DNA of 64,000 bases from a virus: positions 124,001 through 188,000 of the IMG/VR virus record IMGVR_UViG_3300007770_001284; one strand, written 5' to 3'. The notes under the pieces were generated by a model. That model saw only the letters and a list, made by a program, of their open reading frames with translations. It was not told the DNA's origin and made no database searches. This document shows, one piece after another, positions 1-64,000 of the stretch (position 1 is the stretch's first letter; every line of letters starts with the position of its first letter). The position numbers and the translations under genes are program-made.

Positions 1-1287
1 GGGACAGCGACAGCAAAGCTCGAATCGAACGTAATAACAACTACAGTGACAGATTTCCCCAAGAATGCAATCTCAGTGGCATTAAGAAGATATAATCTTA
101 CGAATAATTCATATTCTAAAAAGCAAGCACAGACAGGGAGCGGATTCACGCTTGTGGGATCAGGTTCAGTAGATGACCAGATTCAATCCGTGACGTCTGA
201 GGATGATGTAGTGAGTTTCCGTGATAAGCCTCTTCCAGGATCAATGTACAAGTACGTTCCACTGACCTATACACTTTATGGGAAAGAAGTGCTTGGAAAA
301 GCCGCCATTATAGATTTTATTGAATCGCAAGAAGATAACAAGAAAGTTGATATGAAAGTTGGTTCAGCAACGCTGACGTCGACTCAAAATAGTAAATCAG
401 TGAGTTTTTCTATTGCTGGAAGCTTTACTGAATTTGGATTTGAGGAAATTGAGGCAACATTATCTGATGCAAATCAAGCAGGCCTGTTTGGCGGTGATGT
501 TTCTTCGAACCGTGATAAATTCTCTTCTTTAATTGTATTTCTTGTAGAAAGAGAAAATTTTAAAACTGGGGAGGTTGAGTCATTTGGGTCCCAAGAGGCT
601 GGAACATTTACAGATTCACAAGCACTCCAGCAAGAAAAGAATGTCAAACCTCTTGCTGCTGGAACTAGATACGCCTATAAAGTAACAGCGTGCATTCGAC
701 CAGCCGATACTTTGTTTCCTGATTTGGTAACAACAGAAATAGACCAGACAACGCTGCTCTCTTTTTCCAGATCCGTTCAAAAATTTAGGGGGCCAATGCA
801 ATTACGAAAGAGTACACTGGCATCAACAGCTCGCCAGCTTGATGCCAACGCGCCGTCTGCGTTAGAACCGATTGATCCTTTTCTTGCGGGCAAAACCGCC
901 GTTCAAGTAACAACTGAAATAGCAGTTCCAAACTCAATAACGAAGGGCTCTTCCGCCACTGTCGAGAAGCGGATGGACAATAATCTTATAAAGTGGTCAT
1001 ATATTGGCGATATGGCAAGATTAGATCACTTCCAGGTATTCCTTACATCGGCCGGCGGTTTTGAATTGCTAGGAACGGTCCATGCCGATTCTTCTTCAAT
1101 GAATTTTTCATATCGTCACTTCATAAACCGGGAAATACCATATAATTCCAGCTATGCTTACGAGATTAGACCAATTAATATTTCTTTCAAGGAATTATCA
1201 TCTTTGAGAACTACACTCATACCAGCGAATCCTATGGCGGGTTTAACGACTAAAGAACTTCGTAATGTTAGGATTATACAAAGATAA
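1..1287 (+). CDS. Virion structural protein with FN3-like C-terminus (5' partial)
   Basis: The reading frame is open from base 1, so the gene begins upstream of the window. The GTG at 46 is an in-frame internal codon, not a convincing start. About 428 residues are visible. The sequence is rich in Ser/Thr and beta-prone. Residues encoded at about 960-1250 alternate strands and turns (WSYIGDMARLDHFQVF, then YAYEIRPINISF), which resembles a fibronectin type III module. The stop codon overlaps the ATG of the next gene (TAATG). Position at the head of a run of large beta-rich structural genes suggests a tail-appendage or baseplate-periphery protein. No enzyme motif is seen. The structural assignment is inferred from context and composition; the exact role is unknown. 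Confidence 0.6.
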   Translation, partial: GTATAKLESNVITTTVTDFPKNAISVALRRYNLTNNSYSKKQAQTGSGFTLVGSGSVDDQIQSVTSEDDVVSFRDKPLPGSMYKYVPLTYTLYGKEVLGKAAIIDFIESQEDNKKVDMKVGSATLTSTQNSKSVSFSIAGSFTEFGFEEIEATLSDANQAGLFGGDVSSNRDKFSSLIVFLVERENFKTGEVESFGSQEAGTFTDSQALQQEKNVKPLAAGTRYAYKVTACIRPADTLFPDLVTTEIDQTTLLSFSRSVQKFRGPMQLRKSTLASTARQLDANAPSALEPIDPFLAGKTAVQVTTEIAVPNSITKGSSATVEKRMDNNLIKWSYIGDMARLDHFQVFLTSAGGFELLGTVHADSSSMNFSYRHFINREIPYNSSYAYEIRPINISFKELSSLRTTLIPANPMAGLTTKELRNVRIIQR

Positions 1288-4200
1288 TGGGAAGCCTACT
1301 AGACAACGCTAATCTGTCGCCGCTAACGAGCGTTGACCAAGATGATATAATCAGCTTATCAGAGTTATTATTGGGCGAAGAAAAAATAGAGACTACGATA
1401 ATAAAAAGAGCTGCATCTGTTGAGCCTACAAAAAAGACAAAATCAGGCCGTGCTGCAAGGCTATCTAAGACAAAAAGTTCATCGACAAGTACCAGGGGGA
1501 AAACAGCGGCTCCTATCCAAAGTGCTGAACAACATAGAATAGAGAAAAAAAACCAGCAAGCCGAACGTCAGAGGCTAGAAGCGTATCAATTACAGCAAGG
1601 AAAGAAGAAAAGTGGTACGCCCTCCGCCCCCAGAACTATTGGGTCTAAGAAAAGCTCTACTGCATTATTGACAGAGACTAGAGATAATTCGCTTGTAATC
1701 AATACTACGCTTCGCCCTGTCGTGCTGGGAATGATGGATTTTTTGCCGACGCTTGATCCAACAGGGACAAAAGCAACGTCAGTGGGAAATATTCTAAAAA
1801 TTAATAGAGCAATCAAGGTATTAAATATCGAAAATCTCCCGGAAGGCATTGACATATCTTTGCAAGAAGCCCTGAATCTAGAGTATTTAGAGACATATTC
1901 CCAATACATCAGCCAGCGTGCAGCTTTCTTAAAAAGTTTGGATGCTTCAAATTTTAGTATTTTAGATGACGTAGTTAGTTTTCTTTCTTTAGCTAATGAG
2001 TCTATTGGTGAGGTTTCGAATACTCAATTATTGCTTACTATTTTACGTGACTACGCGCTTTCTGTTGACAATTGTTCTCCTCGACTCCTCGAATCAGAAG
2101 AGCGAGAAATCCCGTCAGACGGATCTAGTTTACCTGACAAGCCCCCTGCAATAACTTCCCTTAAAGATGTGCTAAAGAACGCATCTGCGTTTGATTTTTT
2201 AGATGCGGTTTTGGGCGAAGATCATGAAATCGCCCTTAAGGTTTTAATATATCAAATAAGCTCTGAGCTCAAGCTTTCTTATAATGCCTCAAAATTAGGA
2301 ACAAATCAATCTGCCGCATCGACTCTAGAAGTTAGATTGAACAATAATTCAATTATGCCCGGCAAGAACGCTAGTTTTAATTATCTTGGTTTACGGATGT
2401 TCGCTCATGGCGATGATGGGAGATATACTTTTTCGTTTCCCTTTGAGCCCCGTGACATTCTTCCAGACGATTCCGGTATATTCTTTGATTCTGCTCCAGA
2501 TATAATCAGGAACAAGATTTTAAATTCTTCTTCAAACACCTATGCCGAAATAGCTTCTCACGGAAAAACTGCGCTTTCCATTACAGCGGCATTTTTAGAT
2601 ACTGCTGATTTTTCTTCTGATTATGCTCCTTCTGTCGGCGCATTTATTTTAGTAATCCAAGATGTTATTGTGCCGCTGTTGGATTTGGTTGCAAAAAAAT
2701 CTCCCGCGCGAAAAGACGTGATTGAGTTTCTCTTGTTGGCTATATCTGGTTCAGACCAAAAAATGTTAGCTCAATTGATGTTGTTTTTGGCTGCATTAAA
2801 AGAAGAGCTTTCTAGACCATCGACCGAGAGTAGTCTGAAGACAGCCCAGCGTGCAAAAGTTGTTGGATCACTTGCGTCAACGCCTACTAGATCGACTAGT
2901 ACGTCTAGCAAGGCGAGTGTTGATACAAGCGTAACCGTAGCGCCACTCGCAACATCTTCAACGAAAAAAGTCTCTTCTTTTTCTCCAACCAGATCAATTG
3001 GCGCAGTTACGCTGAGCATGCCCGTCGCATCAACGAAGACGCGAAGAGTACCAGCGACCTCTACCTCATCGAATGTAGGCGCCACTCTCGTTACTGCTGT
3101 AACAAATAGTACTGTAATCGCTGAAACTTCTGCAGCATCCTCAAAATTGGTAACGTCGATGACGTTGGCTCCGATTACAACGACTACTGAGACTACGACC
3201 CCAGCTCTCTCAAGTGGATATATTGAAATTTGTGCAGCTACAGCTGCCCTCCTTCTGGACAGTTTGGGATCCGCCGGTACTACGACCAGCGTGTTGGGTT
3301 CATCAACGACTTTAACTGAATCAAACGTGTACTTAACGCTGCAATCGCTCGTTACTTCTGCGTCTGATGATGATATTTTTATAGCGCTATTAACAATATT
3401 TGACGATTTTATTGAAATGTTTTCGTCGGCCGATGGTTCATGTTTCACCGGTGAAGCTTCTACATATTCTGGTATTCCTCGGGGAAATATCGAAATAGCT
3501 TTTTTCATGTGCATAACAAAAATGCAGATGTTCGCTGCGCAGGGCTGCTATTCGCCAGCTGTAAACGATACAATGGCAGTACCCGGTATGGATATCACGC
3601 TGGATTCTGAGAAATTAACAGACCTTAGTGAAGGGCTCATCGACGCTTTTCAAGAGGAAGTTGACTTGGACGAACTCGCCGCAGTGTCGGATACTTTAGG
3701 TCGCGTGGCAGATAGCTTAGTACAGGAGGAAGCGCTTGTCGCAACGGTGCCTGCTACGTTTTCTGAATTTTTAGATAATACCGCGATAGCCTTTGAGGGC
3801 TTACAAACTGCCCTCTCTACCGACACTGATGCATCTTCGGAAGTTTTGACATTACGAAATCGGATCCAAGAGGGTCTCCCGGTAGCAAGCGATCTAGCTA
3901 TGACCTTAAGTGGGTTTGTTTCTAGCTATAATTCTGATTTTTCAACATTTTCCGGAATAAGGACTAGAGATCCAGCCCTGAGCAATGATGCGCTAACATT
4001 CTTTTCTAGCATGATGAAAGATGAAATATTTTCTGAGCCCAAGAAGTTTATGGCTATTGCATTAACTTCTGGTATGTGTGACGCGTTGTATAACATACCG
4101 GTTTCACTAGAGGATACGTCTAGGGAGTCTTCCGCTCTGTTAACTGACATATTTGAAGTCCAAATTGAGAAGATTGACTTGACAAGACCGATGCTGAAAT

Positions 4201-4970
4201 TTAAAGAAAAAGTTTTTTCGTTTCCTAGAAATCTTCGCTTTACTTCCGTTTCGTCCGTGAGCGATGGTGTGGTGGAAGCAAATTATTCGGTCTTTGATAA
4301 TTCGATGGTAGAAAATACAATGACTGAATGTGATCTTTTGGAAATAGACAGTGGAAATGTTACATCGTCGCACATTGAAAATTTAAAAATAAGTGAAGTA
4401 TTGAAAATATACTCGTCGCTTCTGTATGACGTTGACTTCTCGCCTGCGAATTATCCCCCTGATGATGCTGGAACTTCTAAGCTGATGGAGAAGACAGTAC
4501 GCTTACCCTTCGCAGAGGGTCTTGACACAGAATCATTAAATTTTTTGTCTGGCAGCAATTTGGCATTTGATCCTTCTGAACGGACGCTCGCTTCGTTTAG
4601 TTGGTATGATAGTTCGAATGCAACGCTTGATTTAGAGATTGATTTTAATGGAGATGTTATTGCATTCTCTGTCTGGGAATATTTAAGTGCGATTGGAGCG
4701 GTTGCTAATACTGAGACAATATCAGATCGCTTAACTCTGGGAAGCAAATTTGAGAATATTGTGCTGATTCCATTTGATCCCTATGATTTCGAAATAGAAG
4801 AAGAAACTTCTGGTGATGATGCTGCGATTGAAAATATGATTAACGGCCAATTGACAATAGCTCAAGAAGAGGTGGGCATCGGTTTAGAGACATCACAGGG
4901 TGTTGAACTGGCAACTTTTCGAGTAACGATAGCGTTACCAGAAGAGACGACTGGAGAAGAGGATGAGTAG
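1287..4970 (+). CDS. Very large Ser/Thr-rich virion structural protein
   Basis: A 1227-residue protein that I do not recognise as a named family. Residues about 40-125 are basic and rich in Lys/Arg/Ser/Thr. Residues about 510-640 form a long Ser/Thr/Ala/Val low-complexity linker. The flanking regions look folded, with alternating helix and strand, and the C-terminal end is acidic. No signal peptide or catalytic motif is visible. The ATG overlaps the upstream stop by one base, and the end overlaps the next gene by 8 bases, so the three genes are probably co-translated. The linker could act as a flexible stalk or be a glycosylation-like surface. Structural function is inferred from size and neighbourhood only. 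Confidence 0.55.
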   Translation: MGSLLDNANLSPLTSVDQDDIISLSELLLGEEKIETTIIKRAASVEPTKKTKSGRAARLSKTKSSSTSTRGKTAAPIQSAEQHRIEKKNQQAERQRLEAYQLQQGKKKSGTPSAPRTIGSKKSSTALLTETRDNSLVINTTLRPVVLGMMDFLPTLDPTGTKATSVGNILKINRAIKVLNIENLPEGIDISLQEALNLEYLETYSQYISQRAAFLKSLDASNFSILDDVVSFLSLANESIGEVSNTQLLLTILRDYALSVDNCSPRLLESEEREIPSDGSSLPDKPPAITSLKDVLKNASAFDFLDAVLGEDHEIALKVLIYQISSELKLSYNASKLGTNQSAASTLEVRLNNNSIMPGKNASFNYLGLRMFAHGDDGRYTFSFPFEPRDILPDDSGIFFDSAPDIIRNKILNSSSNTYAEIASHGKTALSITAAFLDTADFSSDYAPSVGAFILVIQDVIVPLLDLVAKKSPARKDVIEFLLLAISGSDQKMLAQLMLFLAALKEELSRPSTESSLKTAQRAKVVGSLASTPTRSTSTSSKASVDTSVTVAPLATSSTKKVSSFSPTRSIGAVTLSMPVASTKTRRVPATSTSSNVGATLVTAVTNSTVIAETSAASSKLVTSMTLAPITTTTETTTPALSSGYIEICAATAALLLDSLGSAGTTTSVLGSSTTLTESNVYLTLQSLVTSASDDDIFIALLTIFDDFIEMFSSADGSCFTGEASTYSGIPRGNIEIAFFMCITKMQMFAAQGCYSPAVNDTMAVPGMDITLDSEKLTDLSEGLIDAFQEEVDLDELAAVSDTLGRVADSLVQEEALVATVPATFSEFLDNTAIAFEGLQTALSTDTDASSEVLTLRNRIQEGLPVASDLAMTLSGFVSSYNSDFSTFSGIRTRDPALSNDALTFFSSMMKDEIFSEPKKFMAIALTSGMCDALYNIPVSLEDTSRESSALLTDIFEVQIEKIDLTRPMLKFKEKVFSFPRNLRFTSVSSVSDGVVEANYSVFDNSMVENTMTECDLLEIDSGNVTSSHIENLKISEVLKIYSSLLYDVDFSPANYPPDDAGTSKLMEKTVRLPFAEGLDTESLNFLSGSNLAFDPSERTLASFSWYDSSNATLDLEIDFNGDVIAFSVWEYLSAIGAVANTETISDRLTLGSKFENIVLIPFDPYDFEIEEETSGDDAAIENMINGQLTIAQEEVGIGLETSQGVELATFRVTIALPEETTGEEDE

Positions 4971-6756
4971 TGAATCAATTGTAAGTCGACCGCTCCATTT
5001 TTTTGATGTACCAGAAGTCACATCACTAACCGCAGGGTTTTCCTATAATTTCTTCGTTTCTGACGAAAAAATAAACGAAACTGGTGCTGAGGCAGTTAAT
5101 GGGAATCTTTCCACCAGGTTTTTACAAAAGGGAACAGTCGATATTACTAATCTAAACGCTCGAATTCCACGATATGTTACGCTTGAGTTTGGGGTTCAAG
5201 ACAGCCCGAAAAGCATGCTAGCGACCAGGAACAGCGCTATTAAGTCGACAAGGGACGAAATTAAGAAAGCGCTTGATGAAGGAAAGATATATACAGAGAC
5301 TCAAGCCGCTGGGATGGATTTTGATTCTTACGTTTTTTCTAATGAGCAATTGCAGACGAATTTAGAAAACTTCTTTCGTAGGAGACTTACCAGTTTTGGT
5401 GAAGAAGAGGCATCTCCACTAGAATTACTGAATATGCTGTCTGAAGAAAGTGAAGTAGACTCAGACCTATTAGAATCGTTATTGCCCCCATCGCTTAAAT
5501 CAGATGAGGCAACAACAGAAACTGTTTTTTTCGAAAAAGAAAAGCGCGAGTATGTGGTCGGCGTACTAAATACAAGTTACGTTCCGCCATTGCTTCGTAA
5601 AGCTGCCGAGGTAGGAAATTCTTTGCGGCTTGATGATACAACACATAAATTTTGTTCAGCGGTTGATGCAATCCAACCAGATTTAAATGAGTATGTTAGC
5701 AATGCTGAGTATTTATTTGATGTGCCGTTTATAGATGTGGAGCTAACGGACGATGCAAACTTTGTTGCTCAAGCTGATGTGGTGGGATTTGTGTTTGAGA
5801 AAACAAGGCTCTATAAGGGGAAAAGATATCCAATGTCACCTGTTATAGCTCTTGGCTCAAATATTAGGACAGCCTATGATTCTGAGGTTGCGTATGGAAT
5901 GACGTATGAATATAGCGCAAGAACGATTGCGAAATTTCGTATTCCCCTTACTGATTACGATAGTGGTGAAGTTTTTATTGGAACATTCTTGCTGGCCTCA
6001 CGGCCTGCGTCAATATCAAAGACAACAATAACAGAAAATCGTCGTCCGGAGCCGCCAAATGATATTAATTTTTATTACAATTATGATGACGACAATCTTT
6101 CTGTGACATGGGCTCCCCCTGTTAATCCCCAGCGTGATGTCAAGTACCTACAGGTTTTTCGACGAACAACGATTAATGAGCCCTTTCAGTTGTTGGCACA
6201 TTACGATTGGGATGATTCGGTGATAAGAACATCGAGCAAGGAAACGATTGATCCTGATTTGATACAAGCCACCCTGCATATGCCGACGTATTACATCGAC
6301 CCTGAATTTGATAAGACAAAAACGTATATTTATGCTCTAGTGGTTATTGATGCGAGGCAGTTAACGTCAGAATACTCAACCCAGATAAGGGTTTCATTTA
6401 GCGAGTCCAAAAATAGAATTACAAAAGAGTTTGTTTCGTACGCCGGCGCGCCGAAGCAATACCCGAATTGGTATTTGAAGGAAAATTTCTTTGTGGATTC
6501 TATGAAAGATAGCTCGCATAGCAATCTTTCGATTTATTTTGACCCAGAAGCGTATACATTAACACGGGGCTCAGGAGAAGATATTCCAGCGTTTTGTACA
6601 ACTTCGATTGATCCGTTATCAAAGTATGTGTTTCAATTAATAAATGTAGACAGATTAGACGAGGCACAGATCAACGTTACAATTGATGAAAGTCGGTTAG
6701 AAAACACGACACCTGCCGCGAAATCACAATTTTCTTCTGAGATAGAGGGGAGTTAA
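4963..6756 (+). CDS. Virion structural protein with fibronectin type III-like domain
   Basis: 597 residues. Residues about 360-480 (from PPNDINFYY to YIYALVVIDARQ, with VTWAPP near the start) have the pattern of an FN3 module: a Trp in the early strand, and a Tyr-x-Tyr-type late strand before a variable loop. The N-terminal half is mixed alpha/beta, with an acidic helical stretch near residues 130-190. The ATG lies inside the end of the preceding gene (8-base overlap). FN3 modules are common in phage tail fibres and baseplate-associated proteins, which fits the neighbours. The exact attachment role is unknown. A candidate promoter follows the stop codon, so this gene probably ends a transcription unit. 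Confidence 0.6.
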   Translation: MSSESIVSRPLHFFDVPEVTSLTAGFSYNFFVSDEKINETGAEAVNGNLSTRFLQKGTVDITNLNARIPRYVTLEFGVQDSPKSMLATRNSAIKSTRDEIKKALDEGKIYTETQAAGMDFDSYVFSNEQLQTNLENFFRRRLTSFGEEEASPLELLNMLSEESEVDSDLLESLLPPSLKSDEATTETVFFEKEKREYVVGVLNTSYVPPLLRKAAEVGNSLRLDDTTHKFCSAVDAIQPDLNEYVSNAEYLFDVPFIDVELTDDANFVAQADVVGFVFEKTRLYKGKRYPMSPVIALGSNIRTAYDSEVAYGMTYEYSARTIAKFRIPLTDYDSGEVFIGTFLLASRPASISKTTITENRRPEPPNDINFYYNYDDDNLSVTWAPPVNPQRDVKYLQVFRRTTINEPFQLLAHYDWDDSVIRTSSKETIDPDLIQATLHMPTYYIDPEFDKTKTYIYALVVIDARQLTSEYSTQIRVSFSESKNRITKEFVSYAGAPKQYPNWYLKENFFVDSMKDSSHSNLSIYFDPEAYTLTRGSGEDIPAFCTTSIDPLSKYVFQLINVDRLDEAQINVTIDESRLENTTPAAKSQFSSEIEGS

Positions 6757-6774
6757 TTTACGCCATTTTATTTA

Positions 6775-6785
6775 TGCTATAATTA
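6775..6785 (+). promoter_or_regulatory. Candidate promoter (extended -10 / late-type TATAATTA)
   Basis: TGCTATAATTA lies in the 54-base gap before the 6811 gene. It reads either as an extended -10 box (TG-n-TATAAT) or as a degenerate T4-type late promoter (TATAAATA-like). It sits 33 bases before the start codon. A -35-like TTTACG lies 15 bases upstream at 6757-6762. Confidence 0.5.
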
Positions 6786-6810
6786 AACGTGGACGTGTGG
6801 AGATAATATT

Positions 6811-7518
6811 ATGGGATTTTTAGACAATAGCACCAACAATATCATTGTCGATGCAGTTTTAACAGATTACGGAAGACAGCTCCTGGCGAGAAATGACGGA
6901 AGTTTTTCGATTGTAAAATTTGCGCTTGGTGATGATGAAGTTGATTATGCGACTATTAAGAAATTTGGTCGTACGGTAGGTAAAGAAAAGATAGAGAAAA
7001 ATACCCCCGTCTTTGAAGCACAAACGAATCAGAATTTTGCTTTGAAGAATAAACTGCTCAGCCTTTCAAACCCCACCTTGATTAAATTACCTGGTGTGTC
7101 GATTACAGGAGACGTTTCTTCTGGAAAGATGACCTTTAAGAGAACAGGTAGCACTGCATCTCAAGCAATTACGCTGAGCCAGAATGTGTCTGATGAAAAT
7201 ACAATCGATCCAGAGTTGAGGGACCAGGCATTTATTGTGAAACTGCCTTATCGTTTCTTGGAGCTCGACGGCTCAGACAATACTCCGGATTCAATTGACT
7301 CCGATGATATTGCAACATACATCGTGACTAGAGACAGCACGACAACAAGCATTGGCGGTTCGCAGTTGTCTTTAACTATAAAAACGAGATCCATATCTGA
7401 TAGCGTATTTGACTATTACGGCGACGCAGACAATAAATCACAAATATCTTCTACCGTGCAGGTAACCGGCGTACAGTCGGGTGTTGTGTCTGAATTGACC
7501 GTCGCAATAGAGAAGTGA
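6811..7518 (+). CDS. Conserved small tail/baseplate structural protein
   Basis: 235 residues, ATG start with GGAG in the leader. The N-terminus (MGFLDNSTNN, then VLTDYGRQ and FALGDDEVDY) matches a conserved start that I recall from structural proteins of marine myoviruses, in genes next to baseplate or fibre proteins. I cannot name a function. The rest is beta-rich with Ser/Thr-rich turns and no catalytic motif. It is the first gene after a candidate promoter and is followed 11 bases later by the next structural gene. A collar, baseplate or fibre-connector role is inferred from position only. Confidence 0.6.
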   Translation: MGFLDNSTNNIIVDAVLTDYGRQLLARNDGSFSIVKFALGDDEVDYATIKKFGRTVGKEKIEKNTPVFEAQTNQNFALKNKLLSLSNPTLIKLPGVSITGDVSSGKMTFKRTGSTASQAITLSQNVSDENTIDPELRDQAFIVKLPYRFLELDGSDNTPDSIDSDDIATYIVTRDSTTTSIGGSQLSLTIKTRSISDSVFDYYGDADNKSQISSTVQVTGVQSGVVSELTVAIEK

Positions 7519-7529
7519 GGTAAGAAAAA

Positions 7530-8786
7530 GTGGCGACATTTAAAGAGATATCAGCAGCAGACGTAAAAACATCCAGATCTGTATTAAACCAGCTAGTAGA
7601 TGTAATTCAAGAAGACATATCTGGTTCTGCGACACGAAAAAAATATCAGTTATTTGTTACTGGCGGCATTGGCCCAGGGGTGACTTCATCTCTATACCAC
7701 ACAGTATACGATCAGGATTTCTCTCTTCAGACGGCTAATGCAATTTTTGATACCACTGTCGGTTTGTACGCGGCGGGTTCCACTGTTGTTTCATCTTCCA
7801 CCGGTATCGATAGTGCTGGTAAATATTTGTTCCCCTCTCAATCAATGATGATGAGAGAAAAGATGGATATATACCAGCAATATGCAGCTAACTTGTTGGG
7901 TAGCGCAGAATCCGCTTTCGTTACACCGTTTGGAAGCGCAGCTACAACTGATATTGTGGATTCTGCATTGTTTATTTCATTCAAGCGTTTGTTCACGCGT
8001 GATAAAATTAAGCGTGAGACGTTTGCGATGCGGATGCACTATTCAGCTTCTAATGCAAACGTTATTCAAAACTTAAATTCTACATCAGAGCTTGATGAAC
8101 GAATTTATACTGACTTTGGTGCTGCATCAAATCGTCGTCGTACGTTTGGCGGCGAGGTTGGTAATTTGGTTAATGCTGCTGACACGACAGATAATGTTGG
8201 GTTAGTGTTCTACGACGCAGGTGCCATTGTGTTGAATGTCGATCGTGTAATCAGCTCGAGCCAAGCTGTGTGGGGCGTTATCTCGGGAATGCGCGATGGT
8301 ATAACAACAGGACCTGCTGGCATCACGATTGACGGAAGCACGGCGGGTTCCTATAACATTCCTACTGGGATGACGACTATAGGTGGACCGGGTACCGGTG
8401 TCGGAACAATAAAGTTTGTTCCCGATCTGATGGTGTCTGCGAGTATTGATGATATTCTTGACCACTTTATGAGTTGCCGCTTTAGCTCTGGTTCTCTTAC
8501 AGCACAGACCTTCCAAAATAATACGAATATCAATTCTACGTTGCTATTCTGTCGCGCTACAGCTGATGAATTCAACTATTCTTCAAATCCCACGTATACC
8601 GATACCACAAACAGGATTGTTGTAATAGATGAGGGTCAAGAAGATGTACAACGTTCTTTTTCGTTCATAACAACAGTGGGCCTTTACGACGCGAATGATA
8701 ACCTTCTTGCTGTCGCAAAATTATCACGTCCAATAGAAAAGAATGATGAGAAGGATTTGACGGTAAGAATCAGGCTTGATTTCTAG
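7530..8786 (+). CDS. Virion structural protein sharing a C-terminal domain with the next gene
   Basis: 418 residues starting at GTG, with a GAGG ribosome-binding site about ten bases upstream. The N-terminal part is helical (residues 1-110). The middle is Gly/Ser/Thr-rich and beta-prone. The last ~75 residues contain NPTY, then a Ser-Phe strand, then Leu-x-Asp-x-Asn, ending in VRIRLDF. The same arrangement closes the protein at 8795-11215, so the two share a homologous C-terminal domain. The terminal strand may be a docking or oligomerisation element. No enzyme motif is seen. A tail-appendage or baseplate role is inferred. Confidence 0.6.
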   Translation: MATFKEISAADVKTSRSVLNQLVDVIQEDISGSATRKKYQLFVTGGIGPGVTSSLYHTVYDQDFSLQTANAIFDTTVGLYAAGSTVVSSSTGIDSAGKYLFPSQSMMMREKMDIYQQYAANLLGSAESAFVTPFGSAATTDIVDSALFISFKRLFTRDKIKRETFAMRMHYSASNANVIQNLNSTSELDERIYTDFGAASNRRRTFGGEVGNLVNAADTTDNVGLVFYDAGAIVLNVDRVISSSQAVWGVISGMRDGITTGPAGITIDGSTAGSYNIPTGMTTIGGPGTGVGTIKFVPDLMVSASIDDILDHFMSCRFSSGSLTAQTFQNNTNINSTLLFCRATADEFNYSSNPTYTDTTNRIVVIDEGQEDVQRSFSFITTVGLYDANDNLLAVAKLSRPIEKNDEKDLTVRIRLDF

Positions 8787-8794
8787 GGGGAAGA

Positions 8795-11215
8795 GTGGCC
8801 CTCTTTAAGCTCGACAAGACTTACTTCGATTCGTTTAAGATCTTAACAAAGCCTAAACGAACCTTTGTGTCTTCGTCTGTAAGCGGTGCAACTGGATCTG
8901 TCAAGGTATTTCCGCTTACATCATTGGGGATGAAAGAAATTCCCGCTGATAGTGGTGAAGAAGACGGAGCTCCAATTGCACAAAGCTTGGAGACCGCTCG
9001 ACTAGAAGCTGTCGAATATTTTACAGCCGGGGGTACCGGCCCCTTCACCGGGTCAGTGCTCGCTTATATGGAGGCTGTGCATTCTGCTAGTACCACTGGT
9101 AAGCGAGATAAGCAGGTCGAGGTGCTTCGATTTGAGCCATCCTTTAAATTTACGAGCGATACCCTAAGAAAGAGAGTAATTGAAAAAGTTTTATTTCCAT
9201 TCTATCGACCGAAATATGGCTCTGCTTGTAATTGGGCATTTACGAATTACAATACATTGAATTTTTTTACTGGGTCTGAAGTACCATCTGATTCCGTTTT
9301 GATATATCCTGCGTCATCTTCGTTCGACGTGTCATCGACATATAGACCCTCTGGTTCTTTTTCATTCGAATTTTACATCAACCCTCGCTACACGAGCGAA
9401 ACTAGACGAGGAGCGTATTCAGCAGGGACAATTTTTCATATGTCTAGCAGTTATGCGATATCTTTAGTATCGGGAAGCTCTAAAAATGTAGATGAATTTC
9501 CAGATGGTTTCCGACTAATGTTGCAATTGAGTCACTCTGCAGATATACCACCGTCAGAAATCTCTCTTGATGTTGCTAATAATGCTCGACCAGCTCCGCA
9601 AGATCTAGTGTTTTTATCTAGTGATAATTCTTTGAAATTAAATACCTGGCATTATTGTTGTGTGCGCTGGGGTGGCACGGAAGATATCCAGGATTCAACG
9701 GGCTCATTTTACATCGACGGTGGAGAAAAGGGAACGTTTGATTTGGTTCCGACATTTCTGCAGCAAGCCGATTGGACACAAAAATGGATAGGAGGCTCAC
9801 ATGAGAATGCTGGTGATCCTGATGCATTGTTTGTTGGTAATTTTTATGAGGGAACAAATTCTACTTACGGAGTAGGCGGTGGGTTAATTGCACAATTCTT
9901 TAATGATACAATCGCAACCCGTGACGGATTAATTTCTGCTGGTGATTTTGATGGCGAAGACCCAAATTATTTTGTGTTTAGACATCCACTAAATGCCGAA
10001 TTACATGAGCTGAAAATTTATGACGCTTACCGCGATGATGAAGATATTATGTCTGCCAGCCTTTACGGCGTTGAGGACATTAAGAAAGAACCAAACCTCA
10101 TGTTTTATGTACCTCCCTTCTTTGTGAAAGATACAAGGACTCGCGAGATATTTCAAACACCCTTTCAAACAGCAGTAGGTAATACAAACGACCCATTTAA
10201 TGTTGCGCTATCTTTCGGCGTTGGCGGTCATTATCTAAATTTAGAAAATTTTGTTAAAGAATTTGTAAGAGGCTCATTTCCTCGACTGATGGCTCTATCG
10301 GGATCGACAATTGACGAGTCGACAGACTGGGTTAGCGCAAACGGATTTTTATTCGCAACAGGTAGTGTAAGAAAGCGAAACCTCACTGTATTACCTTGCG
10401 ATAACGGTCGATTACTTCCGAATTTTTCTTTGCTAGAACAAACAGCACCATCTGGGTCAGCAAGCTTAAGTTTGTTCGTGGATGATCTTGGGGTAAGATC
10501 GCTCAGTATGGTATCATTGAACAATCTATTAAGTACAGGGTCTGATTCTTTTCCAGGACTCTTAAATTCCGATGATCCTAACTCGATATCTGCTTTTCTA
10601 GCAGGTTCTTCCCCAGATGACCCATCTCTCCCTGCTGGTTCTGTATTAACGATTTTTAATAGAACAAAAGACCCAACATCGAATGAAGTTGTGTTTTTTG
10701 ATGCTAGTAATCTTTTTTATGGAAACAAAATTGATCCCGGTTCTTATGTTTTAACTGACTCAAGCGTAACTGGCTCGGGAGGTCGGGTACGAATTACATT
10801 AAAAGATAACAAGCGTGGTAGCCTATATCGGGCCGACTGTACAGGGAGCCATCCAGTGTGGTCATCTGCTGGCACGCTATTATATGATGAGGGCCTAGCA
10901 GTTGTAAAGACTCCCACAATCCCATATTTTGGAACCGATCAATTTGATATTAGAATGGCCGGCCAACAGCACATCTACGTCCTTCAGATGAATATCCCTG
11001 CGGACGCAAACTCTTTAAACAGGTCTGAAAATCCAACGTATAAAGACCTGAACCCATCAGATCTTGATGCAGACTTAAATTCATCATTCGCATATGTTAC
11101 AAATGTAAACTTACTCGATGAAAATCTTAATGTTATATGTAAATCGAACTTCGCTCAAGCTATAGTAAAAAGAGAGGATGATCGATTTATGGTTCGAGTG
11201 CGTTTAGATTTTTGA
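8795..11215 (+). CDS. Large tail-appendage protein with LamG/concanavalin-like domain
   Basis: 806 residues, GTG start after a GGGGGAAG leader. Residues about 185-425 fit a LamG-type jelly roll: SFSFEFYINP strand, a WHYCCVRW core, GSFYIDGG turn, and the closing ELHELKIYDAYRDDEDI, which is the usual end of such domains. LamG-like domains often bind surface glycans, so host-surface recognition is plausible. The C-terminal ~70 residues contain NPTY and end in VRVRLDF, homologous to the end of the preceding protein. The stop overlaps the next start codon (TGATG), linking this structural block to the recombination genes. Confidence 0.65.
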   Translation: MALFKLDKTYFDSFKILTKPKRTFVSSSVSGATGSVKVFPLTSLGMKEIPADSGEEDGAPIAQSLETARLEAVEYFTAGGTGPFTGSVLAYMEAVHSASTTGKRDKQVEVLRFEPSFKFTSDTLRKRVIEKVLFPFYRPKYGSACNWAFTNYNTLNFFTGSEVPSDSVLIYPASSSFDVSSTYRPSGSFSFEFYINPRYTSETRRGAYSAGTIFHMSSSYAISLVSGSSKNVDEFPDGFRLMLQLSHSADIPPSEISLDVANNARPAPQDLVFLSSDNSLKLNTWHYCCVRWGGTEDIQDSTGSFYIDGGEKGTFDLVPTFLQQADWTQKWIGGSHENAGDPDALFVGNFYEGTNSTYGVGGGLIAQFFNDTIATRDGLISAGDFDGEDPNYFVFRHPLNAELHELKIYDAYRDDEDIMSASLYGVEDIKKEPNLMFYVPPFFVKDTRTREIFQTPFQTAVGNTNDPFNVALSFGVGGHYLNLENFVKEFVRGSFPRLMALSGSTIDESTDWVSANGFLFATGSVRKRNLTVLPCDNGRLLPNFSLLEQTAPSGSASLSLFVDDLGVRSLSMVSLNNLLSTGSDSFPGLLNSDDPNSISAFLAGSSPDDPSLPAGSVLTIFNRTKDPTSNEVVFFDASNLFYGNKIDPGSYVLTDSSVTGSGGRVRITLKDNKRGSLYRADCTGSHPVWSSAGTLLYDEGLAVVKTPTIPYFGTDQFDIRMAGQQHIYVLQMNIPADANSLNRSENPTYKDLNPSDLDADLNSSFAYVTNVNLLDENLNVICKSNFAQAIVKREDDRFMVRVRLDF

Positions 11216-11766
11216 TGAAAGTAATTTTGGGATTAGACGTTTCTACGTCTTGTATCGGATGGTGCTTGCTGCAAACTTCTGATGGGTCTCTGGTGGATGC
11301 AGGGTATATTCCATTAAAAGACCTAAGGTGCATGTTCAGCAAGGCACAGAGGGCGCATGAGACACTCATGACGCTGGTTGACAAGTACGGCATAGAAGCT
11401 ATAGCGATCGAGGAAAACCTACAAGCATTTAGACCCGGCTTTTCAAGTGCAAAGACCCTGATTACTCTTGCCAGATTTAATGGTATAGTAAGCTGGTTGT
11501 CGTATAAATGTACGAATCTACAACCAGACTTTATAAATGTGAATCACGCGCGAAAATCGGTAGGCTTAAAAATAGATAGAAAATCTTCGCTTTCTACGAA
11601 AGAGCAAGTATTTGAGTGGGCTCAGAAGAATATGGATGATTTTTCATGGCCCACCAAGACGCTTAAGTCTGGTCCAAGAAAGGGTCATGTAATCTTCGAT
11701 GACTGTTGTTATGATATATCTGATGCTTTTGTAATCGCAAGAGCATATGTGAATGATGAGCGATGA
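11215..11766 (+). CDS. RuvC-like Holliday junction resolvase
   Basis: 183 residues from the ATG at 11215 (a TTG one codon earlier in frame is less likely). The N-terminus GLDVSTSCIGW is the first strand of the RNase H/RuvC fold, with catalytic Asp8. IAIEENL carries the second acidic residue (Glu66). The DDCCYDISDAFVIA region near the C-terminus supplies the final acidic residues, as in RuvC. The family cleaves four-way junctions. Many phages use such enzymes to resolve branched DNA before packaging, the job of endonuclease VII in T4. It overlaps the primase gene and leads a recombination set (primase, Mre11-Rad50). Confidence 0.75.
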   Translation: MKVILGLDVSTSCIGWCLLQTSDGSLVDAGYIPLKDLRCMFSKAQRAHETLMTLVDKYGIEAIAIEENLQAFRPGFSSAKTLITLARFNGIVSWLSYKCTNLQPDFINVNHARKSVGLKIDRKSSLSTKEQVFEWAQKNMDDFSWPTKTLKSGPRKGHVIFDDCCYDISDAFVIARAYVNDER

Positions 11767-12727
11767 TTTAGATATTAAAAAGCGCGTTATGCTAGTTCAG
11801 CGAGCGTTTGGGTCTGTGCTTTTTGATAGAGACGGTGTGAATGTTGCAATTGGATGTGTCAACAAAGACTGTTCTTCTTTTGGAAAGCCAGCGAAAAAGA
11901 AACTAACGTTGCGAGTTGACAATGAGTTTTACCACTGTTGGGTTTGCGGCCTCCGGGGGAAAGGGTTAGCTTATTTCTTTCGAAAGTATAAGCCTAATTT
12001 TTCATCGCATGCCGCTGCCATATTTGAAAAGAAGATTGATGAAATCAAGGAAGAAATTCAGCTTATTCAACTTCCTGAGGAGTTTACGCTATTGGCTCAA
12101 CTAGGGAAGAACGCTGATCCAGATCTTCGAGCATGCAGAAGCTATCTTTACAATCGTGGATTGACACAAAAAGATTTATGGTATTTCAAGATTGGGGCTG
12201 TAACCGGCGGTCGATATCGTCGTAGGGTGATTATCCCATCTTTTGATGGTGAGGGGGTGCTGAATTATTACACTGCTAGAGCTATCGATGGTGAAGTGAA
12301 CAGGAAGTATCTAAATCCAAAAGTACGACGAGCTGACGTGATATTTAACGATATTAATATTGATTGGTCACAAGAGCTCACGTTAGTCGAAGGTCCATTT
12401 GACTTAATTAAATCGAATGAAAACACGACTTGCTTGTTGGGTAGCACGTTGAGTCCCCAACATGAATTATTCAAAAAGATAGTGAAAAACAAGACCCCAG
12501 TAATTCTTGCTCTTGATCCTGATGCGATTAAGAAGACACATGAAATTGCTGCAACTCTTGCTAGGTTTGATATTTGCGTAAAAATATTGAAGTTTGATAA
12601 TTTTTCTGATGTGGGTGAGATGCCGAGAGGACATCTCTCGCAGTTACTACCTCATGCAGAAGAATGGAGTGAGATGGCAAGACTGCGATCGCTTATTGGA
12701 ACGATTCGGTCAGGGTCTTTAATCTAG
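11753..12727 (+). CDS. DnaG-type DNA primase (zinc finger plus Toprim)
   Basis: 324 residues (a second ATG follows immediately at 11756). A zinc-binding module is visible at residues 35-65: C35 and C40, then H61-C62 and C65 in HCWVC, close to the CHC2 arrangement. The Toprim core follows: LVEGPFDL with Glu near residue 213, and LALDPDA with two Asp near 255-257. These elements define bacterial and T4 gp61-type primases that lay down RNA primers for the helicase. It is shorter than bacterial DnaG and lacks an obvious helicase-binding C-terminal domain. It overlaps the resolvase gene by 14 bases. The partner helicase is probably the gene at 57088. Confidence 0.8.
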   Translation: MMSDDLDIKKRVMLVQRAFGSVLFDRDGVNVAIGCVNKDCSSFGKPAKKKLTLRVDNEFYHCWVCGLRGKGLAYFFRKYKPNFSSHAAAIFEKKIDEIKEEIQLIQLPEEFTLLAQLGKNADPDLRACRSYLYNRGLTQKDLWYFKIGAVTGGRYRRRVIIPSFDGEGVLNYYTARAIDGEVNRKYLNPKVRRADVIFNDINIDWSQELTLVEGPFDLIKSNENTTCLLGSTLSPQHELFKKIVKNKTPVILALDPDAIKKTHEIAATLARFDICVKILKFDNFSDVGEMPRGHLSQLLPHAEEWSEMARLRSLIGTIRSGSLI

Positions 12728-12734
12728 GGGTGTT

Positions 12735-15700
12735 ATGTTTCGGTGCGCGCATTTTGCTGATGTCCACTTTCGTGGGCTGACAAGACATAAAGAATACAGA
12801 GATGTATTTTCAAGATCGTTTGTAGAATTACGAAAGCTACGTCCAGATGCGATCTTTATTGGTGGCGATATTGTCCACTCAAAGACGCAGGGGATCAGTC
12901 CTGAATTAATTCATATTTTGACTTGGTGGTTTAATTCGTTAGCCGAGATTGCTCCTGTTCATGTTATTTTGGGGAACCATGACGGATTGATGTTGAATGA
13001 AGATAGGCTTGACGCTATTACGCCTATTTTAGAAGCATTAGATAATCCAGACATACATCTCTTCAAAGAATCCGGTACATATGATACCGGGGTTGCTGGC
13101 TATAAGTGGAATGTATTCAGCTGTTTTGACATAAGGGGGTGGGATGATGTTGAGCCAGATCCATCTTGTATCAATATCGCAACATTCCACGGTCCTGTGA
13201 ACGGGTCTTTGACCGATCAAGATTGGGAGATTAATGGGGATAGCGTGTCAGTTGATTTTTTCAATAAATTCGATTTTGCTTTTCTCGGTGACATCCACAA
13301 GAGGCAATATTTGACACCAAAAATTGCATATCCTGGTTCAACAATCCAGCAGAATTATGGTGAGACGGTAGAAAAGGGTTTTTTGTTCTGGGAGATTAGG
13401 GATAAAGATGATTTTGATTCAAAGTTTATTCCGCTTAAGAATGAGAAGGCTTTTCGAACGTACCGGTGGAAAGGCACAGTCATAGATACGCTAGATCAAA
13501 TTCCAGAATACGCTTCTGGTGCTAGATTTAGAATTGCGCATGAAGGATTAAACCAAGTTGACTTTAAGCAGCTACAAACAGAGTTACGAGAAACATTTTC
13601 TGCTGAAGAAGTTGTCTCAAAGGATGAATCAAAGGCATTCACTGGGTCAGATGTTGTAATTTCAACCTCTGTAGGTGAAATAAGCAGAACTGATCTACGA
13701 AGTTTCAAATATCAAGATCGGCTTATGACTGACTTTGTATCACGAAATACACTTTCTTCCGACCAACGCGATTCTCTCCGTGCATTGCACAAAGATATTT
13801 TTCATAAGTGCGTTCAACAAGCCAACCAACAAGCACATCAGTGGCGTTTACGAAAGCTCGCGTTTGACAATATGTTCGGGTATGGCGAAGATAACATCAT
13901 AGACTTTGATGCTCTTCACGGTATCACTGGTATTTTTGGTAAAAATCGTTCCGGAAAATCTTCGATTCCTGGGACACTAGTTTACGGATTGTTTAATTCT
14001 TCTGATCGCGGTACGTTGAAAAATTTGCACATTGTGAATAGTCGAAAGAATTTTTGCCGCGCAAGTGTCGATGTCTCGATCGGTAGCAAGATGTATCGTA
14101 TTGACCGGCAAACAATTAAGCGAACAAGCAGAACAGGAGTGGTATCTGCGCCCACGCACTTGAATCTTTACGCGCTAGATGATGACGGGAATATAATAGT
14201 AGACAGTACGGAAGAACAGCGAAGAGAGACTGAAAAAGTTTTACGCGGTCTGGTAGGTACCGTCGATGATTTCTTGATGACGTCATTCGCATCTCAGGGT
14301 GATATGAACGCCTTTATTCGCGAGGGTGCTACAAAGCGAAAAGCAATTCTTACAAGATTTTTAGATCTGCAGATTTTTGATACGATGTTGAGGATGGCAA
14401 AAAATGAAATAACAGAATTAAGAGGCGAGATGAAATCTGCCCCAGATAGAGACTGGAGTACATTGATCACTGAACAGGCAGACGCGTTAATATCTCATAA
14501 GCAAGAAAGAGCAGAGATTGAGGCAGAGTTAGCTGAATTAAAGGAAAAGAGAGATCAACTCAAATTACAGTTGATATCATCTCCGTCCGATACGGTTTAT
14601 ACACAACAAGATATACAGACACAGGTTATTCATTTGCAGACCCTAGAAGAGCGTAACTCTGCTCTGAGCGTAGAGGTGTTACAAACGTGCGAAGAGATGG
14701 ATGTCACTAGAGGAAAAATTACAAAAATTGATATAATTTGTGAACAATTTCCTGTAAAAGAGTTGAAGGAAGAAGCAGAACTACAAAAAGACTTAGCGAA
14801 TCAGATTGAATTAACACAATCAAGACTAGACCTCGAGCAGCAGCGTTTACAGTCACAAACGAAGTCTGCGAAGAAACTTGATACCGTTCCGTGCGGTGAT
14901 CAGTTCCCTAAGTGCCCGTATATTAAAGATGCTCACAAAAGTGCCAAAGAGATCGCCGGACAAAAAAGTGTCATTTCTTCCACCAGGAAAGAATTGGGGG
15001 CGATTAAAAAGAATCTTGAGAAATTAAGGGATAAGGGTCTCGGGGAGAAGCTAGCTAAGTACGAAGAAATGCTGAAAAATGCGCAGCATTTAAGGTTAAA
15101 AAACTCTGACTTAAAGCTCAATTTAAGAGAGCTAGAAAGCGACCAGCAAGCAGTGGTTAGTGAAATTTCACATGGTAAAGAGCTTCTACGTGATATGCGA
15201 CTCCGCTCTGCTGATGAAGAGAAAGATGCAGAAATTATTAAAATGCGGCTTGATCTTAAGCGTTTAGAAAAAAGAATATCAGAAATAGATGCTGAGCGGT
15301 TGTACTTGACAGAACAAATTAGCCTAAGCTCTGCTAGACAAGAAGAGCTACAAACAGAGAAAGAGAAGTTTGGTGCTCTGAAAGACCGCTGGGAAACATA
15401 CTCATTGTTTACGCAGGCAGTCGATAAACGTGGAATTCCACTAACAATCTTATCTCTTCAACTTCCCCGTATCAATGCTGAGCTTACGAAGATTTTGCAG
15501 GGAGTGGTGAATTTCAGCGTTGAGATTGAATCTCGGCTAGACTCAAATAATTTGGACATTTTCATAGATTACGGTGATTCGAAGCGTATTATAGAATGCG
15601 GTTCCGGGATGGAGAAAATGATTTCATCTCTTGCTCTTCGGGTTGCGCTTATTAATATTTGTAATGCCCCAAGAAGTGATGTGTTGATTATTGACGAGGG

Positions 15701-15878
15701 CTTCGGCACGCTAGATGACAAAAACATTGAGGCCTGCTCCCGTTTACTAATGTCTCTTAAGAAATACTTTTCCAATATTCTGATTATTTCACATGTGGAT
15801 GCTGTAAAAGATATCGTAGATAACGTTCTAGACATACAGAAAATAGGGAAAGATGCAAAAATCAGACATTGCGAATAA
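12735..15878 (+). CDS. Mre11-Rad50 (SbcD-SbcC, gp47-gp46) fusion protein
   Basis: 1047 residues in one uninterrupted frame. Residues 1-~330 are an Mre11/SbcD calcineurin-like nuclease: ADVH (D9, H11), GGDIVHS (D45, H48), LGNHD (N81-H82-D83) and GDIH. Residues ~375 to the end are Rad50/SbcC: Walker A GKNRSGKSS (402-410), long coiled coil ~580-910, a Cys pair at 720 and 727 (CGDQFPKC) in the zinc-hook position, ABC signature SGMEK (957), and Walker B IIDEGFG (D987-E988) followed by a D-loop and switch His. In T4 and bacteria the two are separate genes. The complex processes DNA ends for recombination-dependent replication. The hook is C-x6-C, not the usual CxxC. Confidence 0.85.
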   Translation: MFRCAHFADVHFRGLTRHKEYRDVFSRSFVELRKLRPDAIFIGGDIVHSKTQGISPELIHILTWWFNSLAEIAPVHVILGNHDGLMLNEDRLDAITPILEALDNPDIHLFKESGTYDTGVAGYKWNVFSCFDIRGWDDVEPDPSCINIATFHGPVNGSLTDQDWEINGDSVSVDFFNKFDFAFLGDIHKRQYLTPKIAYPGSTIQQNYGETVEKGFLFWEIRDKDDFDSKFIPLKNEKAFRTYRWKGTVIDTLDQIPEYASGARFRIAHEGLNQVDFKQLQTELRETFSAEEVVSKDESKAFTGSDVVISTSVGEISRTDLRSFKYQDRLMTDFVSRNTLSSDQRDSLRALHKDIFHKCVQQANQQAHQWRLRKLAFDNMFGYGEDNIIDFDALHGITGIFGKNRSGKSSIPGTLVYGLFNSSDRGTLKNLHIVNSRKNFCRASVDVSIGSKMYRIDRQTIKRTSRTGVVSAPTHLNLYALDDDGNIIVDSTEEQRRETEKVLRGLVGTVDDFLMTSFASQGDMNAFIREGATKRKAILTRFLDLQIFDTMLRMAKNEITELRGEMKSAPDRDWSTLITEQADALISHKQERAEIEAELAELKEKRDQLKLQLISSPSDTVYTQQDIQTQVIHLQTLEERNSALSVEVLQTCEEMDVTRGKITKIDIICEQFPVKELKEEAELQKDLANQIELTQSRLDLEQQRLQSQTKSAKKLDTVPCGDQFPKCPYIKDAHKSAKEIAGQKSVISSTRKELGAIKKNLEKLRDKGLGEKLAKYEEMLKNAQHLRLKNSDLKLNLRELESDQQAVVSEISHGKELLRDMRLRSADEEKDAEIIKMRLDLKRLEKRISEIDAERLYLTEQISLSSARQEELQTEKEKFGALKDRWETYSLFTQAVDKRGIPLTILSLQLPRINAELTKILQGVVNFSVEIESRLDSNNLDIFIDYGDSKRIIECGSGMEKMISSLALRVALINICNAPRSDVLIIDEGFGTLDDKNIEACSRLLMSLKKYFSNILIISHVDAVKDIVDNVLDIQKIGKDAKIRHCE

Positions 15879-16095
15879 TGACTCGCTGCCAAACTTTGTT
15901 CCGCTAGACTGTCCTCTATGTGGGTTTTTATTTCGTGATTTTCAAGACTGCATGCAATACTTAGAGGTCAAGTGCTGCACAGAGTGTTGGATAAGTTTTT
16001 TGGAGCCAATAAAAAAAATAAATGAAGATGACGACTACGAACCGAACAGTTCAGAGATTGCTGCGTGGCGAGAAAAGGTTTCGTCTGGCGAATAG
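15853..16095 (+). CDS. Small zinc-binding protein of unknown function
   Basis: 80 residues; the ATG lies 26 bases inside the end of the Mre11-Rad50 gene. Cysteines at 20, 23, 33, 41, 42 and 45 (CPLC and CCTEC) look like a zinc ribbon or knuckle. The C-terminal half is acidic. A structural clue is the only basis; possible roles are a DNA-binding accessory factor for the recombination complex or a transcription factor. Its stop codon sits in AATAGTTA, which may also be the promoter element for the next gene. Confidence 0.6.
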   Translation: MQKSDIANNDSLPNFVPLDCPLCGFLFRDFQDCMQYLEVKCCTECWISFLEPIKKINEDDDYEPNSSEIAAWREKVSSGE

Positions 16096-16098
16096 TTA
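16091..16098 (+). promoter_or_regulatory. Candidate late promoter element AATAGTTA
   Basis: AATAGTTA overlaps the preceding stop and lies 26 bases before the 16117 start. It is near-identical to elements before the neck and both sheath genes and resembles the T4 late promoter box TATAAATA. The call depends on recurrence only. Confidence 0.35.
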
Positions 16099-16116
16099 GT
16101 CTATAGGAGCTTACAA

Positions 16117-16485
16117 ATGTTGACGGTTAATGAAATTCGAGCGTTAGGTGATTGTTTAAATACGACATGGGGAAAGTCTGTCGACAATCTTAAATTATCA
16201 CATCATCTGAACGGTGAAACTTTGAACTTGCGCTTTGATAGTATTGTGCATTTTGCGAGTGAGGCCTCCCTTGATAGTCAAATGACAAATTTAAGAGAGA
16301 TGTCAAACGATATTTTTACTGATGGTGTAAAGAAGATCAAAGCAGAATTTAAAGATATTGCTGGAAGGGCACTTACAGCGACAGAGACTTCACGGGATGA
16401 CAATGTTGAATTGATACAAGCCACCGCGAATTCTCCTCGAAGAGTTGCATATTATCGTGCTTTTTTGACGTTGCAAGTAAGCTAA
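16117..16485 (+). CDS. Conserved hypothetical protein upstream of terminase
   Basis: 122 residues, ATG with a TAGGAG ribosome-binding site. Predicted layout: a short helix, a beta strand (NLRFDSIVHFA), a long helix (residues ~55-90), and a final pair of strands ending AYYRAFLTLQVS with an RR pair before them. I do not recognise the family. The gene is where T4 has the small terminase gp16, but it shows neither the usual coiled-coil nor a helix-turn-helix, so I do not call it a small terminase. It may contribute to head completion or packaging. Confidence 0.5.
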   Translation: MLTVNEIRALGDCLNTTWGKSVDNLKLSHHLNGETLNLRFDSIVHFASEASLDSQMTNLREMSNDIFTDGVKKIKAEFKDIAGRALTATETSRDDNVELIQATANSPRRVAYYRAFLTLQVS

Positions 16486-16494
16486 TAATGCTTG

Positions 16495-18093
16495 ATGCCC
16501 CCACTGACCAAACAGAAACAAGTAGCTGAGATTGTAAAATGCGGTAAAGACCCCGCGTATTTTATTAATCGCTATGTACAGATTCAACACCCCATCCGGG
16601 GGAGAATTCCGTTTCATACATTTTCGTTCCAGGATGATTGCTTAAAGCACTTCAACGATCATCGCTTTAATATTGTGGTTAAATCCAGGCAGCTTGGTCT
16701 GTCTACACTCACTGCTGCATATGCAGTTTGGATGACGTTATTTCGCAAGGATAAAACTGTTCTTGTTATTGCTACTAAGCTTGCCGTTGCTCAAAACTTC
16801 ATTAAAAAAGTTAAAATAGCTCTTTCCGGTGTTCCTCCGTGGATGTGGATTACCGACATAACCACAAAGAACACCCAAGGAATCGAATTTTCAAATGGTT
16901 CTGCGATAAAGGCAATACCAACTTCAGAAGATGCGGGCCGGTCTGAAGCTTTGAGTTTACTGATCGTTGATGAAGCTGCGTTTATTCGAAACTTTGATGA
17001 ATTATGGAAAGGGCTATATCCAACGTTGTCAACTGGTGGGCGAGCCCTAATAGTAAGTACTCCCAACGGTACCGGTGGACAGTATTATGACTTGTGGCAT
17101 CATGCGGTTGAGGGCACGAATGAATTTAACCCAATAAAGCTTCCTTGGGATGTACATCCCGAGCGTGATGATGAATGGTTCAATAAAGAATCTATGAATA
17201 TGAACAAGCAGCAGGTTGCTCAAGAGCTGCTTTGTGATTTTCAAGCCTCGGGTGATACTTTTCTACCAATGGAAGAGATTGAAAAATTACGGTATAAGGT
17301 CCGCGTCCCGTTGGAGAAATGGGGCCCTGAAAACAATGTGTGGGTGTGGAAATATGCATTCCCTGACCATGAATATGTAATATCTTCGGATGTCTCCCGC
17401 GGTGACGGAAATGATTACTCTACATTTCATATTATAGACACTACTATTTCTGAGGTGGTTGCTGAATTTCGAGGTAAGGTCCCACCTGACCAACTTGCGT
17501 ATCTTTTGGTCGAGGCCGCAAATAGATATCATGAAGCGCTCCTGTGTCCTGAAAGTAACACATACGGATATGCTGTGTTAATGAAACTTCAAGAGATTGG
17601 GTACAGAAACATTTATTTTTCTAAAGAAAAAGATAAATTTAACGCATTGTATGGTAATGGACCAATTAGCAAGGCTGGATTTTCAACGCAAGGACCAAGT
17701 CGCGCAAAAATTCTTACGAAATTGGAAGAGATGATAAGGAACGATAAGGTTGACGTGTATTCTGAGCGTCTGGTAAATGAATTAAAGACGTTTGTGTGGA
17801 GCAATAACAAAGCGCAAGCACAGCGCGGGAAGACCGATGACCTTGTGATGTCATTCGCAATTGGTCTTTGGTTATATGACGGAGATAAAGTTAGCTCTAA
17901 AAAAGCCGTGGACGTGAACAAAGCAATGTTGGCTGGTTTTGCGATGAACAAGACAGAAGAATCACAGTCAGATAATAATATGTCACCATTTAATAAGCAG
18001 GTCGGAATATTTACTGCCAAGGGTTGGCCGGTTTCTATGGATTCTGATCACCCAATGATATCTGGGTCGGTGGATTTTAAATGGTTACTTTGA
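16495..18093 (+). CDS. gp17: Terminase large subunit (packaging ATPase-nuclease)
   Basis: 532 residues from the ATG at 16495; a TTG one codon earlier is the alternative. The ATPase domain has a deviant Walker A, KSRQLGLST (~63-71), in which the usual GK-T/S lysine is replaced by Leu and a Lys lies at the start. Walker B LLIVDEAAF (~155-163) and motif III STPNG follow. The C-terminal RNase H-like nuclease shows ISSDVSRGDGNDYS (first Asp ~299), CPESNTYG (Glu ~353) and TDDLVMSFAI. The family docks on the portal and pumps and cuts concatemeric DNA. It is directly followed by the portal gene; in T4 sheath and tube genes lie between. Confidence 0.92.
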   Translation: MPPLTKQKQVAEIVKCGKDPAYFINRYVQIQHPIRGRIPFHTFSFQDDCLKHFNDHRFNIVVKSRQLGLSTLTAAYAVWMTLFRKDKTVLVIATKLAVAQNFIKKVKIALSGVPPWMWITDITTKNTQGIEFSNGSAIKAIPTSEDAGRSEALSLLIVDEAAFIRNFDELWKGLYPTLSTGGRALIVSTPNGTGGQYYDLWHHAVEGTNEFNPIKLPWDVHPERDDEWFNKESMNMNKQQVAQELLCDFQASGDTFLPMEEIEKLRYKVRVPLEKWGPENNVWVWKYAFPDHEYVISSDVSRGDGNDYSTFHIIDTTISEVVAEFRGKVPPDQLAYLLVEAANRYHEALLCPESNTYGYAVLMKLQEIGYRNIYFSKEKDKFNALYGNGPISKAGFSTQGPSRAKILTKLEEMIRNDKVDVYSERLVNELKTFVWSNNKAQAQRGKTDDLVMSFAIGLWLYDGDKVSSKKAVDVNKAMLAGFAMNKTEESQSDNNMSPFNKQVGIFTAKGWPVSMDSDHPMISGSVDFKWLL

Positions 18094-18120
18094 TTTCTAG
18101 TCTACCGAGGGAGTGCACAA

Positions 18121-20118
18121 ATGGCTGATAAAGGAAACATGTTCCAGAGGTTAACAAACCTCTTTAGAGCAGGTCCTGTGGTTAAACGTCGAGTACGTAC
18201 ACAAGGCACTAGCGGCACTTCTTCTTCAGCGGCACTGTTTAAGCGAGCTCATAATGATGTCTACAATACGACCCTCAGCGCATACGGCTCGTTCGACAGG
18301 ATGTCCAGATATTCTGATTTTAGTGAGATGGAAGCCACTCCCGAGATCGCCTCAGCTCTGGACATATATTCAGAAGAAACAGTTAGTCCGGATGAGCATG
18401 GGCGAGTCTTGCATATCTTCTGTGAGAATGATGTTCAGAAAGAGCTGCTAGAAACACTTTTTTATGATACGCTAAATCTAGAATTTAATTTGGTGATGTG
18501 GGTTCGAAATCTCTGTAAATACGGTGATTTTTTTCTCTTTAATGATATTGATCCCGAATTTGGTATTATCAATGCTTATCCTATTCCAATATCAGAAGTA
18601 GAGCGAGAAGAAGGGTTTGATCCTGAGAATCCAGGTGCGGTTCGTTTTCGCTGGTTGACACAAGGGAATTCTACACTAGAAAATTGGCAATTAACACATT
18701 TTCGTCTTTTGGGCAATGATGCGTTTTTGCCGTACGGTTCTTCGGTTCTTGAATCAGCAAGACGAATTTGGCGTCAATTAATATTGATAGAAGATGCGAT
18801 GTTGGTTTATAGAGTTATTCGTTCTCCCGAACGACGTGTTTTTTACATCGATGTTGGAAACGTGCCTCCTGAAGATGTTCCAAATTATCTTGAGCAAGCC
18901 ACAAGTTCGCTGAAGCGCGCTCCAGTTATAGACAAGACCAATGGGAAAGTCGATCTCAGGTTTAACCCACTTAGCGTTGACGAGGATTATTTTATCCCAG
19001 TTCGTGGTGGTGAGTCGGGCACGAAGATTGAGTCATTAGCAGGTGGTGCTAACACCAGCGCGATTGAAGATGTAGAATATATTCAAAAGAAATTATTTGC
19101 TGCGTTGAAAATTCCGCGGGCATATCTTGGGTATGATGAAGACATTGGTGCGAAGGCAACCCTAGCACAAGAAGACATAAGGTTCAGTCGTACGATCCAG
19201 AGAATTCAGAAGACAGTGGTTGCTGAATTGAACAAATTGGCGATGATTCATCTTTTTGTTCACGGCTACGATGGAGAAGACTTAATTGATTTCGAGTTGA
19301 AATTATCAAACCCATCGAGCGTAGCGCAATTACAGAAGCTTGAGTTAATATCTACACGTTTTGACATAGCTGGAAAAGTACCAGAAGGCTTTTACGATCG
19401 TCGATGGGTACAAAAGAACGTATTGGGATTGACAGACAAGGTAATTGAAGAAATTATCGAGGGCAGAAAGGAAGATAAGTTAATAGACGCTGAAGTTGAG
19501 GCTTCCGGTGCCGCAGAAGGCGGCGACGAAGGCGGCGGCGGATTTGACATGGGCGGCGGCGAAGAAGCCGGTGGTGATGAGGGCGGCGGACTCTTTGCTG
19601 CTGATGAACCTGAAGGTCCGCTCTTGACTGCGCATCCTGCTGGTGGAAAAAATCGGCGTGCCACCAGTGATGACGAGGATGAGGACGAAGAAATTGACAT
19701 TTCCAGTCTTTCCATAGACGACCCTGACGCACCCCTAAAAGCACAAGCGTCTGTGAAAAAGGTTTTTGGAAAGCCCACTCCGGGTACCCAAGCAAAACGT
19801 GGTCCTCTCACGACGCACACACCAGACTTTAAAAAGATGGTAACTCATGGCCGTCCACAAGATTCGTTGCGAAAACCTTATGGCGAAGACTATCTTAAGC
19901 CCGCATTTGAGGGCATAGAATGGAATGAGCAGGATACTTACGAAAGTATGTCTAGAACTGTCAAACCAGCCATGACTCCCGAATTGAGGAGAGCGATGCA
20001 ATCGTTGTCGTCAATTTTGGCTCCTGAAGGTGGCGTTCTGTTGTCAGAAGCAGCAGAAAATGAGGAAGATTCATTCGACCTTGATGAATACGATGCCGGA
20101 GATATCGATGAAAGTTAA
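18121..20118 (+). CDS. gp20: Portal protein
   Basis: 665 residues with GGGAG before the ATG. The N-terminal and central regions follow the T4-type portal pattern: MEATPEIASALDIY near residues 62-75, VMWVRNLCKYGDFFLF, and a clip/crown region with SPERRVFYIDVG and GAKATLAQEDIRFSR (about 342-356). The dodecameric ring at one vertex is the DNA entry and exit gate and the terminase docking site. It is longer than T4 gp20 (524) because of a C-terminal tail. Residues ~460-500 are Gly/Asp/Glu-rich low complexity, followed by an acidic, then mixed, region. The tail end overlaps the next gene by 11 bases. Confidence 0.9.
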   Translation: MADKGNMFQRLTNLFRAGPVVKRRVRTQGTSGTSSSAALFKRAHNDVYNTTLSAYGSFDRMSRYSDFSEMEATPEIASALDIYSEETVSPDEHGRVLHIFCENDVQKELLETLFYDTLNLEFNLVMWVRNLCKYGDFFLFNDIDPEFGIINAYPIPISEVEREEGFDPENPGAVRFRWLTQGNSTLENWQLTHFRLLGNDAFLPYGSSVLESARRIWRQLILIEDAMLVYRVIRSPERRVFYIDVGNVPPEDVPNYLEQATSSLKRAPVIDKTNGKVDLRFNPLSVDEDYFIPVRGGESGTKIESLAGGANTSAIEDVEYIQKKLFAALKIPRAYLGYDEDIGAKATLAQEDIRFSRTIQRIQKTVVAELNKLAMIHLFVHGYDGEDLIDFELKLSNPSSVAQLQKLELISTRFDIAGKVPEGFYDRRWVQKNVLGLTDKVIEEIIEGRKEDKLIDAEVEASGAAEGGDEGGGGFDMGGGEEAGGDEGGGLFAADEPEGPLLTAHPAGGKNRRATSDDEDEDEEIDISSLSIDDPDAPLKAQASVKKVFGKPTPGTQAKRGPLTTHTPDFKKMVTHGRPQDSLRKPYGEDYLKPAFEGIEWNEQDTYESMSRTVKPAMTPELRRAMQSLSSILAPEGGVLLSEAAENEEDSFDLDEYDAGDIDES

Positions 20119-20962
20119 ACATAACAAAAAGAGGAATGTAGGAGTTCTCTTCGCTCAATTATCCGAGTACATTTCCTCGGCATTAGTGGAGGGCCGAGAG
20201 CAAGATTCGCATGTTGCTCTAAGCATATTAAAGAGCCACTTTGTGAAGGGCACTGAATTACATCGAGAATTTCGATTATTTCGAGCTTTGGTAACGACTG
20301 AAGTACCCAGCCCCTCGTTGGCTGTCTCTATAATAAATGAAGCAAAGCAAGCTGCACGTAATATGAATATGACTAGATTACGACAAGAAAAGTCTGCCTT
20401 AATAAGAGACATAAATTATCGTATTGCAGAACCAGACTTCTACAGCAGAAGAGTTACAGAATATAAAGCTTTCGCAACAGTCCAGACGCTGTTGAATAAT
20501 TGGCGAAGCAGAGATCCAGATATAACTGTTACCACCAAGTTTGAGAAGTCTCTACACGAGCATCTGTTAAAAGAGAAAGCTACAACAGACCTCACTGCGC
20601 TAGCCACCCCGGATGTGAATAGGCTTGCCGTCCAGATTATGCAAGAAAAAATGCGTGAGCGTTTTGGAAAAGTGTTAAGTGAAGAACAAACGTTGTTGAT
20701 GAAGCAATATGTTTTTTCAAAACAAAAAGATTCATCAAGTGATATTTCTAACAAGCTCGTTGAAATTCAAAAGACGACCCTTGATAAGCTAACCTCGTTT
20801 GAGCGAGCATGCGAGAATGATATTTTGTGTGAGCAAATTGGTGGGGTAAAAGAAAAAATTAAGAATTTGTCTGCTCTTGAGGTAGATGACTCTGTTATAT
20901 CTCAATATTTAACGTTGATGAAACTCACCGAAGAGTTAACCGCGGGAGATGATAATGGCTGA
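20108..20962 (+). CDS. Unknown head-module protein between portal and protease
   Basis: 284 residues from the ATG at 20108, chosen because CCGGAG (20096-20101) sits six bases upstream; an earlier ATG at 20030 would overlap the portal by 89 bases. The sequence is almost entirely helical with charged heptad-like stretches, one conserved-looking WRSRDPDI motif, and no catalytic signature. In T4 this interval holds prohead-core genes (67, 68), so a core or assembly role is plausible. The 8-base overlap with the protease gene supports co-translation. I do not recognise the family. Confidence 0.6.
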   Translation: MKVKHNKKRNVGVLFAQLSEYISSALVEGREQDSHVALSILKSHFVKGTELHREFRLFRALVTTEVPSPSLAVSIINEAKQAARNMNMTRLRQEKSALIRDINYRIAEPDFYSRRVTEYKAFATVQTLLNNWRSRDPDITVTTKFEKSLHEHLLKEKATTDLTALATPDVNRLAVQIMQEKMRERFGKVLSEEQTLLMKQYVFSKQKDSSSDISNKLVEIQKTTLDKLTSFERACENDILCEQIGGVKEKIKNLSALEVDDSVISQYLTLMKLTEELTAGDDNG

Positions 20963-21575
20963 ACTTAAGCTTTTGACAGAATGGGCCCCCTTTGAATATA
21001 CTAAAGAGCTCGTGGAACAATCTAAATTAGAAAATGATGGTAAGATTGTGATGAAGGGTGTATTGCAAAAGGCTGACACTCTGAATCAGAATGGTAGAGT
21101 GTACCCCCGCGCGATCTTAGATCGCGAGGTGCGAAATTATCAGAAATTTATTCAAGAGAATCGAGCTCTTGGTGAGTGCGATCATCCTGATAGCTCTGTT
21201 GTTGAATTGAAAAATGCATCCCATATTGTGAGAGAAGCGTATATGGATGGTGATATATGTTATGGAATTGTCGAACTTCTCGATACCCCAGCTGGTGAAA
21301 TTCTTCAGAAGCTTGTCGAAGCAGGAGTAACACTTGGGATATCCAGTAGAGGCGTTGGATCAACAAAGCGAAGTGGAGACACTGACGTTGTGCAAGACGA
21401 TTTTCAACTTATTTGTTGGGATTTTGTATCAGAGCCATCAACTCCTGGCGCATTTATGATGCGTGAGGGACGAGTAGTAAGACAGAATGAGTTAGATGAT
21501 GTGTTCAATCAATCAGATAGAATTTATAGAATGTTTAACGAAATATTAGAGTGGGGTGAAGACGATGAGCTCTAA
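20955..21575 (+). CDS. gp21: Prohead core protease
   Basis: 206 residues from the ATG at 20955; GGGAG at 20944-20948 is well spaced for this ATG and too close for the one at 20949. The T4 gp21 protease pattern is present: NGRVYPRAIL, GECDHPDSS with catalytic His77, and GISSRGVGS with catalytic Ser at 130/131. The enzyme is packed in the prohead, cleaves capsid, scaffold and internal proteins after (L/I)-x-E sites, and then degrades itself. Candidate substrates are the scaffold (24008), capsid (25802) and several small proteins in this window that carry LxE after an N-terminal helix. Confidence 0.88.
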   Translation: MAELKLLTEWAPFEYTKELVEQSKLENDGKIVMKGVLQKADTLNQNGRVYPRAILDREVRNYQKFIQENRALGECDHPDSSVVELKNASHIVREAYMDGDICYGIVELLDTPAGEILQKLVEAGVTLGISSRGVGSTKRSGDTDVVQDDFQLICWDFVSEPSTPGAFMMREGRVVRQNELDDVFNQSDRIYRMFNEILEWGEDDEL

Positions 21576-22122
21576 TTGGCCGAGCCCAGGTTTAGGACAT
21601 GCATCAGCATATCAAGTAAGTGGAACACCGTACGTTACGTCATCAGCAGACGATGAGTGCACAGCTTCGGGGAACGTTGTACAAATTAGTTTTCCTCGTG
21701 TGACTCGATGGTTTCAAATAGCAGTTAGTGGTTCTGACGCAACTTCTGGGAATTTACGTGTTGGATTTTCGCAAAACGGTGTTAACGGTCTTGGTGCGGT
21801 TACAGGATCAGTTCCCACCGGAGAAATACAGACGAATGGAACAGAAAAATATGTGACACCACAACCGGCGCCCTCAGCTGCTGATCAGCAAAACACCCAC
21901 AAGAATTATTTCGTTGTTGGGCCAAATGCTGGTGGGACTGCAGCGGGTGCTGGAATTGTGGGCGCACCTAGCGTTCGGTTTGAACTGGCTTGTACCGATC
22001 TTTTCTTAAGGTCAGACACCAGCGCCGGCGCATGCGGTTTTACAATTATTGCTGGCCTGACAGGCATATCTCGGGACCAGCTTAGTCTAACGGGCTCTTC
22101 TGGTTATCATGGGATTGGGTAA
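21565..22122 (+). CDS. Putative capsid decoration or small virion structural protein
   Basis: 185 residues from the ATG at 21565 (GTG at 21556 is the alternative), with GGGG in the leader. The sequence is beta-rich and Gly/Ser/Thr-rich with no helices of note: YQVSGTPYVTSS, then FPRVTRWFQIAVSG and LRVGFSQNGV, then RFELACTDLFLRS and CGFTIIAGLTGI. This looks like a beta-sandwich. I recall similar short proteins beside T4-type capsid genes in marine phages. A capsid decoration role is inferred from fold type and position; it could also be a tail component. Confidence 0.5.
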   Translation: MSSNWPSPGLGHASAYQVSGTPYVTSSADDECTASGNVVQISFPRVTRWFQIAVSGSDATSGNLRVGFSQNGVNGLGAVTGSVPTGEIQTNGTEKYVTPQPAPSAADQQNTHKNYFVVGPNAGGTAAGAGIVGAPSVRFELACTDLFLRSDTSAGACGFTIIAGLTGISRDQLSLTGSSGYHGIG

Positions 22123-22553
22123 TGGCTAAGGTATCACGTTCAACTTTGAAAACGCTGGTAAAAGAGTGTTTATTTGAGATTCTCTTGGAAGCAACAGGAA
22201 CAGAGGACTCTTTAAACGAAGATCGATCGGCAAAGCTGGTAGAGAGATCGAGGAAAACTGTCAAGAAGCAAAAGGTTTCCCGACCTGCATTGGATAATTT
22301 GAAATACGATACTCTTCCCCCACGACGACCGATCGATGTGCAAAATATCACTAGTGATCCGATAATGGCTGCAATTTTTGAAGACACTGCCGCGACGACG
22401 TTACAGGAGCAAGCTGAAGCCGAACAAGGCGCGCCTGTTGGTCGTGGTGATACCGCGACGAGAATAGTAGCTAATAACGATCCCACTGATCTTTTCGGTG
22501 GAGCAGCACAGAATTGGGCAACGCTAGCTTTTAGTGATTCGCCTAAAAAATGA
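22122..22553 (+). CDS. Small head-module protein with N-terminal LxE helix
   Basis: 143 residues; the ATG overlaps the upstream stop (TAATG). The N-terminus LKTLVKECLFEILLEA is an amphipathic helix ending in ILLE, which fits the (L/I)-x-E consensus for T4-type prohead protease cleavage. Related N-termini start the genes at 52263 and 53653 and, more weakly, 22602. The remainder is disordered-looking and basic, then mixed. It may be an internal head protein delivered by an N-terminal capsid-targeting segment. That function is inferred; no domain is recognised. Confidence 0.5.
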   Translation: MAKVSRSTLKTLVKECLFEILLEATGTEDSLNEDRSAKLVERSRKTVKKQKVSRPALDNLKYDTLPPRRPIDVQNITSDPIMAAIFEDTAATTLQEQAEAEQGAPVGRGDTATRIVANNDPTDLFGGAAQNWATLAFSDSPKK

Positions 22554-22601
22554 TAACAAACTAATTGAGCGAAATAAGTAATATTATTCCGGAGGATTCA
22601 A

Positions 22602-22874
22602 ATGGCAAGACCTACAAAACTTACACCCGCTCTTCTCAAGAAGCTTGTGCTTCAAGAAAAAAGAAGAATTCGAGAAACATTAGAGACTGGAGTGGAAGAC
22701 CCTGAGAAAGTAAAGGCTGAAGAGGTAGAGGGCGATGAGTACGCTGATTCTCTTGAGTCTGATATCGACTGGATGAAAGCTCTTAAAATTCATGAGCGTC
22801 GTCTGTACACGAAGCTCAAGCAAGTCCACGAACGTCGTACAAGATTGCGTCGTAAAATTCTAAAGAAACTATAA
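22602..22874 (+). CDS. Small charged helical protein
   Basis: 90 residues with a clear CCGGAGG ribosome-binding site. The N-terminus LLKKLVLQEKRRI contains an LQE site similar to prohead-protease targets. An acidic middle (residues ~29-50) is followed by a strongly basic C-terminal helix rich in Arg and Lys (ERRTRLRRKILKKL). The basic tail suggests nucleic-acid binding, possibly an internal head protein packed with DNA. I do not recognise a family. It stands alone after a 48-base gap and precedes another unknown gene by 14 bases. Confidence 0.5.
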   Translation: MARPTKLTPALLKKLVLQEKRRIRETLETGVEDPEKVKAEEVEGDEYADSLESDIDWMKALKIHERRLYTKLKQVHERRTRLRRKILKKL

Positions 22875-22888
22875 AGGAACTATAAAAA

Positions 22889-23365
22889 ATGCCTTCCCAC
22901 AAGCAAAATATGGTAGAAGCTGTTGTGACTGTCGCTGATTTAGGCAGCGCCGACACAACGACAATTCAAGCTAGTTTTCCTGCGTCTCCAATTTATCTCG
23001 GTGATTTAACTGACGATGGCGTGACAGAACAAGGCCAGGCTTTGCTATTAGACGGTGAAGTAAACGATGCTGGTCACACTTTCGGAGTATTCGAACGCGA
23101 TTATACTGAAGCACCTGATTATGGCGACGTCGAAAAAGGAGGTGGCGGTCTGCCTGCTTCTCCATGGGTACCGAACCCTGTTTCTCCTGGACCCGGTAGT
23201 ATGAATCCTGCTGACCAGGCCGATCCGCCTGATGGTTTTGGCCAGACGCCGAATGATCAATGGGGTTCTGGTGTTGGTTCTCAACTTACTCCAGCGGAAT
23301 CTTCCGCCGCGCAATCGACCATGACATTGGGCGATTACGTGATGGGTAAGGCACCGAGTCCCTGA
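22889..23365 (+). CDS. Hypothetical protein, Gly/Pro/Asp-rich
   Basis: 158 residues, ATG with AAGGAAC upstream. The N-terminal ~75 residues look folded (strands around VVTVADLG and YLGDLTD). The remainder is Gly/Pro/Asp-rich and probably disordered, ending in a short helix MTLGDYVMG. No motif is recognised. Head-module location between protease and scaffold suggests a minor virion protein, but this is not supported by sequence similarity. Confidence 0.45.
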   Translation: MPSHKQNMVEAVVTVADLGSADTTTIQASFPASPIYLGDLTDDGVTEQGQALLLDGEVNDAGHTFGVFERDYTEAPDYGDVEKGGGGLPASPWVPNPVSPGPGSMNPADQADPPDGFGQTPNDQWGSGVGSQLTPAESSAAQSTMTLGDYVMGKAPSP

Positions 23366-23371
23366 TTTATA

Positions 23372-23947
23372 ATGAGCAGTCCCGATAACCCGACAAGCAT
23401 AGGTTTACGTCCGGGACGTAGTTATGATGCTAAAAGAGACGCTGGCTACGGTCGAAGCTCGGATCGTTTTCACAAACAAAGAGTAAAGGGCGGAAATTTT
23501 CCGTACGCTGAGCCTGTTTCTTTTGATGATGAAATGTTTATTGAGGATGAAGACCTTATAAAAAGAGTCTTAAATAAAATGCGCGGTACTGCTGACTCGA
23601 CTGATTCGCTAAGTGGGCGAGCAGCCGATCGTTTTGCATTTCAGGGTGGTAACCGAAGAGTTGGTCCCGATTCCGGTTTGAATATAGAGGCAGCTGGTTC
23701 AGGGATGGTTCCTTTCCCGAGTATGTATAAAAACCGCCTGCAGGGCGGCGGCGGCGTAAACACACCGGCTGCATATAATCCAGGCCAATATTCTAGAACT
23801 GGTACATATCGAGGGTGGTCTCAAGCTCCAGTTACATCAGGCGATACTGTAAAATTTTCTGAGATTGAAGACGGCGAAGATCCAACAATCGTGAAACTTC
23901 GAAAAGTAATTGGTGATATTATTAGACAAGAAGAGGAAATTGAGTGA
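23372..23947 (+). CDS. Hypothetical protein in head module
   Basis: 191 residues. The N-terminal 45 residues are basic with Arg/Gly/Tyr. An acidic helix (FDDEMFIEDEDLIKRVLNKM, residues ~51-70) follows. The rest is Gly-rich and probably disordered, and the C-terminal helix is acidic. The ATG comes 6 bases after the previous stop. No family is recognised. The mixture of disordered basic and acidic segments is common in minor head and scaffold-associated proteins. Confidence 0.45.
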   Translation: MSSPDNPTSIGLRPGRSYDAKRDAGYGRSSDRFHKQRVKGGNFPYAEPVSFDDEMFIEDEDLIKRVLNKMRGTADSTDSLSGRAADRFAFQGGNRRVGPDSGLNIEAAGSGMVPFPSMYKNRLQGGGGVNTPAAYNPGQYSRTGTYRGWSQAPVTSGDTVKFSEIEDGEDPTIVKLRKVIGDIIRQEEEIE

Positions 23948-24007
23948 TGCAGAATAGGAATATTCGTTTTAATTGCATATTTAGAATGTGCGTTACGGGA
24001 TAATATA

Positions 24008-25774
24008 ATGTCAACAAATCTCTACATGGAAGCGATTCAGGAGGCCCAGCAGCTTAAAGCTATGGCCGAGCAGAACGCTAAGAATAAGATTATAGAAGCT
24101 CTTACCCCGAAAATTCAAGCGATGGTAGAAGCTCAATTGTTGTCTGAGCAGCCAGATGATTTAGAAATTGATGAATTAGAAGACGACAGCCCGCTAGCGG
24201 ATGATGTCGTAGATGCTGTGGTTGACGACGTTGCCGTTGATGTAGGGGAAGTGGAAGCGCTTCCTGCCATTGATGATGTCGCTGTCGACCCCCTTGATCA
24301 AATGGAGCTAGAATTAATGGCTCCCGATGAATTAGTTGACGATGAGGATGATGTCGAACTCGACAATGATGCTTCTGTCGTCGTAAATGCTCAAGGAGAC
24401 GTGAACGTAAGCGTTTCCGAAAATTCTTCTCTCTCACGAGAGAGCGTTTCATCCAGGCGAAAGATGAAACGCAATAACTCTAAGTCTTCCAACGTAAATA
24501 AGCTGATTGAGAGAAATATACAGCTTCGACGGAAGGTTAAGAGAATGGATGCATTGTTGGAGGGGGTCGAATATCGTCGATTGTCCCGAAGGCAACGCGC
24601 TGTAATTAAAAAGTCATATACAAAACTTTTAGACGAAATGATCAATTTGCGTAGGGAGTCAATAGTTATCCCTAACAACAATGAGAAAAAGGTTCGTCTT
24701 GTACTTTTCGAAACTTTAAAGGAGATGAAACAAATGACTGACCGACGCAGCCGCGCCATTTTCAACCGTCTATTCGAGGCTGGAGATGGCATGGAAGAAC
24801 TAGATGAAATGGACCTCTTCCTAGCAGAAGAGGACCTCGATGATCTCGAAGGAGATGAAGCAGCTCTTGGAGATGAAGGAGTTGCTGACGAGGAAGCAGT
24901 GGAGGGTGAGGTCGAACTAGACGCCGCTCAAACTGCAATAGAAGACCTTGGCGTAGCACTCGGATTAGACGTTGTTGTCGAACCTGAGGGTGAAGTTGAA
25001 GACGAAGAAGGACTTGAGGACGAAGAAGGCCTCGAGGGTGAGGAAGATCTTGGAGACCTCGGTGAGGTTTATGAGATTGACCCCCGCATGCTTAAGCGTG
25101 AACTTCGACGCCTCCGTGCCCGTCGTCTCCAGGAGCAGGAAGTTGGCAGAGCAGCCGCCGCCGATCCAGCGCTTGCACACGGTGGAGATGATGAAGGTGA
25201 CGTTATTCTTGATGTTGATGAGGATGACCTTATTAACGCACTGGCTGATGAGCTTGGTGATCCTGGTGTTCCGACACCTGAGGTTGGTCCCCCGGTTCCT
25301 GCTGGTGATGCAATGCCGGAATCCTATCGTCGTCGTAGAGCAGCTCGTCGCCGCCGCGTAGCCGAAAGTCGTCGTAGAGCAGCAGCTCAGAGACGCTCAT
25401 CCGGCCGACGCACACAATCCGTATCCCGGAAGGTTACAGTTGAGAACAAAGTTCTTAAGCGTAAGCTTTCCGAAATGAATCTTTTTAACGCAAAATTGCT
25501 TTATGTGAATAAACTGATGCAAAATCGTAATGTAAGTTCGAAGCAGCAGCGTGCCATTGTCGAGGCTTTAGATAGTGCCAAGACCATTAGAGAAGCCAAG
25601 CTTGTTTATGACAGCTTGACTCGCTCACTTAAGAGAAGGTCCCTATCCGAGGGATCGTCAGGGAGAAGAGTTCTCGGTTCCGCATCCAGACCCACTCGCA
25701 GCGCAGGTAGCGTCGCAGAGGGTGCTGAGCACCAGGATCGTTGGGCAGTTCTTGCTGGCATCGACACCAAATAG
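24008..25774 (+). CDS. gp22: Prohead core scaffolding protein
   Basis: 588 residues immediately before the major capsid gene, the T4 gene 22 position. The N-terminal helix (residues 1-45) is followed by long Asp/Glu-rich stretches (about 50-120, 255-360 and 390-425), the hallmark of T4-type core scaffolds. LIE, IIE and LLSE sites are potential gp21 targets. It is more than twice T4 gp22 (269). An unusual Arg-rich segment at residues ~438-475 interrupts the acidic protein. The scaffold forms the core around which gp23 assembles and is then proteolysed. Low-complexity DNA and repeated GTCGTAGAGCAGC tracts accompany the Arg-rich part. Confidence 0.75.
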   Translation: MSTNLYMEAIQEAQQLKAMAEQNAKNKIIEALTPKIQAMVEAQLLSEQPDDLEIDELEDDSPLADDVVDAVVDDVAVDVGEVEALPAIDDVAVDPLDQMELELMAPDELVDDEDDVELDNDASVVVNAQGDVNVSVSENSSLSRESVSSRRKMKRNNSKSSNVNKLIERNIQLRRKVKRMDALLEGVEYRRLSRRQRAVIKKSYTKLLDEMINLRRESIVIPNNNEKKVRLVLFETLKEMKQMTDRRSRAIFNRLFEAGDGMEELDEMDLFLAEEDLDDLEGDEAALGDEGVADEEAVEGEVELDAAQTAIEDLGVALGLDVVVEPEGEVEDEEGLEDEEGLEGEEDLGDLGEVYEIDPRMLKRELRRLRARRLQEQEVGRAAAADPALAHGGDDEGDVILDVDEDDLINALADELGDPGVPTPEVGPPVPAGDAMPESYRRRRAARRRRVAESRRRAAAQRRSSGRRTQSVSRKVTVENKVLKRKLSEMNLFNAKLLYVNKLMQNRNVSSKQQRAIVEALDSAKTIREAKLVYDSLTRSLKRRSLSEGSSGRRVLGSASRPTRSAGSVAEGAEHQDRWAVLAGIDTK

Positions 25775-25801
25775 ACGCTACTTTCTAAAGGAGAAAAAAA
25801 C

Positions 25802-27709
25802 ATGTCTAAGAAGTTCACACTCGATCAACTGACGGAAGGTATCCGTCAGCGTCACATGGGCAGCCATGGACGTCGTTTGACAGAAAAGTGGACTCGGACC
25901 GGTCTCCTGCGAGGTCTCGACGGCGTCCATCGTGAAAACATGGCACAGCTACTCGAGAACCAGGCAGGTCAGATACTCCGGGAGCAAAACACTCTCGGTG
26001 GTGGTGGGATGAGCCCCTCCGCTTCATCTGGTGACATCCGAGGTTTCACTAACATCGCATTCCCAATCGTACGCCGAGTTTTCGGTGGGCTGGTTGCGAA
26101 TGAGCTAGTATCAATTCAGCCAATGAGCTTACCTTCTGGTCTGCTCTTCTATCTGGATTACACATATGGCACCAACATTGGTGGTACGGCTACCACAGGT
26201 ATCGGTACATCGTCCAAGTCGATCTACACGAAAGGTCAGTCCATATATAATAACCCCGTAGGTAAGGGTATCCAGTCTGGATCTCTTGGTACCGGTGGGC
26301 AGTATGACCTTGCTGGCTCTGGTTATTCTAGAGTCCACGCTCGTAGTAACATCACAACCGTCGCGAACGCATGCTTCGTACTTGGTAGTTCTGCTACACA
26401 GAGTCGTTCAACGTCTGCCGGCGGGATTGCATCTGCTGGTGCAGACGGTCGTTTCGCACAGTTTGATCCTACGGTCACAACTAAGGTTGATAGCGAGAGT
26501 GGCAAGTTCCGCTTCTTGGCTGTCAATCTCGGAGCACTGGGTTCCGACTTCGATCCTACCGCGGTTAAGGAATGTGCATTGTTACTAACCGGTACCGCTG
26601 GTTTCAACAGTACCTCAACGGACCTTGCTGTTCCTGGCGACATATACCAGGGCGGAGCGGGTGTGTATAACATCCGTCGTCTCAACCAGCTGATTACGTC
26701 ATCCTCTGCGGGTGGTGCAATCACAGCAGCTCCAATGGCCACGCGATCCACCTCTGGTGCAGCGTTGTTGATGGTACTTTCTGGTACCGCGTTGGGTAGC
26801 ACAGACCTGAAGGCCTTCTGCGTTTCGTATCCGAAGGGCAATAGTCTCGATGTTACATCTGGTGTTGGCGATACTCTTGTCGTGCCGGTGTTCGAGTCTG
26901 ATTTCGGTACATCACCGAAGCCTCAGATTCCTGAGATCGATATCAAGATTGAGAGTATCTCAGTCGTCGCTCAGACCCGTAAGTTGCGTGCCCGTTGGTC
27001 TCCCGAGCTTGCTCAGGACCTGAATGCCTACCACAGCCTGGACGCTGAGGTTGAGCTTACTCAGATCCTCTCCGAGCAGATTGCTCTAGAGATTGACCGT
27101 GAGATCCTTAACGATCTCTTGGTAGAAGCCGATACAGCTTATTACTGGTCACGTCAGCCCGGTCGTTTCGTCAACAAGAAGACTGGTGCTCTAGTCGAGA
27201 ATCGTTCAACCCAAGCAGGACATGCATCCTTTACTGGTACAGTCCGCGAGTGGTACGAGACTCTTGTAGAGACAGTTATCGATGTGGCGAACGAAATCCA
27301 TCGTAAGACCCTTAGAGGCTCTGCAAACTTCATGGTCGTAAGTCCTGATGTTGCTACTATCCTCGAGGCTTCTGTCCTCTATCGTCCTGCTTACACCCTT
27401 GATGGTGATGGCCAGGTCGCGGGCGGAATGACGTTGGGTTGTGAGAAGGTTGGTACGCTTAGCAATCGCTTCACAGTCTATAAGGATCCTTACTTCCCAC
27501 GCAACAAGATTCTTGTTGGGTACAAGGGTGGTAGCTATCTGGAGACTGGGTATGTGTACGCTCCGTATGTACCGCTAATCGTTACTCCCACTATCTTCGC
27601 TCCTGAGGATTTCACCCCCCGCAAGGGCGTGATGACTCGCTATGGTAAGAAGATGGTCCGTAACGACTTCTACGGCACAGTGACTGTCCAGAACATGGAC
27701 GTAATCTAA
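25802..27709 (+). CDS. gp23: Major capsid protein
   Basis: 635 residues with AAAGGAG before the ATG. The HK97-fold T4-type shell protein pattern is clear: an N-terminal delta-like segment, then GGMSPSAS and FPIVRRVFGGLVANELVSIQPM, and later RKLRARWSPELAQDLNAYH and FMVVSPDVA. Two (L/I)-x-E sites, LLE (ending residue 52) and LRE (ending residue 61), precede the folded domain and are candidate gp21 cleavage points, like the T4 cut after residue 65. It uses more C-ending codons than its neighbours, as expected of an abundant protein. It ends at a strong terminator, so it closes the head operon. Confidence 0.93.
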   Translation: MSKKFTLDQLTEGIRQRHMGSHGRRLTEKWTRTGLLRGLDGVHRENMAQLLENQAGQILREQNTLGGGGMSPSASSGDIRGFTNIAFPIVRRVFGGLVANELVSIQPMSLPSGLLFYLDYTYGTNIGGTATTGIGTSSKSIYTKGQSIYNNPVGKGIQSGSLGTGGQYDLAGSGYSRVHARSNITTVANACFVLGSSATQSRSTSAGGIASAGADGRFAQFDPTVTTKVDSESGKFRFLAVNLGALGSDFDPTAVKECALLLTGTAGFNSTSTDLAVPGDIYQGGAGVYNIRRLNQLITSSSAGGAITAAPMATRSTSGAALLMVLSGTALGSTDLKAFCVSYPKGNSLDVTSGVGDTLVVPVFESDFGTSPKPQIPEIDIKIESISVVAQTRKLRARWSPELAQDLNAYHSLDAEVELTQILSEQIALEIDREILNDLLVEADTAYYWSRQPGRFVNKKTGALVENRSTQAGHASFTGTVREWYETLVETVIDVANEIHRKTLRGSANFMVVSPDVATILEASVLYRPAYTLDGDGQVAGGMTLGCEKVGTLSNRFTVYKDPYFPRNKILVGYKGGSYLETGYVYAPYVPLIVTPTIFAPEDFTPRKGVMTRYGKKMVRNDFYGTVTVQNMDVI

Positions 27710-27737
27710 AGTTTAGATAGTTCGTTCGTAAAAATCT

Positions 27738-27768
27738 GGCGGGGTCCTTTCGAGGACCCCGCCTTTTT
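27738..27768 (+). terminator. Rho-independent terminator after the major capsid gene
   Basis: An 11-bp perfect stem, GGCGGGGTCCT / AGGACCCCGCC, with a TTCG tetraloop (27749-27752), followed by TTTTT at 27764-27768. It lies 28 bases after the capsid stop and should end head-operon transcripts before the neck genes. Confidence 0.92.
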
Positions 27769-27807
27769 AATTTCATCGTGATTGACATGATTTTTATGCT
27801 CTAGTTC

Positions 27808-27815
27808 TATAGTTA
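27808..27815 (+). promoter_or_regulatory. Candidate late promoter element TATAGTTA
   Basis: TATAGTTA lies 22 bases before the 27830 start, after the capsid terminator. A TTGACA at 27783-27788 lies 19 bases upstream, so a sigma-70 promoter with a long spacer is an alternative reading. A promoter is expected here because the terminator separates the two operons. Confidence 0.5.
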
Positions 27816-27829
27816 GAACAGGGTGTGAT

Positions 27830-28999
27830 ATGCCGACTTTCGCTTTTACCAGAAATCCGACACCATTCGGTTTTTTCGACACAGACACAGCGTTTCAAAC
27901 GGAAGCTGATTCTGTGATTACGTTTGTCAAACAGAAGTTGGGCGATGATATATTAAGCGTCGAATTAACGAAAAAACAAATTTGGGCATGTTTAGAAGAA
28001 TCATTCTTAGAATATGGAAGAATTGTTAATGAGGCGAACGCTCTTTCACAAACTCCGAATCTTCTTGGTATGCCGACCGGAAGTGGTGATGAAGTAACTG
28101 GATTGTTTCCAAAGCAAAATCTTGAATATCTCCTAAGGATGGCTGAGCCCTATGCAATGGAGGGCGGTGTAGGGGGTTCGTATAACGAATTCTCAGGGTC
28201 CATAGCACTAAACACCGGTTCTCAAGATTATGACATTTATGAAACGTTAAAAGACAATGGTGGCAACCTCATGGTGTCTAGTAGCTTGAACGATCCTCGA
28301 ACAAAGATGCGGATAAAAGAAGTATTTCACTTCTCTCCGCAAGCCGCTTACAGATTTTTTGACACAACTTCATCTGTGAATTATTTAAACAATGAATTTA
28401 GTTTTGAATCATTTACTCCAGAGACTGTATTTTACGTTTTGCCGGTTTTTGAAGATGTCCTTCGGGCTGGCCAGATGGGTGTGTCAAATAGAGTTCGAAG
28501 ATCAAATTATTCATATAAAATAATCGGTAGTAAGATAAGGATATTTCCGAAGCCAACGGGGGATAATCCTGGAAAGCTGTGGATACGTATTGCATATAGC
28601 CCAAATCCAATTAGTCCAGATATTAGAGATGATACGATATACGGTGTCTCTGATATTTCAAATGTTCCATTTGGGCGCTTTACTTATGACAATGTTAATT
28701 CTATAGGACGCCAATGGGTAAGACAATATGCTAAAGCCTTGTGCGAAGAATTATTAGGACAGGTAAGATCGAAATTCTCTGCCGTTCCAATCCCGTCTGG
28801 TGATCTTCAGCTCAATGGCGCTGATTTGATAGGTCGAGGCCGAGAAGACCAAACAAGGCTCCGCGACCAATTAAAAGAATTATTGGAAAATTTGACGTAT
28901 AGTAAGATATTGGAGGCTCAAGCGGCAGATTCCGACAATATACAGACAGCGCTTAAGAAGATTCCAATACCCGCTGGCAAATCGATCATAATAGCATGA
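27830..28999 (+). CDS. gp13: Neck protein
   Basis: 389 residues. The start region AFQTEADSVITFVKQKLG, then LTKKQIWACLEESFLEYGRIVNEA, matches the T4-type gp13 neck proteins of marine myoviruses as I remember them: a helix of a portal-adaptor-like domain followed by a conserved acidic helix. The C-terminal part contains QWVRQYAKALCEELLGQVRSKFS (residues ~298-320). Neck proteins seal the filled head and receive the tail. It is the first gene after the capsid terminator and is followed by the gp14- and gp15-like genes in T4 order. Confidence 0.65.
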   Translation: MPTFAFTRNPTPFGFFDTDTAFQTEADSVITFVKQKLGDDILSVELTKKQIWACLEESFLEYGRIVNEANALSQTPNLLGMPTGSGDEVTGLFPKQNLEYLLRMAEPYAMEGGVGGSYNEFSGSIALNTGSQDYDIYETLKDNGGNLMVSSSLNDPRTKMRIKEVFHFSPQAAYRFFDTTSSVNYLNNEFSFESFTPETVFYVLPVFEDVLRAGQMGVSNRVRRSNYSYKIIGSKIRIFPKPTGDNPGKLWIRIAYSPNPISPDIRDDTIYGVSDISNVPFGRFTYDNVNSIGRQWVRQYAKALCEELLGQVRSKFSAVPIPSGDLQLNGADLIGRGREDQTRLRDQLKELLENLTYSKILEAQAADSDNIQTALKKIPIPAGKSIIIA

Positions 29000-29009
29000 G
29001 GAGGGTAGC

Positions 29010-29693
29010 ATGGCTCGTCTCTTCATAACTCCAAGAGAAGTCGATTTAATAGCTGACATCACCAAGGAGGTCATAAAAGACGTCGTTGGCCAGAAGATAT
29101 ACTATTACCGTGTACGAGAAGACTTAACAACAATTCATGACGTATACGAAGAAGCGATGGAGAAGGTTTTTGATCTGCCCATAGAGATTTGTGCTCAGGT
29201 GGAATGGAATGCTCCAGAAATTACGACGACTAGATTTGGTGTAAATTCCGGCCAGATCGTCGGTGCATATCTCCATTATCGAGACTTAATAGACAAGGAT
29301 ATTGAGGTCCGAGAGGGTGATTATTTCAGCTACGGCGAGACATTTTTTGAGATAACACAACTTCAATGGCAGTCAACAATCTATGGTGAAGTTGAGCACA
29401 TGACGGGTGTGAAATTACAAGGAAAACAAGCGCGTCAAGGCCTAATTAATAAAGATCCGCACGGTCCGACTGACGAAGGTTATTCAGACTCTGATGCTGT
29501 GCAAGACACGTTTGTACAACAACGCGGGTTTGCGGAAAATAGGCTTGGCGAAACGGGAGATAAAAGGGCATTGATTGAGCAAGGGAAAATGGAATTACCA
29601 GCTAGCCCCGCACCTGTGGAGGTGTCGCCTAAAGGAGATCCCGCAACAATCAGTTCTTCTTTTTATGATGAGATTTCTTACAACAATGGTTAA
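29010..29693 (+). CDS. gp14: Neck / head-completion protein
   Basis: 227 residues with AGGAGG before the ATG. The N-terminus FITPREVDLIADITKEVIKD, followed by GQKIYYYRV, is the pattern of the neck protein next to gp13 in T4-like marine phages. Residues ~70-135 are beta-rich (VREGDYFSYGETFFEITQ), like tail-terminator or connector folds. The C-terminal ~80 residues are polar and probably disordered. It should sit between portal/gp13 and the tail. The assignment rests on gene order and partial motif memory. Confidence 0.6.
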   Translation: MARLFITPREVDLIADITKEVIKDVVGQKIYYYRVREDLTTIHDVYEEAMEKVFDLPIEICAQVEWNAPEITTTRFGVNSGQIVGAYLHYRDLIDKDIEVREGDYFSYGETFFEITQLQWQSTIYGEVEHMTGVKLQGKQARQGLINKDPHGPTDEGYSDSDAVQDTFVQQRGFAENRLGETGDKRALIEQGKMELPASPAPVEVSPKGDPATISSSFYDEISYNNG

Positions 29694-29707
29694 GGTGGAG
29701 AGCAAAA

Positions 29708-31051
29708 ATGCCAACGCGCTATAATACGACTACTTACAAGAACGGTTCATTAGACCTTGGTTATTCAAGCGAAGATATCCCTGAGGATTTCTCTATCCCG
29801 TCTTGTACCATTGAGGATGTAGACAGAGCTTTATTTAATTTTTTTAATGAAGAAATTCCGCTTTTTTACAAGCGCAGAAAGGCAATAAAGCGGGTTCCCA
29901 TTATTTTCGCTACTGGCGAGCGATTCGCAATTTTGGCAAGGAAAAAGCCGCTACGAGACAAAACCGGTGCGATTATATTACCACTTGTTTCGATACTCCG
30001 CAGTGGTATTGATCAAACAAACGCAAAGGGCGCTGCTCATGGTCAAGGAAGCCCGATGTTGATTAAAGTTAGAATTTCCAAAGAAGATCCACGATACCAG
30101 CGTCTTCAAAATAGATTCGGGTTTGAAAACGCTGATGATATAGCAGTTAGCGCTGGAAATAAGACTGATGCTGGGCTTGGGGGAGGAACTGATGGTGGTC
30201 GTATTGCAACCCGACGAACAGTCTTTCCTACGCCAATAGCTGTAAGTGGCGGAACAATACTCGAGCCGCACACTGCCAAAAACATAATTGAATTTATTGA
30301 AATTCCTCCAATCAAACAATACACTGCGAATTATGAGATTACTTTTTGGACCCAGTACACTCAAGAAATGAATTCGCTATTGACAACTGTTATGGGCGGG
30401 TATACCCAAAATCATCAACGAACATTCTTAATAACTACAAAATCAGGGTATAAATTTTCCGCTTATATTGACGCCGCGTTAAACCCAAGCAATAATTTTG
30501 ATGATTTTTCTGATGATGAAAGACTAGTTAAGTATAGTTTTAGTGTGAGTGTGCCGGCTTATGTTGTTGCACCGCAAGAGCCCGGACTGCCTGTGCCATT
30601 TAGAAGATCAATTTCTGCTCCAGATATTAATTTTGGAGTCTCAGAATTAAGTTCCCATATGAATACTGGTGCTCCGTCTTCTGTCGCCGCAGGTGAGCCG
30701 GGCCATTTCATATTGGAAGATATTGATACTGATGATATGGGAATTCCGGGGCAAGCGATGCCTGTAGGGTCAAATAGCGTATTAACTACCGGATTTCCGG
30801 GTGCCGTAACTGTTGTCTCAAACAACGTTAACATCGGCTCGACAAATTCGGATTCAACAAGTACGGGTGCTACGTATCCGAACAGACCGAAAGTAATAAT
30901 TACTAAAAGAAACCCCTTTACTGGGAAGGATGAAACATCACAATACAACGTGTTATATGCGAACAACAAGAAGGGAGAGACGGTTTTTCGACAGTCAAAA
31001 TACCCATCGTATGGATTATCTATCGATTTAGGCGATCTCTTCAAGGATTGA
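29708..31051 (+). CDS. gp15: Tail completion / sheath stabiliser protein
   Basis: 447 residues. The region IEDVDRALFNFFNEEIPL, followed by RVPIIFATGERFA, is typical of the tail-completion protein preceding the sheath gene in T4-like and jumbo myoviruses. Residues ~200-285 (YEITFWTQYTQEMNSLL and a NHQRTFLI strand) form the folded core. The C-terminal third is Ser/Thr/Gly-rich. It is longer than T4 gp15 (272). It caps the tail tube and last sheath ring so that the tail can join the neck. Confidence 0.65.
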   Translation: MPTRYNTTTYKNGSLDLGYSSEDIPEDFSIPSCTIEDVDRALFNFFNEEIPLFYKRRKAIKRVPIIFATGERFAILARKKPLRDKTGAIILPLVSILRSGIDQTNAKGAAHGQGSPMLIKVRISKEDPRYQRLQNRFGFENADDIAVSAGNKTDAGLGGGTDGGRIATRRTVFPTPIAVSGGTILEPHTAKNIIEFIEIPPIKQYTANYEITFWTQYTQEMNSLLTTVMGGYTQNHQRTFLITTKSGYKFSAYIDAALNPSNNFDDFSDDERLVKYSFSVSVPAYVVAPQEPGLPVPFRRSISAPDINFGVSELSSHMNTGAPSSVAAGEPGHFILEDIDTDDMGIPGQAMPVGSNSVLTTGFPGAVTVVSNNVNIGSTNSDSTSTGATYPNRPKVIITKRNPFTGKDETSQYNVLYANNKKGETVFRQSKYPSYGLSIDLGDLFKD

Positions 31052-31074
31052 TGTGACATTTACCCTTTGCACGA

Positions 31075-31082
31075 AATAGTTA
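31075..31082 (+). promoter_or_regulatory. Candidate late promoter element AATAGTTA
   Basis: AATAGTTA lies 35 bases before the first sheath gene, in the context TTTGCACGAAATAGTTA. The context before the second sheath gene (TTTTGCGTGATATAGTTA) is very similar, suggesting a duplicated control region as well as duplicated genes. Confidence 0.4.
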
Positions 31083-31116
31083 TTTGTGATGAAAGTAGAT
31101 CCAGGAGACCTGACTC

Positions 31117-34100
31117 ATGGCAGAACAGACATTTAGATCCCCGGGCTTTTTTGAACGCGAAATAGACGCGTCGACGAGAAAGACCGAAATAACGGGTGTT
31201 CCAGCAGGAATCGTAGGTACTGCTGAGAAGGGACCGGCATTTGTGCCCGTAACAGTCGGCAGTTTTCAAGATTTTTTGAATCGCTTTGGAGACATTGACC
31301 CCGACCGCTTTGGACCGTATGCAGTCCAAGCATTCCTACAAAATAGAACAGCAGTAACGTACATGCGCGTTTTAGGTGCCGGTGCGAATGAATCCACAAC
31401 TAACATAACAAACACTCAAACCTACGGCACAGTGGTAAACGCAGGATTTGTCTTGTCGGGGAATATATCTGCTTCCCCGCCCACGAATAAGGCTCAGAAT
31501 GGCGTGGTGCAATTTTTAGTTGCAAAGCACGATGCAGTCGCGAATGAAGCTGCAGCGATGCCGGAATTTACTGATAACCCAAGTTTCAGTAATTCAAGCG
31601 CTCTTCATATAGTGAGAGGTGTTATTTTTAGTTCGGTCAACGCAAGAATACAAGTGATGGATGTCGGTGACTCTTGGGCTAACCACATGACCGATGGATG
31701 CGCTCCCACCGCTGCAGCCAACAATATTGGTGGTAATTTCTTGCTTGCGATTTCTTCTTCGCTTGGGTCAGCTTTCTGTAATCAGCTTCCAAGCTATCCC
31801 GGTGTTAAAGTTGTAACTGCGTCACTTGATCCTGCAAGTGACGCGTATATTGCGAACGTTTTGAACACTGATCCTACGAAGTTTTACACGAACCAGCACC
31901 TTCTTTACATGGATTTTGCTGTAGAAAATGAGATCGCTCCTGTTCTTGAAACCGCGGGGTCTATTGCCATTCTTTCAGGTTCTGGAAATTATGGCCGAAC
32001 ATTAAGCTCGGGCGCGGGCAACGAGTTTACAATGTTGTTCGGTCGTTACGACACACGATATACAACTCCTACGTCTCCCGCTATACTATCACAACCATAC
32101 GGAAGCACAGAATATAAATTATTCAATTTTGAAGCCCTGTCGGACGGAGCATACGGGAATAATAAAGTCAAGGTTTCTATTGCGAATTTGCGGGCTAGCT
32201 CAAATAAGAATTACCCATTTGGTACGTTTGAGGTTCAGGTCCGTCGGTTTGGCGACACCGATTTAGATCCCGAGGTACTGGAAAGCTATCCTGCATGCAC
32301 TTTAGATCCCAACTCAGAAAGCTTTGTCGGTAGAAAAATTGGTGACTATAAGGCACGGTACAATTTCGATGCAGAAAACGACGATGAAAGAAGAATTGTC
32401 GTTAGTGGAAAATATCCTAATCAATCTGTACATATTAGAGTTGTTATAGAAGAAGCTGTTTATAGGGAGCAAGTACCGTCAGATGCTTTACCGTTCGGTT
32501 TCGCTGGGATCCCTGCTATAAAGACGTCAGACGCTCTGACAGACTCGCTCAAGGGTGCTCTTGAGTTTGATGGAGTGACGTACGGACAACTCGACAACCC
32601 GCGTCTCGCGGGTCGCGTCACATCGGCGCTGACAGGCTCAATTGTTCCTCCTCTTCCGATGCGCTTTAAGATTACCCGTGGTGCGGTCAACGCATCACCG
32701 TGGTTCTCTGGGCTGCCTGGTGACGACGAGCGTGTTGATGGGAGGCTCTACTGGGGTACAAAGTTTGAAAGATGCCCGAAGGAGAACGACCTTTCCAGTG
32801 CTGTTTTGGACCAGAATGTGTCTTCTCTGCCAAACCCGACAGTTTCAGCATATACGAAGTTCCAGGGAATTCAAAAGCTTGATACTTTAGTTTCTGGCTC
32901 TGCAGTCGCTACATTTAACGCTAACAAGTTTTCACTTGCCAAAGTCACGATCGCCACAGCAGGTTCAAATTCTGCAACATTACTACAATATGTAACTGGT
33001 TCTGCAAAGGAGCACATGCTTGAGGCATCATATATTCGAAATGGTGTACCTGATTCGCAAACCTATGTGGTAAATGATCCAGACGGTGCAGGAAATAGAG
33101 TTACTTTTGCTTCGCTTGTTAATTCATCGTCAGTGCATTTTAATCGTTTTACGAGTTACCTTAAGTTCACGACTCCGCTATACGGTGGATTCGACGGCTT
33201 GAATATTCTTGATAAAGACATGTCATTAATGAACGATCGAGCTACGTCGACCGACGCGTCTGGTGAAACAGGGAAGGCTGCTGATGAATTTAGCGCTTCT
33301 ACAATTGGTCTTAGTACTAATCCCGCTGGATCCGGTCGTCTCAACAATAATATATTTGCGTATAAAGAAGCTGCTCGTATCATGACAGATCCCATGACGG
33401 TACGTAGCAACATCCTAACAATACCCGGTATAAGAGACACATTTGTCACTGATTGGGCTGCCAATAGAGTCCGTGATTATTCAATGGCCATTTACTTAAT
33501 GGACATTCCGTCATGGTCAGAGAGCTCCACACGCCTATTTGGAGATGAAGATAGGACGTTGATTCAGAGCGCCTCCAACTCCACCCCCGACGTGAGGGAA
33601 ACAGCAGAGCAATTCGAGTCAAGGGCGGTTGACAACAATTATTGCGCCGCGTACTTCCCTGATGTTTATATCAACGACTCAAACACCGGCGAGGCAGTCC
33701 GCGTTCCATCGTCTATTGCTGCTCTTGCAGCGTTAGCGTACAACGATGCTGTTGCATATCCTTGGTTTGCTCCTGCTGGATTTAATAGAGGTGGGTTAGG
33801 AATTGTTACGAACACCGATGTTAGGTTGACCGCAAGCGATAGAGATGATTTATACGATAATCGAATTAACCCGATTGCGAACTTTCCGAATGGTGGATTT
33901 GTAATATTTGGCCAAAAGACGATGCAGCTTACTCAATCTGCGTTGGATCGAGTGAATGTCCGTAGGATGTTGCTTGAACTCAAGCGTCAGGTTGTTGGCG
34001 TTGCTAATAAGATTCTTTTTGAGCCGAATAACGCTGCTACAAGAGCACGATTCATAAATCTAGTTACACCGATGCTAGCTGCGATTCAGGCGCAGCAGGG

Positions 34101-34260
34101 TATAGAGTCTTTCAAGGTTGTTATGGATGACACCAACAATACTTCCGAAGATGTTGAAAGCAACAAGCTGAATGGTCGAATCGTTATTGTGCCGACAAGG
34201 GCAATCGAATTTATTGCGATAGATTTTATCATCACAAACAGCGGTGTAGATTTTGCGTGA
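31117..34260 (+). CDS. gp18: Tail sheath protein, copy 1
   Basis: 1047 residues. The N-terminus FRSPGFFEREID, with VPAGIVGTAEKGPAFVPV, is the classical contractile-sheath start. The C-terminal domain has SALDRVNVRR, FEPNN and AQQG, then the final strand pair VPTRAIEFIAIDFII. Sheath subunits polymerise around the tube and contract to drive it through the envelope. It is much longer than T4 gp18 (659), with inserted mid-protein domains. A paralogue follows directly, with clear similarity at both ends and divergent middle regions. Confidence 0.9.
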   Translation: MAEQTFRSPGFFEREIDASTRKTEITGVPAGIVGTAEKGPAFVPVTVGSFQDFLNRFGDIDPDRFGPYAVQAFLQNRTAVTYMRVLGAGANESTTNITNTQTYGTVVNAGFVLSGNISASPPTNKAQNGVVQFLVAKHDAVANEAAAMPEFTDNPSFSNSSALHIVRGVIFSSVNARIQVMDVGDSWANHMTDGCAPTAAANNIGGNFLLAISSSLGSAFCNQLPSYPGVKVVTASLDPASDAYIANVLNTDPTKFYTNQHLLYMDFAVENEIAPVLETAGSIAILSGSGNYGRTLSSGAGNEFTMLFGRYDTRYTTPTSPAILSQPYGSTEYKLFNFEALSDGAYGNNKVKVSIANLRASSNKNYPFGTFEVQVRRFGDTDLDPEVLESYPACTLDPNSESFVGRKIGDYKARYNFDAENDDERRIVVSGKYPNQSVHIRVVIEEAVYREQVPSDALPFGFAGIPAIKTSDALTDSLKGALEFDGVTYGQLDNPRLAGRVTSALTGSIVPPLPMRFKITRGAVNASPWFSGLPGDDERVDGRLYWGTKFERCPKENDLSSAVLDQNVSSLPNPTVSAYTKFQGIQKLDTLVSGSAVATFNANKFSLAKVTIATAGSNSATLLQYVTGSAKEHMLEASYIRNGVPDSQTYVVNDPDGAGNRVTFASLVNSSSVHFNRFTSYLKFTTPLYGGFDGLNILDKDMSLMNDRATSTDASGETGKAADEFSASTIGLSTNPAGSGRLNNNIFAYKEAARIMTDPMTVRSNILTIPGIRDTFVTDWAANRVRDYSMAIYLMDIPSWSESSTRLFGDEDRTLIQSASNSTPDVRETAEQFESRAVDNNYCAAYFPDVYINDSNTGEAVRVPSSIAALAALAYNDAVAYPWFAPAGFNRGGLGIVTNTDVRLTASDRDDLYDNRINPIANFPNGGFVIFGQKTMQLTQSALDRVNVRRMLLELKRQVVGVANKILFEPNNAATRARFINLVTPMLAAIQAQQGIESFKVVMDDTNNTSEDVESNKLNGRIVIVPTRAIEFIAIDFIITNSGVDFA

Positions 34261-34268
34261 TATAGTTA
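34261..34268 (+). promoter_or_regulatory. Candidate late promoter element TATAGTTA
   Basis: TATAGTTA directly follows the stop of sheath copy 1, 33 bases before the start of sheath copy 2. The element and flank match the one before copy 1. Confidence 0.4.
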
Positions 34269-34293
34269 AGAGAGAAACAGGAGATTTTTGGAA

Positions 34294-37200
34294 ATGGCTG
34301 AACTGACATTTAAGAGTCCTGGGGTTTCCACAAGGGAAATCGACCTATCAGGCCCAACAAAGGCTGCGCCTACAGGTACACCTGCTGGTGTTATAGGTAC
34401 GGCTGATCAGGGTCGAGCATTTGTTCCTATTACGGTAGCAACTTTTGCTGATTTCGTCGCTGAATTTGGAAATACGGACGGTGTAAAGTTTGGACCGATG
34501 GCGATGCGTCAGTGGCTAAACTACGCGAAGGCTGGAACCTATTTAAGGCTTCTTGGCGCCGGCGACGGAAAGAAAAGAAATAGCGGCGGTGATGTGACAA
34601 ACGCCGGCTTCACGGTCGGAGCGCAAGAAGCCAAAGCAAATGGACTAATCGGACCGAACGCATATGCGGGCTCAACAGTCGCGGGTGCTGGGAACGCCGG
34701 GGTTCTTGGACGTACTCACCTTCTTGGTGTTATCATGGAAGAGTCTGGAAGTTCCGCGGCATTCACTGATGCTGGCTTGGGAACTGTCCAACCGATTTTA
34801 CGCGGTGTTGTTATGGTTCCCTCGGGAGTTGTATGCGCCCTCAGTGCGTCTAGATCGACTGTTACAAACAATACGCCATTGGGCTCCCCCTCAGCCAACA
34901 ATTACGCCGCGGGTAGCTCTTTTGGGACGGGCGGTGCGGATAATGCAGGATCATCAAACGGGGCTGTGAACCTTGCTGGCGGCCGTCAAGAATTCGTGAT
35001 GCTGCTGAATGGTCATACCCATACAGACGCTTACCCCACGATTATCACAGCTTCTTTTGATCCGAATGTACCGAATTATTTCGCAAATGTTTTGAATACA
35101 GACCCAACAAAGCTCCAGAATGCAGGACATTACCTATACGCCCACTGGGATGTTTACCCGGCAATCGCATATCCGACTGGGTCAAGTCTGGTGTCATCGA
35201 CGTACGCCGCAGCGACTGCCGGCGGCACAGTTAGTAATGAGGACATTGCATTCCTTATGACATCTTCGATATCTCGGGCGAATTCAACTGACGCAAACGT
35301 ACCAGATTTTGACAGCTATAAAGACAGGTTCCGTACCGCTGTTTCTCCCTATGTTATATCTCAGAAGTATGGTGGAAAAAACAACAATCTTTTCCGAATC
35401 CATGCTTTAGATGATGGTGCGATAGGAAATACTAGGGTAAAGATTTCTATTGAGAATATTGTTAAGTCCACAAACGTAAATCAACCATTTGGAGCGTTCG
35501 ATTTATTAGTGAGAGATTACAACGATAGTGACACCGAGCCGGTCGTCATAGAGAAATTTTCTAAGCTTTCTTTGGATCCAGGTTCTGATCGATATGTTGC
35601 TAGGCAAATTGGAGATTATCATTTGTATTATGACTTCGATAAGCGCGTTGGATCTCAGAAATTGATTTTGGAAGGTGCTTATCCCAACAAGTCGAATTAT
35701 ATTCGCGTTGAGACAAACACTCAACTTGATAAGGGGAAGCTTCCCGCGGATTGCCTGCCAGTCGGATTCCGCGGTCCGCAGCATCTAGTTACCTCTGGAT
35801 CTTCGATATTTGGTCAGCCAGGCGATTCTGCTACACCACTTCTCAATTCGTCTGTCGCTTCTCGTCTTGTTCAATATCCGGTGCCATATCGAGCGACAGT
35901 CTCTAAGAATGTTACTCCGAAAAAGGCACTCGCCGCTGAGCTTTACTGGGGCGTCCAATTTGAGGTGAAGGATCTCGTAGCTGAGCCTAACAAGAACGTA
36001 AAACTCGACCCATCAATCAAGCACTACTCGACATATTTCGCAAATTATTCGCAATCTGGTCGTAAAGCGATGGTGGGTAATAATGAGGGTACAGCTGATA
36101 GCAGTGGCACTGTTTTAGACGCCGATAAATTTAACAACAATTTGTTCAGTCTGGAAAACATCCAGGTTTGTACAACCACCGATTCCACTCCGGTTGCTGA
36201 TTCGAAGCAATGGGCCGCTGCAGTGTACCGCAGATCTGGTGTCGCCGCATCGAGTATACCGGATATCGATGGTACCGCAAGAACCCTAAATGCCTCCGGA
36301 GGCTCGCGCTTGTTATCTGTAGCGAATGATTTCGGTCTTTCCTCTGCTCGCCGTTTTCTTAAGTTCTCTTTCATAGTTCAGGGGGGCTTTGATGGAGTCA
36401 ATATATTCAATAATGAGAAAGCTAAGTTCTCCAATATTGCTGTGACAAAGGAGATGGCAGATGTAACGTTACAGGGCGGGGTAACGGGGCCAACAGTCGC
36501 CGCGTATCGTAAGGCAATGGACGTTCTTGCTGAAAGATCCGATGTTGATATTCAGCTTTTGGCAGTTCCAGGTATCCGTCACAAGTCGGTGTCTGACTAC
36601 GTAATACAGTCTGTTGAGGAAAGATTCGACGCAATGTACATTATGGACATTGAGAATAAGGACACGTATAACGAGGTAGTCACCGGATCTGCGCAGCTAA
36701 CAAGCGTTACGAACACGGTCAATACATTTTCTGGTCGAAACCTCGACAGCTCGTTTGCAGCTGCATATTTCCCCGATGTTATTATGACTGACGTAGGCAC
36801 ATCCACAAACGTGCAGGTACCACCGAGTGTGGCTGTTCTTGGTGCGTTTGCGCTAAATGATTCTGTCGCATATCCGTGGTTCGCCCCCGCCGGTTTTACG
36901 CGGGGCGCATTGAAGAACGTTTTAGAGTCTCAAGTGAAGCTGAGTAGAGCAAATCTTGATGCGCTATACGACGTTGATATTAACCCAATCACCGCATTCC
37001 CCCAAACCAAGGGAGAGGTTGTTGTTTTCGGTCAGAAAACGCTCCTTGCAGCGCAGTCAGCGTTGGATAGAGTGAACGTACGTCGTCTTTTGATTGAGAT
37101 TAGACGTCAAGTTCGCGCAATCGGTGATACATTCCTCTTCGAACCGAATAGAGAATCTACTCTTGCTCGCTTTTCAGCGGCAGTGAATCCTGTATTGGCA

Positions 37201-37377
37201 AGAATTCAGGCGCAGCAAGGCCTGGATCGGTTCAAGGTACAAATTGATACTACCACGACTACTCAAGCAGACGTGGAAAACAATACGGTTCGAGGGAAAA
37301 TCTTCCTTCAACCGACGCGATCCGTGGAATTCATTTCGCTTGATTTCGTTGTTACTAACGCTGGAACAGAAATTTAA
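34294..37377 (+). CDS. Tail sheath protein, copy 2
   Basis: 1027 residues from the ATG at 34294, chosen because CAGGAG lies at a good distance; a TTG at 34288 is the alternative. The N-terminus FKSPGVSTREID, with TPAGVIGTADQGRAFVPI, and the C-terminal SALDRVNVRR, AQQG and PTRSVEFISLDFVV mirror copy 1. Internal regions around residues 90-330 and 560-740 differ strongly. It should adopt the sheath fold. Whether the two sheaths co-assemble, form different tail segments, or one is a minor component cannot be told from sequence. Confidence 0.88.
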   Translation: MAELTFKSPGVSTREIDLSGPTKAAPTGTPAGVIGTADQGRAFVPITVATFADFVAEFGNTDGVKFGPMAMRQWLNYAKAGTYLRLLGAGDGKKRNSGGDVTNAGFTVGAQEAKANGLIGPNAYAGSTVAGAGNAGVLGRTHLLGVIMEESGSSAAFTDAGLGTVQPILRGVVMVPSGVVCALSASRSTVTNNTPLGSPSANNYAAGSSFGTGGADNAGSSNGAVNLAGGRQEFVMLLNGHTHTDAYPTIITASFDPNVPNYFANVLNTDPTKLQNAGHYLYAHWDVYPAIAYPTGSSLVSSTYAAATAGGTVSNEDIAFLMTSSISRANSTDANVPDFDSYKDRFRTAVSPYVISQKYGGKNNNLFRIHALDDGAIGNTRVKISIENIVKSTNVNQPFGAFDLLVRDYNDSDTEPVVIEKFSKLSLDPGSDRYVARQIGDYHLYYDFDKRVGSQKLILEGAYPNKSNYIRVETNTQLDKGKLPADCLPVGFRGPQHLVTSGSSIFGQPGDSATPLLNSSVASRLVQYPVPYRATVSKNVTPKKALAAELYWGVQFEVKDLVAEPNKNVKLDPSIKHYSTYFANYSQSGRKAMVGNNEGTADSSGTVLDADKFNNNLFSLENIQVCTTTDSTPVADSKQWAAAVYRRSGVAASSIPDIDGTARTLNASGGSRLLSVANDFGLSSARRFLKFSFIVQGGFDGVNIFNNEKAKFSNIAVTKEMADVTLQGGVTGPTVAAYRKAMDVLAERSDVDIQLLAVPGIRHKSVSDYVIQSVEERFDAMYIMDIENKDTYNEVVTGSAQLTSVTNTVNTFSGRNLDSSFAAAYFPDVIMTDVGTSTNVQVPPSVAVLGAFALNDSVAYPWFAPAGFTRGALKNVLESQVKLSRANLDALYDVDINPITAFPQTKGEVVVFGQKTLLAAQSALDRVNVRRLLIEIRRQVRAIGDTFLFEPNRESTLARFSAAVNPVLARIQAQQGLDRFKVQIDTTTTTQADVENNTVRGKIFLQPTRSVEFISLDFVVTNAGTEI

Positions 37378-37388
37378 TCTTGCTGATG

Positions 37389-37396
37389 TATATTTA
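37389..37396 (+). promoter_or_regulatory. Candidate late promoter element TATATTTA
   Basis: TATATTTA lies 30 bases before the tail tube gene, in the 41-base gap after sheath copy 2. It matches T4-type TATAAATA at six of eight positions. Confidence 0.35.
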
Positions 37397-37418
37397 AGCA
37401 CGTATAGGAGAAAACAAA

Positions 37419-37907
37419 ATGGCAGAAACTCTTTCAGTTACCGACATGCTGCCCAATAAATTTGAGCCGAAAAGGAAATTTAGATGGGTATTTGCTTGTG
37501 AGGGTATTGATGCGTTTTTGATTAAGACCGCCGCTCGACCCACAATTAACACAGGTGAAATGGAAATTTCCTACATGAACTCAACTCGCTGGGTTGCTGG
37601 CAAAACGAAGTTCGACGCCTTATCGGTAACCTTACACGATCCGATCGCGCCTTCCGGTGCACAGCAGGTGATGGAATGGGTTCGTACACACTTCGAATCA
37701 GTTTCTGGTCGTGGTGGGTATGCCGATTTCTATAAGCGCGACTGTCAAGTTAAGATGCTCGATCCTGTTGGAACAGTTGTTGAATTATGGGATTTCAAGG
37801 GATGCTTCCTGACCTCGGCTGGGTTTGGCGATCTGGATTATGGCGCTGAAGATCCGATGGAGCTATCTCTCACGATCAGGTTTGACAACTGCGTATTACA
37901 GTATTAG
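37419..37907 (+). CDS. gp19: Tail tube protein
   Basis: 162 residues with ATAGGAG before the ATG. The pattern of T4-like tubes is visible: FEPKRKFRWVF near the start, then a beta-barrel alternation (EMEISYMNSTRWVAG, LSVTLHDP), and a C-terminal strand DPMELSLTIRFDNCVL. The size equals T4 gp19 (163). Hexameric rings of this protein form the DNA conduit inside the sheath. It lies directly after the sheath genes and before a terminator, as expected for a high-abundance late gene. Confidence 0.9.
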   Translation: MAETLSVTDMLPNKFEPKRKFRWVFACEGIDAFLIKTAARPTINTGEMEISYMNSTRWVAGKTKFDALSVTLHDPIAPSGAQQVMEWVRTHFESVSGRGGYADFYKRDCQVKMLDPVGTVVELWDFKGCFLTSAGFGDLDYGAEDPMELSLTIRFDNCVLQY

Positions 37908-37912
37908 ATTAT

Positions 37913-37926
37913 TTGACGCACGTCAA
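37913..37926. repeat. Short inverted repeat after the tube gene
   Basis: TTGACG-CA-CGTCAA, six-base arms, starts 6 bases after the tube stop and 13 bases before the terminator stem. As RNA it gives at most a five-pair hairpin with a GCAC loop. It could protect the mRNA 3' end or be chance. Confidence 0.35.
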
Positions 37927-37938
37927 TAACGTATCAAG

Positions 37939-37970
37939 AAAACGTCCCAATTTTACTTGGGACGTTTTTT
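37939..37970 (+). terminator. Rho-independent terminator after the tail tube gene
   Basis: Stem AAAACGTCCCAA (37939-37950) pairs with TTGGGACGTTTT (37957-37968) around a TTTTAC loop and runs into a T tract. It separates the tube gene from the tail-assembly genes. Confidence 0.9.
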
Positions 37971-37991
37971 ATTTACACTGATTTCTGCAAC

Positions 37992-37999
37992 TATAAGAT
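37992..37999 (+). promoter_or_regulatory. Candidate promoter element TATAAGAT
   Basis: TATAAGAT lies 37 bases before the ATG at 38029, just after the tube terminator, where a new promoter is expected. A -35-like TTTACA is at 37972-37977 with a 14-base spacer, similar to the arrangement before 6811. Confidence 0.45.
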
Positions 38000-38028
38000 T
38001 TATGGAGTGCTAATTGTGAGGTTTGTCT

Positions 38029-38877
38029 ATGTCCACTAAGAAAGAGGGTACCGGTCGAAGCGAAATTTTTGGTGATATGAAAGAGCATATGCCATCATCG
38101 AATGTTATGAAAGATGATTTCGGCTTCGAAATACCAGTTGAAAATGTTCCGCTCCCATCAATGGGGCGATGTTATGCTGGGGATTCCCCTCTAGCGAATC
38201 AAGAAACAATACAGATTCGTGCCATGACGGCCAGAGAAGAAGACATTCTTACTTCTAAAGCCCTTATCAAGAAGGGAACCGTTATATCTCATCTGCTGAA
38301 GTCTTGTATGCTCAATAAGGCTATTGAACCAGATCAAATGTTGGCCGGTGATAGAAACGCAGTAATGATTGCATTACGAGTGACAGGCTACGGTGCGGAG
38401 TACAAAGTAGAAGTTGATTGTCCAGCATGCCAGCAACGATCGAAGCAAGCTTTTGATCTTGGCGGCTTAGAGATCAATCGCCTTGGTATCGATCCTGTGT
38501 CGGTCGGGGTAAATCTTTTCGAATTGCAGCTTCCTGTAACTAAGGCGAAGGTACGCTTTAAGTTCTTGACCGGTGCCGATGAGCAAGATATCATGGTCGA
38601 ACAGGAGCGTCGAAAGAAACAGGGTCAACAGTCTGAGAATTTAATTACTTCTCGTCTGCGCTACTCCATCGTGTCGGTCAACGGTGTCACCGATAAGTCA
38701 AAGCTTGACCTCTTTATTCGTAGCATGCCTGCCAGAGATTCTTTAGCGTTCAGAACTCATCTTGATAAAAATGAGCCCGGAATTCAAATGAGAAGTTGGA
38801 TGGATTGTACATCTTGTTTGGAACATTCGGAGGTACGGCTGCCCCTCGGGGCCGCGTTTTTTTGGCCTGACGAGTGA
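38029..38877 (+). CDS. gp26-like baseplate hub / tail assembly chaperone (0-frame product)
   Basis: 282 residues from the ATG at 38029 (TGTGAGG seven bases upstream; a TTG at 38023 is weaker). The region IPVENVPLPSMGRCY, then IQIRAMTAREEDILTS, and a CPAC pair with a later CTSC pair resemble the T4 gp26-type baseplate hub protein family of myoviruses. The CxxC pairs may bind zinc. It lies directly before the tape measure, the usual place of tail assembly chaperones. Four codons before its stop is a run of seven T (38857-38863), and the +1 frame beyond is open to 39115, which suggests a longer frameshift product of about 360 residues. Confidence 0.65.
   Translation: MSTKKEGTGRSEIFGDMKEHMPSSNVMKDDFGFEIPVENVPLPSMGRCYAGDSPLANQETIQIRAMTAREEDILTSKALIKKGTVISHLLKSCMLNKAIEPDQMLAGDRNAVMIALRVTGYGAEYKVEVDCPACQQRSKQAFDLGGLEINRLGIDPVSVGVNLFELQLPVTKAKVRFKFLTGADEQDIMVEQERRKKQGQQSENLITSRLRYSIVSVNGVTDKSKLDLFIRSMPARDSLAFRTHLDKNEPGIQMRSWMDCTSCLEHSEVRLPLGAAFFWPDE
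38857..38863 (+). promoter_or_regulatory. Probable ribosomal frameshift site (T7)
   Basis: GCG TTT TTT TGG in frame 0: a run of seven T, four codons before the TGA at 38875. Slippage by +1 (or -2) enters an open frame that continues through the 38915-39115 reading frame. Paired tail-chaperone products made by frameshifting just upstream of the tape measure gene are widespread in long-tailed phages. Confidence 0.6.
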
Positions 38878-38914
38878 CCACAAAGAGGCCTTTCTAGAGC
38901 ACATCTTTGCCCTG

Positions 38915-39115
38915 ATGTATTATATGGGGTTTTCGTACGTAGAGGTGTACAACATCCCCATATGGCAGCGCATATGGTTTATCCAACGCTTGAACAAAGA
39001 GCTTAAGAAAGCCAATGGTGATTCCAGGGCAGCACATGCAAATTCCGCTGATGCCAGGGCATTAATGGGCAAACATCGTGCACAAGTCCCGTCAAAATTA
39101 CGTAGATTCACATAA
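38915..39115 (+). CDS. Tail assembly chaperone C-terminal part (frameshift extension)
   Basis: 66 residues if started at the ATG at 38915, but that ATG has no well-placed ribosome-binding site. The frame is open upstream across the T7 run. In that frame it reads HKEAFLEHIFALMYYMGFSY before the ATG would be used, which looks like genuine coding sequence. The visible part continues YNIPIWQRIWFIQRLNKEL, a helical segment I recall as conserved in the small gene after gp26-like proteins in related phages. I interpret it as the downstream half of a frameshifted tail assembly chaperone acting on the tape measure. Independent translation by coupling remains possible. Confidence 0.6.
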   Translation: MYYMGFSYVEVYNIPIWQRIWFIQRLNKELKKANGDSRAAHANSADARALMGKHRAQVPSKLRRFT

Positions 39116-39134
39116 TTAAATGTTGAGGTGCCAG

Positions 39135-39386
39135 ATGCAAAACGATAGAAAAGAATTTTTGTGTGATTGTGCTAGATATATTCGCGGTGAAGTAGAAGAA
39201 ATTCGACTCCACGGAAAGAAGAAGGATGTGCTGCTGTTCGCAGATACCCTTAGAGAGTCCCGCGGTTTATTTCAGTGCCTAAATGAAAAAGAACCGCATG
39301 TTTCTAAAGTGCTCACTGCTCTTACGAAGAAAAGAACCGCTTCAAGGAAGTTGAAACAAGCCACTGGCTTTTCGTGGCCCTTTTAA
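39135..39386 (+). CDS. Small protein upstream of tape measure
   Basis: 83 residues from the ATG at 39135, preferred over the one at 39120 because TGAGGTG lies seven bases upstream. It is a charged helical protein: CDCARYIRGEVEEIRLHGKKKDVLLFADTLRES, split here by function unknown, with basic KKRTASRKLKQ near the end and a short aromatic tail. No family is recognised. Position between the chaperone and the tape measure suggests a tail-assembly accessory. Confidence 0.5.
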   Translation: MQNDRKEFLCDCARYIRGEVEEIRLHGKKKDVLLFADTLRESRGLFQCLNEKEPHVSKVLTALTKKRTASRKLKQATGFSWPF

Positions 39387-39416
39387 TCGATAGCTAGCGC
39401 AGATTTCGAACTGCCA

Positions 39417-39424
39417 TATTTATA
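39417..39424 (+). promoter_or_regulatory. Candidate late promoter element TATTTATA
   Basis: TATTTATA lies 31 bases before the GTG of the tape measure gene in the 61-base gap. It is a degenerate match to T4-type TATAAATA and is the weakest of the set. Confidence 0.3.
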
Positions 39425-39447
39425 TGAGAAAGAGGCGGTAAAAAAGC

Positions 39448-42400
39448 GTGGCTGACTCCAAAGAACTTCAGAATCAATTACAGATCCAGCAGGGTATCAA
39501 TAAAGTCCTGCAAGATCGACAGAAGATTCTGGAGAAACAGCAGAAGTATTTATCATCGCAGGTAGACACTGCTGTTCAGCTTTGTAAGGCCCTGGAGTGT
39601 AAGGGCCTGGACGACATCCAGCAACGCATGAAAGAGGTCCAGGCAGGCCTGGCGGGGGCTGCACAAGAGGCCGGTGATGTCACCGATCGAATCGGTGAAG
39701 TGAATGACGCTCTCGATGACACAAATAAAAAAGCAGAGACGTCAGTAAAATCATTCGGTGAGCTGGTAGGGAAAATCAAGGAAACGAATGTGGCCTTGGC
39801 TGGCTTTGCCGTGGGCGCTGCAAAGGGCTTTAAAAGTGCGATAGCTGATATCAAGATGATGGGAGGTGCGATAGGCACCGCTATCAATGGTATCTTTAAT
39901 ATCGGCAAAGCTATTATCGCTATTCCGTTTCAGATGTTTAGTGGCTTGCTTGGCATGGCCAATAATTTGGCATCTGCCACAAATGTACTAGGCGAAGCCG
40001 TCGAAGAAGTTAGAAAAGAGTTTGGAAATCTTCACTCGAATGAGGGTAAGGCCCTCATGTCAGGGATGAGGGATCTCCAGTCGAGCGCTAGCGACCTGGG
40101 GGGCACAGGTGTAAGTCTTGGTAAAGTATACGGTGTCGGCCCCGGCGGCGTCGCCGCGGCGATGAAAGATCTTCAAGGTATCGCTAGCGCGTTGGGCTCG
40201 AAGTTCGGAATGCTTTCGGAGGAATTTGCGAATTCTGCTGGGGAAATTCTAGCGTTCAAAAAAGGAATGGGTCTGTCCGACGACGCGATGTCTGGATTTG
40301 CAACTAGAGCAATTTCCTCTGGTAAGAGTCTAACAAATACTTTACAAGATGTCGGAAATTACTCCATCCAGTTAGGCGACAAATTTGGCGTTTCTTCAAA
40401 GCTCATATCGAGAGACATGGGTGAGATGGCCGCTGATTTCAAGAACTTCGGAACGCTGTCGACTAAGGAAATGGCTGCCGCCTCAGTGTACGCACGTAAG
40501 CTCGGAATTGATGTTAAGGGTCTCCAAGGCGTTATTGGTCAATTTGACGATTTCGAGGGCGCAGCGGATTCCGTGTCTCAACTGAATCAAGCATTTGGAA
40601 TTCAGCTGGATACCATGGCGATGATGAACGCCGAAAATCCTGCTGAGCGCATCGATATGATGAAGAATGCCTTCCATGAGGCAGGCAAGTCTGTCGAAGA
40701 CATGACGCGTCAAGAACGTGCGCTGCTCGCAGAGCAAACCGGTCTTAGCGAAGAGGCTCTTGCCACTGCATTTTCACAAGAGAATATGGGCACTTCTTAT
40801 GAGGACATCGCCGCCGGAGCAGATGAAGCAGAGGAGAAGCAACTTTCCCAGACGGAGGTCATGAATAAACTCGCTGATACGCTAGACCGAGTATTCAACT
40901 CCGGTCGGCAGTTCACGGGCGTATTCGATGCATTGGCTCAAGGTTTTTCCAAGGGTCTGAGTGACAACAAGGAATTCAGAGACCTCTTGAAGCAGATTAG
41001 AGAAGCCATGCAGGTGGTCTTTGACTTTGGTCGAGAGCTAGGTCAGATGTTCGCAAATCTTCTCGGCGATATGGGCGTTTTTTCTGCCATCAAAGATCTT
41101 TTCAATATTGACGACATTAAGAATCTTCTCGGTATAGGCGGAACGGGTGGAGTCTTAGGGATATTCAAGAAATTTAAGGATTCCATTACTGGTAAGGGGG
41201 ACTATAGCCCTCAACAAATGGCTCAAGAGCTCACTGATTTATTTAAGAATTTCTTCGCAGCAAAATCAGGCCCCCTGGGAAAACTAAGCAAGATGATCGA
41301 GCAGGGGATTATATTCCTCGGTGAGCAGATCGCGAAGATGATTCCGTGGGTAGCCGACAAGTTTGTCGCCATGATTCATGGAATAATAGACGTAGTAAGG
41401 AATCCCGATGCTGTTAGGGACGCCGCGAAGGACGGGATCGGCGGTGCGATGTCCCAGGCCATGAGCCAGATCGTTCCTGCGCTGATGTCAGCAGTCGGAG
41501 ATATGATAGGGGCGTTAGTTGAGCTGATAGGGGCTGTCTTATGGGAGAATAAGGGCAAGTTAGCCGCAGTCGGCGCTGTAATGATGGCGTGGGTTTTCGG
41601 AAAGATGATAGTTCTGGGTGCAATGAATGCAATCGGAGCAGCTGTCGGTGCGGTTGCCGTGAAGAAGCTGACTGACTGGATCTTGTCAATGGTGGGAGAT
41701 GTCGCTGAGCAGACCGAACAACAGATGCCCGATCCAAGACAAATGGAACAGATGGGCGAGAGCGTCGGCGCAGGCCTGAAGTCCGCGATCGAACAGATCA
41801 ATCAATTGGAAGAGGGCGATATGATGAAGGCGGGCTGGAAATTAGCTGTGCTTGTTGCTTCATTCATTCCCGCTGTTATTGCATTTTCAATTGCCATTGC
41901 CATAGCCGCCGGGATTATTGGAATGGTATCGTGGTCTAGCCTCGGTAAGCTGATGGTAACAATGGCTGTAATGATTCCATTCCTTGCTCTGGTAATGATA
42001 GCCGCAAAATTCTTAGACCCCGGAACGATGTTATCTTCTGCTGTCAATATGGCTTTAGCTGCCGTTGCAATAGGGCTCGGGATGATTCCGTTCGCCGCGG
42101 CCCTGTGGGCTGTCCACGCGTTGATAGGCGGAATCCCATTTAAAGAAATTGCAAAGATAATGGCCATTATGGGTTTGGCAGTTTTAGCGGTATTTGTTAT
42201 CTCTAAACTCGGTCTTTTGTTGGCACCACCAGTAACAATCCCAGGTCTAGCGTTTATGGCTCTAGCTGGTTTAGCGATGTCGGTTAGTATGGTGATCTTC
42301 GCCGTTGCATTACGCGTCGTTCACGCGATATTAGCGCCATTGCCCTTCAAGGAAATTGTTAAGGTGTTCGCTATGCTCGGTCTGGCTATTGTCGCCACTA

Positions 42401-44106
42401 TTGCCCTTGCTGCGACTGCGTTAGCTGGTCTTGCAATCGCTGCAATGTTCCCGGCGATGGTGGTCGGGCTGTTAGCCGCCGCGGCATTTCTAACTGTGGG
42501 CGTTGCCATCTTCGCTGGTGCGTTATTCCTTGTTTCAAAGATTCCCCTGCCTGATATTTCGACGACTGCTGAGATATTTGCATCGATAGGAATTGCGCTC
42601 CTGGCTCTTGTTGCGCTCTCCGTTGCTGGTATAGCTTTCGCCGTAATAATGCCCTTGCTCCCTATCATGACAGTCGGCTTGATAGCCGCAGCGGCCTTTT
42701 TTACCGCTGGTGTTACAATTTTCGTGACAGCACTCGCGCAAGCAGAAAAAATGGCAGGTGCGACAATCAGCTCCCCAGCAATACAAGCAATGATAGACAC
42801 CATGATCAACGTGATTCTAGCCATGAAAATGTTGATACCCTTGGCTGTCGTATTTACGGCTCTATCTCCCATTCTTCCGATCTTGGGGATTGGCTTAAGG
42901 GCAATGGGCAAGTTCTTTGTCAGCGCCGCTGAATCAGTGGCATCGATGATTACAGCCGCAGAGGGAATTCCTATGAAAGACCCCGAGGACCTTGCAAAAA
43001 GACTAGAGGTAGTCGGTCACATCGCGAAGGCTCTTCAAGCGCTGGGTGGTCTTGCCATCGACGCCGCGAAATTAGGCGTTGCTTCTGAATTGATGGGTGG
43101 ACCATCGATGTCAGAGGTGTTCGAGGCGATGGGTGGCTTCTTAGATAAGATCAAGGATACTTTGGTCTCCACCGTCGAAACCCTTGTCAAGATGGCGATG
43201 GGTTTCAGCAAGTCGCAACTTGAGAAAGCGTCGGTTGTAGCGTCAGTCGTCGAAGCGGTTGCTAGTTTCGCCGCAGCCATGGCGGAACCGCTGAAAGTGG
43301 TGCAATCAATGACAGGGTTTTTCAACCCCAGCGTAGCGAGTAATATGGCTGTTGTAATCAGTGGTCTCGGTGACATTATGGATATGTTGGCCGAGAAATT
43401 ACCAATGATAATCGGTGGGCTTGTTAAGGCTGGTGAGGGCATTCCTTCGGGCTTTGGAGAGAAAGCAGAAGCGATGAAGATCATGTTTGAGGCCCTTGGT
43501 CCAATGATGAATGCGTTGGCCAAGGTTCAAGAGATCATGGAGGCCTCCCTTGAGGGTATAAACGGCCCGCAGATTGATGAGCTTTTTGGAGGTATGGCCG
43601 GCGCGCTTACAGCAATTACAGGTGTGATGCCTGGAGTCGTCGCGGACTTGAACGCGCTAGTAGGTGCCGAGCAGATGCAGGAGCAGGTTGCGAAACTAGA
43701 GACGATGTTTACAGCCACTGAGGCGTTAGCGAATGTATTAGGAAAATTTGCAGAGTTCGCTGAAGGACAAAGCCCTGGACTCATGGGTAAGGCGGGCGCT
43801 GCCATCGCTGGCCTTTTTGGAGGGGGTGAAGCGGAGACACCTGCCGTCGCGGTGATCAAGTCTATGGTGGATGACATGGTTAAAATCAATGATGTCATGG
43901 CCACTTTACCGGAAGTCAACATCGCCGCGAATCTCCAGCAGATTGCAGACGCTTTTGGTGTTACTGAGAGCATAGCAGTTGAAAATAAGCCAGTTAATAT
44001 TACGATTAACTTGAGCGTCACTATGGATGCGAATAAGGTGGGCGCGGTACTCGTCGACAAGTCAGTTATGACAACGGCCCTCGCCACAGCAGGAGGAGCA
44101 GCATAA
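39448..44106 (+). CDS. Tape measure protein
   Basis: 1552 residues, GTG start with AGAGG upstream. It is the longest protein here and lies between tube/chaperone and baseplate hub genes, as tape measures do. Residues 1-120 are coiled coil. Residues ~130-590 are helical with Gly-rich breaks. Residues ~790-1150 are very hydrophobic, with about ten membrane-like helices arranged as four imperfect repeats of ~70-75 residues, two starting with PFKEI. The C-terminal region is helical with Met-rich amphipathic stretches. Using the usual ~0.15 nm per residue, the tail would be about 230 nm. The hydrophobic part may enter the host inner membrane during DNA ejection. Confidence 0.85.
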   Translation: MADSKELQNQLQIQQGINKVLQDRQKILEKQQKYLSSQVDTAVQLCKALECKGLDDIQQRMKEVQAGLAGAAQEAGDVTDRIGEVNDALDDTNKKAETSVKSFGELVGKIKETNVALAGFAVGAAKGFKSAIADIKMMGGAIGTAINGIFNIGKAIIAIPFQMFSGLLGMANNLASATNVLGEAVEEVRKEFGNLHSNEGKALMSGMRDLQSSASDLGGTGVSLGKVYGVGPGGVAAAMKDLQGIASALGSKFGMLSEEFANSAGEILAFKKGMGLSDDAMSGFATRAISSGKSLTNTLQDVGNYSIQLGDKFGVSSKLISRDMGEMAADFKNFGTLSTKEMAAASVYARKLGIDVKGLQGVIGQFDDFEGAADSVSQLNQAFGIQLDTMAMMNAENPAERIDMMKNAFHEAGKSVEDMTRQERALLAEQTGLSEEALATAFSQENMGTSYEDIAAGADEAEEKQLSQTEVMNKLADTLDRVFNSGRQFTGVFDALAQGFSKGLSDNKEFRDLLKQIREAMQVVFDFGRELGQMFANLLGDMGVFSAIKDLFNIDDIKNLLGIGGTGGVLGIFKKFKDSITGKGDYSPQQMAQELTDLFKNFFAAKSGPLGKLSKMIEQGIIFLGEQIAKMIPWVADKFVAMIHGIIDVVRNPDAVRDAAKDGIGGAMSQAMSQIVPALMSAVGDMIGALVELIGAVLWENKGKLAAVGAVMMAWVFGKMIVLGAMNAIGAAVGAVAVKKLTDWILSMVGDVAEQTEQQMPDPRQMEQMGESVGAGLKSAIEQINQLEEGDMMKAGWKLAVLVASFIPAVIAFSIAIAIAAGIIGMVSWSSLGKLMVTMAVMIPFLALVMIAAKFLDPGTMLSSAVNMALAAVAIGLGMIPFAAALWAVHALIGGIPFKEIAKIMAIMGLAVLAVFVISKLGLLLAPPVTIPGLAFMALAGLAMSVSMVIFAVALRVVHAILAPLPFKEIVKVFAMLGLAIVATIALAATALAGLAIAAMFPAMVVGLLAAAAFLTVGVAIFAGALFLVSKIPLPDISTTAEIFASIGIALLALVALSVAGIAFAVIMPLLPIMTVGLIAAAAFFTAGVTIFVTALAQAEKMAGATISSPAIQAMIDTMINVILAMKMLIPLAVVFTALSPILPILGIGLRAMGKFFVSAAESVASMITAAEGIPMKDPEDLAKRLEVVGHIAKALQALGGLAIDAAKLGVASELMGGPSMSEVFEAMGGFLDKIKDTLVSTVETLVKMAMGFSKSQLEKASVVASVVEAVASFAAAMAEPLKVVQSMTGFFNPSVASNMAVVISGLGDIMDMLAEKLPMIIGGLVKAGEGIPSGFGEKAEAMKIMFEALGPMMNALAKVQEIMEASLEGINGPQIDELFGGMAGALTAITGVMPGVVADLNALVGAEQMQEQVAKLETMFTATEALANVLGKFAEFAEGQSPGLMGKAGAAIAGLFGGGEAETPAVAVIKSMVDDMVKINDVMATLPEVNIAANLQQIADAFGVTESIAVENKPVNITINLSVTMDANKVGAVLVDKSVMTTALATAGGAA

Positions 44107-44288
44107 TGAGTAAAGAAGAAAGTGTCGGTTTCAGTCCTGAAGATTTGGAATATTTGCAAAGCTGTATGAAGCACAGTGATGAGATGATGGCAAGTGTCGA
44201 AAGAATCATGGAGATAATAGAAGAATTAAAACAGCATCCCGAAGCTGTGCAAAAAGCTCTAGAAGAGGTACTTAAGAATAGTGGCTGA
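44106..44288 (+). CDS. Small acidic helical protein after the tape measure
   Basis: 60 residues; the ATG overlaps the tape measure stop (TAATG), and the 3' end overlaps the next gene by 8 bases. It is acidic and almost wholly helical (MMASVERIMEIIEELKQ), with a coiled-coil look. No family is recognised. Tight coupling on both sides suggests a partner of the tape measure or hub, perhaps a plug or chaperone. Confidence 0.5.
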   Translation: MSKEESVGFSPEDLEYLQSCMKHSDEMMASVERIMEIIEELKQHPEAVQKALEEVLKNSG

Positions 44289-47200
44289 TGACGTTACAGA
44301 TGTTGACTTCGCTCCAGCTGGTACGGGAGGAAGCGGTGTTGTTCAGGAGGGCGATGACTTAAAGGAGTCGTCAAGGAACACTCTTGCCTCTTATATGAGC
44401 TCGCTGACGACGAACGCACGAACTCGTAATGCGTATCCGGTAGAGGATTCCACGTACATTGAGACGTCATATTTGAACGCTGATGGCTCACCTGCATCTA
44501 TCGAGATGGGTGGTCAAGATGCTGCGACGGCAGGATATACCGATACGCTCGGAGGTAATAGCGAGCAAGCATCTGCTGCAAGAACATCTTTCGATATGCT
44601 GAGCAATTCTGGGAAGTTTGATGAAGCAAGTCCCACCGCGCAACCCTTGTCATCGTTCATGGATAAAAACAACCAACTTGACGGACATGCAGTACTGTCT
44701 GATATCCAGGGGACAAGACCACCATTTGAACCGGGTGTTGGAAATCAATACGGTGAAAAGCGAATAGAGATACCGACGTACGCACCGGTCCAGCAGAAAA
44801 AAATATCCGCGATCCTCACTAGCCATAATCGGTTTAATCCAGATGGTGAATCTCCCTATATCGAAGATGGACAGTTCACTCACGCAACTGCGATAGAGCA
44901 ACCTGAGTTCGGAGTACACGCTAACGAGGGTGATGAAATTTTATTTAGCGAACTCCGAAAGGTCGCTGCGTCGTTGTTGCTACGTCAAACAGGTCACGCA
45001 AAAGAAGATGACGCAGATCCAGATAGCGCTCTGCAAGTCATTGCATCGCTACTTCCGACCGGTGAACAGTCTGGTCATACAAAAATAACGATGGACTTTT
45101 TGAGGGCTGCCAACGCTTACGGTGCGCCCGATAAACCGTCGCTGGATGCTGAGTTACTTTACGATGAGATGGGTAATCCTCTTCTAGCGTCAAAGAGCTT
45201 TGGCGCTCTAAATTCACATTTGGAGCCTTTCACTGGTAAAAACCGCACCGCTATGCTTGCTGTCGCTCTTAGCGGCATGACTGGAGTAATTCTGGGTGCG
45301 GCCGCAATCGCCGCAGTGATGCTGTTACTAGACACTGGCGGCGGAAGCCCTGTTCCCACAATTCCATCAGCGATGCGGATGGGCTCTCACCGAATTGAAT
45401 CTCAAAGAACACGAATAATGCGGATGATTGGCATCCCTGCGCTTAAACACGATTTTACCTTATGTGTTATTATGGGTATCATAGAGTTTTTGGGGCTAGG
45501 AAATGCTGTCGATCCTCCTGACCCCAGGGTCGCGACCGCAGGTTGGCCTGGCATTATTTTATGGTGGGAGAGCCTGGGTTCGAATATAGACCAGATTGCC
45601 GAGAATGTAGTTTTGACTTCTGGTAATTTCGCAAACTTATTCAGGGTTCTTAATCGTGATATCGTTCGATTTGTCATGGCTATAGATGATATCGTTCTTG
45701 ATTCTCTTGATGTGAACCCACTTTTAGTTGCTTATCAATTGGTGACAAGTCTACTTTCTTTTCCTTCATTTCGGTTTATCATGGTTCTTGCTGTTATTGG
45801 CGATATCGCTGTAATGAGAGCTAGAAGGTCTTTTCCATTAGGTGGTCGAGGTGGCAACCCGCTGGAGCAGATGCCTGATAATGGACAAACACGCCAGGCC
45901 AAAAGCAGAATAGCAAGAGACAAATCAGAGCTGGCATGGCGCCACCGCTCTGCTCCCGGTCGGTTCCTTTTACCAACGAAATTAAAGTCTGCGTTCTCTG
46001 TCTTTGATATGGGATTTGGGACACCTGATACGTTGATGGCTCTGGTAGGTGATACTAAGGGAGATACAGGGGACAGTTTTCCGGATCAGAACGCAGACAC
46101 AACAAGACATTGGGATAAGCAACAGCGAAAGGGGCTGTTGTCTCAAGTTAGTAGGCTTCCACAAGAAATGGTGTCGCAATTAGAGGACCAATTTGAAATA
46201 GAGTATATGCCCTTTTATTTTCATGATCTTCGTACAAACGAAATTGTGGGATTTCATGGGTTCCTGTCAAACATCAAGGACTCGTACTCTGTCAGCTATC
46301 AGGATTCCAGCGGTTACGGTCGAATTGATAAGGTTAAAATTTATCAGAGCACTGAGCGTAGCATTTCTATTGATTTTTGGATTGTGTCTACATCACCCCA
46401 AGACTTTGATTCGATGTGGTGGAGCGTCAATAAGCTAATCACATTACTATATCCACAGTGGTCGATGGGAAAACAGGTGCAGGCTGGCGAAAAGCATTTT
46501 ATTATGCCCTTTTCACAAATTCCCACTGCTTCCCCCATGATACGATTACGAGTGGGGGATGTTATAAGAAGCAATTACACAAGGTTTAACTTGGCGCGGT
46601 TATTCGGTATTGCGGAATCTGCTGATTTGGAAGGCGGCCGCCAAGATGCACCATCCGGTGCACCATTTGATGTTGTAACGATTGAGCGGGTATCTCAGGC
46701 CGATCAAGAGGCTCATGATGCTGAGATAGCAGCATTTAATGAGAGATTCTCGCGTGAACCCTCCGCGCCCAGCGACGAGGCTCATGGCTTCGCTGTTGGA
46801 GATATAGCGATATTAAAAGCATCTTCAAGGGGATACACGACATGGGATACTGGTGCAAAGCCCGGGCTCCCAACCCCTGTTGGAGCAACTCACGTTGAGC
46901 AAACTCCATTTCTTAGTAGGACAACCGCAAATGGAACGGTAGAAATTATGGGGCGTACGTGGATTGGTGGTGGTGATTACGACCCAACGGACGTCGATGG
47001 CGACGGTACCATCGATCAGTGGGATAGCGATGTGCAATTATCAATGGGGGAAGGTAGTCATAACATCGAATATGCGGTCCAGTATGTAGACCGGGATGAT
47101 GTTGGTGATCCGTACGGTCCAGTGAGCGCAAAAGGTCATTATCATTCTTATTTTGTTTTGCAAGAAGACCTAATTCCGATTGGTCCAGCTGACCCGAACC

Positions 47201-47679
47201 CAACACCCACGACGCTGGAAGAACAGATGCAGGAAATTTCCGATTTCTTTGATCCGAAAAATAACGCTATTGTAAGTTCGTTCGAAGCCGCCGGCGGACG
47301 AGGGCTAGCTGGGTTTATTACATCATTCGATATGGATTATGGAGATGCGATGTGGGACATGGAATCGATGGGCCGACGGGCACCTACTGCAATGAAGATA
47401 TCAATCCAATTTGCACCGATACACGATATCCCGCCGGGTATAGACAACAACGGCTTTACAAGGGCGATAAATTATCCTGTTGGTGAAATTGCTGGAATGT
47501 TTGGAACTGATCAATACGATCGGGGCTCTGCTGGTACTGTACCTGTTTCCGATATAGGCTCAGGAGCTGCTCGCCGGACTGGAGGAGTCGATGCTGGAAA
47601 AATTACACGAGATCGTTTCCAAGCTGCTGTCCGTGAGGCATTTGGTCGAGCCGGTGGAAGAATTGACGAAGGAGAATAA
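44281..47679 (+). CDS. Large baseplate hub-region structural protein
   Basis: 1132 residues, GTG start with GAGG upstream. The N-terminal ~300 residues are polar. Residues ~325-352 form one strongly hydrophobic helix (MLAVALSGMTGVILGAAAI). Residues ~590-790 contain YMPFYFHDLRTNEIVGFHGF and a Trp/Tyr-rich strand region (IDFWIVSTSPQDFD, LLYPQWSMG), a pattern I associate with baseplate/tube-initiator proteins of jumbo phages. An EF-hand-like calcium loop lies at residues 904-915 (DVDGDGTIDQWD). The protein is followed directly by LysM-like and hub genes, supporting a baseplate role. Confidence 0.65.
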   Translation: MADDVTDVDFAPAGTGGSGVVQEGDDLKESSRNTLASYMSSLTTNARTRNAYPVEDSTYIETSYLNADGSPASIEMGGQDAATAGYTDTLGGNSEQASAARTSFDMLSNSGKFDEASPTAQPLSSFMDKNNQLDGHAVLSDIQGTRPPFEPGVGNQYGEKRIEIPTYAPVQQKKISAILTSHNRFNPDGESPYIEDGQFTHATAIEQPEFGVHANEGDEILFSELRKVAASLLLRQTGHAKEDDADPDSALQVIASLLPTGEQSGHTKITMDFLRAANAYGAPDKPSLDAELLYDEMGNPLLASKSFGALNSHLEPFTGKNRTAMLAVALSGMTGVILGAAAIAAVMLLLDTGGGSPVPTIPSAMRMGSHRIESQRTRIMRMIGIPALKHDFTLCVIMGIIEFLGLGNAVDPPDPRVATAGWPGIILWWESLGSNIDQIAENVVLTSGNFANLFRVLNRDIVRFVMAIDDIVLDSLDVNPLLVAYQLVTSLLSFPSFRFIMVLAVIGDIAVMRARRSFPLGGRGGNPLEQMPDNGQTRQAKSRIARDKSELAWRHRSAPGRFLLPTKLKSAFSVFDMGFGTPDTLMALVGDTKGDTGDSFPDQNADTTRHWDKQQRKGLLSQVSRLPQEMVSQLEDQFEIEYMPFYFHDLRTNEIVGFHGFLSNIKDSYSVSYQDSSGYGRIDKVKIYQSTERSISIDFWIVSTSPQDFDSMWWSVNKLITLLYPQWSMGKQVQAGEKHFIMPFSQIPTASPMIRLRVGDVIRSNYTRFNLARLFGIAESADLEGGRQDAPSGAPFDVVTIERVSQADQEAHDAEIAAFNERFSREPSAPSDEAHGFAVGDIAILKASSRGYTTWDTGAKPGLPTPVGATHVEQTPFLSRTTANGTVEIMGRTWIGGGDYDPTDVDGDGTIDQWDSDVQLSMGEGSHNIEYAVQYVDRDDVGDPYGPVSAKGHYHSYFVLQEDLIPIGPADPNPTPTTLEEQMQEISDFFDPKNNAIVSSFEAAGGRGLAGFITSFDMDYGDAMWDMESMGRRAPTAMKISIQFAPIHDIPPGIDNNGFTRAINYPVGEIAGMFGTDQYDRGSAGTVPVSDIGSGAARRTGGVDAGKITRDRFQAAVREAFGRAGGRIDEGE

Positions 47680-47681
47680 TG

Positions 47682-47978
47682 ATGACTGTGCAAAGATATA
47701 GAAGGGCTCCGAAGTTAAAGAGAGGAAAATTTTATGGGACTTTCTCACCCGGGCTTCACATTTATCGAGCGGTACAGCGTAACAAGATAAAAGTAACCTC
47801 ATACACAACATCAGAAACAGAGCGTTTAGATGTTTTAGCAGGTAAATATTACGGAGATGGAACGTTGTGGTGGGTCATCGCTGCAGCTAGTGGGATTGGG
47901 TGGAATTTACAGGTGCCGCCCGGGACGTATTTGGCAATTCCGCTTGACATAACCCAGATAAATAGCATGCTAGGATGA
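47682..47978 (+). CDS. gp53-like baseplate wedge protein (LysM-like)
   Basis: 98 residues from the ATG at 47682 (GGAG seven bases upstream; an ATG at 47679 also fits). The C-terminal half, with ERLDVLAGKYYGDGTLWWVI and later PPGTYLAIP, is the LysM-like pattern found in phage tail protein X and T4 gp53-type wedge proteins. The N-terminus is basic. Such proteins sit in the baseplate at the tail tip. In T4, gp53 is 196 residues, so this is a short form. Located between two large baseplate proteins. Confidence 0.65.
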   Translation: MTVQRYRRAPKLKRGKFYGTFSPGLHIYRAVQRNKIKVTSYTTSETERLDVLAGKYYGDGTLWWVIAAASGIGWNLQVPPGTYLAIPLDITQINSMLG

Positions 47979-47985
47979 CAGGTGG

Positions 47986-50900
47986 ATGGCGTTAGTTGAC
48001 GACAAGCTTTCTTTTGTTGTGGAGGCTCTTGGGAGATATTTTTCTATAATATCGAAAGAAGAATTTATTTCTGTTTTAGCTTTTGGTGGAGAAGAAGATC
48101 TTGCTGAATTTGGTACTACTTCATTTACTGACAATGATCCATTACGGAAGCTGGTCCGTCTATTAATGAACACAACAGAGGGCGGTGTTATTCAATACGA
48201 CATCGTTAAAGAACTGGGTGATATGTTGTCTGGTGACGATGCTGCTGACCAAGACATAGCAGCTTCTTTATACAAGTTTGTAGGAGAGCCCGACTCATTT
48301 GAGACTATGGGTATAAGTGGTATGCCTGCCTCAAGCGTATCTATTAAGGAGATGATTGGTGGGAGTATATTAAACCAAGTTTTTGCTTCGCCCCAAAAAT
48401 CCGACCCTAATCTTACTGCAACGTGCGTTTTCCCCGTCCGACTAACCCCAGCGCAACGAGACACTGGTGCTGTGGCACTTTTTATGAACGCAATTCCAAC
48501 ATTAGAATTTTCTCGATGTATTCCTTATCTTGATATAACACTAATAACGCCAAATAAGCCTGTAAGCGATGATGGTAGAATTCAAACAATATCGTTAATG
48601 CAATTTTTAATAGGTCAAGCGAAGCTAGAGGAAGACTCGGTGAATGAGTACCTTCAGTCCGCGACAAGCATGGACGCGATTAGCGATTTTGTCGAAACTC
48701 AGGATGCTGCGATGGCATCCGGAGATGAGGAGCTGCTGGAAGAAGTAGCGGCAGGAATTTCTACTGCAGGTATGGAATTATTCACTGCTCCTCAAACGCT
48801 GGTTCCCATGAATGAAACGTATGATGATTTTACGGTTGACCCCGAGGCAACGACAGACGATGAAGTCGATTCGGGAGAAAAATTACCCAGTTATGGTGGT
48901 ACCAGGGGAGCTCCGATCATTGATCGAACAAGGCCGTTCATGTCGATTAATGACTTTAACATAACTGTTACGCCGTCTAAAGGGATGATGTCTCACAAGA
49001 CAGCTGACCTATCGTTAACGCTGCACGACAGATCGAGATTGTCTGAGATAGCTGAATTTGTAAAGCCGGACTTGTATGGAAGAACAGAGCTCATGATAAC
49101 TTATGGGTGGTCTCATCCAGACGATTCAGCAGCCAGTGCAGATGCTGGATTATCTGGTAATTTCTTTGGGTCTTTTTTAAACGCATTGAAGATATCAGAG
49201 AAATATGGTATTGTTAATAGCTCATTTTCCTTTGACGAAGTTGGTCAGGTTAAGATTAAGCTCAAATTATCGATGAAGGGATCAAGCGCGGTTAATACCA
49301 CGAATATCAGCAAGGGCGAGGGTGTTGACGATATTATGGAAACAATAAGAGACCTCACCGAAGCGATATCTGTGTTAAGACGCCAGATATTGGGAAGCTC
49401 TAGCGGTGCATCAGAAGATGTCGGTGGCTCGACATTCTTGGGTGCAGCATCAGACACCAGTTCTGCTTTGACGATTGACGAAGAGACGTCAAAAGCTATA
49501 GCAAAATTTCTTGGTAATAATAGAAATCCGGAAGAGGGCTCTGCGACAGATGAAATGGTAGATAATTTAACAGCATTATTCGGCAGTGACGGAAAATCAG
49601 GTGTAGTAGCAGATGCGAAGGCAACAATCGCCGGTGCCGTACAGAATAAATTATCTATTGCAAAGAGGCTCCGGGGACGAGGGCTCGATCCGTTTCCAAG
49701 GACATTCACAGGTATGGGCGGGTCATCGACGTATGTGTATATTCATGGCCAAAATAAACGGTATATCAGTCTTGGCGCTCTATTGTTATATTTCGTGGGA
49801 AAACCTCTAGCTGCGACACATAGGTTTGATGAGGTACAGTTTGTTTTTTATGCGTTTAATGACAAGTCTTCATATCTGACTGGTACAAATATTTCTGAAT
49901 TTCCAATAAAATTCGAAGAGTTTTCAAAGAAATTTAAAGAAATGACTGAAACTACTGCAAATATTCCATTAGGTCGTTTTATAAGCTTCTTAAACAAGGA
50001 ATTTGTTCATAATCAAGCCTCTGCTGCGTATGGCTTGACAAAGCTATATGAAACAGACGATGAGGGAAATCAGAAAATGAAAGAATCTATCTCTGAAGAT
50101 GCTACTGCGCTGTACAATGAAAAAGTTAAGCGCTTAGAGGATGCGTACGGGGAGTCTGCAGACCAAGAATTTAAAATGCCACGACTCACAATGCATATAG
50201 AAGCCGTTCCTATGAGAACGGGTATTGAAGACGGCCAGGGCAGGCAAGGGACAATTTTACGGATTCATCTTTTCGATAGCCAAGCGACAAAATATAGCGC
50301 GCTGGGGAAAATGATGCTAGCCTCCCGGGGCAATTCTCTTGGAATGCTGTCTTCTGCCGCATCTCAGTCCGCTAGAGAGCCAGACCCCGAAGAGGAAACC
50401 GCACAAGCAGACCATGAGGCAGAGTTTATCGATTTACTTTCTCAAGCATTAGACGCCGGTCTTCTAGAGGCAGTGCCTGAGCTAGTCGGCGCAACAGTTG
50501 ATGGGAATGGAGCGATTACAAGCGTAGATCCGGAAGAGTTCGCAAGAAATTATTTTCGTCTTAAGGGTGGTTTTAGAGCGCTAAAAGCGTTTGTGTCTAA
50601 ATCGATGCCATCTATCATTTATGGCTCACAAAATTCTGCGGTTATTTCCGCTGATCTTTCTTCGATGAATAATTCAAAGTTGGCAACAGTCAATATGCAA
50701 CGCGGCGGCCTTGGCGGGGGCACAACAGCCCAGGGCGCTAGAGACGCGGGACTCCCCCTACAGACGGCACCAACATCACTTTCAATGACAACGCTTGGTT
50801 GTCCTGTGATAGAATATGGTCAGCATCTTTTTGTAGATTTCGGAACGGGCACGTCTGTCGACAATGTGTATGTTGTAAGCGGGATAGGCCACACAATATC

Positions 50901-51021
50901 GCAAGGGAAGTTTGAGACGAAACTTAAGTGCACACAGGTAGACGCATTTGGAAAATATATCAGCACGTTCCAATCTATCGAAAAAGCTCTTACTGCGATG
51001 ACAGAGACAGAAGAATCGTGA
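47986..51021 (+). CDS. Baseplate hub protein (gp27 / late-control-like)
   Basis: 1011 residues. Residues ~300-420 contain PFMSINDFNITVTPSKGM and LTLHDRSRLSEIAEF with LMITYGWSHPD, resembling the tube-like barrels of hub proteins that cap the tail tube. The C-terminal ~60 residues (IEYGQHLFVDFGTGTSVDN, then VVSGIGHTISQGKFETKLK) match the last domain of late-control/gp27-type hubs. The N-terminal 250 residues are helical. A spike or lysozyme domain is not seen in it. It ends the tail module; the next gene encodes a polymerase. Confidence 0.7.
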   Translation: MALVDDKLSFVVEALGRYFSIISKEEFISVLAFGGEEDLAEFGTTSFTDNDPLRKLVRLLMNTTEGGVIQYDIVKELGDMLSGDDAADQDIAASLYKFVGEPDSFETMGISGMPASSVSIKEMIGGSILNQVFASPQKSDPNLTATCVFPVRLTPAQRDTGAVALFMNAIPTLEFSRCIPYLDITLITPNKPVSDDGRIQTISLMQFLIGQAKLEEDSVNEYLQSATSMDAISDFVETQDAAMASGDEELLEEVAAGISTAGMELFTAPQTLVPMNETYDDFTVDPEATTDDEVDSGEKLPSYGGTRGAPIIDRTRPFMSINDFNITVTPSKGMMSHKTADLSLTLHDRSRLSEIAEFVKPDLYGRTELMITYGWSHPDDSAASADAGLSGNFFGSFLNALKISEKYGIVNSSFSFDEVGQVKIKLKLSMKGSSAVNTTNISKGEGVDDIMETIRDLTEAISVLRRQILGSSSGASEDVGGSTFLGAASDTSSALTIDEETSKAIAKFLGNNRNPEEGSATDEMVDNLTALFGSDGKSGVVADAKATIAGAVQNKLSIAKRLRGRGLDPFPRTFTGMGGSSTYVYIHGQNKRYISLGALLLYFVGKPLAATHRFDEVQFVFYAFNDKSSYLTGTNISEFPIKFEEFSKKFKEMTETTANIPLGRFISFLNKEFVHNQASAAYGLTKLYETDDEGNQKMKESISEDATALYNEKVKRLEDAYGESADQEFKMPRLTMHIEAVPMRTGIEDGQGRQGTILRIHLFDSQATKYSALGKMMLASRGNSLGMLSSAASQSAREPDPEEETAQADHEAEFIDLLSQALDAGLLEAVPELVGATVDGNGAITSVDPEEFARNYFRLKGGFRALKAFVSKSMPSIIYGSQNSAVISADLSSMNNSKLATVNMQRGGLGGGTTAQGARDAGLPLQTAPTSLSMTTLGCPVIEYGQHLFVDFGTGTSVDNVYVVSGIGHTISQGKFETKLKCTQVDAFGKYISTFQSIEKALTAMTETEES

Positions 51022-51063
51022 TAATTCTTGAACATACTACTTGTGTGCTCTAATTTTGCTCTA

Positions 51064-52266
51064 ATGTCTATTTTTGTTTGTAAAGATGCTATAGGAACAG
51101 GACAGAGCTTATTACTTGAAGATGGCCAAGCATGTTGGGTCACCGATGAATATCCGGCAACATTCACTTATGGCTGTGGTGATAGAATCAATGCGTCTGA
51201 GCCTCTGTTCCAGCTTTTTGATATCACTTTACCAGAATTGATACCAGCAGAATTTATTCAAGCAATGCGAACATGCGGGATCGACAAGGGTGTTCCGTGG
51301 GCTCATATATTGCCAAAAAGGAAATTTATGGAGAGGTTTAAAAACTTCATCAATGCCCTTTCAGCCGCAGAAGAAAATATAGCGAATAATGAATATTCTA
51401 ATTTTTTTATTGAAACGAACAGAATTTTAAATAAACTATACTCATGTCAGCTCGACATGGACAAAGCTAAGCACGAACTGGAAATGACTACCTCTGCTGC
51501 TTTGACTAGCTTTTTGAAAGCTAGCAAAAACGCCATAATTGAACCGCCACAATATAGCAGAGTTTCTACTAAAACAGGACGTCTTACAATTAAAACTGGT
51601 CCGCAAATTTTAACTCTAAAAAAAGAATATCGTGAAGTTTTAAGAAGCAGGTTTGATGGTGGGTCTTTATTTGAAGTCGACTTTACATCACTAGAGCCAA
51701 GAGTCGCGTTTAATATCACTGCTGGGGAGAAGTTGCTACCGGGGGAAAAGAGTCCAACAGATCTATACCAATTCTTTATAGAGAAATCTAATATTCAAAT
51801 TCAGCGAGACACTGCGAAGCTAGCTGTGCTGTGTTCGCTTTACGGCGCAGGCACCTCTAAGTTGAGGTCAGTTTTGCAGAAAGACGGAAGCACATTTTCT
51901 GCTGACATGCTGGTCAAGAGGGTCGAGTCGTTTTTTGGCTTAAAAGAGATATTCAAAATGTTGAATGACCAAGCACAATCCGGGTATATTACCAATTTTT
52001 ATGGTCGACCTATCGAAGTCACCGACACTCGTCGCAATATTTTAGTCAATAATTTTCTACAATCAACAGCTGTTGACGTCGCTCTAGCGGGTTTTTGCCA
52101 GATTGTCGAAAATATTCCTTCGTGTAGGCCGGTCTTTATTATTCATGATGCCCTAATTATGGATGTGCCAAACGGACAGGAAGACAAGTTGCAAGACATA
52201 GTCGCTAAAGGATTTTCTGATGAGAAGATGGGTCACTTTCCCCTCAAGCTTACGAGGTTAAAATGA
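51064..52266 (+). CDS. Stand-alone family A DNA polymerase domain
   Basis: 400 residues from the ATG at 51064; a TTG at 51028 would add 12 residues, and neither start has a good ribosome-binding site. Polymerase landmarks in order: TGRL near residue 171-174; motif A EVDFTSLEPRV with Asp206 and Glu211; motif B (fingers) R248-x3-K252-x3-L256-x3-Y260, with Leu at the E. coli Phe762 position; motif C FIIHDALIMDVP with Asp362 and Ala where most have Glu. The length equals the thumb-palm-fingers part alone. No 3'-5' or 5'-3' exonuclease is present; these are encoded separately at 52799 and 56128. Role: DNA synthesis, possibly replicative. Confidence 0.8.
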   Translation: MSIFVCKDAIGTGQSLLLEDGQACWVTDEYPATFTYGCGDRINASEPLFQLFDITLPELIPAEFIQAMRTCGIDKGVPWAHILPKRKFMERFKNFINALSAAEENIANNEYSNFFIETNRILNKLYSCQLDMDKAKHELEMTTSAALTSFLKASKNAIIEPPQYSRVSTKTGRLTIKTGPQILTLKKEYREVLRSRFDGGSLFEVDFTSLEPRVAFNITAGEKLLPGEKSPTDLYQFFIEKSNIQIQRDTAKLAVLCSLYGAGTSKLRSVLQKDGSTFSADMLVKRVESFFGLKEIFKMLNDQAQSGYITNFYGRPIEVTDTRRNILVNNFLQSTAVDVALAGFCQIVENIPSCRPVFIIHDALIMDVPNGQEDKLQDIVAKGFSDEKMGHFPLKLTRLK

Positions 52267-52745
52267 ACGAAGAAAAATTACGACAGCATATTCGTAAGAT
52301 TCTGTTAGAAGAAAGAGAATATACCAAGGGTGACGTTGTAGTTTCTGGAGCTCGAGGCCGGCCGAGTAAGCTTACAATGGAAGCCGGTGCATTGGCAGAA
52401 AGTGATCCAAAGAAATTGATGAAAAACCTTAAAGTCACCAGCTCAGAGCGTGGTAACTTCGACGGTTTGTCAGGCATTATAAAGCAAGCGATTTCAGGGA
52501 CAGAAGCAATGCAGCGCGCTTTCGGTGCCACCAAGTTAATTAAGTCAAAAAATGACTTAAAAGGTATTCAGGTTGCCCAAGGTGAATTGAAGCTTGGAAC
52601 AGCCGCGAAATTTTTGAATTATTCGCTTGTTGGGGCTGTGAAGTCTAGAATGATAGTCCCTGAAGAGGTAATCCAAATAAAGGTACTGTCTGGAATCGGA
52701 CTTGTGGTTTATTTATCGAAAACCAAGAGCTGGGAATCACGGTAA
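52263..52745 (+). CDS. Small protein with N-terminal LxE helix
   Basis: 160 residues; the ATG overlaps the polymerase stop region by 4 bases (ATGA). The N-terminus LRQHIRKILLEE resembles the starts of the 53653 and 22122 proteins and ends in LLE, a potential prohead-protease site. The rest is a folded-looking mixed protein with Lys-rich helices and a C-terminal strand IKVLSGIGLVVYLS. No known family. Either a replication-associated protein or, given the N-terminus, an internal head protein encoded away from the head module. Confidence 0.5.
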   Translation: MNEEKLRQHIRKILLEEREYTKGDVVVSGARGRPSKLTMEAGALAESDPKKLMKNLKVTSSERGNFDGLSGIIKQAISGTEAMQRAFGATKLIKSKNDLKGIQVAQGELKLGTAAKFLNYSLVGAVKSRMIVPEEVIQIKVLSGIGLVVYLSKTKSWESR

Positions 52746-52761
52746 ATAACCCTGTACATTA

Positions 52762-52794
52762 TTTCCTAAAATACTAATATTTTTAGTTAGGAAA
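52762..52794 (+). promoter_or_regulatory. Hairpin covering the exonuclease ribosome-binding site
   Basis: Inverted repeat TTTCCTAA (52762-52769) and TTAGGAAA (52787-52794), eight perfect pairs with a 17-base AT-rich loop. The 3' arm contains the Shine-Dalgarno AGGA for the ATG at 52799, so folding would hide it. No T tract follows, so this is not a terminator. Confidence 0.45.
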
Positions 52795-52798
52795 AGTA

Positions 52799-53638
52799 AT
52801 GAAACACCTTGAGAACAGTGATAATTTAGTTGTATTAACCAGGTTAAAGGGCCTTGAACCACCAGATCGTGGTCCGATCAAGGGAGATGTCCCAGCAGTC
52901 GTTCTGGACGTAGAAACGACAGGCTTAAATTCGGATAAAAATGAAATAATCCAGATTGCTGTACGACCTTTTTTTGTGAACCCTGAAACAGGTGAAATAT
53001 CTGGCATTAAGAAATGTATTGAGTTTCTTCAGCAACCGAGTTTTCCTCTTCCCGAAGAAATTCGCGATATTACTGGTTTTTCTGATGAAGATCTTGCTGG
53101 TCATGAGATTGACTGGAAGAAAGTCTCAAAAATTCTGAATTCTTGCCAATTTATCATTGCGCATAACGCTAGCTTTGATCGTGAGTGGATAGATAAGAAC
53201 CTTAAGAGGAACGGCTATCAGCCTCCTCCAGATGCCATCTGGTGTTGCTCTCTGTCACAAGTCAATTGGAACAATGTCTGTCGACCGTCTAAGGCTCTGG
53301 AGGTCCTCTGCGCTTGGCATGGGTTTTTTTATGATTCCCATAATGCGATTGCCGACATCGACGCGACATTACACTTGTTAAGGTCTGCTGGGAGGATGCA
53401 AGAACTTCTTTCAGCCGCCGTTGAGTCTGATTATCATGTGTTTGCTGTGGGTTCTCAACGGGATGAAAATCCGCTGCTTAAAGCACGTCGATATCGCTGG
53501 AATCCTGACTTAGTATGTTGGTGGAAGTCTACACCATCCCAAAATGCCGCTGAAAATGAGTGCGAGTGGTTGCAGCAGAATCTAAAGAAAGTAGAACCAC
53601 AATTTTTTGAGGTAGAACCACAACTACGTTTTTCTTGA
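52799..53638 (+). CDS. DEDDh 3'-5' exonuclease (DnaQ-like)
   Basis: 279 residues. Exo I: LDVETTG with Asp37 and Glu39. Exo II: AHNASFDREW with Asp127. Exo III: HNAIADIDAT with His181 and Asp186, making it the DEDDh class. A C-terminal extension (residues ~205-279) with LLKARRYRWNPDLVCWW resembles a short module seen after DnaQ domains in some bacterial exonucleases. The polymerase at 51064 lacks an exonuclease domain, so this is a plausible proofreading partner in trans. The ribosome-binding site lies in a hairpin arm, suggesting translational control. Confidence 0.8.
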   Translation: MKHLENSDNLVVLTRLKGLEPPDRGPIKGDVPAVVLDVETTGLNSDKNEIIQIAVRPFFVNPETGEISGIKKCIEFLQQPSFPLPEEIRDITGFSDEDLAGHEIDWKKVSKILNSCQFIIAHNASFDREWIDKNLKRNGYQPPPDAIWCCSLSQVNWNNVCRPSKALEVLCAWHGFFYDSHNAIADIDATLHLLRSAGRMQELLSAAVESDYHVFAVGSQRDENPLLKARRYRWNPDLVCWWKSTPSQNAAENECEWLQQNLKKVEPQFFEVEPQLRFS

Positions 53639-53652
53639 GATAATTAAGGTTA

Positions 53653-53946
53653 ATGGCTAATGAACAAAAAGAAAGACTGCGAACCCTGATTAGGTTTCTT
53701 CTAGAAGATGCTGAAATTCTTGGTGAGCCTGATTTCATTGATGGTCGAGATGACGACGACGATGAAGGACATCATGATGAAGCCTCTGCTGGAGGCGTTC
53801 CTGGTCCCGCAATGCCACTTGGTGTTGGACCATCATATCCAGCGACAGGTCGTCGTCGGAAGAAAAGAAAACCCGCGTGGAAAGCAAATGCTAGCGGTTT
53901 CGGTGGCGCAGCACCGTATACGAAGCCTAAAAAAAATAAGAATTAA
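53653..53946 (+). CDS. Small protein with N-terminal LxE helix and basic tail
   Basis: 97 residues; ATG after AAGG. The N-terminal helix LRTLIRFLLED ends in LLE, like 52263 and 22122. A short acidic run of Asp/His follows (residues ~31-42), then a Pro/Gly-rich spacer and a basic C-terminus (RRRKKRKP and KPKKNKN). The basic tail and LxE site would fit an internal, DNA-associated head protein. Function is inferred only. An alternative reading frame over the same DNA (53708-53959) looks like a shadow. Confidence 0.5.
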   Translation: MANEQKERLRTLIRFLLEDAEILGEPDFIDGRDDDDDEGHHDEASAGGVPGPAMPLGVGPSYPATGRRRKKRKPAWKANASGFGGAAPYTKPKKNKN

Positions 53947-53982
53947 ATTTGAACATTAACAGTTTGTTTATTAAGTTTTACT

Positions 53983-53996
53983 TGTCCTTAGGGACA
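53983..53996 (+). promoter_or_regulatory. Leader hairpin before the gp32 gene
   Basis: TGTCC-TTAG-GGACA, five pairs with a tetraloop, about 50 bases before the gp32 ATG, followed by CCC and GGG triplets that could extend into a pseudoknot. T4 gene 32 mRNA is autoregulated through a leader pseudoknot; an analogous role here is speculative. Confidence 0.25.
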
Positions 53997-54046
53997 CCCG
54001 TAGTGGGAATTTGAATATTGCATATTAAAAATTGGAGATTAAAAAA

Positions 54047-54841
54047 ATGGCAATTGATTTTGAAGCGCTTCGCAAGAAGCTAGGCCAGCTTTCTGGCAAT
54101 AATTCTCGTCGCAATACGATGTGGCGACCTCAAGAGGGAGAAGAAGCGATCGTTCGTATGTTGGCGTTTGACAACGAAGACGGTCTTCCCTTTTCTGAAC
54201 GATGGTTCTATTATAACATCGGAAATAATCCGGGTCTGTTGGCTCCCTATCAATTCGGAAACCCCGACCCGATTCAAGAGCTTATCACAACGTTGCGCGA
54301 TGAAGGTACGAAAGAGTCTTATGAGCTTTGCAAGAAGCTTTATCCCAAGCCTCGGTACTACGCTCCTGTGATTGTTCGAGGAGAAGAAGATCGTGGCGTT
54401 CGTCTGTGGGCATTTGGAAAGACTGTGTACCAGTCATTGCTAAATGTTATGCTCGATGAAGACTATGGCGATATTACGGACCCAGTAGACGGTCGTGATG
54501 TGAAGGTCGTTTGTACAAAGCAACCCGGTCGGCTTTATGCCACGACTGAAGTTCGTCCCCGTGGAAAGCAATCTAAGCTGGCTTCATCTGCAAAGCAGAT
54601 GAAGGAATGGACGGAAGCGCTCCCTAATCTTGATGAGCTTTACGAAGCAAAGTCTTATGATGCGCTTTCTAAGATTGTCAACGATTGGCTAAATGAGGGC
54701 GACACTGAAGCAGCCGAGTCGACAGGTACATCTCGCGGGTTTGACAATAATCAGAGCAAGAGCGGTTCAAGTGATCAGGTTGCATCGAAGTTTAAGAGTT
54801 TGGACGATGCGTTTGCTGATTTGGAAGAAGATGATTTTTGA
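54047..54841 (+). CDS. gp32: Single-stranded DNA-binding protein
   Basis: 264 residues from the ATG at 54047, with GGAG at a suitable distance; a TTG at 54032 is the alternative. The T4-like core is visible: RNTMWRPQEGEEAIVRML, KPRYYAPVIVRGEEDRGVR, and the YGDITDPVDGRDV region of the OB fold. The Cys/His cluster of the T4 zinc finger is absent. The C-terminus is a Gly/Ser linker followed by an acidic tail (DDAFADLEEDDF), the protein-interaction arm for polymerase, helicase loader and recombinase. It is monocistronic, with a terminator downstream, as expected for a highly made protein. Confidence 0.88.
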   Translation: MAIDFEALRKKLGQLSGNNSRRNTMWRPQEGEEAIVRMLAFDNEDGLPFSERWFYYNIGNNPGLLAPYQFGNPDPIQELITTLRDEGTKESYELCKKLYPKPRYYAPVIVRGEEDRGVRLWAFGKTVYQSLLNVMLDEDYGDITDPVDGRDVKVVCTKQPGRLYATTEVRPRGKQSKLASSAKQMKEWTEALPNLDELYEAKSYDALSKIVNDWLNEGDTEAAESTGTSRGFDNNQSKSGSSDQVASKFKSLDDAFADLEEDDF

Positions 54842-54867
54842 TTTATAGGACGAAAGTACTATTTTTC

Positions 54868-54899
54868 ATGGGGACGAAGCAATTCGTCCCCATTTTTTT
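54868..54899 (+). terminator. Rho-independent terminator after gp32
   Basis: An 11-bp perfect stem, ATGGGGACGAA / TTCGTCCCCAT, with a GCAA (GNRA) loop at 54879-54882 and a tract of seven T (54893-54899). It separates the gp32 transcript from uvsX. Confidence 0.92.
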
Positions 54900-54920
54900 G
54901 AAAAATTATTGGATTGATTT

Positions 54921-54928
54921 TATAATCT
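54921..54928 (+). promoter_or_regulatory. Candidate promoter for uvsX (TATAATCT)
   Basis: TATAATCT lies 24 bases before the uvsX ATG, right after the gp32 terminator, where a promoter is needed. No good -35 box is seen at 17 bases, so a phage-type or activator-dependent promoter is possible. Confidence 0.5.
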
Positions 54929-54944
54929 TTTCACGGGGATCTAA

Positions 54945-56135
54945 ATGGCAAGAAAGAAAAAAGAAGAAGTTGATTTCACCAGTGACTTGATTAAGTCTTT
55001 AAATAAGGAGCACGGCTCTCGTGTTGCATACAATTTATCACAAGATGAATCTCCTACACACGTGAAACGCTGGATCGGTACAGGTTCTAAACAATTAGAT
55101 TATATTATCTCTAATAGACCCAATGGTGGATTACCAGAGGGTCGAATTGTGGAAATATTTGGACCGCCCTCGATTGGCAAGTCTCATATTGCAATTCAGA
55201 TTGCTCGTTCCACCCAAGAGATGGGTGGAATTGTTGTTTATATCGACACAGAAAATGCTACTTCTGTAGAAAATCTCAGTCTTCTGGGTGTTGATATCAC
55301 TAAGCGTTTTGTGTATGTTGACACTCACTGTACTGAAGAAGTATTATCGATTGCAGAGGCTACAATTATGAAAGCAAAGGCGATGGATAAGGATGTTCCG
55401 ATTACGATCGTCTGGGATTCAGTCGCTGCTTCGTCACCAAAGGCTGAATTGGTAGGAGATTATGACCAAAACTCGATTGGCCTGCAGGCAAGAGCTATTT
55501 CTAAAGGGATGCGAAAAATTACAGGTGTAATCGGTAATCAAAATGTTTTGTTTGTTATTCTAAATCAGATTCGAACTAAGATCGGTGTGATGTATGGTGA
55601 TCCAACAGTTACGCCGGGAGGAAAAGCGATTCCATTTCATTCCTCCGTACGTATTAAGCTTGGTGCCGGCCAAAAGATTGAAAACAAGAATAAAGAAGTT
55701 GTCGGGATTCACGTTTCTGCAAAGACAATCAAGAATAAAGTCGCTGCTCCATTTCGTACTTGTAATTTCGAGATTCATTTTGGGAAAGGAATTCAAGAAC
55801 ATGAGCAAGTTTTTGATGAATTACGAAAATTCGGGGCAGGTATTGTAGACGGAAATGAAATTTGTATTAAGGGGACATCCGCTTGGAAAAACCTCACAGT
55901 CGCAGACGTTTCCACCGGGGAAATTTTGGTGGAAAAGAAGTTTTATAAAGCGGATTTCAATGATGTGTGGAAAGACCCGCAATATCGAAAGTATATTGAT
56001 GCTTTGCTTGAGCTTTGTATGATTCGAAAACTAGAAGACCCCAATGCTGCCGAGCTAGACACTGAATCGTATGAAGAGGTTCGCTCTGCCGTGATGGAGC
56101 TAAACCTTGAAGACATGCCAGATTTAGATGTATGA
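54945..56135 (+). CDS. uvsX: RecA-like recombinase
   Basis: 396 residues with GGGG before the ATG. RecA core: Walker A GPPSIGKSH (residues 73-81), VVYIDTENA, Walker B ITIVWDSVAA, and the L1/L2 segments with LNQIRTKIGVMYGDP and TPGGKAIPFHSSVRI. These are close to T4 UvsX/RecA. The N-terminal Lys-rich start and acidic C-terminus are typical. It catalyses strand exchange for recombination-dependent replication and repair, working with gp32 and the Mre11-Rad50 fusion in this genome. It overlaps the nuclease gene downstream by 8 bases. Confidence 0.92.
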   Translation: MARKKKEEVDFTSDLIKSLNKEHGSRVAYNLSQDESPTHVKRWIGTGSKQLDYIISNRPNGGLPEGRIVEIFGPPSIGKSHIAIQIARSTQEMGGIVVYIDTENATSVENLSLLGVDITKRFVYVDTHCTEEVLSIAEATIMKAKAMDKDVPITIVWDSVAASSPKAELVGDYDQNSIGLQARAISKGMRKITGVIGNQNVLFVILNQIRTKIGVMYGDPTVTPGGKAIPFHSSVRIKLGAGQKIENKNKEVVGIHVSAKTIKNKVAAPFRTCNFEIHFGKGIQEHEQVFDELRKFGAGIVDGNEICIKGTSAWKNLTVADVSTGEILVEKKFYKADFNDVWKDPQYRKYIDALLELCMIRKLEDPNAAELDTESYEEVRSAVMELNLEDMPDLDV

Positions 56136-57078
56136 TAGACCTATACTAATAGTCGATGGGTTAAATTGTTTTTTTAGACACTTTGTAGCAAATCCTTCGC
56201 TAAGCGAAAACGGGGATCCAGTTGGGGGTATTGTGGGTTTTTTGAAAGGCCTGCAGCTTTTGCTTGAGAGGTATAACCCAACCCGTGTTATTGTTGTTTG
56301 GGAAGGCGGCGGCTCCCCCCGCCGCAGGGCGATCGATCCCAATTATAAAGCGGGCCGCCGTCCGGAAAAATTAAACAGGTTCTATTCTGAAGATATTCCA
56401 GACACTGTTTCAAATCGAAATGAGCAACTTTCAAAGCTTGTTAAAATCTTACGACATACTCCTGTTTCGCAATTTTACGTTTCCGATTGCGAAGCAGATG
56501 ATATAATCGCAAGGTTAGTGAATGTTAATTTTAAAAATGAAAAATGTGTAATCGTATCGACAGATAAAGACCTTTATCAATTGATCTCACCCAGAGTAAA
56601 ACAATGGTCCCCTGGTCAAAAAGCAGAGCTCGACCCACGTGTAATTTTAGAGAAATTTGGTATTCATCCTGAAAATTTTTGTGTTGCTCGTTGTTTTATT
56701 GGTGACGGCTCAGATGGGTTAAAAGGTGTACGTGGCGCTGGGTTTAAAGCCATGGCAAAGCGCTTTCCCGAGCTTAAATCTTCTTCATTTGTGAGTGTTG
56801 AAGTTATACTTAGCTTATGTCGAGAACGGCGGGAACAAAAGAGGTTAAAGCTTTATGATAATATCGTGTCTGATCAAGAAATTGTCAAAAAAAATTGGAA
56901 ACTCATGTACCTCGGAAGCGGAAACCTCTCCGGCACTCAAGTTCAAAAAATAGACGACATTATTTCGATGCAAGCTGGGAAAAGGGACAAATTGGGTTTC
57001 ATGCGTTGCTTAATTCAGCTGTGTATAAAAAATTTCGATACAGATAGACTTTTTATGACTTTTAAAGCATTAAATTAG
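56128..57078 (+). CDS. rnh: RNase H / 5'-3' flap exonuclease
   Basis: 316 residues. It follows the FEN/5'-nuclease superfamily: ILIVDGLN with Asp10, VWEGGGSPRRRAIDPNYKAGR (Arg/Lys near the substrate gateway), CEADDIIA acidic cluster, STDKDLYQL, and GDGSDGLKGVRGAG (helix-hairpin-helix type region). These residues bind two metals and cleave RNA or DNA 5' flaps. In T4 the homologue removes RNA primers. With the polymerase (51064) and exonuclease (52799) it completes the three activities that E. coli Pol I has in one chain. It overlaps uvsX by 8 bases. Confidence 0.85.
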   Translation: MYDRPILIVDGLNCFFRHFVANPSLSENGDPVGGIVGFLKGLQLLLERYNPTRVIVVWEGGGSPRRRAIDPNYKAGRRPEKLNRFYSEDIPDTVSNRNEQLSKLVKILRHTPVSQFYVSDCEADDIIARLVNVNFKNEKCVIVSTDKDLYQLISPRVKQWSPGQKAELDPRVILEKFGIHPENFCVARCFIGDGSDGLKGVRGAGFKAMAKRFPELKSSSFVSVEVILSLCRERREQKRLKLYDNIVSDQEIVKKNWKLMYLGSGNLSGTQVQKIDDIISMQAGKRDKLGFMRCLIQLCIKNFDTDRLFMTFKALN

Positions 57079-57087
57079 GAAAAAATT

Positions 57088-58494
57088 ATGACATCACCAG
57101 CTTTTGCATTGCTTGACTCGGTCCAACCGGGTCAATTCTCCCAATACAACAAGAATTTTCAAGAGAAAATTTTGCAAGGGCTACTATCAGACAAACAATG
57201 GGCAGTACAGATGGTCGAGATTATGCGACCAGATTTTTTTGAGCTCAGGTACCTTGAGTACCTTTGTGAGAAGTACTTTGCGTATTTTTCAGAGTACAGA
57301 TGTTTTCCGACGCAGCTCCTTCTTATAAGCATTATCAAAGATGCGCTGAATGAGGAAGGTGATGTCTTGCTACGGGATCAAATTGTTTCTTACCTTGTGA
57401 GAATGAAGGAAAATCCCAACCCAAATGATCTTGCATATGTTAAAGAAAAGTCTCTTGACTTTTGTAAAAGGCAAGCGTTTAAAGAGGCTCTTGAAGAGTC
57501 GGTTAATTTGATTTCTACAGGTGAGTTCGAGAGCGTAATTACGCTAATGAAGAATGCGGTGTCAATTGGTCTTCCAAACACTGTAGGTCATGATTTTTTT
57601 GAAGATATGGAAGCTAGATTTCAAAAGATTAATCGATGTGTTTGCCCAACAGGGATTTATGAGCTAGACTCGAAAGATATATTGAACGGCGGCTTGGGAA
57701 GAGGAGAAATTGGCGTTGTTACTGCAAATACCGGTGTTGGAAAATCACATTGGCTAGTGGCAATGGGTGCGAACGCAATGCGATGCGGAAAAAATGTACT
57801 TCACTATACATTTGAATTGACAGAGCAAGCTGTTGGCCTGCGATACGACGCAAATCTTTGTAACATATCTGCTTCCAACGTGATAGATGAGAAAGAAGTT
57901 GTTCGAGACTTTTACGAGAAAAATGATGAGCTTGGTAGGTTGATTATAAAAGAATACCCAACTGGGTCAGCGTCGGTTGTTACGATTAAGAACCACATAG
58001 AGAAATTGTCACTTAGAAATTTTAAGCCAAGTGTAATAATCGTAGATTATGCCGACATTATGCGGTCTACACGATCATATGATTCTCTACGTCATGAATT
58101 AAAGCTAATTTACGAGGAGCTTAGAAACCTTGCAATGGAACTGAATATTCCAGTCTGGACAGCCTCACAAGCGAACAGGGATTCTGCGAATTCCGACATT
58201 GTTGGGCTAGAGAACATGTCAGAAGCATACGGGAAAGCTATGGTAGCCGACTTTGTTGTCTCACTCTCTAGAAAGGCAACAGAAAAAGCCTCCGGTTCAG
58301 GCCGTCTATTCATCGCAAAAAATAGGGCCGGAAAAGATGGGATCGTTTTTCCTATTCACATCGACACGGCTCTTTCTAAGATAGCTATATTGGATGAAGA
58401 TGTGTCAACACTCGCAGAAGCTGTTGAAAATGATGAAAAAGAAATAAAAAGCGCGCTTAGAGAAAAATGGAAGTCAATCACCAACATTGGGTAA
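57088..58494 (+). CDS. gp41: Replicative DNA helicase (DnaB/gp41 type)
   Basis: 468 residues. The N-terminal ~150 residues are helical (primase-interaction domain). The RecA-like motor has Walker A TANTGVGKSH (residues 212-221), Walker B VIIVDYADIM (Asp320), and the motif with TASQANRDS plus the arginine region at RLFIAKNRAGKDG. This matches hexameric superfamily 4 helicases. It unwinds DNA ahead of the fork with the primase at 11753. The end overlaps a possible but rejected early ATG of nrdJ by 28 bases; the preferred nrdJ start lies 11 bases after the stop. Confidence 0.88.
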   Translation: MTSPAFALLDSVQPGQFSQYNKNFQEKILQGLLSDKQWAVQMVEIMRPDFFELRYLEYLCEKYFAYFSEYRCFPTQLLLISIIKDALNEEGDVLLRDQIVSYLVRMKENPNPNDLAYVKEKSLDFCKRQAFKEALEESVNLISTGEFESVITLMKNAVSIGLPNTVGHDFFEDMEARFQKINRCVCPTGIYELDSKDILNGGLGRGEIGVVTANTGVGKSHWLVAMGANAMRCGKNVLHYTFELTEQAVGLRYDANLCNISASNVIDEKEVVRDFYEKNDELGRLIIKEYPTGSASVVTIKNHIEKLSLRNFKPSVIIVDYADIMRSTRSYDSLRHELKLIYEELRNLAMELNIPVWTASQANRDSANSDIVGLENMSEAYGKAMVADFVVSLSRKATEKASGSGRLFIAKNRAGKDGIVFPIHIDTALSKIAILDEDVSTLAEAVENDEKEIKSALREKWKSITNIG

Positions 58495-58505
58495 AGGGTA
58501 ATACG

Positions 58506-61019
58506 ATGGCATGTGATTACGAAACTGCGATAAAAGAGTCACTAGAATTTTTTGAAGGTGATGAATTAGCTGCTAACGTTGTGGTCACTAAATACCTTCT
58601 AACGGATGCTGACGGAAATTATCTTGAATCATCCCCAGCCCAAATGCATGCTCGACTAGCGACGGAATTTCATAGAATCGAATCAAAATATGAAAACCCA
58701 TTGACATATGATGAAATTTACGAACTGCTGGATGGTTTTAGTCAGGTAGTCCCACAAGGTTCCCCAATGGCGGGAATCGGGAATGATTGTAAGCTACAGT
58801 CTATATCTAATTGTTTCGTTATTCCCGCTCCAGAAGACAGTTACGGCGGAATTCTCTCCACAGATCAGCGACTAGTCCAAATTGCTAAGCGTAGAGGAGG
58901 GGTTGGGTTTGATATAAGCACAATTCGCCCGAAGGGCCTATCTACTGCGAATGCTGCAAAAACCACTGATGGAATCGAGGTTTTTATGGATCGTTTTTCA
59001 AACTCATGCCGGGAAGTTGCTCAAGGCGGCCGTCGGGGTGCTTTAATGTTAACGATATCAGTCCATCATCCCCAGATTAGGGATTTTATAAAGATCAAGC
59101 AAGATTTAACTCGTGTGACCGGCGCAAATATTTCTGTAAGAATTTCTGACGAGTTTATGAGTGCCGTACGTGATAATTCAACTGTGCATTTACGTTGGCC
59201 TGTAGACTCTAAAAAGCCGGAAATTTCTGAGTATGTGAATGCTTCAGAATTGTGGCATGAGATTATTGAGAGTGCACATGCAACAGCTGAGCCGGGGTTA
59301 TTATTCTGGGACACTGCAAAAAAGATGACCCCAGCCGACATCTATAAAGATGAAGGGTTTAGTTCATCTTCGACGAACCCATGCGGCGAAATTATCTTGT
59401 CTCCGTATGACAGTTGTCGATTGATGCTTATTAATTTGACAAGCTTTGTACAAAACAAATGGCAAAAATCGTCAAAATTTGATTTTGAAGGTTTTGGAAA
59501 TGCTGTCCAAAAAGCGCAACGCTTGATGGACGATATGGTTGATTTGGAAATTGAGCAAGTTGAAAAAATTATTGCAAAAATTGATGGTGATCCAGAGTCT
59601 GCTGAAGTCAAGCAAATCGAAAAAAGCTTGTGGCAAAATATCAAGACAATGGCACAGCAGGGCCGACGAACCGGGCTTGGTATAACGGGCTTGGGAGATG
59701 TATTAGCGATGCTTGGTCATCGTTATGGAAGCAAGAAGAGTATTAAGGTTACAGAAGAGATTTATAAGGGCCTCGCCGTAAATTCATATTATTCGTCAGC
59801 TGTTTTGGCAAAAGAGCGAGGTGCTTTTCCCGTCCACGACCATGCTAAAGAAGATGGTCATCCATTTCTAGAGAGAATTTGGAAAGAAAAGCCTGAGATT
59901 AAGAAGTTGAATGAACAGTTCGGTCGTAGAAATATTTCCCTGACTACAACAGCACCGGCCGGATCAGTCTCAGTGTTAACACAAACGACATCTGGGATCG
60001 AGCCAGCTTACATGCTTCATTATACCCGTAGAAAAAAGATAACGGGCCAGGATGAGGATGCTCAAGTTGATTTTATTGATGATAGCGGTGACAAGTGGCA
60101 AGAATATGCAGTTTATCATCATGGCTTTAGGCAGTGGATGAATGCCACCAATGTCGATGGCGGTACAACTATGGACAATGAAAAGCTTGTTGCAATGAGC
60201 CCGTACGCCGGCTCAACAGCAGCAGAAATTGATTGGGTGGCGAAAGTAAAGATGCAGGCCGCCGCACAAAAATGGGTTTGCCACGCCATTTCAAATACTA
60301 CAAATTTACCTGCAGATGCAGATGTTGAAACAGTTAAGAACGTTTACATGACAGGATGGGAATCTGGATGTAAAGGAGTGACAGTTTATAGAGACGGTTG
60401 TCGAGCCGGCGTTCTTGTTGCTGCTGAGGAGGAGGACGTGTCCGCTCGTGATAGCGAGAGGATTATTACGCGGTCTGCCCCGAGACGTCCCATCTTACTT
60501 GAGTGTGATATCCATCAAGCCACTATTAAGGGTGAAGAATGGACAGTGATGGTGGGTCTCATGGAAGGTACGCCCTATGAGGTCATTGGCGGATTGTCTG
60601 AGTACATTGAAATTCCTCGTCGATATGAGCGCGGGAAAATAAGGAGACGCGCTCGGAAATCTATGCCATCGAAATATGACTTAATATTCGGCGAAAATGG
60701 TAACGAAATAGCTATAAAAGATATTGTGAAAGTCTTTGACAACCCCAACCACTCAGCGTTTACTAGAACCATTTCTCTTGCTCTACGCCACGGCGTTCCC
60801 ACCCAGTATCTGGTTGAACAATTATTGAAGGATAGAGACGCTGATCTTTTTTGCTTTTCAAAAGTTATTGCAAGATGCCTTAAAAAGTACATCGCAGACG
60901 GCACAAAAGTAAGCAATGGCGTCCTTGATTGTGAGTGTGAGGTTCCCGAATATAGCAACATTGTGTATCAGGAAGGGTGTGCAACTTGTCTTACCTGTGG
61001 CACCGCGAAGTGTGGATGA
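58506..61019 (+). CDS. nrdJ: Adenosylcobalamin-dependent ribonucleotide reductase (class II)
   Basis: 837 residues from the ATG at 58506 (AAAGGG upstream); the ATG at 58467 would overlap the helicase. The active site shows SNCFV (Cys103), NPCGE (Asn291, Cys293, Glu295) and TTAPAGSVSVLTQTTSGIEP. The C-terminus has repeated CxxC/CxxxC (CATC, CLTC, CGTAKCG), the redox/zinc tail typical of NrdJ. No NrdB-like radical subunit is adjacent, fitting a B12-dependent enzyme. It converts ribonucleotides to deoxyribonucleotides for phage replication. It follows the helicase and precedes the Fe-S genes by 12 bases. Confidence 0.87.
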   Translation: MACDYETAIKESLEFFEGDELAANVVVTKYLLTDADGNYLESSPAQMHARLATEFHRIESKYENPLTYDEIYELLDGFSQVVPQGSPMAGIGNDCKLQSISNCFVIPAPEDSYGGILSTDQRLVQIAKRRGGVGFDISTIRPKGLSTANAAKTTDGIEVFMDRFSNSCREVAQGGRRGALMLTISVHHPQIRDFIKIKQDLTRVTGANISVRISDEFMSAVRDNSTVHLRWPVDSKKPEISEYVNASELWHEIIESAHATAEPGLLFWDTAKKMTPADIYKDEGFSSSSTNPCGEIILSPYDSCRLMLINLTSFVQNKWQKSSKFDFEGFGNAVQKAQRLMDDMVDLEIEQVEKIIAKIDGDPESAEVKQIEKSLWQNIKTMAQQGRRTGLGITGLGDVLAMLGHRYGSKKSIKVTEEIYKGLAVNSYYSSAVLAKERGAFPVHDHAKEDGHPFLERIWKEKPEIKKLNEQFGRRNISLTTTAPAGSVSVLTQTTSGIEPAYMLHYTRRKKITGQDEDAQVDFIDDSGDKWQEYAVYHHGFRQWMNATNVDGGTTMDNEKLVAMSPYAGSTAAEIDWVAKVKMQAAAQKWVCHAISNTTNLPADADVETVKNVYMTGWESGCKGVTVYRDGCRAGVLVAAEEEDVSARDSERIITRSAPRRPILLECDIHQATIKGEEWTVMVGLMEGTPYEVIGGLSEYIEIPRRYERGKIRRRARKSMPSKYDLIFGENGNEIAIKDIVKVFDNPNHSAFTRTISLALRHGVPTQYLVEQLLKDRDADLFCFSKVIARCLKKYIADGTKVSNGVLDCECEVPEYSNIVYQEGCATCLTCGTAKCG

Positions 61020-61031
61020 ATATTTAGGGTT

Positions 61032-61418
61032 ATGGCGTATTCAGACAAAGTTATAGATCATTTTGACAACCCACGAAACATAGGTTCGCTGGACAAAGAT
61101 GCTTTCGATGTGGGTACAGGAATCGTCGGCGCCCCAGAATGTGGGGATGTAATGAAACTGCAATTAAAAATTAGTAATAACGGTGTTATTGAAGATGCAA
61201 AATTTAAAACATTTGGTTGCGGATCTGCAATAGCGTCTAGTAGTTTGGTTACAGAGTGGGTAAAGGGAAAGAGCATCGAGGATGCTAATAAAATTAAGAA
61301 TTCTGAAATAGCTCTAGAGCTTTGTTTACCACCAGTTAAAATTCACTGCTCTGTATTGGCTGAAGATGCCATTAAAGCTGCGATTAAAGACTATAGAGAC
61401 AAGTATGACAAGGAATGA
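61032..61418 (+). CDS. iscU: Fe-S cluster scaffold protein IscU
   Basis: 128 residues. Cluster-binding residues are complete: APECGD with Cys37 and Asp39, FGCGSAIASSS with Cys63, and IHCSVLAEDAI with His105 and Cys106. The LPPVK motif (residues 99-103) that the Hsp70 HscA recognises is intact. Length and residue positions equal those of E. coli IscU as I recall it, so the gene looks recently acquired from a proteobacterium. The protein assembles 2Fe-2S clusters from IscS-derived sulphur. No IscS, HscA or ferredoxin gene is in the window, so it probably works with host partners. It overlaps the Nfu gene by 14 bases. Confidence 0.93.
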   Translation: MAYSDKVIDHFDNPRNIGSLDKDAFDVGTGIVGAPECGDVMKLQLKISNNGVIEDAKFKTFGCGSAIASSSLVTEWVKGKSIEDANKIKNSEIALELCLPPVKIHCSVLAEDAIKAAIKDYRDKYDKE

Positions 61419-61668
61419 AATAGAAGAGTTTATTGCCGCCGATATAAATCCAGCTCTTGAAATGCATGGTGGTTATCTTTCGATAGAGGGTTATAACGAA
61501 GATGATAAGATTCTTCATGTTGTAATGGGTGGTGGCTGTCAAGGGTGCGCATCTTCTAGCATAACGTTGAAATTACAAATAGAAGCTACACTTAAAGAAC
61601 AATTTCCAGAGCTAACTCAGGTCATAGATACAACAGATCACACTTCCGGTATAAATCCGTACTATTAG
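61405..61668 (+). CDS. NfuA C-terminal-type Fe-S carrier
   Basis: 87 residues from the ATG at 61405, which overlaps iscU by 14 bases; the ATG at 61366 would extend further into iscU. The sequence is a complete Nfu domain: NPALEMHGGYLSIEGY, then GGGCQGCASSSITLK with Cys45 and Cys48 (CxxC), and the C-terminal SGINPYY, similar to the end of E. coli NfuA. The N-terminal A-type-like domain of bacterial NfuA is missing. The dimer binds one 4Fe-4S cluster between CxxC pairs and hands it to target enzymes. It lies between IscU and IscA, so the three probably form one operon. Confidence 0.88.
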   Translation: MTRNEIEEFIAADINPALEMHGGYLSIEGYNEDDKILHVVMGGGCQGCASSSITLKLQIEATLKEQFPELTQVIDTTDHTSGINPYY

Positions 61669-61679
61669 GTTAACACAAC

Positions 61680-62012
61680 ATGGCAATTACGATGACAGAT
61701 TTTGCGATTGATCGAATTTCATCATTGATTGTAAGAAATCAAATGACGGTTGAAGAAGCTTATTTAAAGATCGGCCTCCGCGGGGGTGGTTGTTCTGGCT
61801 ATTCTTATTCATTTGATTTCGTTACAGAGCCTGACGAACATGATAAGGTGCTTGATTTCGATTCAGTGAAGATTTGCATTGACAAAAAGTCTTATCTGTT
61901 TTTGAACGGGACGGAAATTGATTACGAAGAAACACCGTTTAAGTCTGGAATAAAATTAAATAACCCGCTTGTAACCAGAACCTGTGGCTGCGGCGAATCG
62001 GTCGCGTTTTAG
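61680..62012 (+). CDS. iscA: A-type Fe-S carrier (IscA family)
   Basis: 110 residues. The three conserved Cys are present: GGGCSGYSY (Cys38) and TCGCGESVAF (Cys102, Cys104). The sequence resembles IscA more than ErpA (CGCGES near the C-terminus and a short N-terminus). The family accepts clusters from IscU and delivers them to apo-enzymes, or supplies iron. Related hesB/IscA genes are known in cyanophages, usually alone. The start ATG is 11 bases after the nfu stop and the ClpP start is 8 bases after its stop, making an unbroken operon. Confidence 0.9.
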   Translation: MAITMTDFAIDRISSLIVRNQMTVEEAYLKIGLRGGGCSGYSYSFDFVTEPDEHDKVLDFDSVKICIDKKSYLFLNGTEIDYEETPFKSGIKLNNPLVTRTCGCGESVAF

Positions 62013-62020
62013 GAGAGAAA

Positions 62021-62623
62021 GTGCATTGGACATCAGAAATTGATAACAAGATAGAGAAAGTTGAGTTACGAAAAAGCCCGCTCATTGTGAGAGTCAACAA
62101 ATTCGATGAAGAATCCGCTAAGAAATTTAGCGATGAGATGGCTTTGGCTCACAATACAGGACAAGACATTATTCCAGTGGTCATTGATTCCTACGGTGGC
62201 CAAGTTTATAGTCTTATGGCAATGATAAGTGCGATTAAGCATTCAGAGCTTCCGGTAGCGACGATTGTTGAGGGAAAAGCAATGTCATGTGGCGCTATTT
62301 TGTTTTCTTTCGGTGAACAAGGCCGCAGGTTCATGGACCCAGACGCGACTTTAATGATTCATGACGTTTCTTCAATGGACATGGGGAAAGTGGAAGAGCT
62401 AAAGGCTGGTGCCAAGGAAGCTGATCGGTTAAATGAAATTGTTTATAAGATGATGGCGCAAAACTGCGGAAAAGCAGATGATTATTTTATGCACATTGTT
62501 GATAAAAAGAAACATGCTGACTGGTTCTTAGATGCAAAGCAGGCGAAGCGGCATGGGTTAGCAAATCAGCTCCGTGTTCCAAAGTTAAGCATAAAAGTTA
62601 CTGTTGACATTGATTTTGAATAA
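62021..62623 (+). CDS. clpP: ClpP-like serine protease subunit
   Basis: 200 residues, GTG start with AGGAG upstream. The Ser-His-Asp triad is visible: GKAMSCGA (Ser89), LMIHD (His114) and HADWFLDAKQAKRHGL (Asp167). The oxyanion region is SYGGQV in place of the usual SPGG. ClpP forms a chamber and needs a ClpX/A-type unfoldase, here presumably the host's, as none is seen. In some phages ClpP-fold proteases mature the head, but here gp21 already does that, so host-proteome remodelling is more likely. The stop overlaps the next ATG (TAATG). Confidence 0.85.
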   Translation: MHWTSEIDNKIEKVELRKSPLIVRVNKFDEESAKKFSDEMALAHNTGQDIIPVVIDSYGGQVYSLMAMISAIKHSELPVATIVEGKAMSCGAILFSFGEQGRRFMDPDATLMIHDVSSMDMGKVEELKAGAKEADRLNEIVYKMMAQNCGKADDYFMHIVDKKKHADWFLDAKQAKRHGLANQLRVPKLSIKVTVDIDFE

Positions 62624-63036
62624 TGCTAGCTTACAGAACCAGGCGACTGGTAAAAACAGAAGACTTAAATTCAAGGGGAACTTTGTTCGGTGGTCGACTC
62701 CTGGAGTGGATTGATGAAGAGGCTTCGATTTTTTGCTTTTGTCAATTAGGGACTAGAAATATCGTAACAGTTCACATGTCAGAGATCAATTTTAGACACC
62801 CTGCAAAATTGGGTGATGTTATTGAATTCGGTACTGACATGGTTTCATTTGGCAACTCTTCCATAACACTTAAAATGATTGTAAGGAATAAGAGAACAAA
62901 GAAGACTCTTTTATCTGTTGAGAAGATTGTATTTGTGGCTTTGAATGAATTTGGTGAACCAGCGCCGCATGGAGTAACGAAATTTTCAGAACGAGGTAGA
63001 TGGAAACAACTTAAAAAAGGGAACGAAGATGGATAA
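62623..63036 (+). CDS. Acyl-CoA thioesterase (YciA-like hotdog fold)
   Basis: 137 residues. The YciA-type hotdog motif is clear: DLNSRGTLFGGRLLEWIDEEA (residues 14-34; Asn16 and Asp31 in the catalytic region) and VTVHMSEINFRHPAKLGDVIEF. The enzyme hydrolyses acyl-CoA to free fatty acid and CoA in the cytoplasm. It is coupled to clpP (one-base overlap) and to the endolysin gene (8-base overlap). A fatty-acid or membrane-related role during late infection is inferred. Hotdog genes are rare in phages, and this one might instead act on other CoA esters. Confidence 0.85.
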   Translation: MLAYRTRRLVKTEDLNSRGTLFGGRLLEWIDEEASIFCFCQLGTRNIVTVHMSEINFRHPAKLGDVIEFGTDMVSFGNSSITLKMIVRNKRTKKTLLSVEKIVFVALNEFGEPAPHGVTKFSERGRWKQLKKGNEDG

Positions 63037-63979
63037 AGACTTTTATAATAGTTCAAGTGCGGCAAAGCTGGGGTGGGAACCATCGTGGTTCGGCTGTGAT
63101 GAGTTCGATATTGATCTTGTGAAAGCAGTCAAGAAGTGGCAACGCGGTAACGGACTGACAGCAGACGGTCTTGTTGGCCCCATGACATATCGTAGAGTGT
63201 GGACAGAAAGAGAAGCAAGCATTTCTGACTGGATGGATACTCTTCCGTTAAAGAAAAGTTATAGACAAGGCGAAAAATATATTGTTCATAATGGTCATTT
63301 TATCCCTATAGAGTGGGATAATGTAATTTTATGGGACGAACCCAGTGGCCATAAGTCTAAGAAGGGATGTTACACAGATTATTCTGGGAGAGAAGATAGG
63401 GCTCCTACGTTTTTTGTTAATCATTGGGACGTGTGCCTAAGCGCAGATAGCTGCGCGAAAGTCTTGAATAAGCGCGGTATCTCTGTGCATTTTTTAATTG
63501 ATAATGATGGAACGATTTTTCAAATGCTGGATACGCAACACAAGGCATGGCACGCTGGTATACCGAATGGTGTCGGGGGAAATTCAAAAGGGATTGGTGT
63601 GGAAATTTCGAATGCTTATTATACAAAGTACCAAGACTGGTATGTTAAGCATGGCTATGGCGAACGGCCCATTCAAGAGCATGGTTACGTTCATGGCTCC
63701 ACGCGGGAGCCATTTCTAGATTTCTATCCAATCCAACTTGAGGCTTTAAAGGCGCTATGGAAGGCTGTCCACGTCGGGTTAGGCATTCCACTGGAGTATC
63801 CGAAAAATTCGTCGGGGCATATCGAGACCAGCGTGCATAAAGAATGTGTACGAGGAAAATTTCAGGGATTCTGTAATCACTACAATTTTATTAGAACAAA
63901 AATTGATTGCGCTGGCCTGGATCTTCCCGCTCTTTTAGAGGAAGTTAAAAAAACGCCGATGTACTGTTTAGATAAATAG
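63029..63979 (+). CDS. Endolysin: N-acetylmuramoyl-L-alanine amidase with peptidoglycan-binding domain
   Basis: 316 residues. The N-terminal peptidoglycan-binding domain is visible at residues 27-58 (VKAVKKWQRGNGLTADGLVG). The amidase_2/PGRP domain spans ~85-300: zinc ligands His132 (NHWD), His284 (CNHYNF) and Cys294, catalytic Glu192 (GVEISNAYY), His175 (AWHAG) and Lys291. It cuts the amide bond between N-acetylmuramic acid and L-alanine. No signal peptide is seen, so a holin, not found here, should release it. The N-terminal binding domain before the catalytic domain is the usual order for phages of Gram-negative hosts. Confidence 0.85.
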   Translation: MDKDFYNSSSAAKLGWEPSWFGCDEFDIDLVKAVKKWQRGNGLTADGLVGPMTYRRVWTEREASISDWMDTLPLKKSYRQGEKYIVHNGHFIPIEWDNVILWDEPSGHKSKKGCYTDYSGREDRAPTFFVNHWDVCLSADSCAKVLNKRGISVHFLIDNDGTIFQMLDTQHKAWHAGIPNGVGGNSKGIGVEISNAYYTKYQDWYVKHGYGERPIQEHGYVHGSTREPFLDFYPIQLEALKALWKAVHVGLGIPLEYPKNSSGHIETSVHKECVRGKFQGFCNHYNFIRTKIDCAGLDLPALLEEVKKTPMYCLDK

Positions 63980-63981
63980 CA

Positions 63982-63987
63982 TATAAT
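63982..63987 (+). promoter_or_regulatory. TATAAT box after the endolysin gene
   Basis: TATAAT starts 3 bases after the endolysin stop. It could be the -10 of a promoter for the next gene beyond the window, but the downstream sequence is missing, so support is weak. Confidence 0.3.
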
Positions 63988-64000
63988 TGGTGTCATCAGG

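Follow-up and report, generated by a model that had tools for sequence, protein, structure and literature searches.

Mre11 nuclease and Rad50 motor are the two halves of the universal DNA-break-processing machine. In the window considered here (the 64,000-nucleotide stretch covering positions 124,001 to 188,000 of virus record IMGVR_UViG_3300007770_001284), features of both fall within one gene, raising the questions of whether this gene is genuine, whether it is new, and what its product does for the virus. The source of the gene is a large marine phage of the tailed type. We favor, at a probability of roughly 0.85, the reading that the protein belongs, as a phage representative, to the known viral Mre11/Rad50 fusions of the R555 type, acting as a single-chain SbcDC nuclease-ATPase that gives the M2R2 assembly and that processes and tethers DNA ends for recombination-dependent replication. 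Most likely, it is the single-chain counterpart of gp47/gp46 from phage T4.

The gene occupies positions 12735–15878 on the plus strand and consists of a single open frame of 1047 residues lacking any internal stop. Pfam analysis detected a Metallophos domain at residues 3–172 (E = 1.7e-9), an AAA_23 domain at residues 375–609 (E = 6e-9), and SbcC_Walker_B at residues 953–1005, the latter with an E-value of 3e-4 that lies under Pfam's own cut-off. PHROG profiles returned an SbcD-like match over residues 1–329 (1e-29) and an SbcC-like match over residues 338–1040 (4e-46), so that Pfam and PHROGs agree on an N-terminal Mre11-like domain followed by a Rad50-like domain; PDB chains of Mre11, Rad50, and SbcC match the corresponding parts. 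An uninterrupted 1047-residue frame with both domains, as described in a first-pass annotation of this DNA, is therefore borne out by translation and by both profile collections. The complete virus record spans 254,743 bp, within which the fusion is the only Metallophos match, leaving no second Mre11, and the only AAA_23 match above cut-off, leaving no clear second Rad50; a weak AAA_23 match at positions 38581–38937 falls under the cut-off.

The nuclease and capping domain (residues 1–299; 12735–13631, plus strand) was delimited by motifs, Pfam, PHROG, and an AlphaFold model. It carries D9xH11, GGD45xxH48, GN81H82D83, H152, and GD186xH188 (here GD186IH188). The first-pass annotation had described the Mre11/SbcD motifs as complete, which holds for all but one: the first His of the GHxH motif, equivalent to His206 of Pyrococcus furiosus Mre11, is Asp throughout the fused family. 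GDIH (residues 185–188) is found in 105 of 107 family sequences, the remaining two being unaligned or incomplete at the motif. The protein thus keeps seven of the eight phosphoesterase metal ligands of known Mre11 (D, H, D, N, H, H, H, H). Most phage SbcDs sampled have GHxH itself, as do E. coli SbcD, T4 gp47, and the proteins of the SPO1-like, Moorella, and Monoglobus types. A T5-like Vibrio phage has GDLH, probably at the equivalent motif.

Because the His of GHxH is Asp in the whole family, full nuclease activity of the fusion should not be assumed. One could go further and regard the protein as a non-nucleolytic structural variant, in which the Mre11 half is inactive and the chain serves solely as an ATP-driven tether for DNA ends. 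The near-universal replacement of GHxH by GDIH in the family, set beside the retention of GHxH by E. coli SbcD, T4 gp47, and most sampled phage SbcDs, speaks for this proposal. It is nevertheless improbable, since Asp is itself a metal ligand and loss of function would normally allow the remaining ligands to drift; yet D9, H11, D45, N81, H82, H152, and H188 are all near-invariant across the 107 aligned sequences, as are H48 and D83. As a putative Mre11/SbcD nuclease, the fusion protein would be expected to show Mn2+-dependent activity.

In the Rad50 half, the ATPase motifs are divided by a coiled coil, as indicated by Pfam, alignment, and model, into an N-terminal lobe containing Walker A and the Q-loop (residues 369–560; 13839–14414, plus strand) and a C-terminal lobe containing the SGMEK signature, the Walker B DE, and the H-loop SH (residues 893–1047; 15411–15875, plus strand); PDB matches cover both lobes. 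Walker A (402–410), Q521, SGMEK (957–961), D987/E988 of Walker B, and H1020 are near-invariant in the 107 aligned relatives, in keeping with the earlier listing of Walker A, hook, signature, and Walker B. The coiled coil ascends over residues 546–717 and descends from residue 731 in the AlphaFold model.

How the two halves are joined can be followed in the same model, which has a mean pLDDT of 83.8 and contains the nuclease, cap, helix-loop-helix, ATPase head, and coiled coil with its apex loop; with a pTM of 0.46, the arrangement of these domains relative to each other is unreliable. Nuclease and cap end at residue 297, and confidence is low at residues 300–322 (13632–13700, plus strand), a probably disordered connector with pLDDT below 50 at 300–313. 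Next come predicted helices at 324–335 and 342–362, corresponding to the Rad50-binding helix-loop-helix segment of Mre11 (residues 324–362; 13704–13820, plus strand). Profile comparison matches positions 170–361 to the C-terminal portion of SbcD from E. coli, so both the model helices and the SbcD match indicate that the capping and helix-loop-helix region is retained between nuclease and ATPase. A six-residue inter-domain linker (residues 363–368; 13821–13838, plus strand) separates the last helix from the first Rad50 strand at residue 369, immediately before the invariant W370. The join is under tight length control, as segment 345–370 measures 25–28 residues in all 107 sequences. For the Thermotoga maritima complex, the bridge needed between the Mre11 C-terminus and the Rad50 N-terminus was estimated at 9–12 residues (PMC3175470); the shorter gap in the fusion means that local packing or contacts may differ somewhat. 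The first-pass annotation proposed that fusion would alter the coupling of nuclease to ATPase, which may or may not hold. Placement of the helix-loop-helix directly beside the start of Rad50 in the model suggests the usual Mre11–Rad50 complex, now built within a single chain.

Two copies of the fusion would dimerize through their nuclease domains, their ATP-bound Rad50 heads, and a metal hook, such that the usual M2R2 machine would arise from one gene. The resulting particle would process and tether DNA double-strand ends and thereby supply the phage RecA with 3' single strands, serving repair and recombination-dependent replication as gp47/gp46 do for T4. The genomic setting favors this putative replication role. 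Directly upstream on the plus strand lie genes for a RuvC-like resolvase (11212–11766; PHROG 159, E = 7e-12) and a DnaG-type primase (11753–12727; PHROG 47, E = 4.5e-30), and the same window encodes RecA (approximately 54945–56135) and a family A DNA polymerase (DNA polymerase A; approximately 51028–52266). The primase neighbors the fusion in 102 of the 108 loci with enough upstream flank, and the RuvC-like gene in 72 of 101 such loci. Alternatively, the fusion might serve mainly in degradation of host DNA or in counter-defense rather than in phage recombination, a thought encouraged by annotations according to which T4 gp46/gp47 also act in host-DNA degradation. We consider this very unlikely, as both the conserved linkage to primase and RuvC and the presence of RecA in the genome indicate replication and recombination.

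Downstream, a gene for the terminase large subunit (16492–18093, plus strand; PHROG 2, E = 3e-51) is a neighbor in 93 of the 110 loci whose contigs extend far enough on that side, and the recurring order is RuvC, primase, fusion, terminase, portal. Across positions 11212–20118, RuvC, primase, and the fused nuclease directly precede terminase and portal, an order kept in most relatives, and the recombination genes are thus embedded in the packaging/virion block. In the basal Mel-JY01-like clade, it is essentially the primase link alone that is found. Further upstream, two adjacent large ORFs lacking a PHROG match (7530–8786 and 8795–11215; 418 and 806 aa) share a similar C-terminal "VRxRLDF" tail.

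The breadth of the family bears on whether the fusion is genuine. A scan of viral contigs yielded 54 full-length single-frame matches, among them the record that contains the window, four contigs with an identical gene at the nucleotide level, and one contig held in duplicate by two collections. The four identical contigs (0 nucleotide differences) possibly stem from the same virus population. With further scans, the profile search for fused SbcD–SbcC proteins that had been proposed earlier recovered at least 123 loci in which one ORF encodes both domains, at approximately 26–100% identity; in the family-alignment scan, 370 relatives were confirmed, of which the best 80 entered the set. Among close relatives from the contig scans, none encodes Mre11 and Rad50 as separate genes. 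ORFs with a single domain are truncated at a contig edge; the exception is Bacillus phage 278BB001, a distant relative. Where synonymous sites are unsaturated, as in the pair L046/L047, dN is 0.01–0.03 versus a dS of 0.8–1.4 in heads and coil alike (a dN/dS no higher than about 0.03). An assembly or sequencing artefact joining two adjacent genes, conceivable given that T4, E. coli, and many phages encode the two proteins in separate genes lying near each other, can be rejected with near certainty, along with the sequencing error hiding a stop or frameshift between the domains that the first-pass annotation had raised, because the frame is uninterrupted in dozens of divergent contigs among these loci, the linker length is conserved, and the isolated phage Mel-JY01 is annotated with a single 1066-aa protein.

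Two loci show interruptions of a different kind, located inside the Mre11 part and away from the domain junction. In an uncultured huge phage (LR756508; L082, 2944–7166), approximately 900 bp are inserted just past GDIH; they contain an ORF of 305 aa that encodes a TnsA-like endonuclease domain, which looks like a homing insertion. In L107 (3850–4080), the frame changes near the same codon, just past GDIHK, with about 100 extra bases, which may be either what is left of a comparable insertion or a frameshift. Neither locus gave an Rfam match to an intron. Only one bacterial match was obtained, a contig from a Halobacteriovorax metagenome-assembled genome (PBIO01000013.1) that agrees in length and coordinates with viral contig IMG/VR 2788500220_000013. 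The two entries seem to represent one phage contig, which was probably binned with a host; this identity provides either a possible host lead or an instance of binning error. Candidate plasmid carriers were discarded, their matches being separate SbcD and SbcC genes or partial.

Fusions of this kind have a published history. In 2011, Yoshida, Claverie, and Ogata described Mimivirus R555 together with twelve other Mre11/Rad50 or SbcD/SbcC fusions from a Bacillus phage, plasmids, bacteria, and eukaryotes (PMC3175470). They also reported that R555-like genes are abundant in aquatic and marine viral metagenomes, probably deriving in part from phages (PMC3175470). Like the window protein, R555 combines an N-terminal Mre11 and a C-terminal Rad50 in one chain, keeps the cap and helix-loop-helix, and bears the His-to-Asp change that turns GHxH into GDxH (PMC3175470), but it is longer (1351 aa), has a longer coiled coil, and belongs to a giant virus of eukaryotes rather than a tailed phage. 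In fold comparison, the best full-length matches of the window model are DNA-repair proteins of giant viruses related to mimivirus (Tupanvirus, E = 2.9e-60, 22% identity) and Tenacibaculum phage proteins, with matches of approximately 970–1390 residues spanning Tupanvirus, Harvfovirus, Yasminevirus, Catovirus, Tenacibaculum phages, and a Listeria phage; common descent with R555 itself is possible. Among cultured phages, Microcystis phage Mel-JY01 encodes a full-length fused homolog (WWT39521.1; 1066 aa, 29% identity across the whole window protein), preceded by a primase-like gene and a single small ORF. This homolog is annotated as "AAA domain containing protein," with no mention of its Mre11 half, and differs in having a CxxC-type hook (YDPKCKHCC).

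Two separate-gene systems are also comparable. T4 gp47/gp46 is likewise a phage Mre11/Rad50 pair with an expected role in recombination-dependent replication, but it consists of two genes with GHFH and CPTC motifs and a shorter Rad50 (560 aa), and the tree places it outside the fused family. E. coli SbcD/SbcC comprises the same two enzymes, whose solved structures match by profile; however, its genes are separate, its motifs are GHIH and CPLC, and the SbcC coiled coil is longer. The tree, built from nuclease and ATPase head columns with separate-gene T4, T5-like, SPO1-like, Moorella, Monoglobus, and E. coli proteins as outgroup, unites the fused phage proteins (FastTree support 0.87). With a small outgroup and no giant-virus sequences in the tree, it is likely, though no more than that, that the two genes fused once in these phages. 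The novelty implied by the first-pass annotation consequently falls away: such fusions were published in 2011 (PMC3175470), and in this widespread phage group, where the architecture proved common, the fusion is the normal form. The present survey confirms a known pattern and adds more than 100 phage examples to the few partial marine ones of the 2011 study.

The hook is the sole part of the protein that could teach something new. At the apex of the coiled coil, alignment and model place a loop at residues 718–730 (14886–14924, plus strand), between helices 674–717 and 731–765, that carries C720-x6-C727 instead of a CxxC zinc hook. The earlier remark that this differs from the usual motif is well founded, as CxxC occurs in 9 of 11 sampled separate-gene Rad50s (T4, E. 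coli, Bacillus 278BB001, Staphylococcus, T5-like Vibrio, cyanophage MbCM1, Rhizobium N34, Klebsiella Muenster, and Bacillus G). Since the ATPase head is unambiguous and the other two, from a Moorella phage and Monoglobus, also lack CxxC, C-x6-C is treated as a hook variant and not as grounds for denying Rad50/SbcC membership. The two conserved apex Cys residues suggest that it binds metal. Our searches found no published description of a conserved C-x6-C hook.

Fused proteins of the basal clade carry CxxC (type C). In the clade to which the window protein belongs, C-x6-C takes one of two sequence forms, VPCGDxFPxC (type A, 69 sequences) or PC[SD]CxEHLPxC (type B, 12 sequences). A CxxC hook also appears beside A-type relatives in L051/L052, whose long branches may have misplaced them. 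Types A and B are scattered over the catalytic-head tree, requiring seven changes, at least six of them forced by well-supported branches; the alternation involves L015, L011, L019, L049, L050, L053, L075, L120, L057, L021, L023, and L033. We entertain, as a speculative and on balance unlikely idea, that the C-x6-C hook is a distinct metal-dependent Rad50 dimerization module whose tip is an exchangeable specificity element, swapped between A and B at least six times on nearly unchanged heads and perhaps preventing mixed dimers between co-infecting phages. A tree from the 50 columns flanking the hook has little resolution and synonymous sites are saturated, so the pattern may stem from either recombination or convergence. 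Pairs such as L021/L022 are 93–97% identical in most head segments versus 35% in the hook segment. Only two changes are required across those 50 flanking columns, from which it follows that hook type reaches into the neighboring helix, mostly the ascending one. Over residues 690–716, identity between B hooks of separate clades is 58%, versus 33–36% in other cross-clade pairs.
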